A program made the position numbers and the translations under genes. Positions 1 to 64,000 of a stretch of DNA of 64,000 bases are shown here, piece by piece. How positions within the stretch are numbered: the first letter of the stretch is position 1; every line of letters begins with the position of its first letter. The notes under the pieces were generated by a model. It was not told the DNA's origin, ran no database searches, and saw only the letters and a program-made list of their open reading frames with translations. Source of the DNA: Desulfuribacillus stibiiarsenatis (GTDB lineage Bacteria > Bacillota > Bacilli > Desulfuribacillales > Desulfuribacillaceae); contig NZ_MJAT01000004.1 of assembly GCF_001742305.1 (NCBI RefSeq), positions 1 through 64,000 on the forward strand. The letters run 5' to 3'.

Positions 1-273
1 GAAAGAATTGGCTATTTGCAGCTACTCCTAAAGGGGCCTCCGCTAGTGCCGCTATATACAGCATCATCGAGACAGCAAAAGCAAATGGACTGAACATATA
101 CAGCTACCTAAACTATCTTCTCTTATACATGCCGGATACTGATTACCGGAATAGGCCAGAAGATTTAGAAGATTTAATGCCTTGGTCTCCGCGTATACTA
201 GCTGAATGCAAGAACTAGTGCCACATGGTATTAGTTCTTTTTTGGCACCATGTTATTGAGCGGTTACGCTTAA
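1..273 (+). mobile_element. IS66-family element, right end (partial)
   Basis: The window opens inside an IS66-type insertion sequence. It holds the last part of the transposase and about 55 bp of right end. The right end reads GCGGTTACGCTTA at 259-272, the reverse complement of the GTAAGCG-type termini known for IS66 elements. A hairpin (GTGCCA...TGGCAC, about 219-248) lies between the gene and the end. Sequence immediately after about 271 is IS3 orfA coding sequence, so this element is inserted in, or abuts, the IS3 element. The left part lies outside the window. Confidence 0.75.
3..218 (+). CDS. IS66 family transposase (TnpC), C-terminal fragment
   Basis: The 71 visible residues end in a pattern characteristic of IS66 transposase C-termini: an NWLFA start, GASASAAIYSIIETAKANGL, and a PWSP segment close to the stop. 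In the family this stretch follows the DDE catalytic core and binds or organises element ends. The start lies beyond the window, so intactness cannot be judged. It is read in the same direction as the following IS3 genes. The identification rests on recall of the conserved tail and is firm at family level only. Confidence 0.8.
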   Translation, partial: KNWLFAATPKGASASAAIYSIIETAKANGLNIYSYLNYLLLYMPDTDYRNRPEDLEDLMPWSPRILAECKN

Positions 274-689
274 CCCCATTAAAGGACTGGGTAGCCCAGT
301 ATAAAGCGAATGGAGCAGAATCTTTTCAGTCTTCCTATACAAATTATGATTTTAACTTTAAAATTGATGTATTAAACTACATTAACGATTTTAGAGTAAC
401 CCCTAATGAGGCAGCTGCGATTTTTAACATTTCATCACCTTCAACTGTACATAAGTGGGTTAAATTGTTCAACACAGTTGGTAGTGACGCTCTAAGGTCA
501 AAGCAAAAGGGGCGTCCATCCATGAAAAAAGATCCAATGAAGCCAACAAAACAAGCACAAACTGAAGGATCTGTCGAAGATCTTAAAACACGTATTAAGC
601 GGCTCGAAATGGAAAATGCATATTTAAAAAAGTTGAATGCCTTAGTTCAAAACAAGGAAAAATCACCAAACAAGATAAAGCACAAGTAA
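225..689 (+). pseudogene. IS3-family (IS150-like) OrfA, 5' truncated and fused to the IS66 end
   Basis: OrfA of IS3-group elements supplies the helix-turn-helix half of the fused transposase. Here residues from about 16 (LTPLKDW) onward match the family: end of the first HTH repeat, then a full second HTH around residues 45-85, a GRP motif and a Leu-zipper-like coiled coil at about 118-143. The first 15 residues are encoded by the IS66 right end, so roughly the first 25 native residues are gone. OrfB is in the -1 frame relative to this gene and overlaps it. An A-rich run at about 657-662 could be the programmed -1 slip site usual in IS3 elements. Probably non-functional. Confidence 0.75.
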
Positions 690-1561
690 TCTATGAATTA
701 AGGCATGAGTTTCCGGTGATAGAATTAGTAAAACTAGCAGGAACCCCTCGAAGCACCTTTTATTTTTATATAAAACAAATGGATAAAGTCGTTCCAGATG
801 GCGATTTAAGAGTAGAAATAAAATCAATTTTTGATGAACATGAAGGTCGGTATGGCTATCGTCGTATTCGAGATGAATTAGCGAATCGTGGACAAAAAGT
901 GAATCACAAGAAGGTTCAACGTATCATGAAAGAGTTAGGTTTAAAATGCGTAGTACGTATGAAAAAATATAAATCATATAAAGGAACTGTTGGTAAAATA
1001 GCACCCAATATTTTAGACCGCAATTTTACCGCGGATGCCCCAAATGAAAAATGGGTAACAGATATTACGGAATTTAAATTATTCGGTGAGAAACTCTATT
1101 TATCACCTGTTTTAGATTTGTTTAATGGAGAAATTATTACGTATACAATGGGCTCTAGACCAACTTATTCCCTTGTTTCAGAGATGTTGGTGAAAGCTAT
1201 AGACCGTTTACCAGAGGCCCACCAATTACTAATGCATTCAGACCAAGGCTGGCATTATCAAATGAAACAATATCGGCATACGCTTGAGTCCAGGGGCATA
1301 ACGCAAAGCATGTCTCGCAAAGGGAACTGTTACGACAACTCGGTGATGAAAAACTTTTTTGGTATTATGAAGTCAGAGTTCCTCTACTTAAAGGAATTTG
1401 AAAGTGTAGAACATTTTAAAATACAATTTGCAAAATATATCACTTATTATAATACAATACGGATCAAGGCAAAATTAAAAATGAGTCCAGTGCAATACCG
1501 AACTCATTTTACTAAAGCTGCCTGATGAAATAACCATGTCTAACTTTTAGGGGTCACTTCA
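271..1561 (+). mobile_element. IS3 family (IS150 group) element, left end missing
   Basis: The region contains the remains of orfA and a full-length orfB. It ends with a right inverted repeat at about 1535-1561 (core GTCTAACTTTTAGGGGTCA), the usual sequence of IS150-group ends, closing with CA. The left inverted repeat and the orfA start are missing because the IS66 end replaces them. If IS66 inserted here, the missing IS3 left end should lie upstream of IS66, outside the window. The element also carries an inactivating transposase substitution. Confidence 0.75.
716..1525 (+). CDS. IS3 family transposase OrfB with catalytic Glu replaced by Lys
   Basis: This is the rve-type integrase core of an IS150-like transposase, 269 aa counted from a GTG. 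In the element it is normally made as an OrfAB frameshift fusion, and its reading frame is open well upstream of this GTG. Asp116 (WVTDITEF) and Asp176 (HSDQGWH) are in place. The third acidic residue of the DDE triad, expected 35 residues later in a V-M-E-N-F-F context, is Lys212 (VMKNFF). The codon at 1349-1351 is AAA, one G-to-A change from GAA. A D-D-K active site should not bind the second metal ion, so the copy is predicted dead for transposition. Confidence 0.85.
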   Translation: MIELVKLAGTPRSTFYFYIKQMDKVVPDGDLRVEIKSIFDEHEGRYGYRRIRDELANRGQKVNHKKVQRIMKELGLKCVVRMKKYKSYKGTVGKIAPNILDRNFTADAPNEKWVTDITEFKLFGEKLYLSPVLDLFNGEIITYTMGSRPTYSLVSEMLVKAIDRLPEAHQLLMHSDQGWHYQMKQYRHTLESRGITQSMSRKGNCYDNSVMKNFFGIMKSEFLYLKEFESVEHFKIQFAKYITYYNTIRIKAKLKMSPVQYRTHFTKAA

Positions 1562-1607
1562 TAAAAGCGGTCGATTATTAAAGGATAAGATTTAATAGTA
1601 GGTTAAA

Positions 1608-2333
1608 TTATTTTTTTGACTTTATAAAGATATCAACCATATAAACCAAATATTCAGTGACTATCCCCTTGAAGTTAATAGCTTGCTCAAGTATTTGTAT
1701 CTGTTTTTTAATAGGTAATGAAGAAAACCTTTTCTCATGAGTAAGAAACCTTTTTATTAATTTAATACTATCTCCTGTTAGTCTATCTTGCCTGCCTACT
1801 GGTCGGCCAGCTTTTCGAAATAAGAATTCTTTGACGACATTATTTATCTTTAAATTTTCAATCCAATTTAAGGATGAAACGGTAGTATGAGTATTGATAA
1901 ACTTCGGAGGTATCTTTTTATTGCAGGTATAGTTTTTAATAGAAACTACTGTAAAACCAGTTTTTTCAATAATAATGCTAACGTCCAAATTTACTTTACT
2001 AAGTTCATTTAGTAAGTATTGTTTATTTTCCTTTGCAATATCACCTGGTTGAAATAAACGTCTCAAAACTGTAAGGTTTTGGTTTATTTTGGAAGTAGAA
2101 GATTCAATTAAACAGGGTGCTGTGGCAATTCCAGAAATAATCATATAGTGGTATCGATCATAACCTCCTAGTAGATTGTACAAATCTTGACCAGGAATTT
2201 TCTGAACAGCTAACATTAAATCGTACGCAGACAAATCCCGGTTATATTTATTCAATCTATCGATATATGCGCCAGTGATTTTAGCGGGGAACAAAGGACG
2301 TATTTTGGTTAAAGGAATATACTTTATAATCAT
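1608..2333 (-). CDS. ParB-like (ParB/Srx fold) domain protein with HTH
   Basis: A 241-aa protein with an AAGGAGGG ribosome site 6 nt before the ATG. The N-terminus (IPLTKIRP, about residues 6-13) and a GGYDRYHYMIISG segment (about 56-68) resemble the ParB/sulfiredoxin-like nucleotide-binding fold, where such proteins read 'G-RR/RYHA'. Residues about 105-145 look like a KorB-type helix-turn-helix (IIEKTGFTVVSIKNY). The C-terminal half is basic and unlike anything I recognise. It may be a standalone regulator or a plasmid/ICE-derived partition-like factor. It sits directly after the IS elements. The fold assignment is by pattern only. Confidence 0.5.
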   Translation of the reverse strand: MIIKYIPLTKIRPLFPAKITGAYIDRLNKYNRDLSAYDLMLAVQKIPGQDLYNLLGGYDRYHYMIISGIATAPCLIESSTSKINQNLTVLRRLFQPGDIAKENKQYLLNELSKVNLDVSIIIEKTGFTVVSIKNYTCNKKIPPKFINTHTTVSSLNWIENLKINNVVKEFLFRKAGRPVGRQDRLTGDSIKLIKRFLTHEKRFSSLPIKKQIQILEQAINFKGIVTEYLVYMVDIFIKSKK

Positions 2334-2518
2334 ATACAGCCCTCCTTACTAGGATGTATATGATTACGTGAAATTGTCCTATAACGCAAATGATTTATTA
2401 TAAAAATTTTAAAGGGTAACTTGTAGGCAATAACATTAAACTATTATATATTCTTGTGTTAACTAGTCGGAACAACTATAATTGATCAGATTACTATTTC
2501 ATCGTAAAATCTAAACCG

Positions 2519-2567
2519 CCATCACATCTGTACGGAGAGCCGTATCACAAGTGATGGTGATTTTTTT
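2519..2567 (+). terminator. Nested hairpin followed by T7, + orientation
   Basis: Outer stem CCATCAC (2519-2525) pairs with GTGATGG (2551-2557). An inner stem TACGG/CCGTA with an AGAG loop lies at 2531-2544, and seven Ts follow. It looks like a rho-independent terminator for + strand transcription, yet both adjacent genes are on the - strand, so it may be left over from a lost gene. The remaining intergenic sequence (2334-2640) shows nothing else recognisable. Confidence 0.4.
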
Positions 2568-2640
2568 GATTCGTCCAGTATTTAAAACGCTTAGTAAAGT
2601 AGCTTGACAAATGAAATCTATTTGGTTTTTTCACAAGTTG

Positions 2641-3438
2641 CTAATCAATAATTAGTTCTGTTACTTTTATTTCAGGATGATGATACCGCTCTATTCCTAT
2701 TGTCTCTTTATTATATTGAATAGCTTCTTTCGGACACCATTGTATACATGCTAAACAGAATTGACAATTCTCCAGCTTCCATTTTGGCTTATTATCAGCC
2801 ATTTCGATGTTTTGAGCAGGACATACCTTACTGCAGATAGAGCAGCTGATACACTTTTCATCAGCGTAAAAACCTCTATCTATTGGTTTTTTACTTGTAG
2901 ATATAGCATGGTAGCTATAAATCAGAGTTTCTAAATAGCTTTTGAACTTATTACGTGTATGTGAGATTAATTGGCGGTTTCGAATGCTTTCTGCTATAAC
3001 AGGGATTTGAATAGTTTCTTCTTTGAATAGCCGTTCTTTTTCTTGATTTGTTGTTAGATGATCTTTTACAGGCGAATTATGTGGCATTTGTATAGCGAAG
3101 TACGCTGATAATGGGAGTGATTTTTTTGCCAAAAGCTCTTTGAATTGTTTGCAGACAATCCCCATTCCATTATGGTCACCATGGGTAGAAACGGCAAATA
3201 TATAAGGGTTTTGGTGTTTAACTTCTAAATGGTTAATAAATTGACTTACTAACTTAGGAATGCCCTTGAAAATAGTTGGGACTACAAAGCCTATAGCTTT
3301 TGCATTTGTAGATAGCTGGTGCGACATTTTTTCCTGCCTGATTTGTATTACTGTTGCATCCTCAATATATTGTGATAAGTCTTTGGCGACTTTTAAGCTA
3401 TTACCTGTCCCGGTAAAATAATAGATAGCTGTGTTCAT
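2641..3438 (-). CDS. EFR1-type flavodoxin/ferredoxin fusion protein
   Basis: The 265-aa protein joins an N-terminal flavodoxin-like domain to a C-terminal double-cluster ferredoxin domain. The FMN phosphate loop is YYFTGTGNSLKVA at residues 6-18. The ferredoxin domain has two CxxCxxCxxxC motifs, CISCSICSKVC and CQFCLACIQWC, at about residues 197-207 and 226-236. This is the EFR1 architecture, common in anaerobic Bacillota and presumed to shuttle electrons intracellularly; the partner is unknown. A good ribosome site (GGAGAAATTC) precedes the ATG. The gene is divergent from a MarR-family gene, and two palindromes in the shared promoter region suggest direct repression. Confidence 0.8.
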   Translation of the reverse strand: MNTAIYYFTGTGNSLKVAKDLSQYIEDATVIQIRQEKMSHQLSTNAKAIGFVVPTIFKGIPKLVSQFINHLEVKHQNPYIFAVSTHGDHNGMGIVCKQFKELLAKKSLPLSAYFAIQMPHNSPVKDHLTTNQEKERLFKEETIQIPVIAESIRNRQLISHTRNKFKSYLETLIYSYHAISTSKKPIDRGFYADEKCISCSICSKVCPAQNIEMADNKPKWKLENCQFCLACIQWCPKEAIQYNKETIGIERYHHPEIKVTELIID

Positions 3439-3472
3439 TATGAATTTCTCCTTCCATATGCTAACTAAATTG

Positions 3473-3544
3473 ATAATATTGTTTCCTTGGAAACAATATT
3501 ATCGCGACGGAATATCTATGTCAACATTGTTTCTTGGAAACAAT
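3473..3544. promoter_or_regulatory. Tandem palindromic operators between EFR1 and marR genes
   Basis: Operator 1 (3473-3502) is a perfect palindrome: 14-bp arm ATAATATTGTTTCC, a TT centre, then its exact complement. Operator 2 (3526-3544) repeats the core, ATTGTTTC, three bases, GAAACAAT. The shared half-site is TTGTTTC/GAAACAA. Both lie in the 157-bp gap between divergent genes, the normal arrangement for a MarR-family autorepressor that also controls its neighbour. Confidence 0.75.
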
Positions 3545-3595
3545 TCTTTGTGATAGACTAATATGAGGAGACTTATAGATTAGGGAGGTTTTAAT

Positions 3596-4144
3596 TTGAC
3601 TAATTTCTCGGATAATTGTAATGATTCTGTTTTGAGTGATAATAAAGATGCGTTAATAATTCAAATAAAAAAATTGTTCTCAGACGTATCAACGCAACAG
3701 GCATTGGAAGTGAACCAAGAGAAACAATGGCTGTTGCAAAACTGTGCCAATTCTGAAATCTCAGCAATTGTTCCAGAATTGACTGTTATAGCACTGCATG
3801 TCTTAGACGCAATCGGACGACTTCAACCGGTAAATAGCATAACCATAGCTAAGGAAACCGCGGTTCCAAAAGGGACTGTATCGAAGACCATCAAGAAACT
3901 AATATCAAAGGATCTCATTATAAAGATACCTTTACCGAACAATAAGAAAGAAACTAACTTTTACTTAACTCCACGAGGTAAAGAAATCTTCGATTTGCAT
4001 AATCTTTTACATCGAAAATTTGAAACTGCAGTTGCTATGTTTTTGATGAAATATGATGCTCATGAATTGCAGTTTCTTATACGCTTCCTAAAGGATTTTA
4101 TGGAAATCACATGGCATGAGCAAAAATTACGACACAATAATTAG
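3596..4144 (+). CDS. MarR family transcriptional regulator
   Basis: 182 aa, TTG start chosen because GGGAGG lies 8 nt upstream. The central winged helix runs from about residue 60 to 145: a recognition-helix pattern TIAKETAVPKGTVSKTIKKL followed by a wing (IPLPNNKKETNFYLTPRGKEI). MarR proteins act as dimers on palindromes and release DNA on ligand or oxidant binding. It sits divergent to the EFR1 gene with two palindromic operators between, so that gene is the likely target. lutABC starts about 100 bp downstream with its own promoter and may or may not be under the same control. Confidence 0.8.
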   Translation: MTNFSDNCNDSVLSDNKDALIIQIKKLFSDVSTQQALEVNQEKQWLLQNCANSEISAIVPELTVIALHVLDAIGRLQPVNSITIAKETAVPKGTVSKTIKKLISKDLIIKIPLPNNKKETNFYLTPRGKEIFDLHNLLHRKFETAVAMFLMKYDAHELQFLIRFLKDFMEITWHEQKLRHNN

Positions 4145-4247
4145 GCAAAAAGGAAGTTTTTGAATTTTGGGATAAAACTGTTTTTTTCGAATAATAACGT
4201 AGTATAATGATAAGAGGAAGATAGATATAAAAAAAGGAGAGAGTAGA

Positions 4248-4964
4248 ATGAAAGTCACATTATTCACAACCTGTATTGTAGATTTTATGGCTATGAATGT
4301 CGGCAAAGCTACTGTTGAATTACTTGAAGGTCTGGGGCATGAGATTGATTATCCTACAAACCAAACGTGCTGTGGGCAACCGATGTATAACACAGGATAC
4401 GTAGAGAAAACAAAGGGCACAATCAAGCACTTTATCGAAACGTTTGAACATGCAGAAGTGATTGTTTCACCTTCAGGTTCTTGTGTTTCATTCGTAAAAG
4501 AATATCCCCATATTTTAGCTGATGATAAAGTATGGAAAGAAAGAGCGGAAAAAGTTGCATCAAAAACATATGAACTATCTCAATTTTTAATAGACGTTAT
4601 AAATATAAATGAAATTTCTGCGAAATTACCAGGAAAGGCTGTATACCACAGTAACTGCCATACAGCTAGATTTTTAAAAGTGAAAGAACAGCCATTACAA
4701 CTACTTTCGAAAGTAGAAGGACTAGAATTAGTAGATTTCCACAATTCGGACAAGTGCTGCGGGTTTGGTGGTACATTCTCTGTTAAAATGGGGGATATTT
4801 CAGCTGAAGTTGCTGATGAGAAAGCAAGGTATATCCAAGAAGCGAACCCTGATTATTTGATAGGTGCTGACTTCGCTTGTCTAATGAATATTGGTGGACG
4901 TTTAAGTAGAATTGGATCAAATATCAAAGTCATGCACATTGCAGAAGTGCTAAATTCTAAATAG
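4248..4964 (+). CDS. lutA: L-lactate utilisation protein LutA (CCG-domain Fe-S protein)
   Basis: The 238-aa length is normal for LutA. Two cysteine-rich CCG domains are visible: QTCCGQPMYNTG at residues 39-50 and KCCGFGGTF at 169-177, plus SNCHTARF at 135-142. Such motifs bind unusual Fe-S clusters, as in the heterodisulfide reductase-type subunits and glycolate oxidase GlcF. With LutB and LutC it oxidises L-lactate to pyruvate in the cytoplasm. A ribosome site (AAGGAGAGAG) precedes the ATG, and a TATAAT at 4203-4208 is the likely -10 box, with no convincing -35. First gene of a tight three-gene operon. Confidence 0.9.
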   Translation: MKVTLFTTCIVDFMAMNVGKATVELLEGLGHEIDYPTNQTCCGQPMYNTGYVEKTKGTIKHFIETFEHAEVIVSPSGSCVSFVKEYPHILADDKVWKERAEKVASKTYELSQFLIDVININEISAKLPGKAVYHSNCHTARFLKVKEQPLQLLSKVEGLELVDFHNSDKCCGFGGTFSVKMGDISAEVADEKARYIQEANPDYLIGADFACLMNIGGRLSRIGSNIKVMHIAEVLNSK

Positions 4965-4978
4965 AAAGGAGAGTTACA

Positions 4979-6406
4979 ATGGGGATAAAGATTAATGACC
5001 AAAGTTTCAAGAAAAATCTTAAAAAGAATCTAAACGATGATTTTATGCGTGCCGCAATGGTGAAAGCACAAGATTTAATTAACAAAAATAGAGCGAACGT
5101 GCTATCGCAATTGGGCGATGGTAATTACCAAGAGTGGCAAAAACTATCAGGAGAAGTTCGTGCCCACGCTATTGAAAACTTAGATTTCTACTTAAATCAA
5201 TTCGCTGAAAATGTTGTCAAAAATGGAGGCAACGTATTTTTTGCAAAGGATGCAAAGGAAGCCTCTCAGTATATTACGAATCTAGCAATAGAAAAAGGCG
5301 TAAAAAAAGTAGTAAAAGCTAAATCGATGGTTACAGAGGAAATTGGAATTAACCACGATTTGATTGATGCTGGGGTAGATGTAAAAGAAACTGACTTAGC
5401 GGAATACATTTTGCAATTAGATGACTGGAATCCACCTTCACATATGGTAGTGCCATCGTTACATTTAAACAAAACGCAAATTCGTGATGTTTTTGCCAAA
5501 AATGGATATTCTGGTAAGGATATTCCAGAAGATTTAGCTGCATTCGCTCGTGCCCAATTGCGTAACGAGTTCGTAACGGCTGATATGGGAATTTACGGAT
5601 GTAACTTTGCGATTGCGGAATCAGGAGCGATTACATTAATCAGTAATGAAGGAAATATCGATCTTTGTACATCAGCACCTGAATTACAGGTAGCGGTAAT
5701 GGGTATGGAACGGATTTTAGCTACCTATGAAGATGCTGATATCTGCATTAGCTTACTAGCTAGAAATGCAGTAGGGGCAAAAAACACAAGCTATACGACA
5801 TTTGTAAACGGCATTACTGAAGAAGGCGCTGCAGATGGTGCGAAAGAATTTCATGTAGTGATCGTTGATAATGGACGTTCTAAGGTATTAAAGTCTCAAT
5901 TTAAAGAAGTATTGCAATGTATGCGTTGTGCAGCATGTCTAAATATCTGTCCAATATATCGTCAAGTTGGTGGACATTCATATAATTCTATCTATTCTGG
6001 GCCACTGGGTGTTGTATTAACGCCACTTCTTGCTGGCTATGATGACTTTGAAGAACTTCCATATATGTGTTCGCTTTGTGGTGCGTGTACAGAAGTTTGT
6101 CCATCGAATATCAAGTTGCATTCATTGATTCATGAACACAAGCGTGTATTAGCGGAAGACAAGAAGGCCTCTACATTCTGGGGAGCGGGTATGACTGGAG
6201 CAGGCATGGTGTTCAGCCGTCCATGGATGTATAAGTTAGGAACGGGTGTTGCGCCACTGATGACAAAGCCATTTATGGTAGATGGAAAAATAAAAAGAGG
6301 TGTCAGTGTTCTTAAAGGTTGGACAGATAAACGTGATATGCCAGCATTGGAGAAAGTACGTTTTAGAGATTGGTATACCTCTAGAAGTAAAGGAGGAAAT
6401 AAATAA
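4979..6406 (+). CDS. lutB: L-lactate utilisation iron-sulfur protein LutB
   Basis: 475 aa, the usual LutB size. The N-terminal LUD-fold domain is followed by two [4Fe-4S] motifs: Cys314-x2-317-x2-320-x3-324 (CMRCAACLNICP) and Cys364-x2-367-x2-370-x3-374 (CSLCGACTEVCP). It is thought to carry electrons from lactate oxidation to the quinone pool or other acceptors. It starts 14 nt after lutA with an AAAGGAGAG site. Its stop overlaps the lutC start by one base (TAATG), so LutC translation is probably coupled. Confidence 0.93.
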   Translation: MGIKINDQSFKKNLKKNLNDDFMRAAMVKAQDLINKNRANVLSQLGDGNYQEWQKLSGEVRAHAIENLDFYLNQFAENVVKNGGNVFFAKDAKEASQYITNLAIEKGVKKVVKAKSMVTEEIGINHDLIDAGVDVKETDLAEYILQLDDWNPPSHMVVPSLHLNKTQIRDVFAKNGYSGKDIPEDLAAFARAQLRNEFVTADMGIYGCNFAIAESGAITLISNEGNIDLCTSAPELQVAVMGMERILATYEDADICISLLARNAVGAKNTSYTTFVNGITEEGAADGAKEFHVVIVDNGRSKVLKSQFKEVLQCMRCAACLNICPIYRQVGGHSYNSIYSGPLGVVLTPLLAGYDDFEELPYMCSLCGACTEVCPSNIKLHSLIHEHKRVLAEDKKASTFWGAGMTGAGMVFSRPWMYKLGTGVAPLMTKPFMVDGKIKRGVSVLKGWTDKRDMPALEKVRFRDWYTSRSKGGNK

Positions 6407-7116
6407 TGAAACAGGGACAAATTTTAAATAGAGAATCATTTATTTCTAACATTTCAAGCATACTGGGTCGAGAAATGCCAAAAGAGGTCGTGCATCCTGG
6501 TTTATCAAGCAAACCTCAGCTTGAAATATATAAGGGCTTTACGCAAGCGCAATTAGCTGAAGAATTCCATAAAAATGCCCAAATTAACAAAGCCGGATCG
6601 GGTGGTAAGATTGATTCCTTAATTATCGAGAAAAAAGATCTTGCAAAAACGGTAGCTGAGAAATTAGCTGAACATGGAGCAGGGCCAATTATCGCTTGGA
6701 ACGATGAGCGTTTTGCAGAATGGGGCCTAAATGATGTGTTGAATGATGCATATGTTTGGACTGATGAAAAAGGCCGTGAAAATGTAGATAAAGCTTTGAA
6801 AGCGTCATATGGTGTATGCATTAGCGATATTTCACTTGCTGAAACAGCTTCTTACACTGTCATTGATAAGTTGGGAAAAGGAAGATCGTCAAACTTCCTG
6901 CCTTTAAATTATGTATGTATTGTACCGCAAAGTACAATTGTACCACGTTTAACACAAGCAATGCAAAAGCTTCATGAAATGTCCAAAGAGGGAATCAACC
7001 CTGCAGCCATTAACTTTATTTGTGGTTCAAGTAGTTCTTCTGACATTGAGTTAAACAAGGTATGGGGCGTACATGGACCTATTCGTTTAACATATCTTAT
7101 TGTCTCTGATTTATAA
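6406..7116 (+). CDS. lutC: Lactate utilisation protein LutC (LUD domain)
   Basis: 236 aa, a stand-alone LUD domain (residues about 60-235) with the typical ISLAETASYTVID and VCIVPQSTIV segments. It completes the LutABC complex for growth on L-lactate. The ATG shares a base with the lutB stop, and an AAAGGAGG ribosome site sits inside the end of lutB. No lactate permease or LutR-type (GntR) regulator is adjacent; the upstream MarR gene is the only nearby regulator. A terminator follows. Confidence 0.92.
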   Translation: MKQGQILNRESFISNISSILGREMPKEVVHPGLSSKPQLEIYKGFTQAQLAEEFHKNAQINKAGSGGKIDSLIIEKKDLAKTVAEKLAEHGAGPIIAWNDERFAEWGLNDVLNDAYVWTDEKGRENVDKALKASYGVCISDISLAETASYTVIDKLGKGRSSNFLPLNYVCIVPQSTIVPRLTQAMQKLHEMSKEGINPAAINFICGSSSSSDIELNKVWGVHGPIRLTYLIVSDL

Positions 7117-7134
7117 AAATATAGGAAACCTTTC

Positions 7135-7176
7135 ATAGACCAGCCTCTTACAAGGAGATTGGTCTATTTGTTTGCT
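7135..7176 (+). terminator. lutABC terminator
   Basis: Stem ATAGACCA (7135-7142) pairs with TGGTCTAT (7160-7167), followed by a T-rich tail. It ends the lutABC transcript about 20 bp after the lutC stop. Confidence 0.7.
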
Positions 7177-7197
7177 TTATCCACCGTAGAAATTTTA

Positions 7198-7228
7198 TTG
7201 TTAACAAAAAAATGTTATTCTATATAAT
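7198..7228 (+). promoter_or_regulatory. Probable sigma-A promoter of the helicase gene
   Basis: TTGTTA at 7198-7203 and overlapping -10 candidates TATATA (7221-7226, 17-bp spacing) or TATAAT (7223-7228, 19 bp). About 55 bp upstream of the GTG start. Confidence 0.5.
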
Positions 7229-7284
7229 GTTACGTTCACGATCAATCGCAAGTAGTAGCAAACAGAAATAGTAGGAGGAACAAA

Positions 7285-9252
7285 GTGACAACCAAATTAA
7301 AAGTTCCCTTTGATTATAAAAGCAAAGAAGAGTTCCCAATAGCACTGGCTAACTGGATTGGGGATGTTTTTTACGATATCCTCCCTGAACACGGGTATGA
7401 AGTCCGTGAAGAACAAGTATTTACGGCATTTCAATTGGCAGAAGCCGTTTGCCATAATAAAGTTCACTTAGCCGAAGCAGGGCTTGGTACAGGCAAGACA
7501 TTTGCGTACTTACTTACAGCAATTGCGTATGCACGTTTTAGCGGCAAACCAGTAATAATTGCTTGTGCTACATCAGCACTTCAAGAGCAGCTGGCAGGTC
7601 CTAAGGGAGACATACAAACCCTTTCTAATCTGCTGGGGCTAGCAGTAGATGCTCGCATGGCAAGGGAATCGCGTCAATATATATGTGACGAGCGAGTTCA
7701 AGAGGCTAGAAGCTTGATAGATGATACAACGCAAGCAAATGATATTTACCAGTGGTTAGACAAGACGATAACTGGCGAACGCTCGGAAATACCTCATATA
7801 TCAGATCGTCTGTGGAAACAGATTGGATGGGATGAATCGGTAGACTGTGATATGTGTTCTAGCATTGGGTATTGTAAGCTAGCTAAGGCAAGGGAACAAT
7901 ATCGACCTGCAAGGGATTTAATTATTGCAGACCGTGGTATCTTTTTTGAAGATTTATGGACTCGAGACGAACGAATCGCAGATGGGAAAAGACCAATGCT
8001 ACCTAACTATTCAGCAGTTATTTTTGACGAGGGGCATAAAGTAATACTTCCAGCAGCGATGCAGGCAGGACAAAAAATCAACAAAGAAGATATGGATAGC
8101 ATGATATTTTCTTTGGATCAAGTTCAGGAAGCTAGGGATTCTCTAGTTTTAACTGTAGATTCGTTAGAGCGGGAATGTTCTCATTTTTTCAAAACACTGA
8201 ATCGATGTGTGGTTGAGGATGACCGTTCCGAACGTCTGGCAATTCGTGTAGACGATACACTACTTGCGGCTGCGGAAGCTTTTCATAAAGTGTTAGATCA
8301 ATTGCTATTAGAGTTGCAAATTGAACTTGAATTATATACAGAGTCGTTAACAATACGAATGTTACATACATATGAATTTCAAATAGAAATGGCGATGATT
8401 GCTTTAGAGAGATTCAGCGGTAATGAAAGTAAAGATGTTATTACATGGGTCGACCAAATAGATGGTAGCTTCTGGGTAGTGCCTCGAAATTTAAGTGAGA
8501 TGCTCGACAAACATTTGTTTCAAAAGAAACTGCCGGTGGTATTTACTTCGGCAACCTTAAGTAATGAAGGCGATTTTAGCTATTTTGCACGTACTCTCGG
8601 GTTGAAGGAACCATCGAGTTCAACAGTTGGGAGTTCGTTTGATATGGAAAAACAGGTGGTTGTCTATTTATCCAATGATATGGGAAATAGCAAGGCAGAG
8701 GCTACGTTTGCGCAATCGATTGAGCAATTAGTATCGATGTTGAAATCCAATGGAGGACGAGCATTAGTTCTAACAAACTCATTAACGGAAGTTCGAAACA
8801 TTAGAAAGGGATTCAAAGATTATCAGTTGCCTTTTGAAGTGTTATGGGAAGATAAAGGAGAACGAGGGCACCTTGTTCGGAAATTTCGTGAAAACGTGTC
8901 GTCTGTACTGATTGGCTCGACTTTTTGGGAAGGCATTGATGTACCTGGCGAATCATTATCACTACTTGTAGTTTGGGAGCTTCCTTTTCCTTCACTTGAT
9001 CCTTTAATTGAAGTACAACGTAAAGAGGCTATAGAAGATGGCTTGGACCCAATAGAGACGGTAGATTACCCTGAAATGGGACTGAAACTAAAACAAGGTT
9101 GTGGAAGACTTATTCGGTCAAAGGATGATCGAGGGGCAATTGTTATTATGGATAACGTCATCGGATATCCTTGGGAAAAAGTTGTCATGGGTGCATTGCC
9201 CCCTGGATCGAATGTGAAAGTAAAAGCTTTTAACAAAACCGAAATACTTTGA
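7285..9252 (+). CDS. DinG/XPD-like ATP-dependent DNA helicase
   Basis: 655 aa from a GTG preceded by GTAGGAGG. Walker A is AEAGLGTGKT (residues 63-72). Walker B is the DEGH box at 247-250, the superfamily 2 DEAH variant expected in this family. Four cysteines, Cys133, Cys187, Cys190 and Cys196 (CDMCSSIGYC), fit the [4Fe-4S] domain of XPD/DinG/YoaA helicases. The C-terminal motor ends with the motif VI pattern QGCGRLIRS. It lacks the exonuclease domain of Bacillus-type DinG. It should unwind DNA with 5'-3' polarity, perhaps at R-loops or stalled forks. Single-gene transcript with its own promoter and terminator. Confidence 0.88.
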   Translation: MTTKLKVPFDYKSKEEFPIALANWIGDVFYDILPEHGYEVREEQVFTAFQLAEAVCHNKVHLAEAGLGTGKTFAYLLTAIAYARFSGKPVIIACATSALQEQLAGPKGDIQTLSNLLGLAVDARMARESRQYICDERVQEARSLIDDTTQANDIYQWLDKTITGERSEIPHISDRLWKQIGWDESVDCDMCSSIGYCKLAKAREQYRPARDLIIADRGIFFEDLWTRDERIADGKRPMLPNYSAVIFDEGHKVILPAAMQAGQKINKEDMDSMIFSLDQVQEARDSLVLTVDSLERECSHFFKTLNRCVVEDDRSERLAIRVDDTLLAAAEAFHKVLDQLLLELQIELELYTESLTIRMLHTYEFQIEMAMIALERFSGNESKDVITWVDQIDGSFWVVPRNLSEMLDKHLFQKKLPVVFTSATLSNEGDFSYFARTLGLKEPSSSTVGSSFDMEKQVVVYLSNDMGNSKAEATFAQSIEQLVSMLKSNGGRALVLTNSLTEVRNIRKGFKDYQLPFEVLWEDKGERGHLVRKFRENVSSVLIGSTFWEGIDVPGESLSLLVVWELPFPSLDPLIEVQRKEAIEDGLDPIETVDYPEMGLKLKQGCGRLIRSKDDRGAIVIMDNVIGYPWEKVVMGALPPGSNVKVKAFNKTEIL

Positions 9253-9291
9253 TGAGGATGTGACTTATATAGTCACATCCTCATATTTTTT
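9252..9291 (+). terminator. Terminator overlapping the helicase stop codon
   Basis: A 14-bp perfect stem (9252-9265 with 9271-9284; arm ATGAGGATGTGACT), 5-nt loop and T run. The stop codon's last base is the first base of the stem. Confidence 0.85.
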
Positions 9292-9635
9292 GCAGATAAA
9301 TGAAATATTTTGTCAACGAGGAAGGAAATACCAATAGTGCTGGCGAATGGTTTTAAGGATAAATTACATAGCGGAATGTATAGGGTAGTTGTTAGTTGCC
9401 TATGCTCCCAGATTCATCCACAAATGAATGATGAACAATGCTAAGTGGCTCACTTTTAAATCAATCGCAATGACTTAAATTGATGGCGAAAAGTAGCGGC
9501 TAGCGGTACTTACTGGAAAGATGATTCGGAAAGAAAAAACATATTGCAAAATGGTAATAGAGAATGAGTGTTAAGGAGATAAGCGTCCAAAGGGATTCTT
9601 TTTACCAATAAACGGATATAAATGGGGTGTTTATT
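9292..9635. other. Non-coding or decayed stretch
   Basis: About 340 bp without a convincing gene. Short open stretches in several frames are broken by stops and none matches a family I recognise. It separates the helicase terminator from the restriction-modification locus and may be an old insertion junction. Confidence 0.4.
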
Positions 9636-10295
9636 TTGACTAGAAGAAAGTTGGATATGAACGCTGAACAGCATTTAGCTAATTTTTTGGACAAAAACTT
9701 TTATCCCTGGTTTAAAGACAAATATAACTTTAAAAGTGTAACAAGAAGTAAAGAACAGAGTATGCAAATAAAGGGTATCGATGTGTCAATTGAAACTCGT
9801 AATAGTGAATTAGTAAATATAGATGAAAAAGCACAGCTATATTATATAAATAAAGGATTACCAACATTTGCTTTCGAATTAAATTTCATTAATAGAAGAA
9901 ACGATTTAGCAGAAGGCTGGTTATTGAATGATGAATTGGATACTGACTATTATTTATTAGTTTGGCCGTACGCTACACATACAAGTCTTAAAACTCTTAC
10001 CGAGGAAGATATAACGAAACTCGAATGTATCCTCATTAAGAAATCAAAGATACATGAATATTTAATAGCTAAAGGATGGGATAAAAACAGAATCTATCAT
10101 AAAGCAGATGGGATTCGTAATGTGGATACATATGGGAGGATAGCCATTGAAGGAGAAGATAATTTTTATTTCTTTTATTCTGACCCTACAAAATACACGG
10201 AAAGTCCTATTAATTTGGTAATAAAAAAATATGTGTTAAAAAAGCTTTCTAAAGGCATTTTTGTGGTAACTAAAGATGAAGTAGAAGAGAAATAA
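9636..10295 (+). CDS. Unknown protein with PD-(D/E)xK nuclease-like pattern, R-M locus
   Basis: 219 aa with a TTG start chosen because GGGG lies 8 nt upstream; an in-frame GTG 9 nt earlier is embedded in that ribosome site. I do not recognise the family. Residues 46-66 show KGID(V) then (N)IDEKAQ, giving Asp49 and Asp63-x-Lys65, the spacing of a PD-(D/E)xK nuclease core, followed by a beta-rich AFELNFI segment. First gene of the restriction-modification locus and ends in its own hairpin. It might be a second restriction nuclease, a Vsr-like or accessory nuclease, or unrelated. Function is inference only. Confidence 0.5.
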   Translation: MTRRKLDMNAEQHLANFLDKNFYPWFKDKYNFKSVTRSKEQSMQIKGIDVSIETRNSELVNIDEKAQLYYINKGLPTFAFELNFINRRNDLAEGWLLNDELDTDYYLLVWPYATHTSLKTLTEEDITKLECILIKKSKIHEYLIAKGWDKNRIYHKADGIRNVDTYGRIAIEGEDNFYFFYSDPTKYTESPINLVIKKYVLKKLSKGIFVVTKDEVEEK

Positions 10296-10311
10296 ATAGA
10301 TTAATTGAAAG

Positions 10312-10342
10312 AATGCATTCGAGAGGATCGAATGCATTTTAT
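10312..10342 (+). terminator. Terminator after the PD-(D/E)xK-like gene
   Basis: Perfect 10-bp stem AATGCATTCG (10312-10321) with CGAATGCATT (10329-10338), 7-nt loop, TTTTAT tail. Confidence 0.65.
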
Positions 10343-10437
10343 ATACGCCAAAAAAGAACAAAGGTTTGATTAAGGGGATTGTCAAATCAAGAGTGCTATG
10401 TTATTGTTATTTTTATATTATAGCAGGAGGGTTATCG

Positions 10438-10644
10438 GTGGTAAACAACAATTGGGGTGGATATCGGAATGGTTCGGGTAGAGTACCTTTAGATATTGAT
10501 GAAAAGAAGAAGGGTGTACAGATATACATAACTCAAAAAACTAAAGACGAGATACTAGAGTTTGGTGAAGGGAATAGTCTCTCGGAAAAAGCAGTAGAGT
10601 TAATCCATGCGGAAATACATAAACGGAAAAAGTCGGGGGAATAG
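10438..10644 (+). CDS. Small basic protein upstream of the C5 methyltransferase
   Basis: 68 aa from a GTG with GGAGGG 6 nt upstream; the frame is open further upstream but has no other ribosome site. It starts with WGGYRNGSGRVP, the Gly/Arg-rich opening seen in small plasmid and phage DNA-binding proteins. It continues with a short strand (GVQIYITQKTKDEI) and two helices, compatible with a ribbon-helix-helix fold. It lies 2 nt before the methyltransferase GTG, so it is co-transcribed with it. A controller role for the restriction-modification genes is possible but unproven. Confidence 0.55.
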   Translation: MVNNNWGGYRNGSGRVPLDIDEKKKGVQIYITQKTKDEILEFGEGNSLSEKAVELIHAEIHKRKKSGE

Positions 10645-10646
10645 AA

Positions 10647-11861
10647 GTGGAAAAAACTGTAGTAGAGTTATTTGCAGGGGTAGGTGGCTTCAGGCTTGGC
10701 TTGAGTCAAGCATCGGAGGAATATAAGTTTGTTTGGGCGAACCAATGGGAGCCTAGCAAAAAAATCCAACATGCCTATGCTTGCTATACTCATCACTTTG
10801 GAAACTATGAAAATCATTCCAACGAAGATATTAATAAAGTTGATAAAGAGAATATTCCCGACCACTCTTTATTAGTTGGTGGTTTTCCATGTCAAGATTA
10901 TAGTGTAGCAAGAACTGGTGCAGAAGGTATTCAAGGGAAAAAGGGCGTACTATGGTGGGACATCCATGATATTTTAGTAACCAAAAAACCACCCTTTGTG
11001 TTGTTAGAAAATGTGGATAGACTATTAAAATCCCCTGCAAAGCAGCGAGGTAGAGATTTCGGGGTAATATTAGCATGTTTTAAAGAGTTAAACTATACGG
11101 TAGAGTGGCGAGTTATAAATGCTGCTGACTATGGTTTTCCTCAAAGAAGAAGAAGAGTGTTTATATTTGCCTATAGTAATGTAACACAATATTATGGATT
11201 GCTTACAAATGACAATCACCAACAAATTCTACTAAATAGTGGGTTTTTCCAAAATGCTTTTCCTGCTTTTTTAGATGATAAACATGTAAAATATAAGAGT
11301 GAACAAATATTGGAATTTAATGATTTAATAGATATCTCCAATAATTTTTCGATGAGCTTTTATAATTCAGGGATTATGAAAGATGGCTTAATTTATACAC
11401 AGGAATTAACTCCTTATAAGCTAGATAAACAGACCGCATTGTTGAAAGATATTTTAGAGGCTGATGTTGATAAAAAGTACTTTTTGAATGGGGAATTGAT
11501 AGATTGGGAATATATGAAGGGTGCAAAGAAAATTGAAAGAACGAACAAAACTGGGTACAAATATACTTTTGCAGAAGGACCTATCGCTTTCCCAGACCCA
11601 ATTGATAGACCTGCTAGAACTATGTTAACCAGCGAATCTTCTAAAAATAGAAGCACACATATAATAGCGGATCCAACTACAGGAACACTGAGAAAGCTAA
11701 CTCCTGTAGAATGTGAGAGGTTAAACGGGTTCCCCGATAATTGGACAAATACGGGGATGCCAGAAAAGTTCCGATATTTTTGTATGGGAAATGCCCTAGT
11801 AGTCGGGTTGGTCGAGAAAATGGGTTTAAATATTTCTAATATCATAGATAAAGAAAAGTAG
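10647..11861 (+). CDS. DNA (cytosine-5-)-methyltransferase, type II
   Basis: 404 aa, GTG start 2 nt after the small basic gene. The family motifs appear in order: I (ELFAGVGGFRLGL, 7-19, AdoMet site), IV (GGFPCQDYS, 78-86, catalytic Cys82), VI (ENV, 121-123), VIII (QRRRR, 166-170), a variable target-recognition region (about 180-330), then IX (LTPVECERLNGFP) and X (GNALVVGLVEKMG). It methylates C5 of a cytosine in the site cut by the partner enzyme. Specificity cannot be read from the sequence. A terminator follows at once, so the endonuclease gene has separate transcription. Confidence 0.93.
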   Translation: MEKTVVELFAGVGGFRLGLSQASEEYKFVWANQWEPSKKIQHAYACYTHHFGNYENHSNEDINKVDKENIPDHSLLVGGFPCQDYSVARTGAEGIQGKKGVLWWDIHDILVTKKPPFVLLENVDRLLKSPAKQRGRDFGVILACFKELNYTVEWRVINAADYGFPQRRRRVFIFAYSNVTQYYGLLTNDNHQQILLNSGFFQNAFPAFLDDKHVKYKSEQILEFNDLIDISNNFSMSFYNSGIMKDGLIYTQELTPYKLDKQTALLKDILEADVDKKYFLNGELIDWEYMKGAKKIERTNKTGYKYTFAEGPIAFPDPIDRPARTMLTSESSKNRSTHIIADPTTGTLRKLTPVECERLNGFPDNWTNTGMPEKFRYFCMGNALVVGLVEKMGLNISNIIDKEK

Positions 11862-11890
11862 ATAAGCGACTTGAAATCGCTTATTTTTTT
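11862..11890 (+). terminator. Methyltransferase terminator
   Basis: ATAAGCGA (11862-11869) pairs with TCGCTTAT (11877-11884), followed by a T run. It begins directly after the stop codon. Confidence 0.75.
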
Positions 11891-11971
11891 ATAAAAAACT
11901 ACTTTAAAATAGAGGATTATTTCATAATATATTGAATTCTTAACGAAGGTTGGTTGGTGTGGGGGGATTAA

Positions 11972-12634
11972 GTGAACGTAAAAACATATTCTTATCGATT
12001 TGCAGAGGAAATCTTACAACATGAAAGATTTTCCCATGCATATGAGGAAATAATCCGAGTCTGTAACGAGTGTCCCTTACCCGTTTATAAAGGGAAATCA
12101 GCAAAACAACTAAAATTAGATGTTGTTCAGCAAATGATGAACACTTTTTTTAAGTTAAGATTTAAATCTTTAGGTTGGAGTGAAGAACCGTTAGCTACAC
12201 CTAACTCAAGTGATGATGAGTTGAGGTCTGACTTTAGAAAAACATTTGTAAATAGCACCACAAATGAAGAACTAACAGTACAAATCGAAGTAGAGTTTGG
12301 TAATGTTGCAAGTTCATATAGAAACTACTTTAAATTCCAGCTTTCTTATTCGTATGGATTAACTGATATTTGTGTCCTGATTGTACCTACCAACAAACTT
12401 GCTGTTAAGATTGATAGCGGAGTTTCAAACTTTGAAAAAACCATAAGAGAAATACCTTCTGCGAAACTATCAATTACTGTGCCGACATTAGTTATCGGTC
12501 TATGTGCAGATGGAGTTACACCTTGGGATGTTAAAGCTATAGAACCTAATTTATCAATCATTAAGGGTGATAATCGAACTGCCTACATCCAACATTGTAA
12601 TATAATACAGTCTTATATAGATTCCTTAGATTGA
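11972..12634 (+). CDS. BglII-like type II restriction endonuclease
   Basis: 220 aa, GTG start after GGGGGATTAA. The segment IEVEFGN (105-111) followed by a basic stretch and FKFQLSY resembles the BglII/BstYI endonuclease family, where a PD-(D/E)xK variant ends in E-x-Q or E-x-E. Here Asp87, Glu106 and Glu108 are the candidate metal ligands. The size equals R.BglII (about 223 aa). The family cuts GATC-containing palindromes, but its usual partners are not C5 methyltransferases, so the recognition site here is open. Adjacent to the methyltransferase, which supports a restriction role. Confidence 0.68.
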   Translation: MNVKTYSYRFAEEILQHERFSHAYEEIIRVCNECPLPVYKGKSAKQLKLDVVQQMMNTFFKLRFKSLGWSEEPLATPNSSDDELRSDFRKTFVNSTTNEELTVQIEVEFGNVASSYRNYFKFQLSYSYGLTDICVLIVPTNKLAVKIDSGVSNFEKTIREIPSAKLSITVPTLVIGLCADGVTPWDVKAIEPNLSIIKGDNRTAYIQHCNIIQSYIDSLD

Positions 12635-12663
12635 ATCTTATTATCTACCACCAATCTTACCTT

Positions 12664-12688
12664 ATAACCCTAAATGGGTTATTTTTTT
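12664..12688 (+). terminator. Terminator of the endonuclease gene
   Basis: ATAACCC (12664-12670), TAAAT loop, GGGTTAT (12676-12682), seven Ts. The following 12689-12875 stretch holds nothing I recognise. Confidence 0.8.
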
Positions 12689-12875
12689 ATATAAACCAAA
12701 GCATCATAAATTCTAGACTTGCTACAGGCCTGTTCCAATCAAGGAGGTGTGGGGGTAAGCTTTCGTTTTTAATAAAACGTCAGCAAACAAACCTTCTAGA
12801 GCGTACACGATAGTATTCCGAATTACCTCAAACTATTTATCCATTCACTTGGGTGGGGATCTTTTCATCTTAATA

Positions 12876-12949
12876 CTAAGAAAATCTTAAGAATTACATC
12901 AAGGATTTATTAAGAATCCCTTGTTATTATTGTTTTAGAACAGATAATA
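12876..12949 (+). promoter_or_regulatory. Promoter and TTAAGAA direct repeats for the two-component operon
   Basis: TTGTTA (12921-12926) and ATAATA (12944-12949) with 17-bp spacing form a sigma-A-type promoter. Upstream lie three direct (C/T)TAAGAA units at about 12876, 12887 and 12910, spaced 11 and 23 bp, roughly one and two helical turns. This is the arrangement bound by OmpR/PhoB-type regulators, so autoregulation by the following gene is likely. Confidence 0.55.
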
Positions 12950-12996
12950 AAGGGGTGATATAATATGTTTAATTTCATATATAGGAGTGAATATTC

Positions 12997-13683
12997 ATGA
13001 ACATATTGGTTTGTGATGATGACAAGGCCATTGTAGATGCTATAGGAATCTATTTAGAAAATGAAGGATATAAAATATTTAAAGCTTTTAATGGACTAGA
13101 GGCTATAGAATTAATCGGACAGCATAAGATACATCTTATTATCATGGACATCATGATGCCTAACATGGATGGAATAAGAGCTACTAGGAAAATTAGGGAA
13201 GATAATAATATACCCGTTGTTATGCTCTCTGCAAAATCTGAAGATACGGACAAAATATTAGGGTTGAATATGGGAGCAGACGATTATATCACCAAGCCCT
13301 TTAATCCACTGGAGCTTATTGCAAGGGTGAAATCACAGTTAAGAAGATATACAACTTTAGGTAGTCTTGAAACCAAGAGCAATGTATATAGAACGGGAGA
13401 ACTGGTGGTCGACGATGAAACCAAAACCATAACCGTAGATGGAGAAGAGGTTCATCTTACCCCGGTCCAATATAAGATATTAAAGCTTCTGATTACAAAC
13501 GCCGGAAGAGTATTTTCCATAGAGGAAATTTATGAGAAGGTATGGAAGGAGACGGCTTTTAGTCCAGAAAATACGGTAACGGTTCATATTAGAAAAATCA
13601 GAGAAAAGATTGAGATAAACCCGAAAGAACCAAAATATTTGAAGGTGGTATGGGGAATTGGATACAAAGTTGAAAAAATATAG
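12997..13683 (+). CDS. OmpR/PhoB-family response regulator (VanR-like)
   Basis: 228 aa. Receiver domain 1-115 with the acidic pocket Asp7-Asp9, phosphoacceptor Asp51 (MDIMMPNMDG) and the KPF switch lysine near 102. A winged-helix DNA-binding domain occupies about 130-226 (TPVQYKILKLL ... NTVTVHIRKIREKIE ... VVWGIGYK). It resembles the VanR group that controls cell-envelope responses. The histidine kinase gene overlaps its 3' end by 26 bp. Candidate direct-repeat sites lie in its own promoter. Downstream TetR and serine hydrolase genes have a separate promoter and may be unrelated. Confidence 0.9.
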   Translation: MNILVCDDDKAIVDAIGIYLENEGYKIFKAFNGLEAIELIGQHKIHLIIMDIMMPNMDGIRATRKIREDNNIPVVMLSAKSEDTDKILGLNMGADDYITKPFNPLELIARVKSQLRRYTTLGSLETKSNVYRTGELVVDDETKTITVDGEEVHLTPVQYKILKLLITNAGRVFSIEEIYEKVWKETAFSPENTVTVHIRKIREKIEINPKEPKYLKVVWGIGYKVEKI

Positions 13684-15733
13684 TCACTCAATCATAACAA
13701 AAATCGTTATTTTTATTATTGCGATCATCTGTTTAACTGGGATCATGAAAGTGATCGTAGAAGTAGAGATTGAAAATGCGCAACTTAGTAACGCGTTGGA
13801 AGATCATTATTTTCAAAGCTTTACATATGTACAAGAAAGTGAAAAACTGGTCCGTAACCTCACGTCCCTAATAGAAGAATATAAGAATGAGGAACATATT
13901 TTAAGTGGTGGAACAATTAGTGAGGATGAATGGGGAAGAGTAGAAAGAAACTTATTTTCAAAATATCAATTCGATTCTAGAAGTTATAATCCTGAGTTAA
14001 GTAAAGAAATCAATTACGAAACGTTTAAACAAGAATATGCAGACGAAATCACCCAGGCAAGAGATAAGATGATTAAGGATGATTTAAAAGAGTATCATTT
14101 GCTCCTGCAAAATCTAGAAGAGTATGAGGTGCCATTGTTTTATACCAGCGATGGCAAAAATGTGTTTACAAACACTACTTTGACAGAAAAAATGCAGTTT
14201 GAAACCTACCCTTCTTATATGACATTTGAGGATTATAAACAAGAGATTTACCCAAAGGAAACGAAAGAAAATGAGTATTTATATCGGTTAACACGTCACC
14301 TAGATCGGTTGGATCCAGAAAACACGGTTGTTTATGTTGCCTTCACGGAGGAATTTTTAGATTCTAAAATAAAAGCATGGCAAGAAAACAAAGTAATTGC
14401 TACAGAAAAATTATATAAATTAGCAGGATTTTTAATAGGATTTATTTTTTCATTTTCCTATCTCATACTCGTAATAGGAAGAACATCTTTTAAGGATCAA
14501 GAGTTACACTTAAACGCAATAGACAAACTATACAATGAGATTAAAATTATAATATGTATAATTCTAATACCAATTTGGTTGGAATTAGTAAAGGAATTCT
14601 ATAGAAATATTGATATATTCCTCTTACCAATAACGGTTCCTTTTGCCATCGTTGGACTCGTGCTGGTACTTTCAGTCGTGAAGCATTTTAAAAATAAATC
14701 TTTTATTAAGCATACATTGATCTTTAGCCTTATCTATAAGATAGTTACATTTGTAGGAGATGTATATAGAAGCGGAAGCGTTGGTGTAAAGACTGTCCTA
14801 ATTGTTATCGGCTATCCAATTTTGGTCGCTTTAACGTTTTTCATGTTTCCGGTAACGATTGGCTTAGCAGCCTGGTTTGCCTATAAAAAGATCAAGTCCT
14901 TTAATGCAATTCAGGAAGGGGTAGAAACAATAAAGGATGGAAACCTTCATTATCGGATTGAAGTGGGCGGAAAGGGAGAGTTTGGAAGACTAGCTTCGAA
15001 TATTAATAGCATCACTGATGGATTGAAAAACGCAGTGGATAATGAACTTAAAAGTGAACGGTTAAAGACAGAGCTAATCACCAATGTATCGCACGATATA
15101 AGGACACCGCTGACTTCAATCATCACCTATGTGGATCTATTGAAAAAAGAGAAGGATGCTTCAAAGGTGAAAGAATATATCGATGTACTGGATCAAAAAT
15201 CGAAGAGATTAAAATTATTAACAGAAGATTTATTTGAAGCAGCGAAGGCCTCTAGCGGAAATATTCCCGTCAATTTTGAGCGAATAGATGTAGTATCTTT
15301 GATAACCCAGGGGTTAGGAGAAGTTAATGACAAAATTGAAGCTGTAGATTTAGATATTAAGCTAAATCATCCTGAGGGTAAGATGTATATTACAGCCGAT
15401 GGCAAATTATTGTGGAGGTCCATTGAGAACTTATTATCCAATATACTCAAATATGCTCTCAGGGGATCAAGGGTGTATATTGACATTGAAGACCTGGGCA
15501 ACGAAGTAATTCTCACCTTTAAAAACATTTCCGCGTATGAGTTAAATATCTCTGCAGACGAATTAATGGAGCGCTTTAAAAGAGGCGATGAATCTAGATC
15601 TAGTGAAGGTAATGGATTGGGGCTTTCTATTGCGAAAAGTCTTATTGATATACAAAGGGGAAAATTTCATATACAAATAGATGGAGATTTGTTTAAGTGT
15701 ATGATTTATATGCCAAAACATAAAAGCAATTAG
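13658..15733 (+). CDS. Membrane sensor histidine kinase (VanS-like, extended sensor)
   Basis: 691 aa from a TTG that overlaps the response regulator gene; GGGGA lies just upstream. One membrane helix (about 12-34), a roughly 210-residue extracytoplasmic domain, then five further hydrophobic segments (about 252-275, 295-311, 320-341, 351-366, 377-409). A HAMP-like linker, HisKA with phosphoacceptor His479 (NVSHDIRTPL), N box (RSIENLLSNILKYAL) and a G box (GNGLGLSIA) follow. The multi-helix second half of the sensor is larger than in typical VanS. Partner of the preceding regulator. The signal is unknown. Confidence 0.9.
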   Translation: MDTKLKKYSHSIITKIVIFIIAIICLTGIMKVIVEVEIENAQLSNALEDHYFQSFTYVQESEKLVRNLTSLIEEYKNEEHILSGGTISEDEWGRVERNLFSKYQFDSRSYNPELSKEINYETFKQEYADEITQARDKMIKDDLKEYHLLLQNLEEYEVPLFYTSDGKNVFTNTTLTEKMQFETYPSYMTFEDYKQEIYPKETKENEYLYRLTRHLDRLDPENTVVYVAFTEEFLDSKIKAWQENKVIATEKLYKLAGFLIGFIFSFSYLILVIGRTSFKDQELHLNAIDKLYNEIKIIICIILIPIWLELVKEFYRNIDIFLLPITVPFAIVGLVLVLSVVKHFKNKSFIKHTLIFSLIYKIVTFVGDVYRSGSVGVKTVLIVIGYPILVALTFFMFPVTIGLAAWFAYKKIKSFNAIQEGVETIKDGNLHYRIEVGGKGEFGRLASNINSITDGLKNAVDNELKSERLKTELITNVSHDIRTPLTSIITYVDLLKKEKDASKVKEYIDVLDQKSKRLKLLTEDLFEAAKASSGNIPVNFERIDVVSLITQGLGEVNDKIEAVDLDIKLNHPEGKMYITADGKLLWRSIENLLSNILKYALRGSRVYIDIEDLGNEVILTFKNISAYELNISADELMERFKRGDESRSSEGNGLGLSIAKSLIDIQRGKFHIQIDGDLFKCMIYMPKHKSN

Positions 15734-15774
15734 AGAGTGAACGAATCGTATAATAGCCAAAGAATGTAAACGAG

Positions 15775-15808
15775 GAGTCAAATGGGTAGTTCCATTTGAT
15801 TCTTTTTA
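15775..15808 (+). terminator. Two-component operon terminator
   Basis: GAGTCAAATGG (15775-15785) pairs with CCATTTGATTC (15792-15802) with one G-T wobble, followed by TTTTTAT. Confidence 0.75.
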
Positions 15809-15855
15809 TACACAAATATTTCAAGGTAAAGCTTCGGACAAATTCGCAAAAAACC

Positions 15856-15925
15856 TTGACAGTATATAGAATTTAGCATAATGTTCATTAGATAACATAT
15901 GTTATATAATGAACATTATGCTAAA
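15856..15925 (+). promoter_or_regulatory. 54-bp palindromic operator over the tetR promoter
   Basis: TTGACA at 15856-15861 is a consensus -35. From 15872 to 15925 the sequence is a near-perfect palindrome: 19-bp outer arms (TTTAGCATAATGTTCATTA and its complement at 15907-15925) around an inner palindrome (15892-15905). Only the 15891/15906 pair mismatches. The -10 region lies inside the left arm. Strong candidate for autorepression by the TetR protein. The palindrome covers an in-frame ATG at 15909, which is why the gene start is set downstream at 15939. Confidence 0.8.
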
Positions 15926-15938
15926 GGGGAAAACTTAC

Positions 15939-16535
15939 ATGGGGCCTAAGGTTAAATTTACTAGAGAGCAAATTATAGATTCAGCCTTCGAGATTGCCAA
16001 AACAGAGGGAATTGACAATATTACTATGAGAAAAATAGCGGCTAGATTAGGCAGCTCTGTTGCCCCAATTTATGTGAATTTTAAGGATGTCAGTGAGTTA
16101 ATTGAAGCTGTAATGGAAAGGATTGTAGCTATTAGTCAGAAACTTTTAAGCGAAGAAAGCACAGGGCACCCCTTCAATGACATAGGGATGGCTAGTTTGA
16201 GATTTGCGAAAGAATATAGTGTGCTTTTTAGAGATTTAGTCATGAAAAATAATAACCACATGAAAAGTTATGACGAGAATATGGTGCCTGTTTTAATTAA
16301 AGAGATGCAAAAAGACCCAGAGCTAGAAGGTTTCACTGTAGATGAGTTAAAGACCATTTTATTGAAAATGAGGATTTTCCAACTTGGGCTTTCGGTAATG
16401 GTCGCTAACGGTCTATTACCAGAGGATTATGAAAAGGATGAATTAATGAATATCTTATCAAGTGCCGCAAATGATGTAATACTCTCTGCCAGAGTGCAAA
16501 AAAATAATTTAAATAAAGTATCTGAAATGGGGTAA
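15939..16535 (+). CDS. TetR family transcriptional regulator
   Basis: 198 aa from ATG 15939, preceded by AAAGGGG. An in-frame ATG at 15909 is rejected because it lies within the operator palindrome and has no ribosome site. The N-terminal HTH spans about residues 6-52 (FTREQIIDSAFEIAKTEG, TMRKIAARLGSS, PIYVNFKD), the usual TetR pattern. The C-terminal ligand domain is helical and not assignable. Its stop is 4 nt before the next ATG, so both proteins are made from one autoregulated message. The ligand is unknown; the serine hydrolase is the likely regulated output. Confidence 0.87.
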   Translation: MGPKVKFTREQIIDSAFEIAKTEGIDNITMRKIAARLGSSVAPIYVNFKDVSELIEAVMERIVAISQKLLSEESTGHPFNDIGMASLRFAKEYSVLFRDLVMKNNNHMKSYDENMVPVLIKEMQKDPELEGFTVDELKTILLKMRIFQLGLSVMVANGLLPEDYEKDELMNILSSAANDVILSARVQKNNLNKVSEMG

Positions 16536-16539
16536 TAAA

Positions 16540-18459
16540 ATGTTTAAACCAATAAAAATTTTATCCATAAGTTTGTTATTGCAGATTACTTTAACCATAA
16601 CAACTACAGTTGGTTTTGCTAACAGCTTTGAAGGTAACGACATAGAAGCTTTTTTTGATAAGACGATGCACGCACAAATAACGAAACATAATATTCCTAA
16701 CGCAACTATATCGGTAGTGAAAGACGGTGAAATTGTATATAAGAAGGGGTTTGGTTATGCAGATATTGCATCTAAGATTCCTGTAGATCCGGATACAACG
16801 CTTTTTCGGATCGGTTCTACGTCGAAATTATTCACATGGACAGCAGTTATGCAGCTTGTTGAAGATGGCAAACTAGATCTAAACGCAGATGTCAATAAAT
16901 ACTTAGACTTTGAAATACCACCACACCTTGTAAGCGTCTCTAAGAAAATCACAGAACCGATTACGCTAACCCACTTAATGACACACACCCCAGGCTTCGA
17001 GGACTATCCCGACAAACTTTTCAGACTCTCAGCAGATGAACTTTTACCTTTGAATGAATACATTAAGGAATACATGCCCGCGAGAATTTTCCCGCCTGGT
17101 GAAGTTGCTACCTATTCGAATTATGGAACTGCTTTGGCTGGTTATATTGTAGAACGTATTTCAGGTCTTCCATTTTCTGAATATGTTGAAAAAAACATCT
17201 TTATACCTTTGAAAATGGATAGAAGCACCTTTAAACAACTAGAAACTTTATCTTTGGCCAAACCGTACAGATTTGTCGATGGCACTTACCTCCAAGGGAA
17301 TATGGAATATATATTACCTGAACCAGCGGGCAGTATGAGTAGCACAGGCTTAGAAATGGCCGGATTTATGATAGCACATCTGAATGGTGTTTATAATGGA
17401 GAAAGAATCCTTAAACAAGAGACACTTAAACAGATGCATGAGCAACAATTTACGCATCATCCAATCCTAGGCGGTATGACTCTGGGATTTATGGAGGGTG
17501 CATTCAATGAAAAAAAGGTGATTTTCCATGGCGGAGGTACAATGCTCTACAGCACGGGTCTTTATTTAGTACCAGAAGAGAATGTAGGTATTTTCATATC
17601 TTATAGCGGTGCTAACCACTTCCTTCACTCAGAAGTTTTCCAAGATTTTTTGGATATATACTACCCAATTAAAGCTCAACTTAAGCAATTGCCTCCAGAA
17701 GGTAGCCTAAATAGAGCTAAAAAGTTTATAGGTGAGTACCAAATGAACCGAAGAAGCATTACGACTTCTGAGAAGAGCACCAGCTTATTTATAGGTAAGA
17801 TTCAGGTTGACGTGGATGAAGAAGGGTATTTGTTGGTAAACAATCTTGGCGAAACCAATAAATTTATCGAAGTAGAGCCCGGCGTCTATCAAAGGCTTAG
17901 GGAAGGTAGAACCTATGATTACTTTGGTCCATTTAATAATATTGTCTTCACAAGGGATCACGACGGCAGAATAATGCTGACCAGCGATGGTCCAATGACA
18001 TACTCTAAGGCTCCCATTTATTCAACTACGAATTTTACTGTCTTTGGCTTAATACTCATCATATTTATTCTAATAAGTTCTCTTACTTATTGGATTATCG
18101 CAAGAATCATTGGGTTGTTTAGGAAAAGTAGGCAGTCGGGAAAAGAGGTAGTTGCTCAAGGAATTGGAATATGCTCTGTTATAGTGGTTATGATTATAAT
18201 TGCCAATATCCTATCTTCAGGTGACATTGACCCTATTTATCAATTACCAAAGGCAGCATATATACCTATGAATACAGGCCCGATGCTTGCCTTCTTACCA
18301 ACTCTTGTGCCAATGTTTGCTAGTATACTGGCATTCTTTACAACCATAGCATGGTGGAACGGGTATTGGAGGACACTTGCCCGAATTCACTATACTCTAT
18401 TTACTTTGGCGTATTTTGGATTATTCTTGATAGCGAATTATTGGAATTTATTTAAGTAA
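16540..18459 (+). CDS. Beta-lactamase-family serine hydrolase with C-terminal membrane domain
   Basis: 639 aa. A signal peptide or anchor at 1-28 is followed by a class C beta-lactamase/PBP4-type domain (about 35-380). Catalytic S93-x-x-K96 (GSTSK), Y192-S-N194 (TYSN) and an HGGG motif (about residue 335) are all present. After a beta-rich linker come four hydrophobic segments (about 500-525, 545-566, 580-605, 612-636). Relatives hydrolyse D-amino-acid peptides or esters outside the cell; the substrate here is unknown. The ribosome site GGGG overlaps the end of tetR. Regulation by that TetR protein is likely. Confidence 0.85.
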   Translation: MFKPIKILSISLLLQITLTITTTVGFANSFEGNDIEAFFDKTMHAQITKHNIPNATISVVKDGEIVYKKGFGYADIASKIPVDPDTTLFRIGSTSKLFTWTAVMQLVEDGKLDLNADVNKYLDFEIPPHLVSVSKKITEPITLTHLMTHTPGFEDYPDKLFRLSADELLPLNEYIKEYMPARIFPPGEVATYSNYGTALAGYIVERISGLPFSEYVEKNIFIPLKMDRSTFKQLETLSLAKPYRFVDGTYLQGNMEYILPEPAGSMSSTGLEMAGFMIAHLNGVYNGERILKQETLKQMHEQQFTHHPILGGMTLGFMEGAFNEKKVIFHGGGTMLYSTGLYLVPEENVGIFISYSGANHFLHSEVFQDFLDIYYPIKAQLKQLPPEGSLNRAKKFIGEYQMNRRSITTSEKSTSLFIGKIQVDVDEEGYLLVNNLGETNKFIEVEPGVYQRLREGRTYDYFGPFNNIVFTRDHDGRIMLTSDGPMTYSKAPIYSTTNFTVFGLILIIFILISSLTYWIIARIIGLFRKSRQSGKEVVAQGIGICSVIVVMIIIANILSSGDIDPIYQLPKAAYIPMNTGPMLAFLPTLVPMFASILAFFTTIAWWNGYWRTLARIHYTLFTLAYFGLFLIANYWNLFK

Positions 18460-18521
18460 AATGCTATTTAAGATGTTTTTTTAGACATTGGTTGTTCCGT
18501 AACAATCTTTGATACTTGTGA

Positions 18522-18638
18522 ACAAAAAGTTTACTTACAGTGGCTGATAACTTAGAAACTCAAGTAGCAACAACTTCTGAAGAACGACAAAATTCATTCA
18601 TAAATATGATGAAGATTGCATTGGAAATGGCAGAGTAG
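18522..18638 (+). pseudogene. C-terminal remnant of an unidentified helical protein
   Basis: An open stretch after a TGA encodes 38 residues ending SFINMMKIALEMAE and a stop. It has a charged, helical look like the tail of a MerR/TipA-type regulator, but there is no start or ribosome site. Its first 18 bp match (17/18) a promoter-proximal motif at 30907-30924, suggesting a deletion joined a promoter region to a gene tail. Assignment is tentative. Confidence 0.35.
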
Positions 18639-18705
18639 AAAAGATAGTAGCATAAATAGAGAAAATCACAAAAGAGATGCTTTCAAAATAGAAGGAGGAA
18701 ATATA

Positions 18706-18945
18706 CTGGAGGATCAGAGAAAGGTTGTTTTGTATATAGCTCAAAGTCTTGATGGGTATATTGCAAGAGTAAATAATGATATCAGTTGGCTATCCATTGT
18801 AGAACGTGATAATGAAGATTATGGATATGATGATTTTATTAAGACAGTGGATACTGTATTCATGGGAAGAAAAACGTATGAGAAAGTATTAGGCTTCGGT
18901 GTGGAATTTCCACACAAAGGAAGAACATGGCGGCGGTTTGAGTGA
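18706..18945 (+). pseudogene. Truncated dihydrofolate reductase-family (RibD-C-like) gene
   Basis: The frame after GAAGGAGGAA reads KVVLYIAQSLDGYIA ... ISWL ... TVDTVFMGRKTYEKVLGF, the N-terminal half of the DHFR/RibD C-terminal-like family (usually about 175 aa). It breaks off after PHKGR into an unrelated 5-residue tail and stop. The position where ATG is expected reads CTG (18706-18708). Both the start and the C-terminal half appear lost, so this is a remnant. The intact family binds NADPH. No remainder of the gene is visible downstream to 19090. Confidence 0.7.
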
Positions 18946-19090
18946 TTCTCCTTCTTTATGAAAAATCTAAAGCATTTGCTTTGCGGATGTTAACTGTTAT
19001 TTCGAATACTCTGGTTAAGGAAGCATGATCCAAGGGGGCTGTTCTTTTAGCACAACGAAAATATTAAATGATTTTTAACTTAATTAAGTA

Positions 19091-19125
19091 AAAACCCTTA
19101 AAGCGCTTGACGCTTTAAGGGTTTT
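19091..19125. terminator. Bidirectional terminator
   Basis: Perfect 15-bp stem, AAAACCCTTAAAGCG (19091-19105) with its complement (19111-19125), 5-nt loop. A/T runs on both sides. It ends the DUF2935 gene on the - strand and can stop + strand transcripts. Confidence 0.85.
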
Positions 19126-19127
19126 AT

Positions 19128-20015
19128 TTACAACACATTATTTTCAATCAATAGAACCTGCAGATAGTAGTCTGCCTCACGGGCCATGTGATCTAGAATT
19201 AGCGCTGGTGCGTTTATCTGACCGGATGGTACATCGCATTCCATAACGGAATTAAATAGGTTGAGTAAAAAGTCGCGCCACTCCTTCATTACAACATATG
19301 CCTTAGCATTAAAGGCTTTAAGGGCAGCAGGCTGTTCGGACACTCTTTTAGCTTCTTCAAGTAATACCTCAAGTTGTTTCTCAAATTTAGCAGTTGCCTC
19401 ATATAGCATATCTTGTATTTTAGGACGGTATGCAACTAATAGAAGCACTTCTCCATGCTCCATATGAATACGCAGCCAAAATAGGTTTTGGTCCCTGGCT
19501 ATTCTGGGGATCGCATCACCCATATAAGGAATTAAAGTCTTAGGCACAAGGCTGGTGGGAATATTGGCATTTGGTATGCCTAAGACTTCTTCAGGAGGAA
19601 CTGGCAAACCTTTTAGTCTGTATAACATGGTTAGGAAAAAATCTGCCTCTCGCCGAACATGATCAAGTAGTGCAGCGGGAAGTTCGGCAACTGCCTTGCA
19701 TTGCTCTAAAAGGACGAATAACTGAATTTTAAAATCTCTCAATGCCACCGTCCAGTTAATGCTTTCATTAACTAAGGAATTCACACGAGCAGTGTCTTCT
19801 GGAGAAGTATTAGATGCCATAATGAATAATCGTTCAATATTTTCAGCAAAGCAATCAGCAGTGCGAATAAACTGTTCTTGCTCTTGACTTGGATTTATCC
19901 CTCCTCGGATAAATTTAGCATGCTCAAACATAATCCGCAGCCAAAATCTCATTTCATCAACAGCTGCCCTAAGACCTTGGGGCGAAGTAATTGGTTGGCC
20001 ATAATTACTATTCAA
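19128..20015 (-). CDS. DUF2935 domain protein
   Basis: 295 aa from a TTG start (20015) that lies 7 nt after AAAGGAGG on the - strand; an in-frame ATG 72 nt upstream lacks a site. Two similar helical halves are visible, each opening with a metal-ligand-like signature, RFWLRIMFEHAKFI (about 21-34) and FWLRIHMEHGEVL (about 175-187). Each half ends near DHVRREADFF or DHMAREADYY. This internal duplication is the DUF2935 arrangement, a predicted four-helix ferritin-like metal-binding fold found in spore-forming Bacillota. Function unknown. Single gene with its own terminator. Confidence 0.85.
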   Translation of the reverse strand: MNSNYGQPITSPQGLRAAVDEMRFWLRIMFEHAKFIRGGINPSQEQEQFIRTADCFAENIERLFIMASNTSPEDTARVNSLVNESINWTVALRDFKIQLFVLLEQCKAVAELPAALLDHVRREADFFLTMLYRLKGLPVPPEEVLGIPNANIPTSLVPKTLIPYMGDAIPRIARDQNLFWLRIHMEHGEVLLLVAYRPKIQDMLYEATAKFEKQLEVLLEEAKRVSEQPAALKAFNAKAYVVMKEWRDFLLNLFNSVMECDVPSGQINAPALILDHMAREADYYLQVLLIENNVL

Positions 20016-20094
20016 AAAGAAACCTCCTTTAAAGAATAGTAGCAACATATAGTATGCTAAAATAAGGAAGTGGGTACATAAATACAAAACAAAA

Positions 20095-20113
20095 ACCCGG
20101 CATTTTGCCGGGT
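20095..20113 (-). terminator. Hairpin with T run on the - strand, no gene upstream
   Basis: ACCCGGCA (20095-20102) pairs with TGCCGGGT (20106-20113); reading on the - strand it is followed by TTTTGTTTTG. No - strand gene precedes it directly, so it may be a remnant or stop antisense read-through. The rest of 20016-20297 shows no gene. Confidence 0.5.
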
Positions 20114-20297
20114 CTAAATATTTTAGATTGCGTACTTAGGAAAACTATGATACTATTAAAAAACTATTGGCTTCAACATCAAGTAAGCAGACACAACTAT
20201 TACATTATATCTACAATATCATAATATCATGTGGCGGTTAGGTTTGTCAAGCGTTTTATTTTTCTTAAAATTGAGAGAATGGGAGCGTGGTCGAGAA

Positions 20298-22721
20298 ATG
20301 ATCAATGAAAAGGAATGGAATCAGGAGCAGGAGCGACTGGACGTAGTAACGGAAAAGCTAAAAGAGAGAATCGCAGAAATAGAGCCGGAGGTAGCTGAAC
20401 TACAGAATCAGGCGGTAAACATTCGTAAACAATTCTGGGAAGAAGTGACGGTCAACACTAGTACTGACGAGGATTTTGAGGAGACATACTATAGCATTAA
20501 GCAGCAAGAGGCGTTATTGTCGGAACGGGAACGCAGCTATCAACTGCGTAAACAGCAATCGAAAAGCATGAAACGTCTATTACATGTTCCTTATTTCGGA
20601 CGCATAGATTTCCATGAGGATGGTATGAGGTCCACCGAGCAGGTCTATATTGGTGTATCATCATTCGTTGATTCCGATGGCATGAGCTTCCTAATCTATG
20701 ACTGGCGTACTCCTATTGCGAGCATGTATTATGATTATTCCCCAGGAGCTGCAACCTATGATACGCCAGCCGGACGCGTTGGGGGAACAATGGAGCTGAA
20801 ACGGCAATATCAGATTAGCGAGAGCAAGCTTCGGAACGTGTTCGATACTACCGTGACAATTGGTGATCAATTACTGCAGCAGGTGCTTGGCAAGAGTCCG
20901 GACTCTCAGATGAAGAGCATCGTGGCAACCATCCAGAAAGAGCAAAATGCAATTATCCGCAATGATAAAAGTCGTATGCTTATTGTGCAGGGGGTAGCCG
21001 GCAGCGGAAAGACGTCTGCGGCTTTACAAAGGGTAGCGTATTTACTGTATAAATACAGGGAGTGGTTAAAGGCTAATCAAATCGTTCTTTTCTCACCGAA
21101 TCCAATGTTTAACAGCTATGTGTCTACGGTTCTACCCGAGCTTGGAGAAGAAAATATGCAACAGACGACCTTTCAAGAATACCTTGAACACGAGCTTGGA
21201 ACAGTGTTAAGTCTAGAAGACCCGTTTGATCAATTAGAATACGTACTGACAGAACAAAGCACGCGAGAGTATGAGACTCGGTTAAAGGGAATCGAATATA
21301 AAGCATCCACGATATTCCTACAAGCGATTCGTAATTATGTGGAGTTGTTGAGCCAAAGGGGTATGCGATTTAAAAGTATTCGTTTTAGGGATCGTGATTT
21401 AATCACTGTAAAACAAATGGAAACACAGTTTTACAGTTACGAACCAACGATTCGGTTGGCAAATCGCGTAGGGTTGCTGCAAGAGTGGCTGTTGAAGGAG
21501 CTAACGATACTTGAGCGTAAGGAACGTGATATGCACTGGGTACAGGAAGAAATCAACTACCTAGACAAAGAGCATTACGCAGACGTTTATAATGATCTCC
21601 ATAAGGAGAGGGGTGTCTTTGATTTTGCAGAGCAATATGAAGAAATTCAAGAGATGCTGAATAAAAAAAATCGGAGAGACGAAAGCGACTTCGACTATGC
21701 TGAGCAAGAAGAAGAACAGCTGCGTCGCATGGTTGTGAAGGAATACTTTAAACCGCTAAGAAAACAAGTGAAGAAAATGCTGTTTATAGACATGGTTGGA
21801 TTGTATGTTCAATTGTTCGACAAAGAGCGAGCTTATTGGACTATGACGAATGAGGCCATGGCTCCAGAATTTTGGAATGACATCTGCGAGCAAACGAAGG
21901 AGAAGCTTAGTCAACTTGAACTATTTTATGAAGATGCTACACCATATCTGTATTTAAAAGAGCTCGTGGAAGGTGTCCGTACGAATACGGATGTCAGGCA
22001 TGTTTTCGTTGATGAGGGTCAGGATTACTCAATGTTTCAATATGAATATCTCAAAAAGCTGTTCCCGCGAGCTCGCATGACGGTACTTGGCGATTTTGGC
22101 CAGGCAATCTTCACTCACGCTACGGAGTTGTATGGTATAGAATCGCCACTTATACAGCTTTACGGTGCGTCAGAAACAGACCTGATTCGTCTTGCACGTA
22201 GTTATCGATCTACCCGCGAGATTGTCGATTTCACAAAGTCGATGCTACCGAGTGGCAAGGAAATCGTTCCCTTTGAAAGAAGCGGAAAGAAGCCAAATCT
22301 ATCAAAGGTTGACAGTCGCGCACAGTTGGCAATGTGTTTGGCGGAGGAGATTGCGACTCTTCAAACGGAAGGATTCACCTCCATTGCTGTGATTACGAAA
22401 ACGGCTGCAGAAAGCATGGATGCTTACGACCTTTTAACCGAGCATGGATGTCCGTCCGTTCGCCTTATAACGAAGCAGACGCCTACCTTCGAGCAGGGGA
22501 CGTTAATCATACCTGCATATCTTGCGAAAGGTGTTGAGTTCGATGCCGTTCTTATCTATGATGCATCCTCGCGGACGTACCATCGAGAAAGTGAACGCAA
22601 ACTCTTTTATACGGCATGTACGCGAGCAATGCATCGTCTACTACTATTTGCAACAGACGATTGGACTCCATTCATTCAAACGTTGGATGCTTCTTTATAT
22701 GATGTAAAATCTAGCACCTAA
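20298..22721 (+). CDS. helD: HelD-like UvrD-family helicase, RNA polymerase recycling factor
   Basis: 807 aa from ATG 20298; an in-frame ATG 69 nt upstream would add an unrelated hydrophobic leader. The N-terminus is a long coiled coil (about 1-110), the arm HelD inserts into RNA polymerase. The next segment (VPYFGRIDF ... YIGVSSFVDSDG ... IYDWRTPIASMYYD) is diagnostic of HelD. Walker A is VAGSGKTSAALQR (about 235-247), motif II is VFVDEGQDY (about 568-576), and UvrD motifs IV-VI follow. In B. subtilis HelD releases stalled RNA polymerase from DNA. The gene ends overlapping the convergent AlkD-like gene by 11 bp. Confidence 0.88.
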   Translation: MINEKEWNQEQERLDVVTEKLKERIAEIEPEVAELQNQAVNIRKQFWEEVTVNTSTDEDFEETYYSIKQQEALLSERERSYQLRKQQSKSMKRLLHVPYFGRIDFHEDGMRSTEQVYIGVSSFVDSDGMSFLIYDWRTPIASMYYDYSPGAATYDTPAGRVGGTMELKRQYQISESKLRNVFDTTVTIGDQLLQQVLGKSPDSQMKSIVATIQKEQNAIIRNDKSRMLIVQGVAGSGKTSAALQRVAYLLYKYREWLKANQIVLFSPNPMFNSYVSTVLPELGEENMQQTTFQEYLEHELGTVLSLEDPFDQLEYVLTEQSTREYETRLKGIEYKASTIFLQAIRNYVELLSQRGMRFKSIRFRDRDLITVKQMETQFYSYEPTIRLANRVGLLQEWLLKELTILERKERDMHWVQEEINYLDKEHYADVYNDLHKERGVFDFAEQYEEIQEMLNKKNRRDESDFDYAEQEEEQLRRMVVKEYFKPLRKQVKKMLFIDMVGLYVQLFDKERAYWTMTNEAMAPEFWNDICEQTKEKLSQLELFYEDATPYLYLKELVEGVRTNTDVRHVFVDEGQDYSMFQYEYLKKLFPRARMTVLGDFGQAIFTHATELYGIESPLIQLYGASETDLIRLARSYRSTREIVDFTKSMLPSGKEIVPFERSGKKPNLSKVDSRAQLAMCLAEEIATLQTEGFTSIAVITKTAAESMDAYDLLTEHGCPSVRLITKQTPTFEQGTLIIPAYLAKGVEFDAVLIYDASSRTYHRESERKLFYTACTRAMHRLLLFATDDWTPFIQTLDASLYDVKSST

Positions 22722-23418
22722 CATTTTTTCGCTTGAAACCAAGCATCCCTCTATCGATACTTTTTTGAATAGTTTCGGATGCATTCAGGAAACTACTCTT
22801 TTTCTTACCGAAAAAGACTTCTACTGAACCAATTGCGTTAGCTATTGCAACGGCTTTATCATGGAGCGGCAAATAGGAAATCGCCACTGTGTAGATAAAA
22901 TTATTCATAGCGGATTTGGTTCGATCAGGAGAATTATAAATGGTACTTTTCACCTGATCAAGCATGCTGAGAATTTTACTCTCACTAAATTCTACATCCG
23001 GGCGATTTCCTAAAAGCCAGCAATAACAGCTCCAGCCAGCCGACATTCGAAGCTCTTCGCCACTTGCAATCCATTGATCAGCAACTGTTTGAGCAATGTC
23101 GGTTTCAGCTAAAGTTACTGATACCACAGAATCAGATAACATATAAAAATATGCCCCGTCCATCCATCGATTAAAGTCCGCCTCAGTCATAGCCTCAGGA
23201 TCTGCAATAATACCAGCAAAATACATGGCATCATAGTTCCCAGTAGCGTAAAGCTGCTCGGCCAGCTGCTGATTTTTCTTTATTTTCTTTGCTAGTGGTT
23301 TCATTGCTCCTGTAGCTACGCCAAAAAGCGGTTCTCGTGCGCCATTTCTTATGTAAGTATCTTTTGTTCGTTCCTTGCCAAGTGATTCTAGTTCTTGCAT
23401 AACTATTTCTAAATCCAT
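22711..23418 (-). CDS. DNA alkylation repair enzyme (AlkC/AlkD-like HEAT-repeat glycosylase)
   Basis: 235 aa, all-helical with HEAT-like units (MKPLAKKIKKNQQLAEQLYATGNYDAMYFAGI; WSCYCWLLGNRPD), as in the PF08713 family. Members excise N3/N7-alkylated purines without base flipping. In AlkD the catalytic Asp sits in a mid-protein helix; here it cannot be placed with certainty. A ribosome site (AAGGAGAACG) precedes the ATG. It overlaps tail-to-tail with helD, and no operon partner lies on its own strand. Family assignment is fairly sure, substrate not. Confidence 0.8.
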   Translation of the reverse strand: MDLEIVMQELESLGKERTKDTYIRNGAREPLFGVATGAMKPLAKKIKKNQQLAEQLYATGNYDAMYFAGIIADPEAMTEADFNRWMDGAYFYMLSDSVVSVTLAETDIAQTVADQWIASGEELRMSAGWSCYCWLLGNRPDVEFSESKILSMLDQVKSTIYNSPDRTKSAMNNFIYTVAISYLPLHDKAVAIANAIGSVEVFFGKKKSSFLNASETIQKSIDRGMLGFKRKNVRC

Positions 23419-23539
23419 AAATCGTTCTCCTTTTATGTGAAAATGTAACTATCCATATACAGTTATCTCAAGCTAAGGGGAGCTCATTCGGGCTCTTTTT
23501 ATTTTTGCAATACCCATTCATCGTTTTTAGCGCGTACAC

Positions 23540-23968
23540 TCAATAAAACACTTTCTTCTGTAGAACTTCAAGAGCTTGTCTAACCTCTTCTAATTCATCT
23601 TCTGTTAAAGCCTCTATTTGCCTATTAAATTTCAACTCAATATTTTGAAATGCAGCATCCACCAGTTTCGTTCCATTTTCCGTAAGGCGGATGGAATGTT
23701 TTCTTTTATCGTCTAAGTCGGAATGCTTTTGGCATAAATCTTTTTCCATCAATTTGCGGAGCTCTCTACTCGCATTTGGTAATGAAATATGCAGACATTC
23801 ACTAACTTTACTTAATGTAACGGGCTGGCAGACGGCTATATACTCGAGGATTTTATATTGCATAGGTGTGATTTCGTCAAACTTTACATCCTTGGTCATA
23901 TCATTAGTCACTTGGTGGACTGAAGAAATAAACTGTACAAATTGTTCAAAAAGCTTACGTTTTTTCAT
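23540..23968 (-). CDS. MarR family transcriptional regulator
   Basis: 142 aa, canonical small MarR: dimerisation helices, then winged helix at about 45-105 (VTLSKVSECLHISLPNASRELRKL and a DLDDKRKHSIRLTENG wing). It is divergent from the NAD(P)H oxidoreductase gene. The 133-bp gap contains two 18-bp direct repeats and a 12-bp palindrome, so it most likely represses that oxidoreductase and itself. Such pairs usually answer electrophiles or quinones, an inference from family context. Confidence 0.85.
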   Translation of the reverse strand: MKKRKLFEQFVQFISSVHQVTNDMTKDVKFDEITPMQYKILEYIAVCQPVTLSKVSECLHISLPNASRELRKLMEKDLCQKHSDLDDKRKHSIRLTENGTKLVDAAFQNIELKFNRQIEALTEDELEEVRQALEVLQKKVFY

Positions 23969-24001
23969 TTTACATCACCTCACTTTAAAAATACCAAAAA
24001 A

Positions 24002-24088
24002 ATTATCAAAAAACAATTATTTAATGATAATTATCAATTGACAACAATGCAAGAGGTGTGGTATTTTTTAGTTATCAAAAAACAACTA
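24002..24088. promoter_or_regulatory. Direct repeats and palindrome between marR and oxidoreductase genes
   Basis: Repeat ATTATCAAAAAACAATTA (24002-24019) recurs as GTTATCAAAAAACAACTA (24071-24088), 16/18 identical. The palindrome TGATAATTATCA lies at 24025-24036, next to a -35-like TTGACA (24038-24043) reading toward the oxidoreductase. Likely MarR binding sites. Confidence 0.6.
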
Positions 24089-24101
24089 ATGGGGTGAGTT
24101 A

Positions 24102-24689
24102 TTGAAAACGTTAATTATCTATACACATCCAAATCATGAAAGTTTAAGTTATGCATTTTTGCAGGAGGCCCTTAAGGGATGTAAGGAGAATGAAGCAATT
24201 TTGGACATTCAAATACTCGACTTATATGAAGAGAAATTCGATCCTATACTTATATTTAACAAAGAAAAACGCAGAAGGGATATGGCGAAGGATCCCGACC
24301 TTATAAAATACAGAGAACAGTTGCTGTGGGCAGATAAAATTGTATTTATATATCCAATATGGTGGGGACGGCCACCAGCGATGTTAATGGGATACATTGA
24401 TAAAATGTTCGCGGCTGGATTCGCGTATGAAGATAAAGGAGGATTATTACCTGACGGATTATTAAAGGGTAAGTCTGTAGTCTGCATATCTTGCATGAAA
24501 GGACCTACCCTATATCCACTCTTTTGGTTGAATAACGCACATAAAGCACTTATGAAGAAAGCGCTATTACAATATGTAGGAATTAAAAAAGTTAAGTTTT
24601 TTGAGTTTGGAAATATGGAAAGTCCTAAGGGAAAGCAACAAATAAAGCTAGAAAAGATATATCGGTACTTTAAAGATTTGACACAATGA
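24102..24689 (+). CDS. NAD(P)H-dependent FMN oxidoreductase (flavodoxin-like fold, NQO family)
   Basis: 195 aa, TTG start 7 nt after GGGGTGAG. The fold signatures are LIIYTHPNHESLSYAFL (3-19, FMN phosphate contact), IVFIYPIWWGRPPAMLMGYIDKMF (about 83-106) and SCMKGP near 130. This is the NQO/KefF/MdaB-type family that reduces quinones or nitro compounds by two electrons using NAD(P)H. It is transcribed divergently from a MarR gene that probably controls it. Cytosolic. Confidence 0.87.
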   Translation: MKTLIIYTHPNHESLSYAFLQEALKGCKENEAILDIQILDLYEEKFDPILIFNKEKRRRDMAKDPDLIKYREQLLWADKIVFIYPIWWGRPPAMLMGYIDKMFAAGFAYEDKGGLLPDGLLKGKSVVCISCMKGPTLYPLFWLNNAHKALMKKALLQYVGIKKVKFFEFGNMESPKGKQQIKLEKIYRYFKDLTQ

Positions 24690-24717
24690 TTCCCAAGCAT
24701 ACAGCGCAAACAGAGGA

Positions 24718-25569
24718 TTACATACGCCCCTCATCCCCTTGTTTAGGGACGGCAATCGATTGAAAGGTGTCTACTAATAGACTCAGGTGATTCGTAAGGT
24801 CTTCGCCTTGCATCACTGTTCCATGGCTAGGAATGACTAATGATGGGGAAAGGGATGCAAGAGTTCTAACGGAATTCTCTGCTGCACTCCAATTCTCTGT
24901 GAAGTATTTCGGTGGTCCATGTATCTCTTCTTCTTGAGTAAGAACGGAAAGAAATGATTCTTGCTCCACAGTAGTAAAAGCATCTCCGGCAATTAACGTA
25001 CGGTCCTTTTCTCGATACAACGCAACATGTCCTATGGTATGCCCTGGTGTAGCAATCCATTTCCACTCTGGCAAGCCTGGAACTGAGCCATCCTCGGGTA
25101 GGGGAAGAGCCCTATGTCCCAAATTGATACTGGTATGGGGGAAATCAGGTGATATCTTCGCTACAAGACCTTCATCCACTGTAGGGTCCGCTTCTGGATA
25201 ATCTTGCTTACCAGTAATGTATGGCAGCTCTTTGCTATGAATGTAGACAGGAACATCCCAAAGCTCAGCAAGTCTGATTACAGAGCCGACATGGTCGAAG
25301 TGGCCGTGGGTAAGAATGATGCACGAAGGCTTATTGTTTTCACCAAAACGCTCGTGGGCAGTATTGATAATATAATCGTAAGAACTATCAAGGCCAGTGT
25401 CGACAAGAACCCATTTTGAATGATTTTGGTTAGTACTATTTAGTGGTTCTCCAATCATACAAGCAGTAACGATAGTGAAGTTTAATACAAGAATATCAGA
25501 GGAAACTTCTTCAGAAGTTGTTGTTATGGCAGATAAGCCATTGATTATCGATTGAAACATCATATTCAC
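24718..25569 (-). CDS. MBL-fold metallo-hydrolase
   Basis: 283 aa. The zinc motif is LTHGHFDHVGS (about residues 85-95: H-x-H-x-D-H), with later ligands ATPGHTIGHV, IAGDAF and PSHGTV. This order fits the glyoxalase II/RNase Z-like superfamily of hydrolases. The N-terminal 20 residues before the first strand are not conserved in pattern, so the start may be internal; the ribosome site is weak. Substrate unknown. The gene is convergent with the oxidoreductase gene and flanked upstream by a decayed MFS gene. Confidence 0.82.
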   Translation of the reverse strand: MNMMFQSIINGLSAITTTSEEVSSDILVLNFTIVTACMIGEPLNSTNQNHSKWVLVDTGLDSSYDYIINTAHERFGENNKPSCIILTHGHFDHVGSVIRLAELWDVPVYIHSKELPYITGKQDYPEADPTVDEGLVAKISPDFPHTSINLGHRALPLPEDGSVPGLPEWKWIATPGHTIGHVALYREKDRTLIAGDAFTTVEQESFLSVLTQEEEIHGPPKYFTENWSAAENSVRTLASLSPSLVIPSHGTVMQGEDLTNHLSLLVDTFQSIAVPKQGDEGRM

Positions 25570-25629
25570 TCATTTCTGAAATTGGATGGTAAAGCTTATC
25601 ATTATTTTGCAGAAAAATAAAAAATCCAT

Positions 25630-25873
25630 TCATGCGTAAATGGATTTTGATTCGAATTCCTTGGTTAATAAATAACACACCATGCCCACAATTAGCATCA
25701 GTGATCCAGCAGTCATCATCCAATCCTGATACCAACGATTTCTGATATTGGGCCAGCAATAAACATACCTATTGGAGCTGCAAAACTCAACACATGGTGA
25801 CTAAGGATATAACCTTGTCGAGATTTTCCTGTGGTATGGTCTTCTGTATATAGGCACTGAAAGGAACTGACAA
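25630..25873 (-). pseudogene. Decayed MFS transporter gene, C-terminal part
   Basis: On the - strand the three frames successively encode VPFSAYIQKTIPQENL, then HHVLSFAAPIGMFIAGPISE, then WMMTAGSLMLIVGMVCYLLT and a stop. Together these spell the last loops and helices of an MFS drug-type transporter, broken by two frameshifts. No 5' part of the gene is visible, since a + strand terminator lies just beyond. The transporter is defunct. Confidence 0.7.
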
Positions 25874-25880
25874 TTACCAA

Positions 25881-25912
25881 ATAGAGCCATCTTCGGAGGT
25901 TCTATTTTTTTT
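25881..25912 (+). terminator. Terminator-like hairpin, + orientation
   Basis: ATAGAGCC (25881-25888) pairs with GGTTCTAT (25898-25905) with one wobble, followed by eight Ts. No + strand gene precedes it; probably a relic, like the MFS fragment beside it. Confidence 0.5.
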
Positions 25913-26001
25913 GCACATCAATTTTTTGCATTTTATCTGATGTACATAGCTTTGCATTAGCAACACATCAGTAATAAATTACTGTGTTTTTGCGTCAGTG
26001 C

Positions 26002-26049
26002 AACTTAGCAATCTCATCACCAAAGGCTTGGCGATTGCTAAGTTTTCTT
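26002..26049 (+). terminator. 12-bp perfect hairpin upstream of the cyanophycin operon
   Basis: AACTTAGCAATC (26002-26013) pairs exactly with 26033-26044, then a T-rich tail. A TATAAT at 26054-26059 follows. It could end an upstream transcript or act as a leader element. No riboswitch class is recognised. Otherwise 25913-26113 is empty. Confidence 0.5.
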
Positions 26050-26113
26050 TACATATAATGAGTTGGAAATGAAAAAGCTATTAACAGTTTAATGAAAGTT
26101 AGGTGGGTAGTGT

Positions 26114-27253
26114 ATGTTCTTATTGCTAAAAGGTGGGGAATGCTACATTCCAGAGAGCATTGGGAAAAAAGACATCTTAATAGCCGTTGGTAAAGTATAT
26201 AGGGTGGAAGATGAAATCTCTAAGGATAAGCTTTGGGATGTAGAAATTATCGATTGCTCTGACAAAATCATTATCCCAGGATTGATCGACCAACATGTTC
26301 ATATCCTCGGTGGTGGTGGTGAAGAAGGGCCTGTCAGTAGAATCCCAGAAATTCAGTTAAGTGAAATAATCTGTGCTGGTGTGACAACAGTTGTAGGGGT
26401 TCTAGGCTTTGACAGTATCACCAGAAACATAGCAAACCTTTTAGCAAAAGCGAATGGACTACAGGCAGAAGGCATTACCTCATACATTTATACGGGAAGT
26501 TATTCAATTCCCACCTCGACTTTAACGGGGAAATCGATTACGGATATATCTCTTATTGATAAGGTGATTGGAGTAGGCGAAGTCGCTCTAGCGGACTATC
26601 GATCATCACACCCTACACTACAAATGTTGAAGGAGCTTTCCAGTGAAGCCAAAATGGGCGGGATGATCGGAGCTAAAGCAGGAATTGTCCATATGCATAT
26701 TGGCGATGGTAAAGAAGGAATCAAGCTATTATTCGAATTAATTCATGAAACGGATTTTCCTATTGAAATGTTCATTCCGACGCATATCAATCGCAACAAA
26801 AAGCTATTTGAGCAAGGCATACAATTTCTTGATATGGGCGGATTTATCGATATGACTGCTGGAGAAAGCTCGGAAAAGGGCTATAGTGTACCGGATGCAC
26901 TTGCAAAACTTGTCCAAGAGAATAAAAATTTGGACAACGTAACAGTTTCATCTGATGGCAACGGGAGTAATTTAGGGAATGGAATTTGTAAAATGACTCA
27001 ACTGTTCAATGATCTACGTGATTGCATACAATATAAAAATATAGACATCGAAACTGTGATCAAGACTGCCACAATCAATGTAGCGAAATTTCTAAAGCTG
27101 TACCCGCAAAAAGGCACAATAAAGCCCGAAAGCGATGCAGATATACTTATGTTGGATAAGAAAACCCTTGCGATTGATACGGTGATTGCAGGTGGAAAGG
27201 TTTTCATGAAGGACGGTCAAATCACGAAAAAAGGTACGTTCGAAAACAATTAA
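26114..27253 (+). CDS. iadA: Isoaspartyl dipeptidase (beta-aspartyl peptidase)
   Basis: 379 aa, amidohydrolase fold. Metal ligands His-x-His in DQHVHILGGGGEEG (about residues 59-72), an IGAKAG lysine (about 190-195), then HMHIGDG, PTHINRN and a VSSDGNG aspartate (about 280). These match IadA. In this operon its job is clear from context: cyanophycinase releases beta-Asp-Arg dipeptides, and isoaspartyl dipeptidase splits them to Asp and Arg. It starts the iadA-cphB-cphA transcription unit and ends 75 bp before cphB. Confidence 0.9.
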   Translation: MFLLLKGGECYIPESIGKKDILIAVGKVYRVEDEISKDKLWDVEIIDCSDKIIIPGLIDQHVHILGGGGEEGPVSRIPEIQLSEIICAGVTTVVGVLGFDSITRNIANLLAKANGLQAEGITSYIYTGSYSIPTSTLTGKSITDISLIDKVIGVGEVALADYRSSHPTLQMLKELSSEAKMGGMIGAKAGIVHMHIGDGKEGIKLLFELIHETDFPIEMFIPTHINRNKKLFEQGIQFLDMGGFIDMTAGESSEKGYSVPDALAKLVQENKNLDNVTVSSDGNGSNLGNGICKMTQLFNDLRDCIQYKNIDIETVIKTATINVAKFLKLYPQKGTIKPESDADILMLDKKTLAIDTVIAGGKVFMKDGQITKKGTFENN

Positions 27254-27328
27254 TAACCATAGATAACAATCTTAAATAACAAACACGAAACAATCACAAA
27301 AAACAACACAAAATCCTGGAGGTTAGAC

Positions 27329-28135
27329 ATGGAATCAGACAGAAAAGGTACCCTTATGATCATAGGCGGGGCGGAAGATAAAACAGATGAAATGAGAATT
27401 CTGAAAAAGTTTGTTAGGCTTTTACCAAGTGATGACTCAAAGCTTTTGGTACTAACAACAGCTACGAAATTGCCTGATTCTGTGGGAGAAGAGTATCGTA
27501 AGGTATTTGATGGTCTGCATATGACCAACATAGATATCCTTAATATAGACAGTCGTGATGATGCTAACGATGATGAAATTGTAGAAAAAATCAGAGGGGC
27601 TGAAGGAATCTTTTTTACTGGGGGAGACCAGTTGCGGATTACTAGTATCATTGGTGGGTCTAAAGCATATGAGGCGATGGTTGAATGCTATCTCAACGGT
27701 GGGGTGATTGCAGGAACTAGTGCGGGTGCTTCCGTCATGAGTAATATTATGATTGTCGAGGGAGAGAGTAACGAACCTGCGCGAAAATGTACTCTGAAGG
27801 TTGCTCCTGGTTTTAATTTACTAAAAAACTCAATTATTGATCAGCACTTTGCCCAACGTGGTCGTATCGGAAGGTTGTTTTGTGGAGTTGCTGCAAATCC
27901 AGATATCTTAGGAATAGGTATCGATGAAGATACCTCAATTATCGTCTACCCAGATGACACCTTTGAAGTATACGGTACGAACTCCATTACCATAGCCGAT
28001 GGGAAATCGATTCAGGATTCCAATGTGTCAGAGCTTGAACCAGATGAAATTCTGGCGATTACGAATATAACGGTACATGTATTACCAGATGGGTATTGTT
28101 TTGACTTGAAAAATAGAGAAGTTTTTAAGCATTAG
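27329..28135 (+). CDS. cphB: Cyanophycinase
   Basis: 268 aa, a serine peptidase of the S51 type. The nucleophile elbow GTSAGAS is at about residues 129-135, with the GGAEDK opening loop (11-16) and GGDQLRI (about 97-103) typical of cyanophycinase. It degrades cyanophycin to beta-Asp-Arg. The length is close to the intracellular cyanobacterial enzyme and no signal peptide is present, so it acts in the cytosol on the cell's own polymer. Preceded by CTGGAGG, followed 32 bp later by the synthetase start. Confidence 0.92.
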   Translation: MESDRKGTLMIIGGAEDKTDEMRILKKFVRLLPSDDSKLLVLTTATKLPDSVGEEYRKVFDGLHMTNIDILNIDSRDDANDDEIVEKIRGAEGIFFTGGDQLRITSIIGGSKAYEAMVECYLNGGVIAGTSAGASVMSNIMIVEGESNEPARKCTLKVAPGFNLLKNSIIDQHFAQRGRIGRLFCGVAANPDILGIGIDEDTSIIVYPDDTFEVYGTNSITIADGKSIQDSNVSELEPDEILAITNITVHVLPDGYCFDLKNREVFKH

Positions 28136-28167
28136 GAATAATACTTTAAGACTTGGAGGCCATTGCT

Positions 28168-30801
28168 TTGAAGATTATCAGCATGAAGACTTTTACTGGA
28201 AGAAATATATATAGTCATAAACCAGTTGTGAAAATGTTACTGGATCTGGAAGACATACATGACAAAACTACTGTAGATTTCAAAATGTTTAATAAGAGGT
28301 TACTAGAGCTATTTCCGAATTTAGTACAACATCACTGTGGATTAGGAAAGCATGGTGGTTTTGTCGAAAGAATTTTAGAAGGCACATTTTTTGGGCATGT
28401 AATAGAGCATGTCATTTTAGAGCTTCAGGTCATTTTAGGCTATGATGTTTACTTTGGTAAGACACGATTACACCAAGAACCTTCTCTGTACAACGTAGTT
28501 TTTGAATATCAAAATGAGACTGTTGCTGTGGAATGTGCAGTCCAAGCAATTCACATTGTCGAAGGTATTATGAAAACCCAGTACGTTAATACCTCTAACA
28601 TTATATATGACTTAAGAAAAATACAAGAAAAAAGCGAACTTGGACCTAGCTCTAAAGCTATTTATGAAGAAGCGAAAAGGCGTGGAATTCCAGTGAGAAG
28701 ATTAGGGGAAGATAGCCTCCTAGAACTTGGTTATGGTAAGTACGCGAGATTCGTCCAAGCCGCCCTTACAGATGCGACCAGTGGCATTGCCATTGATTTA
28801 TCCTGCAATAAAGAACTAACGAAGCAAATCCTGATGGAGAATAATATCCCTGTTCCAATCGGTGCCATTGCGAATTCACTGGACGATGCAATCGTGATAG
28901 CAGATGAGATTGGGTATCCTGTGGTATTAAAACCATTGAACGGAAATCAAGGCAAAGGTGTAGTGTTAAATATCAACACACCAGAAGAGCTTGAAGAGAA
29001 TTATAGGATACCGACAGACTACAACAATCAAGTAATCGTTGAGAAATATGTTACTGGACGAGATTATAGAGTACTTGTTATCAATGATAAGGTATGTGCA
29101 GTGGCAGAGCGTAAAGTGCCTGAAATTGTAGGGAATGGCATACATACGATTAGAGAATTAGTCAATATAGAGAATAACAATGAGCTAAGAGGATATGGAC
29201 ATGAGAAGCCTTTGACGAAGATAAGACTCGATCGAATTGCGTTAAACTATCTCGAGAGATTTGGGCTGCACGAGCATTCAGTTCCGGCGTTGGGGCAAGT
29301 GATTAAGTTAAGGGAGAACGGCAACATTAGCACTGGCGGCAGTGCAAGGGAATGTACGGATGAGATACATCCAGACAATATTGCAATTGCGATAAACGCA
29401 GCAAGAGCAATTGGACTAGACATAGCAGGAATTGATATCACTTCGTCAGATATATCGCAGCCAATGAAGGACAACGGTGGCGCAATTATTGAAGTCAATG
29501 CAGTACCAGGGTTACGCATGCACCTACATCCATCGGAAGGAAATAGTATAAATGTTGCTGCCGATATTCTAGATTACCTGTATCCTGACGGGACTCCATA
29601 CTCCGTTCCAATTCTAGCGATTACTGGAACCAATGGGAAAACAACGACCACGAGAATGGTAGCTCATACACTTTGTGTATCAGGAAAAAAGGTTGGAATG
29701 GCTTCGTCCAGTGGCATCTACATTGACAAGAACTGCGTATTAAAAGGCGACAATACAGGGCCGAAAAGCGCAAGGAATATACTTAACTCCAAAGATATAG
29801 ATGCGGCAGTTTTGGAAGTGGCGAGAGGTGGCATTGTAAAAAGGGGATTAGGATATGATCTTGCGGATGTAGGGGTTATTCTTAACATTGGTGATGATCA
29901 TATTGGCCAAGATGGTATTGATACTAGAGAAGATTTGGCTTTTGTCAAATCATTAGTCGTGGAAGCTGTGAAGCCTGAAGGCTACTCTGTCCTCAATGCA
30001 GATGATCCAATGGTGGAGTACTTTATGAGTCGCGCCTGTGGAAGTATCATTCTATTCTCAAGGAATCCACTCAATCGAGTACTTATACAACACATAGAAC
30101 AGGGACATACAGCGATGTATACCCAGGATCATCATATATTCCTTTGTGAAAAAGGGGAACATACGAAGCTCATAGATGTGAGTAGTATCCCAATTACTTT
30201 TGACGGCAATTTAGAGTGTAATATAGAAAATGTATTGGCAGCAGCAAGTGCTCTTTATGCGATGCATACACCAGTCGATATGATTAAGCACGGGTTACGG
30301 ACATTTATTCCAGATATCCAAATGAATCCAGGTCGATTTAATATTTTTGAAATAGGTAATAAAAAAGTCATGATTGACTATGGTCATAATATTAACGGAT
30401 ACAAAGAGGTCGGGAAATTTATAAGCAAGTTAAATGTTTCTCGATCGATTGGCGTGATTGGTGTACCTGGTGATCGATCGAACGAGCAAATTATCAGTAT
30501 TGGTGCAAAATGTGCGGAGCTATTTGAAAAAGTGTATATAAAAGAAGATAAAGACTTAAGGGAGCGAAACCCAGGAGAGGTCGCATATCTTCTTCATCAG
30601 GGGTTATTGAGCGCGGACTTCAACCCAGATAATATTCAAGTGATACCTTGCGAGGTTGAGGCATTAAGAACTGCAATCTCAGAGTCAGAGGATGGGGACT
30701 TTATTACACTGCTCTATGAAGATTTGGACCCAGTGGTCTCACTGATAACAGAATTGCAAAACGAAGAGTTAAGCAAATTAGAACTTTCACTAACATCATA
30801 G
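28168..30801 (+). CDS. cphA: Cyanophycin synthetase
   Basis: 877 aa from a TTG at 28168, 8 nt after GGAGG; an in-frame TTG at 28153 is inside the ribosome site. Domain order is that of CphA: N-terminal domain (1-160), ATP-grasp (about 210-475, with GYPVVLKPLNGNQGKGV, VEKYVTGRDYRVLV and a metal-binding EVNAVPGLRMH), then a Mur ligase-like module (P-loop GTNGKTTTTRM near residue 490). The two active sites add Asp to the backbone and Arg to its beta-carboxyl. Full length and no missing motif, so polymer synthesis is expected. Last gene of the operon. Confidence 0.95.
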   Translation: MKIISMKTFTGRNIYSHKPVVKMLLDLEDIHDKTTVDFKMFNKRLLELFPNLVQHHCGLGKHGGFVERILEGTFFGHVIEHVILELQVILGYDVYFGKTRLHQEPSLYNVVFEYQNETVAVECAVQAIHIVEGIMKTQYVNTSNIIYDLRKIQEKSELGPSSKAIYEEAKRRGIPVRRLGEDSLLELGYGKYARFVQAALTDATSGIAIDLSCNKELTKQILMENNIPVPIGAIANSLDDAIVIADEIGYPVVLKPLNGNQGKGVVLNINTPEELEENYRIPTDYNNQVIVEKYVTGRDYRVLVINDKVCAVAERKVPEIVGNGIHTIRELVNIENNNELRGYGHEKPLTKIRLDRIALNYLERFGLHEHSVPALGQVIKLRENGNISTGGSARECTDEIHPDNIAIAINAARAIGLDIAGIDITSSDISQPMKDNGGAIIEVNAVPGLRMHLHPSEGNSINVAADILDYLYPDGTPYSVPILAITGTNGKTTTTRMVAHTLCVSGKKVGMASSSGIYIDKNCVLKGDNTGPKSARNILNSKDIDAAVLEVARGGIVKRGLGYDLADVGVILNIGDDHIGQDGIDTREDLAFVKSLVVEAVKPEGYSVLNADDPMVEYFMSRACGSIILFSRNPLNRVLIQHIEQGHTAMYTQDHHIFLCEKGEHTKLIDVSSIPITFDGNLECNIENVLAAASALYAMHTPVDMIKHGLRTFIPDIQMNPGRFNIFEIGNKKVMIDYGHNINGYKEVGKFISKLNVSRSIGVIGVPGDRSNEQIISIGAKCAELFEKVYIKEDKDLRERNPGEVAYLLHQGLLSADFNPDNIQVIPCEVEALRTAISESEDGDFITLLYEDLDPVVSLITELQNEELSKLELSLTS

Positions 30802-30830
30802 GAATTACAGATTGTTACGTGAAGCATGAA

Positions 30831-30857
30831 GCGCCTTGAGAAATCAGGGTGTTTTTT
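30831..30857 (+). terminator. Cyanophycin operon terminator
   Basis: GCGCCTTGA (30831-30839), GAAA tetraloop, TCAGGGTGT (30844-30852; three G-U pairs), then six Ts. Confidence 0.75.
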
Positions 30858-30906
30858 GCATAGTCAGAATGTTCATTTACCGTTAAAAATTGATTCGAAA
30901 TTGTTC

Positions 30907-30951
30907 ACAAAAAGTTCACTTACATGAAAAATTTATTGTAGCTATAATTAC
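30907..30951 (+). promoter_or_regulatory. Promoter region with an 18-bp motif shared with 18522-18539
   Basis: ACAAAAAGTTCACTTACA (30907-30924) matches 17 of 18 bases at 18522-18539. A TATAATT -10 box follows near 30943. The motif could be an operator or a shared promoter module. It precedes the pentapeptide-repeat gene. Confidence 0.4.
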
Positions 30952-30988
30952 AAAGTATAAAGAAATGAAGCGATGGGATTGATGATAT

Positions 30989-31636
30989 ATGAAAAAGAAG
31001 ATTAGCATTGAACAACCAAAATTGAATAGAGAATTAGAGGAGAGAAAATTTTCGGATATATACTATGAAGAAGATCCACAATTATTAAATTGTATGGTGA
31101 CGGGATCTAATGCAGATAATGAAACATTGGAAAAAGCAGTATTCTCTAAGGTTATTTTTAAAAATGTTACTTTTATTCGTGCAGATTTTCGTAGAATTGA
31201 CATGACGGATGTGATATTTGAGAATTGCAATCTTTCCAATGCGGTGTTAAGTGAAGGAATCATTAATCGAGTACAGTTTAAAGATTGTAAGCTAACGGGC
31301 GTGGATTTTTCTAACGCAAGCTTTGGAAATGTAACATTTGAAGATTGTCATGCTGATTTGTGTAACTTTACTGAAGCCAGATTCAAGTTACTGAGTTTTA
31401 GCAGATCTTCTCTAAAAAGCGCAAACTTTTTTGACTGTAATCTACAGAAAGTAGTGTTTTCACAATGTGATTTAAATGAAGCGGATTTCATCGAAACGAA
31501 TTTAGATGGGATCGATATAAGTACATCTACATTTGAAAACGTCAATATATCTATGAACAGTTTAAGTGGTTGCATCGTATCTACCCAACAAGCCATAGAA
31601 TTCTCAAGACTATTGGGATTAAAGATCATAGATTGA
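30989..31636 (+). CDS. Pentapeptide-repeat protein (Qnr-like size)
   Basis: 215 aa. From about residue 50 to 185 the chain follows A(D/N)LXX-type pentapeptides with Phe/Leu at the central position (VTFIRADFRRIDMTD; VDFSNASFGNVTFEDC; ANFFDCNLQKVVFSQCDLNEADF). This predicts a right-handed quadrilateral beta-helix mimicking DNA. The length and a short C-terminal helix (TQQAIEFSRLLG) are similar to Qnr/MfpA-type gyrase-protecting proteins. Quinolone protection cannot be concluded from sequence. Single gene with terminator. Confidence 0.85.
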   Translation: MKKKISIEQPKLNRELEERKFSDIYYEEDPQLLNCMVTGSNADNETLEKAVFSKVIFKNVTFIRADFRRIDMTDVIFENCNLSNAVLSEGIINRVQFKDCKLTGVDFSNASFGNVTFEDCHADLCNFTEARFKLLSFSRSSLKSANFFDCNLQKVVFSQCDLNEADFIETNLDGIDISTSTFENVNISMNSLSGCIVSTQQAIEFSRLLGLKIID

Positions 31637-31657
31637 TTTGTAATTTGATAATAAAAG

Positions 31658-31681
31658 CAGCGGAGCTTAATGGCTCCGCTG
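31658..31681. terminator. Shared terminator of convergent genes
   Basis: CAGCGGAGC (31658-31666) pairs with GCTCCGCTG (31673-31681). On the - strand it is followed by CTTTTATTAT, so it suits the antiporter gene best and also follows the pentapeptide-repeat gene. Confidence 0.7.
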
Positions 31682-31713
31682 TAGTTCATGTTGAAACCTA
31701 ATGTACTCACTAT

Positions 31714-32685
31714 TTACCCGCGGAAAATAATATAGATAAGGTATCCAAGGTAAGCAACTGCAAGGGTTCCTCCTTCGATTTTACCGACACGAGAGGCTGA
31801 ACGAGAGAAGAAGAACAATATAACACTCAGAAGAATCATGAGTAGCACATCTGTGAAGATTTTGCCGTCTACTGGCAATGGTGATATGACAGAAGAAGCA
31901 CCTAATATAAAGAAAATATTGAAGATGTTGCTTCCGACGATATTACCGAGTGCAATTTGACTTTGCTTCTTAAGTGCTGCTGTAACGGAAGTGACTAATT
32001 CCGGCAGTGATGTTCCAACTGCCACGATTGTCAGGCCCACTAAAGTTTCACTCATTCCTAGCGCATAAGCAATCTTTGTACTGCTATTTACGACCAAGCT
32101 ACCACCGAGGATAATACCTGTAAGACCGCCAAGAGTTAACAAAATATACTTCGTCCAGACTTTACTGCCTGTCTGTATATACGTGTCATTGACGCTATCT
32201 TCAAGTGCTTGTTCGCGACTGTTTCTTGCAGTTTCAAAGATATAGTACAAGAAGATTGTAAATATCAACAGAAGAATTAGGCCGTCGCCGCGAGTCACAA
32301 GGTTTGAGCTATAAGACTGTAGCGAGATATCACTGATTAAGATCAGTAATGCGATACTACCCAATAAAGTAAACGGTATTTCTTTTTTTATTGTGTTGCT
32401 TTCCACTTTCAATGGGTTTAGCATAGCCGTGATACCGACAACCAGCGTGATGTTAAATATATTACTCCCAACAATGTTCCCTAAAGCTAAATCGGCGCTT
32501 CCATTGATGGAGGCCAAAATACTTACAATCGCTTCTGGGGAACTGGTGCCAAAAGCGACAATCGTTAAACCAATTAAGAGAGGGGGGATTTTCAATAGGC
32601 CCGCAATATTTGATGACCCCTCCACAAAATAATCAGCCCCTTTAATTAGTAGGACAAAACCTAGTAACAACAGTACATACGTCAT
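31714..32685 (-). CDS. CaCA-family calcium/sodium (cation/proton) antiporter
   Basis: 323 aa with about ten hydrophobic segments and the two inverted alpha-repeats of the family: GTSSPEAIVS (about residues 47-56) and GTSLPELVTS (about 224-233), each followed by GNIVGSNIFNI. These repeats form the cation site of YrbG/CaxA-type exchangers. A yybP-ykoY riboswitch in the leader means transcription answers Mn2+, so export or exchange of Mn2+ as well as Ca2+ is plausible. AAGGAGCG lies 8 nt before the ATG. Confidence 0.9.
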   Translation of the reverse strand: MTYVLLLLGFVLLIKGADYFVEGSSNIAGLLKIPPLLIGLTIVAFGTSSPEAIVSILASINGSADLALGNIVGSNIFNITLVVGITAMLNPLKVESNTIKKEIPFTLLGSIALLILISDISLQSYSSNLVTRGDGLILLLIFTIFLYYIFETARNSREQALEDSVNDTYIQTGSKVWTKYILLTLGGLTGIILGGSLVVNSSTKIAYALGMSETLVGLTIVAVGTSLPELVTSVTAALKKQSQIALGNIVGSNIFNIFFILGASSVISPLPVDGKIFTDVLLMILLSVILFFFSRSASRVGKIEGGTLAVAYLGYLIYIIFRG

Positions 32686-32720
32686 TGAATACGCTCCTTA
32701 ACCAAGAATATAAGTAAATC

Positions 32721-32752
32721 AAAAATAGCCTTCCCCAAAACGGAAAAGGCTA
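32721..32752 (-). terminator. Second hairpin in the antiporter leader
   Basis: On the - strand TAGCCTT pairs with AAGGCTA (32752-32746 with 32732-32726), followed by five Ts. It lies between the riboswitch terminator and the ribosome site, giving the leader two terminator-like hairpins in series. Confidence 0.55.
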
Positions 32753-32765
32753 CAATTAATATAAA

Positions 32766-32884
32766 AACCTTTGCCTTTTCCGGCAAAGGTCTCGTTAACA
32801 ACGTGTACGTTGCAACAAAGCCGGTGGTTAAACCACGTGATGACGACTTTGTCTCTCTAACTACTCCCCTTTGGGTCTGAAGTT
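32766..32884 (-). ncRNA. yybP-ykoY (Mn2+) riboswitch
   Basis: Read on the - strand the leader starts AAAGGGGAGTAG and ends AACGAGACCTTTGCC, the two conserved blocks that pair and frame the Mn2+ site of yybP-ykoY aptamers. Helical arms (AAGTCGTCA and GCAACGTACACGTTGT) lie between. The 3' block ACCTTTGCC (32790-32782) can instead pair with GGCAAAGGT (32775-32767) to form a terminator followed by TTTTTAT. Metal binding would hold that strand in the aptamer and allow read-through into the antiporter gene. Confidence 0.88.
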
Positions 32885-32890
32885 AAAAAT

Positions 32891-32919
32891 AATATAGCAT
32901 GGCAAAACGGTGAAGTCAA
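32891..32919 (-). promoter_or_regulatory. Promoter of the riboswitch-antiporter transcript
   Basis: On the - strand TTGACT (32919-32914), 17 bp, TATATT (32896-32891). Transcription would start about 32884, just before the conserved riboswitch 5' block. Confidence 0.75.
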
Positions 32920-32999
32920 TGGATTTGCTAACAACTCCTAACAATTCCCTGAATATTAAGCTTGGGAATACAAAGCCTAAACTTAGGAGGTGAAAATAA

Positions 33000-33326
33000 A
33001 TGACTCACAAAACGAATATGAACAACCAACACAACGATAAAAATATTGCAGAGGGAATCAAGAACACTGCAGGAGCTGCGTTTCACACAGTCCATAGCGC
33101 ATTAGAGGTTACGGAAGACGCAGCGATGAGTGCAGTAGATGCAACGGCGAATGCAGTGGATGGAGTTACAGATGCTACTATGAATGCTGCTCATAAGGCC
33201 TCAAATGTAGCAATGAATGCAGCAGATAAAGCTTCGGATGCAGCTATGAATGTAGCACACAGAGCATCAAATATGGTTAGTGATATGACTGATAACAAGA
33301 ATGACAGAAGTGGGAAGAAGCATTGA
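33000..33326 (+). CDS. LEA-like hydrophilic alanine-rich repeat protein
   Basis: 108 aa without Cys, Trp or long hydrophobic runs. From about residue 20 to 95 it is built of degenerate 11-residue helical units of the type (M)NAAHKASNVAM / NAADKASDAAM / NVAHRASNMVS, flanked by charged ends. This resembles group 3 LEA and related desiccation or spore-associated proteins, which are disordered until dried and protect proteins or membranes. TAGGAGGTG gives a strong ribosome site. Could also be a spore-core or general stress protein; no promoter class is assigned. Confidence 0.65.
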   Translation: MTHKTNMNNQHNDKNIAEGIKNTAGAAFHTVHSALEVTEDAAMSAVDATANAVDGVTDATMNAAHKASNVAMNAADKASDAAMNVAHRASNMVSDMTDNKNDRSGKKH

Positions 33327-33332
33327 TAGAAA

Positions 33333-33451
33333 CATCTAAAAACGCCAAGTTTGGCGTTTTTTTATTGGGACTATGTAACAATACATGTTATGCTATTATG
33401 TCAGATTAAATAGTAGCATAAATCTCCATAGGCTCATAAGATATTTGCAGA
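33333..33451 (+). repeat. 119-bp direct repeat, copy 1 (contains a terminator)
   Basis: This segment recurs at 37123-37242 with one inserted base and no other difference. It starts CATCTAAAAACGCC, includes a terminator (AAACGCC/GGCGTTT plus T run, 33340-33365), and ends ATATTTGCAGA. Copy 1 follows the LEA-like gene by 6 bp and serves as its terminator. The two copies bound a 3.7-kb island. Confidence 0.95.
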
Positions 33452-33543
33452 TAAATTTTTTGATGATTGATATAGCAATCGTCGTAGCGATTTTTAGCTC
33501 TATAACTTTATGAAGTTGATTCATTTTATAAAAAAAGACCATT

Positions 33544-33745
33544 TTACATTTTCAACGCCAGCCATAGACATACAAATGCAGCTCTTGCAGCACCCGAGTC
33601 AGCACCATAAACGATAACAATAGTATCTGTAGTTATACCATAATTGGCCATAACCGCTACAATCTCGTCTCCTGTTTTTATATCCCAATAGGTTGTTCTT
33701 CGATGTCTTCAAATGTACTGCTCCCGGAATATGGGCATCTAATTA
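33544..33745 (-). pseudogene. Frameshifted rhodanese-like sulfurtransferase fragment
   Basis: On the - strand one frame reads DAHIPGAVHL, the signature just after the first strands of rhodanese domains. Another frame then reads TGDEIVAVMANYGITTDTIVIVYG and a short tail with AARAAFV before a stop at 33546-33544, matching the 'gI..dt.VV.Y' part. No catalytic Cys loop is preserved. A broken sulfurtransferase gene is the best reading. Open reading from 33905 across this region on the - strand is therefore probably not a real gene. Confidence 0.6.
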
Positions 33746-33901
33746 GCATTGGATGATCAAAAGAAACATACACGTCGTGGGCCAGATAAAATAATAGCTC
33801 TTCTAATTGGAGGAAGGCTAAATATTTTTTTTGCTTCATAGATTCTGGCAAAGTTTTCATTATAGCGAATTTGTTGTGGTTACGATTCATCCTCTTCGTC
33901 A

Positions 33902-34471
33902 TCAATATACAAAGGATGGATGGAGTCTAGCGGTTTCGGTTCCATTTGCTACGGCAGTTACGTTATTTAAAAATTTCGCTTTTATTAAATGTTTTAAAGG
34001 TTGGTCTACCGTATTGAAATACGTAAATACTTTACTTGCTTTCTCATCCCACTCGATATAACAAGTTAAATAGTCATTGGCTGTCAATTTTGTTCTAGAT
34101 GTGCCTCTTTCTGGTACACATTCAAACTCTTCATCTTCACCCATTGCTCTGTAATCACACGTTAATTGTTCATCTAGTTCAGCTAACTCAAAACCATATG
34201 CGGTATCTACACAATTATAATGAAAACTATGATTCATATACCTTGCATGGTCCCAACATAGAATATACCCATCATCATCTTCATAGGAGCATTTATATAT
34301 ATACTCTTGTCTAGCTTCATCGAGACTTTCAATGTAATCCTCATCAAGAACCATATCTAATTCATCTTGAATCCAGATAATGGTTTCTTTAGGGATTAAT
34401 TTTGTAGCAAACACACCTATGCCGACTTTATCACTTACATATTTAATTTCTGACCAGAATGTATCAAAAAT
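33902..34471 (-). CDS. SET-domain protein, unusual ATT start
   Basis: About 189 aa. The pattern YVSDKVGIGVFATKLIPKETI, then WDHARYMNHS, then AYGFELAELDEQLTCDY spells the SET fold: NHS binds AdoMet and the last Tyr is catalytic. Such bacterial proteins are probably lysine methyltransferases. The conserved GxGVFA segment extends beyond the first GTG (34414). The only position with a ribosome site (AAGGAG, 34482-34477) is an ATT at 34471, either a rare start or a mutated ATG. At the 3' end a tandem ATCC duplication shifts the frame and removes an acidic IDDEEDES tail. Confidence 0.6.
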   Translation of the reverse strand: MFDTFWSEIKYVSDKVGIGVFATKLIPKETIIWIQDELDMVLDEDYIESLDEARQEYIYKCSYEDDDGYILCWDHARYMNHSFHYNCVDTAYGFELAELDEQLTCDYRAMGEDEEFECVPERGTSRTKLTANDYLTCYIEWDEKASKVFTYFNTVDQPLKHLIKAKFLNNVTAVANGTETARLHPSFVY

Positions 34472-34594
34472 AAGCTCTCCTTATCATTCTTTGCTGTCTT
34501 TAATGTAAAGCACTACAAATTGATCGACGTTGATTGTACTTTTCTTCTAATACAAAGCCCTATTTCCTTTAAGAGACTATCCAATGAATTGTCA

Positions 34595-34690
34595 ACAGTA
34601 AACTAGACAACTTTTTTAAGGTGATTAAGTTTATATTGAATCGGTGTCATATAAAATGACAACCGTATAAAAACTGTCTAGTTCAGGGTA
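34595..34690. mobile_element. Short IS3-type remnant with both terminal repeats
   Basis: The stretch begins AGTAAACTAGACAACTTTTT and ends with an inverted copy (AAAAACTGTCTAGTTCAGG). On the - strand it encodes MTPIQYKLNHLKKVV and a stop, the final residues of an IS3-family transposase. Only about 95 bp remain, so this is an internal-deletion relic or MITE. Confidence 0.5.
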
Positions 34691-34829
34691 TCTATCTAGA
34701 TATTTAGAGAGGCATTTTGCTATTACTTTTCGTATGTGGCTAATAAAAATAAATCAAAGTAGTATAAAACACTTGAAGAAAGACCTTCCCCTTTAAAAAA
34801 AAGGGAAAATAACGCTTTATTTAATAAAT

Positions 34830-34945
34830 ATGCTAGAGCGGCTATCTATAGGGCAAGAAGATGAATTTGAGTTATATGGAAAATATAAGGCAAAGCTTTC
34901 ATGGAATTGATAGATTAAAGGATCGACCTGGGAAGGTGGGTAATA
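34830..34945 (+). pseudogene. Formate-tetrahydrofolate ligase gene fragment
   Basis: One frame reads MLERLSIGQEDEFELYGKYKAKLSW and a shifted frame continues IDRLKDRPGK. This matches the N-terminal region of Fhs, before the ATP P-loop, where the family reads ELYGKYKAK. The rest of the enzyme (about 520 residues) is absent. A small broken piece, probably left by deletion or cassette insertion at 34996. Confidence 0.55.
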
Positions 34946-34995
34946 GAAGACTTTGACTTGGTGGGAGATATTGGAAAGCGTGAAATGGTTACAAA

Positions 34996-35032
34996 ATCCT
35001 TAAGATGTCGTACAATTTAAGTTGTACGACAT
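34996..35032 (+). repeat. Left 37-bp inverted repeat with dif-like 28-bp core
   Basis: ATCCTTAAG (34996-35004) is followed by the 28-bp core 35005-35032: 11-bp arm ATGTCGTACAA, 6-bp centre TTTAAG, 11-bp arm TTGTACGACAT. The arms are exact complements of each other. The 11-6-11 layout is that of Xer dif sites; the asymmetric centre gives the site a direction. A weak inward promoter (GTTACA 34988-34993, TACAAT 35011-35016, 17-bp spacing) overlaps it. Confidence 0.85.
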
Positions 35033-35113
35033 GATTCGATATAAACCGTCAAAAAATTACAATTTATTCTATAACATATATTAACAGATATTACAATGAT
35101 ACACCATACTTTT

Positions 35114-36076
35114 TCACGAATTCAAAAATTCTTTTAAACAATCGTTAACGTAATCAGGCGATTCTTTTTTTAGAGGATCAATATTATGTAAATATCGTTG
35201 AGTAGTATTAATCTGCTCATGTCCAAGGTTTTCTTGAACATGCTTTAAGTTAGCTCCCTGAGCTAATGCTAGAGTAGCATGAGTATGGCGCAACCAATGA
35301 GGAGTAACTTTTTTATCAAAAGTGCACTTATCCCGAGCATTTTGTATAATTCGCTCAACTTGACGAACAGATAAGGAAAACAAGGTCGCTTTAGTTTGCC
35401 CCGAATATTTTGATAGGGATACTAAATGTTCATTTAGCAAATCCCATAATTTTCTAGGTACTTTAACCTCTCGTTGCTTCCCTCCTTTACCGTTTACTAT
35501 ACGCAACCAGATTAATGTATCAGAGGCGTCAAAATAAAAGTGGTCCCAACATATAGAAAGCAATTCAGAAACTCGAAGTCCTAATAATATTAAAATTAAG
35601 CCAATCAGATAATCACGATTACTTTGTTTTTTTAATTCTAGAAGCAGCATCTTTGTTTCACGTATTGTAAGATAGTGATGTTTGCTATTAATCGGCACTT
35701 TGGGTATTTGGAGACAGGTTGTAGGATTCTTTTGAAAAAAACCTATGTTAAGGTCACTACCCCATTTATATAGGGAACGAATTGGTGCTATTCGGTTAGC
35801 GACAGTAGCTGGTGATAATGGTTTTTTGCTTTTAGTATGTATTCCATTCATTAAACTCAATTTATAAAGCTCTAATTCTTTCCATGTTATTAAATGAAGT
35901 GCTTTAAATCCAATAAAAAAACGAAATTCGTCGATGGATCTCTTATAATTCCTCAATGTATTTTGAGACCAAGGACGGGATAATAAAAAAATATTAATGA
36001 TTTGTTCATCTGAAAAACTGTCAGAATTCATAATGACCTTTATTTGAGAATCTTGAAAATGTTGATAAATACTCAT
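35114..36076 (-). CDS. Tyrosine recombinase/integrase (XerC/D-like)
   Basis: 320 aa. A SAM-like N-terminal core-binding domain (about 25-120; SQNTLRNYKRSIDEFRFF) precedes the catalytic domain (about 140-305). All catalytic residues are present: Arg in GLRVSELL (about 167), Lys in GKGGKQREV (about 200), HWLRH (His/Arg, about 262-266), His in LGHEQINTTQ and the Tyr nucleophile in QRYLHN (about 297). It is the sole gene between the inverted dif-like sites, and AAGGGGG lies just before its ATG. No excisionase or other phage genes are near. It probably acts on its flanking sites; a host Xer role is unlikely. Confidence 0.9.
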   Translation of the reverse strand: MSIYQHFQDSQIKVIMNSDSFSDEQIINIFLLSRPWSQNTLRNYKRSIDEFRFFIGFKALHLITWKELELYKLSLMNGIHTKSKKPLSPATVANRIAPIRSLYKWGSDLNIGFFQKNPTTCLQIPKVPINSKHHYLTIRETKMLLLELKKQSNRDYLIGLILILLGLRVSELLSICWDHFYFDASDTLIWLRIVNGKGGKQREVKVPRKLWDLLNEHLVSLSKYSGQTKATLFSLSVRQVERIIQNARDKCTFDKKVTPHWLRHTHATLALAQGANLKHVQENLGHEQINTTQRYLHNIDPLKKESPDYVNDCLKEFLNS

Positions 36077-36091
36077 GAGAACCCCCTTAAG

Positions 36092-36128
36092 ATGTCGTAC
36101 AACTTAAATTGTACGACATCTTAAGGAT
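36092..36128 (-). repeat. Right 37-bp inverted repeat with dif-like 28-bp core
   Basis: Exact reverse complement of 34996-35032. On the + strand the core (36092-36119) reads arm ATGTCGTACAA, centre CTTAAA, arm TTGTACGACAT, so its centre is inverted relative to the left site (TTTAAG). Unlike the left copy it also has CTTAAG on the inner side (36086-36091), making a longer palindrome there. Confidence 0.9.
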
Positions 36129-36136
36129 ATTGTCTA
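36108..36136 (-). promoter_or_regulatory. Recombinase promoter overlapping the right recombination site
   Basis: On the - strand TAGACA (36136-36131), 17 bp, TACAAT (36113-36108). The -35 lies outside the cassette and the -10 within the site's arm and centre. Recombinase binding would therefore block its own promoter, and inversion would place different DNA downstream of it. Confidence 0.5.
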
Positions 36137-36153
36137 AGGGGAGGTGGGGTTAT

Positions 36154-36837
36154 TTGTTCAGCAATTTATACCATTGTTTTCAGCCTATACGTAGAATTAA
36201 TAATCTAGAGATTTTCGGATGGGAGGCACTTTTGCGGGGACCCGATTCACCAACGAAACTATTTATGGAAGCTGAGAAAAATGGGATGTCAATAGTTTTG
36301 GACATGCTGTCTCAAACACAAGCACTTAAAACAATGAATGAGAATAATTTCAGGGGTAAGAGGTTCATTAATTGTAATTTATGTACATTTACTAATGATA
36401 AAAGTTTATTAAATAGACTGCATGAATTACCACAAAAGGAAAGCATTGTAATTGAAATCACTGAGGGACAGAGATTTTATGAATGTGATAGGTCGAAAAT
36501 CAGATACACAATAAAAGAACTTAAAAGAATAGGAGTCAAAATTGCAATTGATGATTTTGGTTCTGGGTACTCCAATCTCTTTTTAATTGATTATTTGGAA
36601 CCGGATTATATAAAAACAGATCGATCTCTTATAACAAATATTATGGACAAGGGAAAGCAATTTACACTAATGAAAGCAATCGCTAAACTAGGCAGAGAAA
36701 TGAATGTGATTATTATCGCTGAAGGGATTGAAAATGAGATACAAAAAGAATTATTACTAGATTGTGGGATTGAATTAGGTCAAGGCTGGTTGTTTGATCC
36801 ACCAATCGAAAGAAATAACACAAAAGAATTTAAGTAA
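36154..36837 (+). CDS. EAL-domain c-di-GMP phosphodiesterase, single domain
   Basis: 227 aa from a TTG (36154) after AAGGGGAGG; an in-frame ATG at 36109 lies inside the recombination site. A lone EAL domain with no sensor. Active-site residues are all visible: the EAL glutamate in WEALLRG, NCN (about 72-74), ITE (about 102-104), DDFGSGYSNL (about 129-138), IKTD (about 152-155), AEGIE (about 192-196) and QGWLF near the end. It should linearise c-di-GMP to pGpG. No promoter is seen between the cassette and the gene, so transcription probably enters from the cassette side. It precedes a dead chemotaxis-receptor fragment. Confidence 0.88.
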   Translation: MFSNLYHCFQPIRRINNLEIFGWEALLRGPDSPTKLFMEAEKNGMSIVLDMLSQTQALKTMNENNFRGKRFINCNLCTFTNDKSLLNRLHELPQKESIVIEITEGQRFYECDRSKIRYTIKELKRIGVKIAIDDFGSGYSNLFLIDYLEPDYIKTDRSLITNIMDKGKQFTLMKAIAKLGREMNVIIIAEGIENEIQKELLLDCGIELGQGWLFDPPIERNNTKEFK

Positions 36838-36872
36838 ATTGCACCTAGGCAAACACGAGGTAAGGGGAACAA

Positions 36873-37122
36873 GGTAGAGGATTTGCAGTCATAACTGACG
36901 AAGTACGCAAGCTAGCAGAGGATTCTTCTAATGCAAACTAATAAGCTTGGAACACTCATTAAAGAAATACAAAGCGGGGTCAACGAAACTATTAGTGCAA
37001 TGAATGAAAGTACAGAAGAAGTACTAAGTGGCACTCAAGCTACAGAAAAAACAGAAGCAGTATTTGTAACGGTTAATAATATGCAAACTCTGTTAAACAG
37101 ACATCCAAGAAGTAGCGAATAG
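36873..37122 (+). pseudogene. Methyl-accepting chemotaxis protein signalling-domain remnant
   Basis: GRGFAVITDEVRKLAEDSSNAN, the tip and descending helix of the MCP hairpin, ends at a stop. The +1 frame continues KLGTLIKEIQSGVNETISAMNESTEEV to 37122. A one-base frameshift thus breaks it, and the sensor and membrane parts are missing. It ends exactly where direct-repeat copy 2 begins (37123). Confidence 0.75.
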
Positions 37123-37242
37123 CATCTAAAAACGCCAAGTTTGGCGTTTTTTTATTGGGACTATGTAACAATACATGTTATGGCTATTATGTCAGATTAA
37201 ATAGTAGCATAAATCTCCATAGGCTCATAAGATATTTGCAGA
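37123..37242 (+). repeat. 120-bp direct repeat, copy 2
   Basis: Identical to 33333-33451 except one extra G in TATGGCTATT. It carries the same terminator (about 37130-37155). It begins at the end of the MCP remnant and ends 28 bp before the VCBS-like gene, so it also contributes the leader of that gene. Confidence 0.95.
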
Positions 37243-37270
37243 ATAGATATTTATGAGAAGGAGTTTTTAT

Positions 37271-38002
37271 ATGCATATACAAAATAATGACCAATCGGCA
37301 CAAACAACAATTATAGCCGTTGCAAGGGGTGATGTAAACGGCGATTTAATACCTGATAATGTTTACTTGACAGGAACGCAGGACCCCTCGAGTCCTTTTA
37401 TCCAAAACATTACACTTATAATTGAAAACGGGAACACAGGCGCATTTACAAGAATTCCGTTAAAAGAAAATGCAAATGCAGGATACAATCCTACATTATT
37501 TCTAGGGGATTTTACTGGGGATGGTGTAGACGACATCTTAATCAGTATTAATTCTGGTGGTAGTGGTGGAATGATGTATCATTACATTTATTCCTTTACA
37601 AATAATAAATCTAAATTACTATTTAATTTCGAAGTGTATAATGAGCAATACAAATATACCGTAACATATCAAAACAACTATAAGGTGAAAGTTGTTAGTT
37701 TAAATAATAACAAAACATTTATTATAGATATTTCGGACCGAGGCGCGGAGTACCTAAATGAAATTTATGATGCTAATGGGAACTTGAAAGCACCTATTAC
37801 TGGTTTTGTGAATCCTATCAGCGGAATGTATCCCGTTGATTTCGATGGGAATGGTGTGTATGAATTACTTGCGTATCAAAGGATAGCAGGAAGATATAAT
37901 GCAGATTCCTTAGGATATGTGCTTAATACGTTACACTGGAAAAATGACAGGTTTGCTTTAGAGCAACAAAATGTAGCGATTTTTGGGTCACAGAATATTT
38001 AA
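37271..38002 (+). CDS. VCBS/FG-GAP-like repeat protein
   Basis: 243 aa from ATG 37271 with GAAGGAG upstream; an in-frame ATG at 37253 overlaps that site. Three Ca2+-loop-like segments, DVNGDLIPD (about 23-31), DFTGDGVDD (about 86-94) and DFDGNGVYE (about 200-208), mark FG-GAP/VCBS blades of a beta-propeller. There is no signal peptide, so it may be cytosolic or spore-associated. Similar proteins occur in spore-forming Bacilli with unknown function. It sits immediately outside the direct-repeat-bounded island. Confidence 0.75.
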   Translation: MHIQNNDQSAQTTIIAVARGDVNGDLIPDNVYLTGTQDPSSPFIQNITLIIENGNTGAFTRIPLKENANAGYNPTLFLGDFTGDGVDDILISINSGGSGGMMYHYIYSFTNNKSKLLFNFEVYNEQYKYTVTYQNNYKVKVVSLNNNKTFIIDISDRGAEYLNEIYDANGNLKAPITGFVNPISGMYPVDFDGNGVYELLAYQRIAGRYNADSLGYVLNTLHWKNDRFALEQQNVAIFGSQNI

Positions 38003-38060
38003 TACTCTCTAGAACTGTGGGATATTGTTTCTAGTAGTAATAACGTAGTTAGAGCGAAAG

Positions 38061-38798
38061 CTAATGATTTATAGTGGGAACCTTAATACTTTCCTCATTG
38101 ATCAAAGAAATATGAAGTTCATGATTACCATTAATAGACGCGAAAAAAACATCCTTTAAATTATGGACGCCTTGAATCGCTAAATGCTCTAACAACCATT
38201 GTTGGTCTAAATTGAAATCCTCTAGGATATCCGGATAAACGGTCCCTTCTATAATAACTGGTACAGCAATGGAAGATGTTGATCGATTTATCTTCATATC
38301 TTCTAAGGTGACCGTATTTTTTTGAGGTATTTTTAGGACACTTATACTACCATTGGCTTCGACAATCGCCGTTTCGACCTCTTTTATATCAAAAACATCT
38401 TTTTCGCGAAGCATCTGTAGTATGTTATCAATAGAGTATCTAATTTTCTTGAGATTTTTATTAAGAAACTTCCCGTGTTGGATGACAATAGTCGGTTCAA
38501 AGGTTAACAATCTCCCTATGGTTCGATTTGAAATCTTCCAATTGGCAACAATTCTTTGGAGAAACCCGATGGCGACAATAGCTACTGCTGTTGGTAGATG
38601 ATGGACATTAGGGTCAGCTATATCTGCTCCGACAACGGAACCAAGGGTCACAATGATTAGAAAATCAAATACTGGAAGCTGTCCAATGGCACGTTTACCC
38701 ATGTATATGGCAATTAATAAAAGTAAGGGTAAAATTGTGACAATTCGCCCTAAAACTAATAATATTTCTTTCAAAGATTCTATCATATAGCCTTTCAC
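38061..38798 (-). CDS. DUF421 membrane protein (YetF-like)
   Basis: 245 aa. Three N-terminal membrane helices (about 10-32, 42-62, 68-86) are followed by two soluble YetF-type domains, with LLTFEPTIVIQHGKFL at about 95-110 marking the first. The start is GTG 38798 or ATG 38786 (AAAGG precedes the latter). In B. subtilis such proteins are membrane proteins made in sporulation or stress; the function is unknown. No operon partner. Confidence 0.85.
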   Translation of the reverse strand: MKGYMIESLKEILLVLGRIVTILPLLLLIAIYMGKRAIGQLPVFDFLIIVTLGSVVGADIADPNVHHLPTAVAIVAIGFLQRIVANWKISNRTIGRLLTFEPTIVIQHGKFLNKNLKKIRYSIDNILQMLREKDVFDIKEVETAIVEANGSISVLKIPQKNTVTLEDMKINRSTSSIAVPVIIEGTVYPDILEDFNLDQQWLLEHLAIQGVHNLKDVFFASINGNHELHISLINEESIKVPTINH

Positions 38799-38905
38799 AC
38801 TCTTTCCTGGGATTGCAGTTCAAAGAAAGTTTCGTTTTGAATGCATACAAGACATTTTTTCCTGAAAGCAGTAGTGCCATACATTTTTTTTAAACAATAA
38901 AAATT

Positions 38906-38949
38906 GGGGAATGTTTTAGCCTTGGGGGCTAACAATGCTCCCCTTTTTT
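38906..38949 (+). terminator. Nested terminator hairpin, + orientation
   Basis: Outer arms GGGGA/TCCCC (38906-38910, 38939-38943) enclose TTAGCC/GGCTAA (38916-38921, 38927-38932), followed by six Ts. The nearest gene upstream is on the - strand, so its transcript is unknown; it may belong to a lost gene. Confidence 0.55.
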
Positions 38950-38965
38950 GCGTGCCAAGTTCTAA

Positions 38966-39049
38966 GCAAAAGGTGACCATGAACTATTGAATTACACGAA
39001 GGAGCAATATACAGAAACATTAAATTGGTTTAAAAGATATCTTCCATAA
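38966..39049 (+). pseudogene. Possible C-terminal fragment of an alpha/beta hydrolase (S9-like)
   Basis: After a TAA the frame reads AKGDHELLNYTKEQ, YTETLNWFKRYLP and a stop. This resembles the last helix of prolyl-oligopeptidase/alpha-beta hydrolases, where a catalytic His is followed by 'Y...L.WF..YL'. No start or upstream domain is present. The rest of 38950-39206 shows nothing clear. Confidence 0.35.
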
Positions 39050-39206
39050 ATATAGAATACACAGCGGGCCCCCTTCTATTATCTCATTAAAAATGGGGAA
39101 GCTAATGGATAGTATAGATTATATTTGTTATAAAAATTAGCGTTCTATGGTAGTATAAGAATTATTAATATTCCTTGAAAAATTAACATAAAAGGGGATC
39201 AATCAG

Positions 39207-39686
39207 ATGGAATACAAAGTGGTTGAGAAAAGCGCGTTTCAGGTTATCGGGAAAGAACGAACGATTACAACTGTAAATGGGGAAAATCTTGAGCTCATAA
39301 CTGAGTTTTGGGCCGATAGCGCTGAAGATGGGACTGTAGAAATGCTTAGAGGACAAGCAGGTAGCCTTGGGCTTCTTGGTATATGCATGAATTTTGACCA
39401 TGCTCAAAGTGAACTAACGTATATGATTGCAGTGGAAAAGCCAGCTACAGAAATAACTGGTTGTTTTGTCGAAAGAGAGATATCAGCAAGTACTTGGGTG
39501 ATTTTTGAGTCTGTTGGGGCCATCCCAGAGGCGATACAGAACCTATGGGAGAAAATATTTGCCCAATGGTTTCCTGTTGAAGGATATGAACCATCTAGTG
39601 CGCCCATATTAGAGGTATACCCAATTGGTAATCAAAAAGATGCACAATACAGATGTGAAGCGTGGGTGCCTGTGATTCAAAAGTAA
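39207..39686 (+). CDS. GyrI-like (AraC effector-binding) domain protein
   Basis: 159 aa, one SOUL/GyrI-like domain: VEKSAFQVIGKERTI at the start, LGLLGICMNFD (about 53-63) and a C-terminal WVIFESVGAIPEAIQNLWEKIFAQWFP helix-strand unit. Stand-alone members bind small hydrophobic ligands or act as transcription co-regulators. AAAGGGG precedes the ATG. A DUF1499 gene follows at 27 bp, so the two are probably cotranscribed. Confidence 0.82.
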   Translation: MEYKVVEKSAFQVIGKERTITTVNGENLELITEFWADSAEDGTVEMLRGQAGSLGLLGICMNFDHAQSELTYMIAVEKPATEITGCFVEREISASTWVIFESVGAIPEAIQNLWEKIFAQWFPVEGYEPSSAPILEVYPIGNQKDAQYRCEAWVPVIQK

Positions 39687-39713
39687 TATTTTTATAATAG
39701 TGGGAGGAACGCA

Positions 39714-40178
39714 ATGATTAGAATGATTGGATGGGGAGCGGCCCTGTTTGTAGTGCTTGCGATAGGTGTTATTGCGATTATCATGTACATCGGTAACAGT
39801 AAAGTGCCGGATCATTTAGGTGTAGTCGACGGTAGACTAGCACCATTACCTGATTCGCCAAATGCAGTGTCCAGCCAGACTGACAATCCAGAAAAACGTG
39901 TAGAACCACTACCGATTTTAGGTGACAAAGTAAACAGTATGGAAAAAATCAAGCAAGCGATTCTGGCATATGGTGGGTCCACAATTGTCAACGAGCGCGA
40001 AGAATACATACATGTTGTATTTTCAACTCCAAGGATGAAGTATAAAGATGATGTTGAGTTCTACATAGACGAAGCAAATCAAGTGATTCACATCCGCTCT
40101 GCATCACGTGTGGGACATTCCGATTTAGGACTCAATCGGAAAAGGTATGAGGAATTAAAGGGCTTATATATGCAGTAA
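39714..40178 (+). CDS. DUF1499 membrane-anchored protein
   Basis: 154 aa. One membrane helix (about 7-27), then an extracytoplasmic DUF1499 domain with its signatures LPDSPNAVSSQ (about 44-54) and IRSASRVGHSDLGLNRKRY (about 124-142). GTGGGAGG precedes the ATG. The role of the family is unknown. It is directly downstream of the GyrI-like gene. Confidence 0.85.
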   Translation: MIRMIGWGAALFVVLAIGVIAIIMYIGNSKVPDHLGVVDGRLAPLPDSPNAVSSQTDNPEKRVEPLPILGDKVNSMEKIKQAILAYGGSTIVNEREEYIHVVFSTPRMKYKDDVEFYIDEANQVIHIRSASRVGHSDLGLNRKRYEELKGLYMQ

Positions 40179-40282
40179 ATAGAAAGTTATTAAATACAAA
40201 ACCCTTATGGGTTACTTATAATAGAAATATACACAGAACTATGATAGTGTATACAGCATAACGACAGAGGAAGTGACATAAC

Positions 40283-40639
40283 ATGATTAGTATTACAATA
40301 CCAGTAGCAGATGTAACGATTACGAAAAAAGATAACCCTGAGGGTAGCAATATTTACGGTTTTACTGATTTTCACCTGATTCCAAGGGACAAGGGTGGAA
40401 TTTTCATGTTTTATAATCATGACGGAGAGCTATTGTTCGTCGGCAAAGCAAGGAAGCTTAGACAAAGAATAAAAAAGCACTTTGAAGATACAGTATCCGC
40501 CATTAAAATGAGTCGGGATGAAGTGGTAAAGATTGAAGTATGTATTGTTGAAGATCCTGTACATAGAGAGATTTATGAAACGTATATTATCAATGAACTA
40601 AAATCTAAACATAATGTGGATAAAGTATTTTTTAAGTAA
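40283..40639 (+). CDS. GIY-YIG-type nuclease domain protein
   Basis: 118 aa. The segment GGIFMFYNHDGELLFVGKARKLRQRIKKHF (split over about 38-67) fits GIY-YIG: a GI(F)-x-(F)Y strand, FVGKA replacing YIGKA, then a helix with a conserved Arg. A later Glu (VHREIYETYII) could be the metal ligand. The catalytic Tyr of the first motif is in FMFYN. Could be a small nuclease like bacterial YhbQ/UvrC-related proteins. Single gene followed by a strong terminator. Confidence 0.72.
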   Translation: MISITIPVADVTITKKDNPEGSNIYGFTDFHLIPRDKGGIFMFYNHDGELLFVGKARKLRQRIKKHFEDTVSAIKMSRDEVVKIEVCIVEDPVHREIYETYIINELKSKHNVDKVFFK

Positions 40640-40673
40640 AACATTATGAAGTTCAGAGTTAGTTATGTGATAG

Positions 40674-40714
40674 AAAAAGGTCTAGATTTCTCTGAGAAGA
40701 GTCTAGACCTTTTC
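40674..40714 (+). terminator. Terminator of the GIY-YIG-like gene
   Basis: AAAAAGGTCTAGA (40674-40686) pairs with TCTAGACCTTTT (40702-40713). The 12-bp symmetric stem can work in both directions. Confidence 0.75.
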
Positions 40715-40751
40715 TTTTGTGCAATTTTTAAACTTTAGCAATACGTGTACG

Positions 40752-42038
40752 TTATCTCTTCACCACATTAAAGTTCTCTTGAATCAGTAGCCAGTTTTGT
40801 GGGAAAGAAAGCCCTAGCTTCCAATAGCTTACCCCCCGTAGTCCTAACTCCTTCACAAGATTGAACTTCGCTTGGATTGAACGTGCATCCTCGAACCAAA
40901 CCTTATGCAATCGTCCTTCAGCATCTCGGTAATCGAAATGAGGTGCTTGCGCAGTAAAATCATACTGAATGGCTACGTTGTTCTGTGCTGCAATTTCAAT
41001 CGCCCTTTGTGGACTAACTGCTCTTGCATATGGTCCGCCAGGAACATACGGCAATGTCCAGTCGTATCCGTACAGGTTCTGACCCATCATAATCTTTGAA
41101 GCAGGCATTTCCGTTAAGGCATATTCTAACACCTGGCGCACGGGTCCAATAGGGGATACTGGCATTGGTGGTCCACCACTATAGCCCCACTCGTAGGTCA
41201 TGATTACAACAAAGTCAGCAATTTCACCATGGGCTCTATAATCATGGGCTTCGTACCATGGGCCGACCTGAGTAGCGCTAGTCTTCGGTGCTAATGCGGT
41301 TGACATTAACAAGCCTTGAGCAGATAATCTTGCCTTGGCTCTACGCAGAAAGTTGTTATAATTCTCCCGAAGTTCAGGTGGGAGGAACTCCAAATCAAAG
41401 TGAACGTCTCCAAAGTTATAACGTCTTGCCTCGGCGATGATATTATCCAATAATCGATCTTGTAGCTCAACGTTAGTTAATATAATTCTGCCAAGCTCAG
41501 CACTAAACTGACCACCTTCTAGATTCGTCACAACTAGCATTAATGCTGCACGGTTTGCCTGCGCGATGGCAGGAAAATTGTTCATCGGTGGACCTTGCAA
41601 TGTTCCGTCTCTTTGAATTTGGTAGCTAAATGGTGCAAGATAAGTTAACAAGGGTGCAGCGTTACGTGTAGCTTGCTCTAGAGCAGGAGTAACAGCTCCT
41701 CCCAATGGCTCTACATATGCGTTAATCTCTGCATTTGTTCTAGGTCTAGGAGGAATATAGATTCTTAAGCCAACAGGGAGCGGCTGCGTTGGAGATATTT
41801 GATTGATTCTAGCAAGCTCTAGATAATTCACACCAAATCTTCGTCCAATGGAGAATAGGCTGTCTCCTGGGCGCACCCAGTAAAAGCTTCCCACAATCGG
41901 AATGACTAAAGCCTGACCAACTACCAGAACATTTGGGTTGGGTATTTCATTTGCCGATGCTATTGCAGCCGCAGTCGTATTATAAGCCTGGGCAATTCCG
42001 AACAACGATTGTCCACGTTGGACAACATGAATTTGCAT
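40752..42038 (-). CDS. LysM plus glycoside hydrolase 18 protein (SleL/YaaH-like)
   Basis: 428 aa. Two LysM repeats (2-47, VVQRGQSLFGIA; 52-98, VRPGDSLFSIG) bind peptidoglycan. The GH18 barrel (about 110-425) has the catalytic motif FGDVHFDLEF (DxxDxE, near residue 200-209). This is the layout of SleL/YaaH, spore cortex N-acetylglucosaminidases acting at germination. There is no signal peptide, as expected for forespore- or coat-targeted enzymes. It is the strongest sign in the window that the host forms endospores. GAAGGAGATCT precedes the ATG. Confidence 0.9.
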   Translation of the reverse strand: MQIHVVQRGQSLFGIAQAYNTTAAAIASANEIPNPNVLVVGQALVIPIVGSFYWVRPGDSLFSIGRRFGVNYLELARINQISPTQPLPVGLRIYIPPRPRTNAEINAYVEPLGGAVTPALEQATRNAAPLLTYLAPFSYQIQRDGTLQGPPMNNFPAIAQANRAALMLVVTNLEGGQFSAELGRIILTNVELQDRLLDNIIAEARRYNFGDVHFDLEFLPPELRENYNNFLRRAKARLSAQGLLMSTALAPKTSATQVGPWYEAHDYRAHGEIADFVVIMTYEWGYSGGPPMPVSPIGPVRQVLEYALTEMPASKIMMGQNLYGYDWTLPYVPGGPYARAVSPQRAIEIAAQNNVAIQYDFTAQAPHFDYRDAEGRLHKVWFEDARSIQAKFNLVKELGLRGVSYWKLGLSFPQNWLLIQENFNVVKR

Positions 42039-42220
42039 GTAGATCTCCTTCTTTTCATAGATATTTACCTATATCATTATATGAAGGAAAAAGAAAAGTG
42101 CTATTGTATTCCATTTAATAAAAAGTTAATGATTTTACAGGCTTGAATGGAAAGGAGTTTCATATATTTTTAACGAATACTATAAAATGGTAAATGCTAG
42201 AACTACATAAAGAAAACTTA

Positions 42221-42251
42221 GTTCAGCTGGAGTTTTTTACTCCACCTGAAC
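42221..42251. promoter_or_regulatory. Inverted repeat upstream of the RND efflux operon
   Basis: GTTCAGCTGGAGT (42221-42233) and ACTCCACCTGAAC (42239-42251) form 13-bp arms with one mismatch. No T run follows, so it is a better operator candidate than terminator. No regulator gene is adjacent. Confidence 0.45.
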
Positions 42252-42330
42252 TCTAGTTGCACTTATTTCGAAGTTTAGCAAAAATATAAAGTGAGTCCAC
42301 GGATTCAATAGTTTAGAAAGGTGTAGAACA

Positions 42331-43569
42331 ATGAAAAGGAATTTATTCACAAGAAAGATCCTATTTGTATTTTGTGTTACGTTGCTTACTGCGTTACTCG
42401 TAGCATGTGCAGCGAAAGAAGTGAACACAGTACCGGTAGAGGATAAAGAAAAGCGAGTAAAAGTTGAAAAACCAATGCTACTATCGATGGGGGAAACATT
42501 AGTTACCAAAGCAGATATCGTGCCCTCCCAAGAAGTTAGTGTAGTAGCGGAGGCAGAAGGTACAATGGTTGCCCGTAAGACGCAAATCGGCAAGTTAGTG
42601 AAAAAAGGAGATATCCTATTCACGATTGAAAACAGCTCCATTGATTTAGCCCTATCAAAGCTTCAATTAGAGAAAGAGATTGCTAGAAAGCGATTAGATA
42701 ACGCGAAAATAGAATATGATAATTCGGTAACTCTCCGAAAAATGAGCCTTGAGAAACTAGAGCAGCAAAAGTTGATACTTGAGCGGGAAATGGAACGCTT
42801 TCAGCAGCTCTACGAAGCATCAGCAATTCCTAAGAAAGAACTAGAAGCAATAGAAGACCAAATCAAATTGCTTGCATTAGATATTAAGCAAGGGAAAGAA
42901 GGATATCGTCAGCTTTTACAAAACCAAGACCTAGCGTTAATGGAAGTTCAACTCAAGGAATTAGATATCGCATTGCAAGACATTTCACTTAAACAGGATA
43001 AGTTGCAGATTCGTGCGCCAATTACTGGAGTAATCACGGAATTGCAAGGGGCCGTAGGGATGAAGCTTCGTGGTGGAGAACCAGTAGCGAAAATAGAATC
43101 CCACCAGCCGTTATATGCTCGCGCAGAGATTGCTGAACACGAACTGATATATGTACAAAACCGAAAGTCATTTCCCTTACAGGTTACCGTGTTAAATGAA
43201 ACGCTAGATTCGCAGCTATTATTTATATCGCCATCACCAAAATCGGGTAAGAACGGATATAAGATGGAGCTGCAAATTGCGAACAATCATAATCACAAAT
43301 TGTTACCGGGAATGAGTGCGCAACTCGTGTTATCCGACGACCGATCCCAGGAAGTCATGACGGTGCCAAATAGTGCATTATTCCGTGATGCAGACGAGTA
43401 CCATGTGTTTACGGTTAAAGAGGGGAAAGCAGTAAAGACACTCGTTGAAATCGGTAGAAGAAATAAGGAATATGTAGAAATTATTAGTGGGCTAACAAGC
43501 GAAGACGCAGTAGTAGTATTAGGTCAGAATCAATTAGAAGACGGTGACATAGTCGTCGTTTTACAATAG
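42331..43569 (+). CDS. RND efflux membrane-fusion (adaptor) lipoprotein
   Basis: 412 aa. Lipobox LLVAC (Cys about residue 26) implies a lipid-anchored extracytoplasmic protein. A biotinyl-lipoyl-like half motif lies at about 65-105 (GTMVARKTQIGKLVKKGDILFTI), followed by a long alpha-helical hairpin (about 110-215), the second lipoyl half (IRAPITGVITELQGAVG) and beta-barrel domains. This is the HlyD/AcrA-type adaptor. The permease gene begins 11 bp later, so the two form a two-component pump. No outer-membrane partner is expected in this organism. Confidence 0.9.
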   Translation: MKRNLFTRKILFVFCVTLLTALLVACAAKEVNTVPVEDKEKRVKVEKPMLLSMGETLVTKADIVPSQEVSVVAEAEGTMVARKTQIGKLVKKGDILFTIENSSIDLALSKLQLEKEIARKRLDNAKIEYDNSVTLRKMSLEKLEQQKLILEREMERFQQLYEASAIPKKELEAIEDQIKLLALDIKQGKEGYRQLLQNQDLALMEVQLKELDIALQDISLKQDKLQIRAPITGVITELQGAVGMKLRGGEPVAKIESHQPLYARAEIAEHELIYVQNRKSFPLQVTVLNETLDSQLLFISPSPKSGKNGYKMELQIANNHNHKLLPGMSAQLVLSDDRSQEVMTVPNSALFRDADEYHVFTVKEGKAVKTLVEIGRRNKEYVEIISGLTSEDAVVVLGQNQLEDGDIVVVLQ

Positions 43570-43580
43570 GAGGGATTTAC

Positions 43581-46500
43581 ATGTTATCCTTTCTATTTAA
43601 AAGGCCTTTAATTATTTTTCTCGTTTCATGCATGGTGATGATCGCAGGGACAATCGCGACGTTACTACTACCGATTCAAATTTTGCCAAAAGTCGATGAA
43701 CCAACCCTTTCTGTTAGAATTGTGTTAGACAAAGAAACGGATTTAGATGAAGTAGAGCGAGAGGTTACTCTGCCACTAGAGAATGTGGTTTTATATTCTG
43801 ATATTGTCAAACGGACGACAGCGACCACGACGACGAAGAACGTCAATATCCATTTAGTCATGAAAGATAGTGCTTCTGAAAGTCAAATTAATAAGCTGCA
43901 AGATACTATCAATCAACAAATCAACTCAGTATCTCTTAAGATTAGTTCCAGTGAAGTGAAACAATTCTCGACAGAAGATGATACGTTTATGAGTATTGCC
44001 GTGGTCCCTGAGGACATAGAGAACGAAACGATTCGCAATGAAATCCGGGACGTCCTGATTCCGAATCTGCGACAAATCCCGGAACTTCGGAAAATTGAGC
44101 ATAACTTAGGCACTTATGACGAGTATTATGTTTTTGAGATGAAGCCAGGAAAAGTACAAAGCTTGCAAAAATCAGCGCAAGTCATTCAAGAGATTCAAGA
44201 GAATTTTACCGCGCCCTTGTTAGGAACCATCTCCTATAATCAAAGTCAATATCGGGTAAAAAGCGAATCGGTTGTAACGAGCCCAGAAGATATTATGAAT
44301 TTCCGCTTGAGTACGGGGGAGTTATTGATAGATCTCGTTGATATGCGGATGGAGAAAAAAGCGACCAAGGTCATCACACGTTTAAACGGGAAAGATTATT
44401 ACAGTGTTGATTTAAATATTTCGTCATCAGAAAGCGAAGTAAAAACAGCGAAAAAAGTCCGTGACATGCTAGATAAAATACATGGAAATAAGACAACAGA
44501 CTGGCAATTTTATTATATTTGGGATGCCTCAAACTTTATCGGGCAGGCAATTACAGAGTTATTAATAAATATTGGTATCGGGACACTTGTGGCAATAGGC
44601 GTACTGTTTATAGTGTTTCGCAATGTTCGCACGATTCTTGTCATAGCAATCAGTATTCCTATTTGCATTATGACAACGCTGTTGGTTCTTAAGCTATTCA
44701 ATTATAGCATTAACATTATGACACTCATGGCTATCGGAATTGGTACAGGGATGATAGTGGATGCCTGCATTGTAGTTTTAGAGAATATATTCCGCAAGAT
44801 ACAGATGGGAATAGAGAAGAAAGAAGCAGTCTTATCGGGGACACGGGAAGTCATGGGACCAGTTATCTCGTCAGTCCTTACAACGATTGCGGTATTCTTG
44901 CCTATCGGATATTTAGAAGGGTTTGTAGGTCAATTAACGAAACAGTTGGCCCTTACAGTGACGACAGCTTTAGTCTCATCTTTAGTTGTGTCATTAACCG
45001 TGATTCCTTTATTATCTTACTATTTGAGCACGAAACAAAAGGAATCTGCCCTTGGATCTAAATTAACAGACGGGTATATTCGTATATTGGAGTTTTGTTT
45101 ACGCAGTAAGTGGATCATACTGACTGGTTTTACAGTACTGCTAGTGGTCTTTAGTTACGCACTTGTAGTCCATGTCCCGAAAAACTATGTTCCTAACGTT
45201 TCAGAAAGAGCTTTATACGTTCGTTTTGAAGTCGATGAAAAGACGAATTTCAGCACAACAAAAACATTGCTAAGTGAAACCGCAGAGAAGATTGAAAACC
45301 TTCAAGATGTACAGAATGTATTCTATTGGGCAGATGAAGGCAGAAGTCATCGTGGCAATTTCTATATTCACTACGAGCCAGTAGAAGAAATGTCTATGAC
45401 GGAAGAAGAAGTCAATCAGCAGATAGAGAAAGCTATCAATGAAACTATTCCATACTCGTTTTTAACCATTAGTAGTGGTCAAACAGATACGTCAGGGAGA
45501 CTTCAGATAGCTGTAAGATCTTCAACGATGGCGGATATTATTACCGAAGTGCCATTAATTCGGGATAATTTCATGCTAATACAGGGGGTAACTGGAGTAG
45601 AATCCAGTATTGCCAAGGAAAGCGTAGAGTGGAGTATTGACTTTTCTCAGCAGCAGTTAGATCATTTTGGCCTAACGCGTAATTCGGTAGAACAATATGT
45701 GAGAACAGTACTGAATGGCGTAAAGGATATTAAGCTTAAGGTGGCTGGGAAAGAGAAAACAGCAGATATTGTGTTTCCGAAAGTATATAGAGAATCATCG
45801 GATGCATTATTTCAGTTACCGATTCAAGACAGGGCGAATTTAACACTAGAATCTGTTGCTACACTTTCGAATTCTCCTGCAGAAGCAAATCGCACAAGGA
45901 AAAATGGCAACTACGAAATAGAAATGACAATTTATTATGAGAAAGAGCAACGATATGAAATAGAGCGCCAGGTCGATCTATTTCTAGCGAATTATCAAAG
46001 TCAAGACGTGTATCTCTCGTATACTGGGACCCAACAGGAGCAGGATGAGGCGTTTATAAACTTAATCTTAGCGGCTGTTGTAGCTTTTGCCTTAGTATTC
46101 TTTATCTTAACGGTGCAGTTCAATCGATTGCGTCAGCCATTTGTAATCATGGCATCCTTGCCATTCACACTGATTGGGGTTGCAGTAGGATTTCTAATCA
46201 CTGGTCGTGTGTTTGACATCGTCGCTATGATTGGGATTGTTATGCTAGTAGGTATTGTTGTTAACAATGCAATTGTGCTAATTGACGTCATTAACAATCG
46301 GAGAGCCGAGGGGTATACTGTCCATAATGCAATTATAGATGGAGCACGGACTAGACTTCGTCCCATCCTCACTACAACGTTAACTACAGTAGGAGGACTA
46401 ATAGCAATGTTTATCGGTGGTACCAATACATCGGATTTCCAAACACCACTAGCCACAGCCGTTATTTTCGGGTTGTTATTCTCGACTTTAGTCAGTCTGT

Positions 46501-46613
46501 TAGTTCTACCAATTATATATTCCTTGTTTGAGTCGGTTGCTGGATTCTTCTCTAGAAGGTCTAACAAGAACACAGAACAGAAGCAGTTGACAGAAGAAAC
46601 AATCCATAGCTAA
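43581..46613 (+). CDS. RND efflux transporter permease (AcrB/SwrC-like)
   Basis: 1010 aa with TM1 at the N-terminus and two groups of five to six helices around residues 320-490 and 820-1000. Two large extracytoplasmic loops (about 40-310 and 530-810) complete the RND fold. Conserved segments LMAIGIGTGMIVDACIVVLENI (first half, proton-relay Asp in TM4) and GIVMLVGIVVNNAIVLID (second half) are present. It exports amphiphiles or drugs using the proton gradient with the preceding adaptor. AGGAGGG precedes the ATG. Confidence 0.92.
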   Translation: MLSFLFKRPLIIFLVSCMVMIAGTIATLLLPIQILPKVDEPTLSVRIVLDKETDLDEVEREVTLPLENVVLYSDIVKRTTATTTTKNVNIHLVMKDSASESQINKLQDTINQQINSVSLKISSSEVKQFSTEDDTFMSIAVVPEDIENETIRNEIRDVLIPNLRQIPELRKIEHNLGTYDEYYVFEMKPGKVQSLQKSAQVIQEIQENFTAPLLGTISYNQSQYRVKSESVVTSPEDIMNFRLSTGELLIDLVDMRMEKKATKVITRLNGKDYYSVDLNISSSESEVKTAKKVRDMLDKIHGNKTTDWQFYYIWDASNFIGQAITELLINIGIGTLVAIGVLFIVFRNVRTILVIAISIPICIMTTLLVLKLFNYSINIMTLMAIGIGTGMIVDACIVVLENIFRKIQMGIEKKEAVLSGTREVMGPVISSVLTTIAVFLPIGYLEGFVGQLTKQLALTVTTALVSSLVVSLTVIPLLSYYLSTKQKESALGSKLTDGYIRILEFCLRSKWIILTGFTVLLVVFSYALVVHVPKNYVPNVSERALYVRFEVDEKTNFSTTKTLLSETAEKIENLQDVQNVFYWADEGRSHRGNFYIHYEPVEEMSMTEEEVNQQIEKAINETIPYSFLTISSGQTDTSGRLQIAVRSSTMADIITEVPLIRDNFMLIQGVTGVESSIAKESVEWSIDFSQQQLDHFGLTRNSVEQYVRTVLNGVKDIKLKVAGKEKTADIVFPKVYRESSDALFQLPIQDRANLTLESVATLSNSPAEANRTRKNGNYEIEMTIYYEKEQRYEIERQVDLFLANYQSQDVYLSYTGTQQEQDEAFINLILAAVVAFALVFFILTVQFNRLRQPFVIMASLPFTLIGVAVGFLITGRVFDIVAMIGIVMLVGIVVNNAIVLIDVINNRRAEGYTVHNAIIDGARTRLRPILTTTLTTVGGLIAMFIGGTNTSDFQTPLATAVIFGLLFSTLVSLLVLPIIYSLFESVAGFFSRRSNKNTEQKQLTEETIHS

Positions 46614-46679
46614 ACCATAGCACGTTCTCTGTTTCGTTTTCCAATTCTTAGCAGAGATGAAACTGAGAGAATCTTTACC

Positions 46680-46769
46680 AGAGAAGATCAGGGCCATAAT
46701 CACTGCCAGGTTGGAAACTTTGGCTTAGCACTAGATGAAATGGCACAATGGTTAAAAAAGCACCAATAG
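46680..46769 (+). pseudogene. C-terminal fragment, alpha/beta hydrolase-like
   Basis: One frame ends REDQGHNHCQVGNFGL, ALDEMAQWLKKHQ and a stop. A catalytic-His-like HCQVGN followed by an amphipathic helix resembles the tail of alpha/beta hydrolases. No start or core domain lies between it and the permease gene. Tentative; a decayed gene end. Confidence 0.4.
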
Positions 46770-46799
46770 AAATAGAATCATCTAGTAATGTAAATATCG

Positions 46800-47483
46800 T
46801 CATATATTTTCAATCTGCCAGTCAATCGGTTCCTTGCCTATAGAGGTAAGGAACTTATTTGTTTGGGAAAACGGTTTGCTACCAAAGAAACCCCTATGCG
46901 AAGATAATGGGCTAGGATGTACAGACTTAATGATATAATGCTGTGGCTTGTTGATAATCCTAAGTTTTGATTGCGCGTTTGCCCCCCATAGAATGAATAC
47001 GATAGGGTCTTGTCTATCATTTAATATACGAATGATTTGATCAGTAAACAGTTCCCAGCCTATGTTCTTATGGGAGTTGGCTTCACCTGCTCGTACAGTT
47101 AAAGCAGTGTTTAATAGCATTACCCCTTGATCAGCCCACTTTTTCAAATATCCATTGTTAGGAATATAGCAATGTAAATCTGATTGTAATTCTTTGAATA
47201 TATTAACTAGCGATGGCGGAGCTGGAACCCCCGGTTTCACTGAGAAGCTTAAGCCATGAGCTTGGTTTGGTCCGTGGTATGGATCTTGCCCAAGAATCAC
47301 GACTTTTACATCCTTGTAGTCTGTGAAATGTAGTGCATTAAAGATATCATACATATCAGGATAGATTGTTTTCGTCCGGTATTCGTTAGCTAGAAACTGC
47401 CGGAGCTGGATATAGTAATCTTTCTGAAACTCTTGTTCTAATAGATTCTGCCACTCATTTTTTAATAGTTTCATCTGCTTCAC
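46800..47483 (-). CDS. ung: Uracil-DNA glycosylase, family 1
   Basis: 227 aa. Water-activating loop GQDPYHG (about residues 62-68), uracil-recognition LLNTALTVR (about 121-129), FILWGANAQ, and the Leu-intercalation loop [13 protein letters not shown] (about 185-197) are all present. It removes uracil from DNA after cytosine deamination or dUTP incorporation. Intact and of standard length. Transcribed alone on the - strand; a T-rich A+T gap separates it from the divergent HD-GYP gene. Confidence 0.95.
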
Positions 47484-47697
47484 CTATAAGAGAAATTTGA
47501 AATCAGTATGGATGTATTATATCAAAAAGGCTAGATTATGGGTGTAACAGATTTGGTCCAACAAAATAGAGTACATGCGGTTTATGTACAAAAAATACTA
47601 TTACTAGTAAAATATGAATAGATAAATTTTGCGTATACAGTGCTAATGAAATTGATATCTAAGATTTTAATTTCGGGGGATATAAGGAGGTTAAGAG

Positions 47698-48537
47698 TTG
47701 GCTGGTATTGTTGAAATATACCACGAAACAATTTTTGTTATAAAGCAGATGGTTGAGGATGTGCGCTTTAATCGAGAGGTTCAATCCCAAAACATTAAAG
47801 AACAAGCAGAAAAAATAAAAAACCTAGTACTAGAAGAATCAAATCTGTTTCATCTTATTGATCAGTTGAAAGAGGTAGAATTATATTTTTATACGCACCC
47901 TATAGATGTTGCAATAATTTCATCAATGCTTGGAAAATGGTTGAAGTTGGGGGAAGATGACATATATCAGTTAGCTTGCGCAGGCTTAATTCATGATATC
48001 GGAAAAGCGAAAATCCCAAACTCACTATTAAATAAAAAGTTTACGTTAAATGAAGAAGACTTAGAGATTTTTCAGAAACATACATTAAAAGGGTATGAGA
48101 TATTAAAAGCAAAAGATGAATGGCAAGAAGGGGTCTTACTTGCGGTATTACAACATCATGAACGTCAAGACGGCAAGGGATATCCTTCTGGTTTAGAAGG
48201 AAATGAGACGCATCAGTTTGCTAAAATTGTTGGGATCGCAGATATGTTCGACGCTATGAGATCGGAAAGAAGCTTCACAGCGAAGCGGCCTATGTACCAT
48301 GTGATAAAGGAGATTACTGAGGGTAGCTATGGTAATTTAGATCCAATGGTAAGCCAATGCTTTTTGACGAATATTGTAAATGGCTTAGTAGGTTCTCAAG
48401 TATTATTAAGCAATGGAATGACGGGTAAGGTAATATACGTCAATCCAACAATGCCAAGCCGACCGATGGTTCAAACAGAACAGAATATCATAGATTTAAG
48501 TCGAGAAAAAGATATAGAGATAGTCGATATTGTTTAA
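47698..48537 (+). CDS. HD-GYP domain phosphodiesterase
   Basis: 279 aa, TTG start after AAGGAGG. The HD-GYP domain covers about 65-225: His67, the HD pair His99-Asp100 (GLIHDIGKAKIP), HHERQDGKGYP (153-163) and a later DMFDAMRSERSF. All metal ligands and the GYP motif are kept, so hydrolysis of c-di-GMP or a related cyclic dinucleotide is expected. A C-terminal segment (about 230-270) resembles the extra beta domain of many Bacillota HD-GYP proteins. The nitroreductase gene follows closely. Confidence 0.9.
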   Translation: MAGIVEIYHETIFVIKQMVEDVRFNREVQSQNIKEQAEKIKNLVLEESNLFHLIDQLKEVELYFYTHPIDVAIISSMLGKWLKLGEDDIYQLACAGLIHDIGKAKIPNSLLNKKFTLNEEDLEIFQKHTLKGYEILKAKDEWQEGVLLAVLQHHERQDGKGYPSGLEGNETHQFAKIVGIADMFDAMRSERSFTAKRPMYHVIKEITEGSYGNLDPMVSQCFLTNIVNGLVGSQVLLSNGMTGKVIYVNPTMPSRPMVQTEQNIIDLSREKDIEIVDIV

Positions 48538-48579
48538 TTATTGGGTGTAATTATTCAATTTGCTGTGGAGGAATATTAT

Positions 48580-49125
48580 ATGTTAGACGTATTGCTGAAA
48601 CGTAGAAGTATACGAAAGTTTAAGGAAACTACAGTGGAGCATCATCTTATTGAGCAACTAATCAAAGCAGCACTACTTTCTCCATCTTCGAGAAATATTT
48701 GTCCGTGGGAATTTGTTGTAGTAACAGATTCAGAGCTACTAGAGGAACTATCAAAATCAAAGATTCATGGCTCCGCATTTCTTAAGAATGCGCCATTAGG
48801 AATCGTCGTCCTTGGGGATGAAGAGAAAAGTGATGTATGGATTGAGGACGCATCAATTGCCTCTGTAATTCTACATGTAACGGCGGAATCAATGGGTTTA
48901 GGTTCCTGCTGGATTCAAATTAGAAACCGACAACACAGCGAGAGCGTTACTTCCGAAGAGTACATTCAAGAGCTCTTACAGATTCCTGCGACAAAACGCG
49001 TACAAGCAATCATAGCCATTGGATATCCGGATGAACATAAGAAGCCTCATGATGAACAAGATTTACAGTACCATAAAGTGCACGAAAACCAATATGGGTT
49101 GAATTGGGAAAAGCGGGAACAATAA
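48580..49125 (+). CDS. Nitroreductase family protein
   Basis: 181 aa from ATG 48580, preceded by TGGAGGA; an in-frame TTG at 48541 has no site. FMN-binding pattern KRRSIRKFKE (about 6-15) and LSPSSRNICPWEFVVV (about 34-49); ASIASVILHVTAESMGLGSCWIQ (about 100-122) completes the fold. It reduces nitro or quinone substrates, or an unknown physiological one, with NAD(P)H. Probably cotranscribed with the HD-GYP gene 42 bp upstream. Confidence 0.88.
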   Translation: MLDVLLKRRSIRKFKETTVEHHLIEQLIKAALLSPSSRNICPWEFVVVTDSELLEELSKSKIHGSAFLKNAPLGIVVLGDEEKSDVWIEDASIASVILHVTAESMGLGSCWIQIRNRQHSESVTSEEYIQELLQIPATKRVQAIIAIGYPDEHKKPHDEQDLQYHKVHENQYGLNWEKREQ

Positions 49126-49181
49126 GTATATATGAACAACAAGTGTATAAGGTTCACTGTCGATGTAAATAGGAGGCTTTT

Positions 49182-49649
49182 ATGAAAATTATTGTAGATG
49201 CGGATGCTTGCCCGAAAGCGGCGCTGCAAATTTGCTTTTCACTCGGGCAGGAATTCTCTGTACCCGTTTGGACAGTAGCGAGTTTCAATCACAACATAGA
49301 ATCCGACCACCACATTACCGTAGATAGTGGTTCCCAAGAGGCGGACATTAAGATTATCAATATAGCCACTAAAGGAGATATAGTGGTTACCCAAGACTGG
49401 GGTCTAGCTGCTATGGTTCTCGGAAAACCTGCTAAATGCATAAGCCCGATTGGGATTCAGTATAAACCAGAACGGATTGAATTTTTAATGGAAGAAAGAG
49501 AAGCAAAGGCGAAATTAAGGCGCGGTGGTGGACGGACTAAGGGTCCAAGAAAGAGAACTACAGAAGATGACCGCAAATTCGAATCTGGATTACGAAGACT
49601 TCTCATGACCGCAAGTGATGACATGAATGAATCACTCATTGATAGATGA
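49182..49649 (+). CDS. YaiI/YqxD family protein (DUF188)
   Basis: 155 aa. It begins [16 protein letters not shown], the family signature with its DADACP acid pair, and has [14 protein letters not shown] (about 67-80) and a basic [12 protein letters not shown] tail segment (about 115-126). The fold is PIN/NYN-like, suggesting nuclease activity that has not been established for this family. AGGAGG lies 8 nt before the ATG. Confidence 0.88.
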
Positions 49650-49735
49650 ACCACTAATGATAAATGAACCATTGAATGATAGACGGATTACCGAATGATA
49701 GATAAAATCACTGAATGAAATAAGAAACTAAGGAG
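49625..49735. repeat. Degenerate tandem repeat between yqxD-like and DEAD-box genes
   Basis: About five imperfect units of 19-23 bp built on GAATGATAGAT(A/G)AACCACT (variants at about 49620, 49645, 49664, 49684, 49703). The first unit codes for the end of the upstream protein (DMNESLIDR). No hairpin or terminator is obvious; probably slippage-derived. Confidence 0.5.
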
Positions 49736-49741
49736 CTCAAT

Positions 49742-50905
49742 ATGGAAAACCAAACGGTAGAATCAAATAACAACTGGCTAGAGACATTACAAGTAAAACC
49801 ATTTTTGCAGGAGGCATGGAAGGTATCAGGCTTCTCAGCACCAACCGCCATCCAAGAAAAATCCGTTCCGCCAATCCTTAAAGGGCAAGATGTGATAGCG
49901 GAATCTCCTACGGGAACAGGAAAGACGTTAGCATATTTAATCCCTATATTACATAAGATTGACCCTGAGAAAAAAAGCATACAGGCAGTTGTCATCGCTC
50001 CATCCCATGAATTAGCAATGCAGATTTATCAGACGGTCCAGAAGTGGACAACGGGAACTACCATTGTTCCAACATCACTCATTGGAGGCGCCAATATCAA
50101 TAAGCAAATCGACAATCTTAAGAAAGCGCCTCATATCATTGTAGGTACTACAGGCCGCATACTGGAGCTTATTAAAATTAAGAAACTTAAGATGCACGAA
50201 GTAAAATCAATTGTCGTGGACGAGTTTGACGTCTTAGTTGCACAGGAGCATATCGGAAACCTAAATCACATCGTGAAAGCGACACTTAAGGATCGCCAAA
50301 TCGTACTATTCTCAGCAACATTATCGAAGCAAACGGAACAAATCGGGAAAGACCTGATGAATCAACCACAACTCATACAAGTTAAGAGAGAAGACATTGC
50401 CCCTTCCAATACGGAACATATCTATTTCATCTGTGAGCAGAGAGAGAAGATTGATGCGCTGTTAAAAGTCATGCGCGCGGAAAAAATGAAGGCGTTAGTC
50501 TTTATCAACGATTTTGAGAAATTATCGGAGCTTGAATCGAAGCTCAAGTTTAAAGGAATATCCTTTGGAACGCTTACAGGGAATTCTAGCAGTTCGGAAC
50601 GCAAGAAAGTAATTAACGATTTAAGAGATAACAAAATTGCCTTTGTCGTAACAAGTGATGTCGCGGCCCGTGGTCTAGATATTGAGGGGCTAACCCATGT
50701 AATCAATTTCGACTTACCAAGGGATGGGAATCAGTATCTACACCGTACCGGAAGAACCGGAAGGATGGGGGCAAGCGGCACTGTCTATACCCTCGTTACG
50801 AAAAGTGAAGAGTCCATTTTAGCACGTTATGCGAAAAAGGTAACAAATTCTTTACAAGAAAAGAAGTTATACGGTGGTAAAATCACAGAAAAAAGAGGAA
50901 GGTAA
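49742..50905 (+). CDS. DEAD-box RNA helicase
   Basis: 387 aa, a minimal two-RecA-domain helicase. Q motif FSAPTAIQEKSVP (about 31-43), motif I SPTGTGKT (about 59-66), Ia VIAPSHELAMQ, motif II here VVDEFD (DEFD rather than DEAD, about 158-163), III FSATL (about 186-190), and VI HRTGRTGRMG (about 333-342). The C-terminal extension is very short. It may aid ribosome assembly or RNA turnover, especially in cold. The motif II change Ala to Phe keeps the metal-binding D-E pair. Confidence 0.9.
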   Translation: MENQTVESNNNWLETLQVKPFLQEAWKVSGFSAPTAIQEKSVPPILKGQDVIAESPTGTGKTLAYLIPILHKIDPEKKSIQAVVIAPSHELAMQIYQTVQKWTTGTTIVPTSLIGGANINKQIDNLKKAPHIIVGTTGRILELIKIKKLKMHEVKSIVVDEFDVLVAQEHIGNLNHIVKATLKDRQIVLFSATLSKQTEQIGKDLMNQPQLIQVKREDIAPSNTEHIYFICEQREKIDALLKVMRAEKMKALVFINDFEKLSELESKLKFKGISFGTLTGNSSSSERKKVINDLRDNKIAFVVTSDVAARGLDIEGLTHVINFDLPRDGNQYLHRTGRTGRMGASGTVYTLVTKSEESILARYAKKVTNSLQEKKLYGGKITEKRGR

Positions 50906-50993
50906 GGACTATTGATTCTATAGTTCTTTATTGCTACTCTATAATTAGGAATGAGTTAATGTAATATACAGAAGAAATTAATGGAGGGGTAAT

Positions 50994-53174
50994 ATGAAAG
51001 ATTACGTACAAGTAGGAAATCTTCAAGTCGCTCAAGTTCTGTATGATTTTATTAATGAAGAGGCGATTCCTAACAGTGGACTCGAGAAAGAAGCTTTTTG
51101 GCAAGGTGTCGAGAAATTACTTATAGACTTTACACCACGAAACAAGCAATTACTTGCTGTAAGAGAAGAAATGCAAGACAAAATCAATCAATGGCACCGA
51201 AGTATTAGAGGGAACTTTGATTTTCAGCAATATAAATCATTTTTGCAAGATATCGGGTATTTAGAACCGGAAGTAGAGGATTTCCAAGTTACTACTGACA
51301 ATGTGGATGACGAAATTGCGCTGCAGGCAGGTCCACAATTAGTCGCTCCCATCATGAATGCCCGCTATTCGTTGAATGCTGTTAACGCGCGCTGGGGTAG
51401 TCTTTACGATGCGCTCTATGGGACAGATGCAATTCCAGAAACGGATGGCGCGGAAAAGAGCGAAGGATATAATCCAATTCGCGGGGCAAAGACGATTGCT
51501 TTTGCGAGGGATTTCTTAGATCAAGCTGTACCGTTGGACAGCGCCTCCCATAAAGAGGCTACTCAATATTTAATAAACAATGATAAGTTGTTCGTACAAT
51601 TGAATGATGGAAGTGCTACAGAACTTAAAGCTGCCGACCAATTGGTAGGGTATAAAGGGGATGCAAATGACCCGAGCTCTATTTTACTGAAACATAATGG
51701 ACTTCATATTGAGATTCAAATTGACCGTGCCCATCCAATCGGCAAAACAGATGCAGCGGGGATTAAAGATGTTTATATCGAATCTGCTTTGACAACGATT
51801 ATGGACTTCGAGGATTCCGTAACAGCAGTAGACGCAGAAGATAAGGTAGCAATATATCGGAACTGGTTAGGTCTTATGAAAGGAACATTAAGCACAACAT
51901 TTAAAAAGGGCGAAAAGACGTTAACGAGGACTCTAAACGCTGACCGTAGCTATACATCAGTAGCTGGAGAAGAGATATCTTTGCCAGGCCGTTCGCTTAT
52001 GTTTGTAAGAAATGTAGGGCATTTGATGACCAATAACATGATTCTTATGGAAAATGACGAAGAAGCACCAGAAGGTATTTTAGATGGTATCTTTATAAGC
52101 TTAATTGCGAAGCATGATATTCTAGGGAATGGAGCATTTGCAAATTCCCGCAAACAATCAATCTATATAGTAAAACCGAAAATGCATGGATCGCAGGAGG
52201 TAGCTTTTGCCAACGAAATGTTTGATTGCATTGAAGACCTACTTGGATTAGGTCGCTATACAATTAAGATTGGTGTAATGGATGAAGAGCGTAGAACATC
52301 TCTGAACTTAAAGTCATGCATTGAGAAAGTAAAGAATCGGATTGTCTTTATCAATACAGGTTTCTTAGATCGTACAGGGGATGAAATCCACACTTCCATG
52401 GAAGCGGGTCCGATGATTCGCAAGAATGAAATGAAATCTTCAACATGGCTACAGGCCTACGAAAAATCGAATGTAGTAGTAGGTTTGCAGTGTGGTATGC
52501 AAGGACGTGCACAGATCGGCAAGGGAATGTGGGCAATGCCTGATGCAATGGCAACGATGCTACAGCAGAAAGGAAGCCAATTGCTTGCAGGGGCCAATAC
52601 TGCATGGGTACCATCGCCAACGGCAGCAACCTTACATGCACTTCATTATCATCAAGTAAAAGTGATAGAAATACAACAGGCATTAGCTAGCACTCTAACT
52701 GTTTCTAAGGATGATATCTTGGCAATTCCAGTCGCACAGGATTCTAATTGGACGGCAGAAGAGATTCAAGAAGAACTAGATAACAATTCCCAAAGCATAT
52801 TAGGGTATGTAGTTCGTTGGGTAGAGCAAGGCATTGGATGTTCGAAAGTACCAGATATCAATAATGTTGGTCTGATGGAAGATCGGGCCACGTTAAGAAT
52901 TTCGAGTCAGCATATGGCGAATTGGTTGCACCATGGAATATGCACGGAAGAACAGGTAATTACTACATTAAAACGCATGGCACAAGTAGTAGACCAGCAA
53001 AATGCAGGGGATTCGTTCTATCGTCCAATGGCACCTGACTTTGAAAGCTCTGTGGCATTCCAAGCGGCATGCGAGTTAATCTTTAAAGGCAAGGAACAGC
53101 CTAGCGGGTATACAGAGCCAATTCTGCATCGCCGTAGAATTGAGGCAAAACAGAAATTTACAGGCCAATGCTAA
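50994..53174 (+). CDS. glcB: Malate synthase G
   Basis: 726 aa, the usual G-form length (isoform A is about 530). TIM-barrel signatures include [22 protein letters not shown] (in parts, about 261-283), with the metal-binding region and a catalytic Asp expected in the C-terminal third ([18 protein letters not shown], about 627-644). It condenses glyoxylate with acetyl-CoA to malate. No isocitrate lyase or glycolate oxidase gene is nearby, so the source of glyoxylate is not explained by the window. GGAGGGG precedes the ATG. Confidence 0.95.
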
Positions 53175-53263
53175 TTGATATGGACAATAAATTAAATGCA
53201 CGTACATTTAATTTAGGCCAAGTAAATATATATAAATTCATGTAAATTCTTAAGTTCATGCAT

Positions 53264-53295
53264 AGAAAGGGTTAGCCGATTGGCTAACCCTTTCT
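53264..53295. terminator. Terminator between glcB and the MATE gene
   Basis: 14-bp perfect stem (53264-53277 with 53282-53295; arm AGAAAGGGTTAGCC), loop GATT. Lies between two convergent genes and can serve both. Confidence 0.75.
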
Positions 53296-53344
53296 CAATC
53301 AATGTGTTGCTATATTCTTAGCTCATAATGCTGTTATCGCATCA

Positions 53345-54718
53345 TTATTCTAAACAAGGTTCGTTGGCAACGGTTGCTGGTGCAGCAGAGAAAATTTCCT
53401 TATTCCGATTCATAAACCATAAAGATAAAGAGAAGGCAAATATATCGGCCATCGGAAATGCAATCCATATTCCCGTCAGTTTAAAGAAATACGGCATAAT
53501 AAGCAAGAACGGAATTAGAAACAATACCTGGCGGGATAACGATAAAATTGCTGCAGCCCTAGCCCGACCCAGTGCTTGAAAGACACTACCAGCGACCATT
53601 TGAATACCAATCGTTAACGATAAAGCGAACATAATCCGCAGGGCGCTAACTCCCATTTCTATTGCAGGAAGCTCGTCAGTGAAAATCAACATGATCAGCT
53701 TAGGGAATATCATAATCGCTAAGAATCCTATAGCAGCGATGCCGGTTGTAGCTTTAATTGCTAGCTTAATCGATTCTGTAACGCGATCATGCAATTTTGC
53801 ACCAAAGTTATAGCCCACCAGTGGCGTTAATCCTTGGACTACACCCATAATTGGCATCATTGCAAACATAAGAACTTTATGGATAATACCGAAGACACCA
53901 ATTGCAACATCACCACCATATGTTCCTAGAAGGTGGTTTGCTACTACGTACATCACACTGCTTGCACCCATCTGGATAAAAGCAGCAGAACCAATGGCAG
54001 CAATCTTTTGGATATGGTGCCAAAACGGTAAAAGGTTTTTTGCGTGGAACGTTAAGCTACTTTTCCCGCGTAAAAAGTATAAAACAAGATAGATAGCAGT
54101 GATTCCTTGGGACAATACGGTAGCTATAGCCGAACCCTTAACCCCTAATCCAAAGGTGAAAATAAATAATGGGGTTAAAATAATATTGAGTATGGATGAA
54201 ACGAGCATAGAGTACATCGCAACTTTGGCATTTCCTTCCGAACGAATAATGTTGTTCATAGAAAAAGCAAAAGCAAAGAATACAGTTCCAAATAAAATGA
54301 CTCCCAAATAATCTTGGGCATAAGGCAAAATGGAATCACTGGAACCAAATAAATAAAGTAGAGGAGTTAGATAACGTAATCCTATTAGTAAGCCGACAAA
54401 ACTTACTAAGATTACAAGACTAATAACATTTCCGAAAACTTGATTCGCCTTATCTTTCTCCCCAGCACCTAATAGCCTAGAGATGAGAGAAGCACCACCA
54501 ATCCCAATTGCGCCAGCAAGAGCCATAATAATCATCTGCACAGGAAAGGCAATCGACACTGCTGCAACTCCAATAGTTCCTACAGCTATAGATACAAATA
54601 TTGTATCGACTACGTTATATAAAGCCATTACTAAAGCACCTAGCATGGCTGGTACTGATAATTTTAATAATAATTTAGGAATTGGTTCTGTTCCTAAATG
54701 TTCACTTTGGTGTTTCAC
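53345..54718 (-). CDS. MATE family efflux transporter
   Basis: 457 aa, twelve hydrophobic segments in two homologous halves. The N-terminal half opens PIPKLLLKLSVPAMLGALVMALYNVVDTIFV, the standard MATE start, with the second-half repeat near residue 240. It exports cationic drugs by Na+ or H+ exchange. It follows a MarR gene on the same strand by 68 bp, and operators upstream of that gene suggest drug-inducible co-regulation. Confidence 0.92.
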   Translation of the reverse strand: MKHQSEHLGTEPIPKLLLKLSVPAMLGALVMALYNVVDTIFVSIAVGTIGVAAVSIAFPVQMIIMALAGAIGIGGASLISRLLGAGEKDKANQVFGNVISLVILVSFVGLLIGLRYLTPLLYLFGSSDSILPYAQDYLGVILFGTVFFAFAFSMNNIIRSEGNAKVAMYSMLVSSILNIILTPLFIFTFGLGVKGSAIATVLSQGITAIYLVLYFLRGKSSLTFHAKNLLPFWHHIQKIAAIGSAAFIQMGASSVMYVVANHLLGTYGGDVAIGVFGIIHKVLMFAMMPIMGVVQGLTPLVGYNFGAKLHDRVTESIKLAIKATTGIAAIGFLAIMIFPKLIMLIFTDELPAIEMGVSALRIMFALSLTIGIQMVAGSVFQALGRARAAAILSLSRQVLFLIPFLLIMPYFFKLTGIWIAFPMADIFAFSLSLWFMNRNKEIFSAAPATVANEPCLE

Positions 54719-54786
54719 GGAATATCCCCCTATTTTTCAAATCTTTTTACTCGCGCAATATCCATTTTTCTCAGATGAACCGTGAA

Positions 54787-55230
54787 TTATGCTCGCTCAT
54801 TATGCACATAATCGGCGGCGTTTTTCGCCATTTTTCGAAAAAGAGTAAATGCCATTTCTAATTCCTCATCCGTTAAACCAGCACTTAATATATCTGTCCA
54901 GCCCTGTAAGCTACTACGAAGATTTGGTTTAAAGGCCATTGCCTTATGTGTTAAAAAAATAAAATTCGAACGAAGATCTTGATCATTCGACTTTCTTTCT
55001 ATATATCCGTTTAGTTCAAGTTTTTTCAAAGCCCTAGCCGTTGTACCTTTATCTATATGCAGAAAGGAGGCTATTTCATCCTGTGACATACCGTCCTTCT
55101 GATAAAGGGCAATTAAAAATAAAAATTGTCCCTTGCCAATGTCATATTGTTCTAATTCCTTTGTAATATAGATATGACCATAACGATATAACAAGGATAT
55201 CCATTTCCCTAGCGACATATCCGAATTCAT
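54787..55230 (-). CDS. MarR family regulator of the MATE gene
   Basis: 147 aa, winged helix at about 45-110 (MSQDEIASFLHIDKGTTARALKKLELNGYIERKSNDQDLRSNF in separate helices and wing). Autoregulation with the downstream MATE gene is the usual arrangement. Two palindromes lie just upstream of its promoter region. AGGAGAG precedes the ATG. Confidence 0.88.
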   Translation of the reverse strand: MNSDMSLGKWISLLYRYGHIYITKELEQYDIGKGQFLFLIALYQKDGMSQDEIASFLHIDKGTTARALKKLELNGYIERKSNDQDLRSNFIFLTHKAMAFKPNLRSSLQGWTDILSAGLTDEELEMAFTLFRKMAKNAADYVHNERA

Positions 55231-55266
55231 TGAACTCTCCTAACTGAAAATTTGGTTACAAAATTA

Positions 55267-55332
55267 GTTGCATATGCAACAAGTGCATATAATATTATAA
55301 CTGGCACTAAAATAGTTGTCAATGCAACTATT
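55267..55332. promoter_or_regulatory. MarR operators upstream of the marR-MATE operon
   Basis: GTTGCATATGCAAC (55267-55280) is a perfect 14-bp palindrome. AATAGTTG (55311-55318) and CAACTATT (55325-55332) form a second, spaced by 6 bp. Both contain GTTG/CAAC half sites. They sit between divergent genes and could also affect the Fe-S protein gene. Confidence 0.65.
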
Positions 55333-55399
55333 CTTACTCAAATATTAGATTAGCGCTATAATGGAAATAATATGTACGGAGGAAAGGGAGGTATATAGA

Positions 55400-56650
55400 T
55401 TGGAATCGATTAAACCTGGGTATAAACGCTTGGAAGAACGTATTAACCGCTTTCCACTTGGTGCTCCACCATCAGATACGTTGTATAAAATACTAGGAGT
55501 ATTGTTTACGGAGAAAGAGGCAGAACTTGTCGCACAATTACCCATACGACCGTTTACGGTAAAAACAGCAGCAGATGTCTGGAAACTTAGTGAAAAAGAA
55601 GCTCATCGCATCCTAGAGCGGCTAGCAAGTCGAGCGATATTACTTGACCTAGATTATAACGGTGTGCAGAGGTATGTCTTACCGCCCCCAATGGCGGGTT
55701 TCTTTGAGTTTTCAATTATGCGGACGCGTGGGGATATCAATCAAAAACTTCTCAGTGAATTATATTATCAATATTTAAATGTTGAAGAAGATTTTATTAA
55801 GAGTCTTTTCTTTGATAGCGAGACTCGGTTAGGGAGGGTATTCGTTCAGGAGCCTGTACTTACGAATGAGCAAGCAGTTCACATCCTAGACTATGAGCGT
55901 GCTACACATATGCTAGAAACGGCCACACATATTGGAATCAGTACATGCTATTGTCGAAACAAAATGCATCATGTAGATCAGGGGTGTGATGCTCCTATGG
56001 ATATATGTATGACCTTCAATAACACAGCACAATCACTCATTAAGCATCAGTATGCGCGAAAGGTAGATTTATCAGAAGGGCTAGAGCTGCTACAACAAGC
56101 CTATGAGAATAATTTAGTTCAGTGTGGGGAAAACGTGAAACGGGATATTAGCTTTATCTGTAATTGTTGTGGATGTTGTTGTGAAGCTCTAATAGCAGCA
56201 CGGAAATTCGGCATGTTACGACCTGTACATACGACCAACTACATTCCAGAGATTGACAATAGTTCGTGCGCGGGGTGCAACAAATGCGTTCGAACATGTC
56301 CGATTGGGGCAATATCTATAGAAAATCGGATCGCAAAGATTGATGAGGGCGTCTGCCTAGGATGCGCCGTTTGTGTCCGCTCCTGCTCGAGAGGAAGTAT
56401 TACACTGCGCCAAAGAGAGGAGCGGGTGATTACTCCCGTTGATTCCATCCATCGAACAGTGGTAATGGCTATTGAGCGGGGTAAGCTACAGAATTTAATC
56501 TTCGATAACCATGCGTTAAAGAGCCACCGAGCAATGGCGGCTATTTTATCTACAATTCTCAAATTGCCTCCATTGAAACAAGCGATGGCTAGCAAACAAA
56601 TGAAGTCAGTGTATTTAGAAAAGCTAATAGAACGGATGTCTAGTCGTTAG
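55400..56650 (+). CDS. Winged-helix plus multi-[4Fe-4S] ferredoxin protein
   Basis: 416 aa from a TTG 9 nt after GGGAGG. Residues about 60-95 form a winged-helix-like segment (TVKTAADVWKLSEKEAHRILERL). The middle has Cys clusters (STCYCRNK; ICNCCGCCC). The C-terminal part is a two-cluster ferredoxin, CAGCNKCVRTCP and CLGCAVCVRSC (about 292-303 and 322-332). Similar proteins are frequent in anaerobic or sulfur-metabolising Bacillota, and their partners are unknown. The mix of DNA-binding-like and Fe-S parts leaves a redox-sensing role possible. Confidence 0.78.
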   Translation: MESIKPGYKRLEERINRFPLGAPPSDTLYKILGVLFTEKEAELVAQLPIRPFTVKTAADVWKLSEKEAHRILERLASRAILLDLDYNGVQRYVLPPPMAGFFEFSIMRTRGDINQKLLSELYYQYLNVEEDFIKSLFFDSETRLGRVFVQEPVLTNEQAVHILDYERATHMLETATHIGISTCYCRNKMHHVDQGCDAPMDICMTFNNTAQSLIKHQYARKVDLSEGLELLQQAYENNLVQCGENVKRDISFICNCCGCCCEALIAARKFGMLRPVHTTNYIPEIDNSSCAGCNKCVRTCPIGAISIENRIAKIDEGVCLGCAVCVRSCSRGSITLRQREERVITPVDSIHRTVVMAIERGKLQNLIFDNHALKSHRAMAAILSTILKLPPLKQAMASKQMKSVYLEKLIERMSSR

Positions 56651-56688
56651 AAATCAGTTACCAACCAACAATTGACTAGAGCCACATA

Positions 56689-56728
56689 AAAAACTTGGCA
56701 AACTCTTTGTGGAGGATGCCAAGTTTTT
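56689..56728 (+). terminator. Terminator of the Fe-S protein gene
   Basis: AAAAACTTGGCA (56689-56700) pairs with TGCCAAGTTTTT (56717-56728), perfect 12-bp stem, 16-nt loop. Also usable by the convergent small gene. Confidence 0.8.
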
Positions 56729-56737
56729 GGTTGTGAT

Positions 56738-56911
56738 TTAACCGCCCATTTTACGGCGTTGAATCGTATTCTTTTTCGCTTGCTGGCTCTTCATTTGTTT
56801 CGTCTCGGATGAAGTGCCACCTGCCTTAGACTTTGCTTGCTCCTGCTGTTTATTCGCCAGCTTCTGCTTTACAAGATCCTGCAGACTAACCTTCTTTTTT
56901 TCTTCAGTCAT
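56738..56911 (-). CDS. Small, highly basic 57-aa protein
   Basis: 57 aa: a charged start (MTEEKKKVSLQDLVKQKL), a Gln/Lys/Ser-rich middle and a basic end (NTIQRRKMGG), about one quarter Lys/Arg. No Cys or hydrophobic core. Resembles small conserved uncharacterised proteins of Bacilli. AAGGAG lies upstream of the ATG on the - strand, and the shared terminator closes it. The function is unknown. Confidence 0.6.
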   Translation of the reverse strand: MTEEKKKVSLQDLVKQKLANKQQEQAKSKAGGTSSETKQMKSQQAKKNTIQRRKMGG

Positions 56912-57094
56912 ACATACAACTCCTTAAGTACAAACGTTATGAAATTCTAGCAACAAGTCGCTAGAAAATACTTTATTGTACAGGCTATTATAGCAGAATC
57001 TGAAACGATACTCAATAAATGACTCAATAAAGATACTCAGTAAAATACTCAATAAAGAGAATGCGAGGGTGCAGAACGTATTGCTTCGGCAAAT

Positions 57095-57952
57095 CTACTC
57101 CCAGAAGTGACGATGATCCTCGGTATATTCTCTCACGGTTCGCGGAGCTCTTCCGAGAATAATCTCTAAATCGGGAGTTACCTTTTTCGCCATCCCAAGC
57201 TTTGTTGTGAGATACAGTGCAACCATGACATTGGCAAAGCCCTTATCGATTCCACGGTTAATCATAGTTCTACGAAAAGCCAGGGGAGCAGGGTTAGAAT
57301 AAATGATCTTTCTGTCAAGAACTTCAGAGAAGATATCGGCTACTTGGTAATAGTCGATTGATTCGCCACCAGTTAATGTATAACATTTATGCTCATGACC
57401 AAGTTCCATGAGTGTAATAGCACCTGCTTCGCCGATATCCCGTGTATCGATAAAGCTAACCTTTGCTTTACCTGAAGGGATATAGATATCGTTCAACTCC
57501 TTAATATCATATACATGGGCTTGGTTAAGGTTTTGCATAAAGAAACTAGGACGTAGGAACGTATAGGGAATACCGCTCTTCTGAATGTATTTCTCAATCT
57601 TATAATGGGGTGGAATTGGATTCTTTTCAATCCCCATTAACGAAAGAAAGGTAATGTGCTGAATCTGCGCTTGCTTTGCATAATCTAGCACTGGTTTCAT
57701 TTGTTTCTCGAAATTTGCCAAGGCTGGTGGTCGAACTAGGAACATTTTCGTCACACCTTGAAAGGCATTGGGAAACGTTTCCGGTCTTTCGAAATCAAAT
57801 GCTACATATTCATATTGCTCTTCAAATTGTTTTTGCGCCTTCTCTACATTCCTCACACCAGCTACAAAAGGATAACTGGATTTGTGCAAATGAATCGCCA
57901 CTTCGTTTCCGACATTTCCTGTCATTCCAGTAACTAAAATTTTGTCTGCCAT
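57095..57952 (-). CDS. NmrA-like NAD(P)-binding SDR protein
   Basis: 285 aa, Rossmann fold of the atypical SDR type. N-terminal ILVTGMTGNVGNEVA (about 4-18, GxxGxxG-like), PPHYKIEKYIQKSGIPYTFLRPSFF (about 117-141), and ISFIDTRDIG. The NmrA/HSCARG and quinone oxidoreductase-like relatives sense NADP(H) redox state or reduce quinones. It follows a MarR gene on the same strand by 71 bp and probably responds to it. Confidence 0.85.
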   Translation of the reverse strand: MADKILVTGMTGNVGNEVAIHLHKSSYPFVAGVRNVEKAQKQFEEQYEYVAFDFERPETFPNAFQGVTKMFLVRPPALANFEKQMKPVLDYAKQAQIQHITFLSLMGIEKNPIPPHYKIEKYIQKSGIPYTFLRPSFFMQNLNQAHVYDIKELNDIYIPSGKAKVSFIDTRDIGEAGAITLMELGHEHKCYTLTGGESIDYYQVADIFSEVLDRKIIYSNPAPLAFRRTMINRGIDKGFANVMVALYLTTKLGMAKKVTPDLEIILGRAPRTVREYTEDHRHFWE

Positions 57953-58023
57953 AAAAGCACCCCGAATCTCTTAAGATTAAATACAATCATTTCGTTTCAT
58001 TTCTAGTAAACAGGACTACTGTG

Positions 58024-58506
58024 TTAGTCCCCTTCCTTAGATAAATTGACAATCATTCTACCAAGATAGGCTTTAAGTGCAACTAACTCATCAGAATCAA
58101 ATCCTGCTACGGCACGCTCCATTATGTCGTTCCCATGATGATTTAACTCGTGGATTAAGCTTTCGGATTTTTCCGTAAGCTCAATGATCTGTGAGCGGCG
58201 ATCGTCAGGGTTCGGCTTGCGGACAACCCAGCCGTTTTTTTCGAGTCGGTCAATAATTCCAGAGATTGTAGGTCGGTCATAATAAAGTCTCAATGCAACA
58301 GCAGCAGGAGAAAGGGGATGCCCTTGTATACCTGATGCAGAATTTTGACTAGCATGAAGCAGTTCCATTTGAATACTCAAATCCTTGATGACAGACCACT
58401 GTGCTGCCGTAAGATCATAGTTCTTTAATGCTTCATTAAAATGCCACTTCATGATTTTGGCAGATTTACTTAGTAAGTAGCCTAGATTTTGTGAAAAGTC
58501 CTCCAT
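58024..58506 (-). CDS. MarR family transcriptional regulator
   Basis: 160 aa from ATG 58506, preceded by AAAGGGG; an in-frame ATG 18 nt upstream would overlap that site. Winged helix at about 70-120 (SPAAVALRLYYDRPTISGIIDRLEKNGWV and a NPDDRRSQI wing). Upstream is a 24-bp perfect palindrome, the likely operator. It is co-directional with the NmrA-like gene. Confidence 0.85.
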   Translation of the reverse strand: MEDFSQNLGYLLSKSAKIMKWHFNEALKNYDLTAAQWSVIKDLSIQMELLHASQNSASGIQGHPLSPAAVALRLYYDRPTISGIIDRLEKNGWVVRKPNPDDRRSQIIELTEKSESLIHELNHHGNDIMERAVAGFDSDELVALKAYLGRMIVNLSKEGD

Positions 58507-58638
58507 GCAACGGTCCCCTTTCATATTAGGAATAAAATATTATTGTGAATCCAAGAAAAGTAATAAAGAAATGGTCGAAGAAAATTGTTGTTTAATTTTT
58601 CAATTGACATATGAGCTAAGTAAATATAATTAGCCTAC

Positions 58639-58662
58639 ATATAGTTAGTATACTAACTATAT
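58639..58662. promoter_or_regulatory. 24-bp perfect palindromic operator
   Basis: Arm ATATAGTTAGTA (58639-58650) and its exact complement (58651-58662), with no spacer. Lies 133 bp upstream of the MarR start and 164 bp before topB, so either gene could be affected. The remainder of 58507-58825 is A+T-rich and shows no gene. Confidence 0.75.
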
Positions 58663-58825
58663 AAATATTGTCAATAGCTTTGATCTCCATATCCGCATAA
58701 ATTTCCACCAATTCAGCAGTTCTAATTATTTTTGTATTTTGCACGAAAACATGGATAGATTTGAATAATAAAACTCGTCATAGTATGCTAGGAGGTATCA
58801 AATTGCAATAAAGAGAGGACCACAT

Positions 58826-61027
58826 ATGAGTAAGAATATTGTTTTAGCGGAGAAGCCTTCGGTAGGTAGAGATTTAGCGAGGGTACTGAATTGTAATAAA
58901 AAAGGGAACGGCTATCTCGAGGGAGATCAATATATTGTAACCTGGGCATTGGGACATTTAGTTACCTTAGCAGATCCGGAAGTATATGACGATAAATATA
59001 AATCGTGGCAACTGGAGCATTTGCCTTTAATGCCGCAACCATTAAAGCTTGTGGTTATCAAACAAAGTGGGAAACAGTTCAAAATCGTGAAAGAGCTTCT
59101 AACGAGGAAAGATGTAAAAGAAGTTATTATTGCTACCGATGCCGGACGCGAAGGTGAGCTTGTCGCTCGCTGGATTCTTGAAAAAGCGAATGTAAAAAAG
59201 CCACTTAAAAGGCTATGGATATCCTCAGTCACGGACAAAGCGATTAAAGAAGGCTTCCAAAAGCTAAGAAATGGTAAGGAGTTTGACAATTTATACGCTT
59301 CGGCTGTAGCTCGTTCTGAGGCGGATTGGATTGTTGGCATCAATGCAACGAGAGCGTTAACGTGTAAATATAATGCGCAGTTATCTTGTGGTAGGGTACA
59401 GACTCCGACGCTTGCAATCATTGCACAACGGGAAGAGGAAATACAGAAGTTCCAACCAAAATCCTATTATGGAATTGCAGTAACTGCAAGCAATGGTCTA
59501 AGTCTTACTTGGCAAGATCAGAAGACGAAGGAAACAAGAACCTTCGATAAAGAGGTATGCGATCGAATCATAGGACAGATGAAGGGACAGCCAGCAAAAG
59601 TACTTGGTATTCAAAAAGCACACAAGAAAGCTTATGCGCCTCAGTTATATGATTTAACCGAGTTGCAAAGGGATGCCAATCGAATCTTTGGCTTTTCTGC
59701 CAAAGAAACAGTATCTATCATGCAGGGTCTATATGAAAGCCATAAATGTTTAACCTACCCACGGACTGACTCACGCTACCTATCAACGGATATCGTAGAT
59801 ACTTTGAAGGATCGAGTGAAGGCATGTGCTATTGGTGAATATACGAAATTAACTGCCAAAATTTTACGCAACCCAATCAAAGGAAATAGCCATTTTGTGG
59901 ATAACCAAAAGGTAACGGACCATCATGCCATTATACCAACGGAGCAATCTCCGATTCTTGGGAAGTTAAGTGATAAGGAACGAAAGATTTACGACCTAGT
60001 GGTGAAACGGTTCCTCGCTGTGCTTTTCCCGGCTTTCGAATATGAACAACGCACCATTACAGCCAAAATCGGGAGCGAAACCTTAATAGCCAAAGGAAAG
60101 ACAGTCATCTCCCTTGGTTGGAAAGAAGTATATGATAACCATTTCCAAGAAGATGATGACTCCCGAAATGATGATGGGCATGATATGGACCAAACACTAC
60201 CACCAGTCAACGAAGGTGAAGTATTATCTGTTGCTAAAATTGATCAGACAAAAGGGGCAACAAAGCCACCATCATATTTTAATGAAGGAACTTTATTGTC
60301 GGCAATGGAGAATCCAACACGGTATATGAATAGTAGCAACAAGGATTTGATTCAAACGATAGGCCATACTGGTGGGCTAGGTACTGTTGCGACAAGGGCA
60401 GATATTATTGAAAAGCTTCTCAATAGTTTTCTCATAGAGAAAAAAGGGAAGGAAGTACACGTTACGTCAAAGGGGAAACAGCTTTTAAACCTAGTGCCAA
60501 AAGATTTAAAATCTCCAGAATTGACAGCATCGTGGGAACAGAAGCTGAGTGCCATTGCAAAAGGAAACCTCGATAAGAATCATTTTATTAACGAAATGAA
60601 GAACTACGCGGCAACAGTGGTTAGAGAAATTAAAAGCGACGCAAAGGTCTTTAAACATGATAACGTTTCCAGAACAAAATGTCCTGATTGTGGGAAATAT
60701 TTATTAGAAGTTAACGGCAAAAAGGGTAAAATGCTGGTCTGCGAAGATCGCGAATGTGGACACCGGAAGGGAATCGCACAAATTACCAACGCACGATGCC
60801 CAGAATGCAAGAAAAAGTTAGAGCTGCGTGGCGAAGGGGAAGGGCAAATTTTCGTCTGCAAATGTGGTCATCGAGAGAAAATGAGCGCTTTTGCAGAACG
60901 CAGAAAGCAAGGGAATACTAAGGTATCTAAACAAGAAACATCAAAGTATATTAGAGAATTAAACAAAGAAGCGGAGCCAGTGAACACGGCGCTCGCTGAG
61001 GCGCTAGCTAAACTTAACTTAAAATAA
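58826..61027 (+). CDS. topB: DNA topoisomerase III
   Basis: 733 aa. Toprim domain (1-135; VLAEKPSVGRDLA, DAGREGELVARWIL), then the type IA core with the nucleophile Tyr in CLTYPRTDSRYLS (about 310-322). The C-terminal tail has two zinc-ribbon-like Cys sets (CPDCGKYLLEV ... CEDREC; CPECKKKLEL ... CKCG, about 617-683). It relaxes and decatenates DNA. Length and motifs are standard for the Bacilli TopB. Starts after GAGAGGACC. Confidence 0.95.
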   Translation: MSKNIVLAEKPSVGRDLARVLNCNKKGNGYLEGDQYIVTWALGHLVTLADPEVYDDKYKSWQLEHLPLMPQPLKLVVIKQSGKQFKIVKELLTRKDVKEVIIATDAGREGELVARWILEKANVKKPLKRLWISSVTDKAIKEGFQKLRNGKEFDNLYASAVARSEADWIVGINATRALTCKYNAQLSCGRVQTPTLAIIAQREEEIQKFQPKSYYGIAVTASNGLSLTWQDQKTKETRTFDKEVCDRIIGQMKGQPAKVLGIQKAHKKAYAPQLYDLTELQRDANRIFGFSAKETVSIMQGLYESHKCLTYPRTDSRYLSTDIVDTLKDRVKACAIGEYTKLTAKILRNPIKGNSHFVDNQKVTDHHAIIPTEQSPILGKLSDKERKIYDLVVKRFLAVLFPAFEYEQRTITAKIGSETLIAKGKTVISLGWKEVYDNHFQEDDDSRNDDGHDMDQTLPPVNEGEVLSVAKIDQTKGATKPPSYFNEGTLLSAMENPTRYMNSSNKDLIQTIGHTGGLGTVATRADIIEKLLNSFLIEKKGKEVHVTSKGKQLLNLVPKDLKSPELTASWEQKLSAIAKGNLDKNHFINEMKNYAATVVREIKSDAKVFKHDNVSRTKCPDCGKYLLEVNGKKGKMLVCEDRECGHRKGIAQITNARCPECKKKLELRGEGEGQIFVCKCGHREKMSAFAERRKQGNTKVSKQETSKYIRELNKEAEPVNTALAEALAKLNLK

Positions 61028-61124
61028 ATAACTAACAAGTGTTTAGTGTAAAGTGAAATTTATTACTCTACTGAATTAGAAAAAGATTATAAGAGGCATA
61101 CTAGTAGCTAAGGGGGTATAACAC

Positions 61125-61976
61125 ATGGAAAGTTGTCTAAGAAAAAAGGTAAAAATCAATGTAATGCTTATGCTGATTACTCTTATTATGCTAGGAATCA
61201 TTGCCGGGTGCGGAACAGCAAAGGCGCCAGCGATACCGAATCAGCCGGAACCAGGTGGAACTGATATGGAGATTGTATTTGAGCGAGGGATTTTCCGACC
61301 GGAGGATAATCAATTACCAGAAGAAATTAAGAAATGGATTAGCATATCCCGTGAAGTGCAAGCTGTTCAGGAACGAGTCTTTGAAGGGAATCGATACGTA
61401 CTCATAACAGATGGGATGCGCCCAACGGGTGGATTTTCTGTGGAAGTACAGGAGGCAATTGTTCAGGGCGAAAATCTTGAGGTGAGGATTAAGACAATAG
61501 AGCCAAAGGAAGGTCAAATGGTAACGGAGGCAATCACGCATCCCTATGATCTTGTAATAGTAGAGAACACAACATTGCCGCTTGAGTATGTGAGTGTAGA
61601 CAATCCGAATCAATACTTCATGAGAGTAATGGATTCTCAAGGTAATTACGGTATTATCAATCAAGAAATTGTGGCATTTTCTTATTGGGTAAAAATATAT
61701 ACGCCAGAACCTAATCAAAAGGTTGAAGGTAGTATTAATTTATCGGGTCTTGCGAATGTATATGAGGGTACTGTGAATTATGAATTGTTAGATGGGAATG
61801 GAAATGCAATTTTAGAGGGTTTTACGACTGCTGCCATGGGAGATTGGATGCATTTTCAAGAAACTATCGAGATTCCTCAAGAGCATATTGGAAAACCTTT
61901 GCAATTAGAAGTGTTTACTATCAGTCCAAAAGATGGAGCAAAGGATCAAGTAATTGAGGTACCGATAAATAAATAA
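61125..61976 (+). CDS. Lipoprotein with PrcB-C-like and Gmad2 domains
   Basis: 283 aa. Signal with lipobox (IIAGC, Cys about 29). Residues about 90-155 resemble the protease-complex PrcB C-terminal domain (GMRPTGGFSVEVQEA; TIEPKEGQMVTEAITHPYDLV). Residues about 187-280 are a Gmad2 immunoglobulin-like domain (YTPEPNQKVEGSINLSG ... WMHFQETIEI). It is anchored on the outer face of the membrane. Spore-formers carry related proteins linked to germination or sporulation. The precise role is unknown. Confidence 0.8.
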   Translation: MESCLRKKVKINVMLMLITLIMLGIIAGCGTAKAPAIPNQPEPGGTDMEIVFERGIFRPEDNQLPEEIKKWISISREVQAVQERVFEGNRYVLITDGMRPTGGFSVEVQEAIVQGENLEVRIKTIEPKEGQMVTEAITHPYDLVIVENTTLPLEYVSVDNPNQYFMRVMDSQGNYGIINQEIVAFSYWVKIYTPEPNQKVEGSINLSGLANVYEGTVNYELLDGNGNAILEGFTTAAMGDWMHFQETIEIPQEHIGKPLQLEVFTISPKDGAKDQVIEVPINK

Positions 61977-62000
61977 CTTATGATAAGGGAAGACGATAAG

Positions 62001-62036
62001 AAAATTTCCTAGCTTAGTCTAGGGAATTTTTTTTTG
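62001..62036 (+). terminator. Terminator of the Gmad2 lipoprotein gene
   Basis: AAAATTTCCTAG (62001-62012) pairs with CTAGGGAATTTT (62019-62030) with one wobble, then six Ts. The interval 62037-62245 holds no gene or TPP riboswitch that I can see. Confidence 0.7.
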
Positions 62037-62245
62037 TGCGACTATAACCAGATTGTATTGAATTACAATTTTTCAAAAGATATAATTATGTTTATTGTAT
62101 TATTGCCAAATAGCAATGAGGCTATAGACCAAGTCCTTTATGCTGCTAATGAAAATGGAAGAAATTAAGCAATCTGTTCAAGTTGTTAAGGATATATATT
62201 ATTTATATAGGAATTATGTAGATTATTAGAAATGGAGTTGCATAA

Positions 62246-62797
62246 ATGGGACGTGAAAGACTGATAACAATGATGGAGATTGCAATCCTGGCCGGGATCT
62301 CGGTTATTCTAGGATATCTGAAATTCGGGGCATTATGGGCGTTTGGTGGTTCAATTTCACTTGTGATGGTACCAATTTTCGTTATCGCATATCGTAGGGG
62401 CTGGAAAGCTGGGATTATGACAGGTTTTTTAGTAGGGGTTTTACACCTAATCACTGGTGCTACGGTTGTGCATCCCGTACAATTAGTCTTAGATTATCCA
62501 TTTGCATATACTGTACTTGGATTTGCAAGTGCATTTTCATTGCAAAAAGCAGATAAAGCAGGCGTTTCCCCTTTTTGGATGATTGCAGGAATATTACTCG
62601 CCGCAACTCTCCGCTTTATCAGCCATTTTATATCAGGAATAATCTGGTTCGGGGAATATGCTCCCGAGGGAATGCCGGTAGCATTATATTCGTTTCTATA
62701 TAATATCTCCTATCTATTACCAGAGGTTCTGATTACTATGGTAGTTGTAGTTCTAGTCGCGAGATATTACCCTAGATTCTTTCAAGTAAGAAAGTAA
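62246..62797 (+). CDS. thiT: Energy-coupling-factor thiamine transporter S component ThiT
   Basis: 183 aa, six hydrophobic segments. Thiamine-binding signatures LWAFGGSISLVMVPIF (about 31-46), HPVQLVLDYPFAYT (about 76-89) and ISGIIWFGEYAPEG (about 131-144) are those of ThiT. It works with the shared EcfA/A'/T module encoded elsewhere. A TPP riboswitch is usual upstream in this family but is not recognisable here. Ends in its own terminator. Confidence 0.9.
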   Translation: MGRERLITMMEIAILAGISVILGYLKFGALWAFGGSISLVMVPIFVIAYRRGWKAGIMTGFLVGVLHLITGATVVHPVQLVLDYPFAYTVLGFASAFSLQKADKAGVSPFWMIAGILLAATLRFISHFISGIIWFGEYAPEGMPVALYSFLYNISYLLPEVLITMVVVVLVARYYPRFFQVRK

Positions 62798-62841
62798 GTT
62801 TAAACAGCATATAAATCAGCAAAATGAGTGTATCACCATAG

Positions 62842-62894
62842 AAAATCGCCAGCATATTGTGAGGGAATATCTTACGACTAAGGTTGGCGATTTT
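62842..62894 (+). terminator. thiT terminator
   Basis: AAAATCGCCAGC (62842-62853) pairs with GTTGGCGATTTT (62883-62894), with one G-T wobble, 29-nt loop and T tail. Confidence 0.65.
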
Positions 62895-62927
62895 TATATA
62901 TCAAATTAGTTATTGAGGAGGATTAGC

Positions 62928-64000
62928 ATGTTTAACCAAAGGAATGATGTGATGAGGAAAATACCGAACGTAGAACAGCTACTATCGGCATTCCAGGATG
63001 GTGTCATCATCACAGATCGTTTCGGTCAAATTTTAATGATGAATGAAGTCGCCCAATTAATCACTGGTTGGACATTGTTAGAAGCAAAGGGTAAAGCACT
63101 TGCAACGATATTTCCTGTACACTTAACGGAAGGTTGTACGGCTTTAATGACGAAGTCTGGTGACGAAGTTTATGTAGAAATGTTTAATTCTAGCATTTCA
63201 ATAATAGCAGCAAACGAAGATAAAGAGAACACTCTCCAAATGACTATCTTTCGCATTGTAAGCGCATGTAGCATGGCAAACGAATTACTTGTCGTATCGG
63301 AGCAGAATCTCCGGATGGTTTTCAATAGTGTATATGATGGGATTATTATTCACGATTTACAAGGGAAAATCATTGATGTGAATGATAGAATGTTAGAAAT
63401 GTATAAATTAGAGAGATATGAGGCAATCCATGCTTCTGTGGAAGAACTTTCCAGTCCGGAAAATGATATAAATAAGCTTCCGTCTATTTGGCTATCTGTA
63501 TTAAATGGTGAGAGCCAATTTTTCGAATGGAAAGCGAGAAGACCCCATGACGATGTAATGTTTGATGTAGAAGTCTCCCTGAGGAAAATCCAATTACATC
63601 ATCAAGAAGTAATTCTAGCGACAGTCCGCGACATTTCCGAACGGAAACAAACAGAAGAAATAATCCGATACCTAAGCTTTAATGATAAATTAACAGGACT
63701 ATTTAATCGGGCGTTTTTCGAAGAAGAACTAAAGAGGTTGGATGAGGAGCAATTCCTTCCCTTGAGTATTATTATGGCCGACGTAAATGGGTTAAAGCTT
63801 GTCAATGATGCCTTTGGTCATATGGCAGGAGACAAATTAATTAAAAATGTTGCACGGGCGTTGTCGCAATCGACCCGTACTCAAGATGTTGTGGCACGTT
63901 GGGGTGGAGATGAATTTGCCATTATATTACCGAATACAGATGAAGCTGGGGTTACATCAGTCTGTAACCGAGTAAAAAGCATCTGCGCAAAAACTACACC
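62928..64000 (+). CDS. PAS-PAS-GGDEF diguanylate cyclase (3' end outside window)
   Basis: At least 357 aa; the reading frame is open to the window edge. Two PAS-like domains (about 15-115, ITDRFGQILMMNEVAQLITGW; 130-240, DGIIIHDLQGKIIDVNDRML) precede a GGDEF domain starting at LTGLFNRAFFEEEL. The active loop RWGGDEF is at about 324-330. The domain should synthesise c-di-GMP. The loop is canonical, and any inhibitory RxxD site or extra EAL/HD-GYP domain further on cannot be judged. GAGGAGGA precedes the ATG. Confidence 0.88.
   Translation, partial: MFNQRNDVMRKIPNVEQLLSAFQDGVIITDRFGQILMMNEVAQLITGWTLLEAKGKALATIFPVHLTEGCTALMTKSGDEVYVEMFNSSISIIAANEDKENTLQMTIFRIVSACSMANELLVVSEQNLRMVFNSVYDGIIIHDLQGKIIDVNDRMLEMYKLERYEAIHASVEELSSPENDINKLPSIWLSVLNGESQFFEWKARRPHDDVMFDVEVSLRKIQLHHQEVILATVRDISERKQTEEIIRYLSFNDKLTGLFNRAFFEEELKRLDEEQFLPLSIIMADVNGLKLVNDAFGHMAGDKLIKNVARALSQSTRTQDVVARWGGDEFAIILPNTDEAGVTSVCNRVKSICAKTT

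Follow-up and report, generated by a model that had tools for sequence, protein, structure and literature searches.

A probable DNA-inversion switch built around its own tyrosine recombinase gene, upstream of a c-di-GMP gene in Desulfuribacillus stibiiarsenatis, and its relatives in Bacilli

The closest described architecture to the element reported here is the Hin/fljBA system of Salmonella. There, the invertase gene lies in an invertible segment of roughly 1 kb bounded by inverted sites, and an outward promoter drives, in one orientation, a motility operon. Like Hin, the cassette of D. stibiiarsenatis and the related cassettes (together, the window family) place the recombinase inside an inverted segment of about 1 kb, and most relatives have an outward promoter. 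Hin is a serine recombinase with hix sites and a Fis-bound enhancer, whereas the window family combines a tyrosine recombinase with 11-6-11 sites whose 6-bp centres are specific to each element, and its targets are c-di-GMP or chemotaxis genes. Both the fljBA invertible segment with its promoter (PMC9368917) and the position of Hin within its segment (PMC5903667) have been described. The closest function is found in the pdcB switch (Cdi2) of Clostridioides difficile, an invertible promoter upstream of a c-di-GMP phosphodiesterase gene that underlies phase variation of motility (PMC9286219). Unlike the window family, its 174-bp segment carries no recombinase gene, and the recombinase that it requires was unidentified at the time (PMC9286219).

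Further partial likenesses have been reported. In Clostridia, invertible sites lie near MCP and HD-type phosphodiesterase genes; in Providencia stuartii, one fimbrial invertible segment encloses a recombinase (PMC5903667). The former share the kind of neighbours and the latter the enclosed recombinase with the window family, but these are single reported loci in other clades, and no family with the present 11-6-11 sites is described in that paper. The tyrosine recombinase PsrA is encoded in the pneumococcal cod locus that it inverts (PMC7096588); in contrast to the window family, hsdS coding sequence is shuffled there through repeats of 15 bp and longer, and no promoter is flipped. A literature search on such switches in Paenibacillus and other Bacilli returned nothing relevant, most subscription journals being outside its coverage. 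The initial annotation of this DNA had stated that no described element of exactly this form was known. This stands in so far as no description of the family was found; as to form, Hin and the Providencia segment (PMC5903667) are precedents. The family of cassettes has apparently not been described before; the type of switch is known, and these cassettes are a variant of it.

The window cassette and its recombinase

The window is the whole stretch of DNA that was analysed, 64,000 nucleotides of D. stibiiarsenatis (GCF_001742305.1, NZ_MJAT01000004.1, positions 1 to 64,000 of the forward strand). The features discussed below are, by window position:

33902-34414, minus strand: SET-domain protein (PF00856, weak match)
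34991-35032, no strand: left inverted repeat, 3' site of the recombinase gene, centre TTTAAG, core 35005-35032
35033-35113, minus strand: interval from the recombinase stop to the 3' site, where relatives have an outward sigma-A promoter
35114-36076, minus strand: tyrosine recombinase, 320 aa, intact, the sole gene inside the invertible segment
36092-36133, no strand: right inverted repeat, 5' site of the recombinase gene, centre CTTAAA, core 36092-36119
36139-36146, plus strand: likely ribosome-binding site of the EAL gene, GGGGAGGT, read from the sequence
36154-36837, plus strand: EAL-domain c-di-GMP phosphodiesterase, presumed target (EAL PF00563, E=4.6e-42)

The two repeats match over 42 nt at 98%, and the exact part is 37 nt long (34996-35032 and 36092-36128). 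The 28-bp cores read ATGTCGTACAA-TTTAAG-TTGTACGACAT on the left and ATGTCGTACAA-CTTAAA-TTGTACGACAT on the right. The initial annotation had described exact 37-bp inverted repeats around a lone, complete tyrosine recombinase gene, with 11-bp arms and these two centres in each 28-bp core; the coordinates and gene content were confirmed. Since the core is nearly palindromic, alignment of the sites as direct repeats still gives 33 identities in 35 positions; the 6-bp centres are identical only when read inverted. Across the whole 3.12-Mb genome the core pattern occurs twice only, at the two cassette sites, and the reversed control pattern does not occur in it.

The recombinase matches Phage_integrase (PF00589, E=2.9e-24), and its catalytic residues R168, K197, H260, R263, H286 and Y295 are invariant among 22 sequences. 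The Phage_integrase domain and the catalytic R-K-H-R-H-Y set by which the tyrosine recombinase superfamily is recognised are thus both present. The Hin family was rejected on this ground, being one of serine DNA invertases. The best-scoring recombinase families were XerA, XerC and XerD, none of which could be assigned: the protein reached 143, 134 and 124 bits, far below the curated NCBIfam cut-offs of 220, 335 and 330, respectively. The 11-6-11 layout is common to the window sites and to those of XerC/XerD and archaeal XerA with dif. The Xer/dif system, however, resolves chromosome dimers and has a single dif per chromosome, whereas the window has two sites, paired around the recombinase gene, and none elsewhere. 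The earlier label 'dif-like' is therefore apt for the layout and for nothing beyond it. Plasmid and phage collections contained only distant integrases, below 33% identity to the window recombinase; the viral collection likewise gave only distant integrases, with higher identity restricted to short stretches at the catalytic motifs. The enzyme is therefore not of a phage or plasmid integrase family.

Related cassettes and evidence for inversion

Single-sequence pattern scans of the named and viral collections detected no relatives of the recombinase; these were found instead by a genome search of the class and then an alignment query. The class search (399 genomes) revealed recombinase relatives in Bacilli at about 49-60% identity. 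The family was widened by genus-level searches and by the alignment query against named genomes, which gave 363 recombinase relatives in one named collection, 80 of which were fetched. Once identical copies were removed, 102 elements were analysed; of these, 86 have two well-scoring sites, with arms like those of the window. The family recombinases are 44-60% identical to that of the window and come from, among others, Paenibacillus, Cohnella, Brevibacillus, Aneurinibacillus, Tepidibacillus, Fontibacillus and Gorillibacterium. Each cassette consists of a tyrosine recombinase between inverted 11-6-11 sites. The check proposed in the initial annotation, a genome search for this recombinase with paired inverted 28-bp sites, thus yielded about 100 cassettes, in Bacilli. 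The elements share ancestry, so their counts are not counts of independent events. A recombinase group of about 35% identity (L030-L036) was excluded from the element counts because most of its loci have a lone palindromic site, with no second copy found within 1.5 kb. At six of these seven loci, the site lies beside the gene and resembles TATAGCGATAA-N7-TTATCGCTATA, with a 7-bp centre.

The centres of the family sites comprise 42 different 6-mers. Within one element, the inverted reading makes the two centres identical in 85 of 86 cases, the direct reading in none of the 86. With shuffled partners, the inverted matches averaged 4.1 and never exceeded 12 in 2000 permutations. Such matching is what one expects if strand exchange needs identical centres at both sites.

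Four pairs of related species carry the cassette at a shared locus in opposite orientations, with colinear flanks and with breakpoints that fall inside the sites. The clearest case is the Paenibacillus pair L114 (Paenibacillus sp. GM2, same contig as L176) and L108: the left and right flanks align directly at 87.3% and 88.4%, and the cassette aligns in reverse at 89.3%; the changes of orientation are located inside 5009-5036 and 6502-6529, which are the two sites. The cassette is likewise reversed between L119 (P. sanguinis) and L113 (P. senegalimassiliensis) at 87.7%, between L063 and L062 at 72.8%, and at the same locus between L111 (Fontibacillus) and L104. On the recombinase tree (92 rows), the orientation relative to the target changes at least 16 times. 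Three draft contigs break off inside a site (L118, L163 and L194) and a fourth begins at one (L259). This suggests mixed orientations in the sequenced cultures, but the limits of assemblers can also break contigs at inverted repeats when no mixed population is present.

Judged by comparison between related species, with no read data, the family cassettes are shown to invert reversibly. The presence of both orientations at one locus, a criterion of phase variation, is met between related species, and so is the criterion of Hin-type architecture that the invertase gene lies within the inverted segment. It had been predicted from the opposed centres that the recombinase segment inverts; the centre matches and the same-locus pairs bear this out. 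An observation named in advance as refuting it, a single orientation in all relatives, fails, as relatives show both.

Inversion of the window's very copy is only inferred, because the nearest sequenced relative, G001, has no recombinase; it is the other of the two genomes in the order. We also considered that the window recombinase is inactive and the repeats are mere remnants. The cassette is present as a single copy with no sequenced close relative carrying one, it lacks a clear promoter, and broken recombinases occur among the relatives (L075, L076 and L077). Against such decay stand the reading frame of 320 aa, which is unbroken and retains every catalytic residue, and the exact 37-nt repeats with matching centres, and we regard a dead relic as improbable.

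Target genes, promoter and proposed switch

In 99 of the 102 elements, one of the sites has a match to a c-di-GMP or chemotaxis gene no more than 0.8 kb beyond it, directed away from the cassette. HD-GYP genes are the commonest neighbours, followed by CheW-CheA operons, EAL, MCP, CheX and GGDEF-EAL. The recombinase and the target are divergent in 66 elements and co-directional in 26. At the Paenibacillus TatD/HD-GYP locus the genes on both sides read away from the cassette, so the target could be either. On the recombinase tree, at least 12 changes in the class of neighbour are needed, and the module has therefore become attached to several operons.

Such spread over several operons, together with the two or more copies found in some genomes, could also indicate a small transposon-like element moved by the recombinase, the repeats being its ends and the signalling-gene neighbourhood an insertion preference. 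Yet a target-site duplication of any length was not above chance in 86 elements, which removes the second refuting observation named in the initial annotation; the only 6-bp duplication match of the window is the palindrome CTTAAG, itself within the repeat. Moreover, both full sites are retained and the target is without exception directed away from the site. ALTERNATIVES: the transposon-like reading is disfavoured because duplications are absent, the inverted centres match and colinear inversions occur at fixed loci, and we consider it very improbable.

In the window, the EAL gene reads away from the right site and its match begins 34 bp beyond the site. The mechanically called reading frame starts at 36109, within the right site, and the start is likely the TTG at 36154, 34 bp past this site. 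Relative to this gene, the window presumably shows the OFF orientation. The cassette had been called self-contained, which is correct in that its own recombinase lies between the sites, but it is not merely so. It precedes a c-di-GMP or chemotaxis gene and, in the majority of the relatives, has an outward promoter, and is therefore a gene switch.

In the surroundings of the window cassette, a stretch of some 120 nt recurs in direct orientation (33333-33464 and 37123-37256), exact but for 1-nt indels and then fading, with a terminator inside. The 3.8-kb block between the two copies holds the SET-domain gene, the cassette, the EAL gene and the broken end of an MCP gene, and gives the impression of having been inserted or duplicated in one piece. 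There are also signs that the chemotaxis locus was formerly larger. The SET-domain gene, left of the cassette, reads away from it, and as the cassette is now oriented, its outward end faces this gene across about 0.6 kb.

In the family, 80-135 bp usually separate the recombinase stop from the 3' site. An exact TATAAT in outward orientation is found in this interval in 68 of 94 elements (72%), compared with 21% in shuffled intervals and 11% on the other strand. In 33 elements it is accompanied by a properly spaced TTG, which occurs in at most two elements in any other interval. After dereplication to 70 elements, TATAAT remained in 64% and the properly spaced TTG in 24 elements. In 92 flanks between the site and the target, no promoter directed at the target matched strongly. 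The outward promoter that belongs to Hin-type architecture is thus present in most relatives. In the window, the candidate is TTGTAA-17-TATAGA (35096 down to 35068); against shuffles its score is at chance level (best score p about 0.37), and the promoter step for the window is therefore carried over from the family. One Paenibacillus locus (G401, L262:1930-2060) has no recombinase; upstream of its HD-GYP gene, the outward promoter typical of the family persists together with a decayed site. This switch is apparently frozen ON, and the retained promoter is as would be expected if the promoter serves the target.

It is also conceivable, though in our judgement unlikely, that inversion is real and that transcription from an outside promoter through the recombinase into the target matters, not the promoter of the 3' interval. 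Recombinase and target are indeed co-directional in 26 elements, and the window has no clear 3' promoter. Strong sigma-D-like promoters directed inward from the target flank are few (7 of 92 at 11/12 or better, about 0.5 expected); this weak excess is suggestive, a lead only. The strong conservation of the outward TATAAT and its persistence at G401, where the recombinase is gone, speak against read-through as the main route. Read-through may add to the 3' promoter or, in the window, replace it.

We therefore favour, with considerable confidence, the reading that the window element is an autonomous DNA-inversion switch of a 1.1-kb segment upstream of a motility/c-di-GMP gene. In the proposed mechanism, the tyrosine recombinase would recombine the two inverted 11-6-11 sites around its own gene and flip the 1.1-kb segment reversibly. 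With the recombinase pointing to the target (26 elements), the sigma-A promoter of the 3' interval would face the target, the presumed ON state. With the recombinase pointing away (66 elements, window included), the promoter would face away, the presumed OFF state. The promoter of the recombinase probably lies outside the segment, because the ATG is too near the 5' site (15 bp from the right core in the window), and each flip is inferred to swap the flank that drives it. Phase variation would be expected to follow, with c-di-GMP breakdown or chemotaxis changing stochastically, the dependence of expression on orientation being inferred. A bolder and rather doubtful possibility is a portable switch of Bacilli in which outside sigma-D-like flagellar promoters drive the recombinase, so that a flip rewires its own expression in a feedback memory circuit. 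If true, the flip rate would be coupled to the motility programme under the target's control.

The cassette, of a kind borne by many soil bacteria, very probably serves as an inbuilt device that turns motility behaviour on and off at random. What emerges appears to be an extensive, so far uncharted family of self-contained invertible promoters among environmental Bacilli, whose targets are, time and again, c-di-GMP breakdown and chemotaxis. Paenibacillus and its kin are known for colony-pattern switching, and motility phase variation would become directly testable in them. Finally, a module of one enzyme and one pair of sites, together with 42 natural centres, amounts to a parts set for independent genetic switches.
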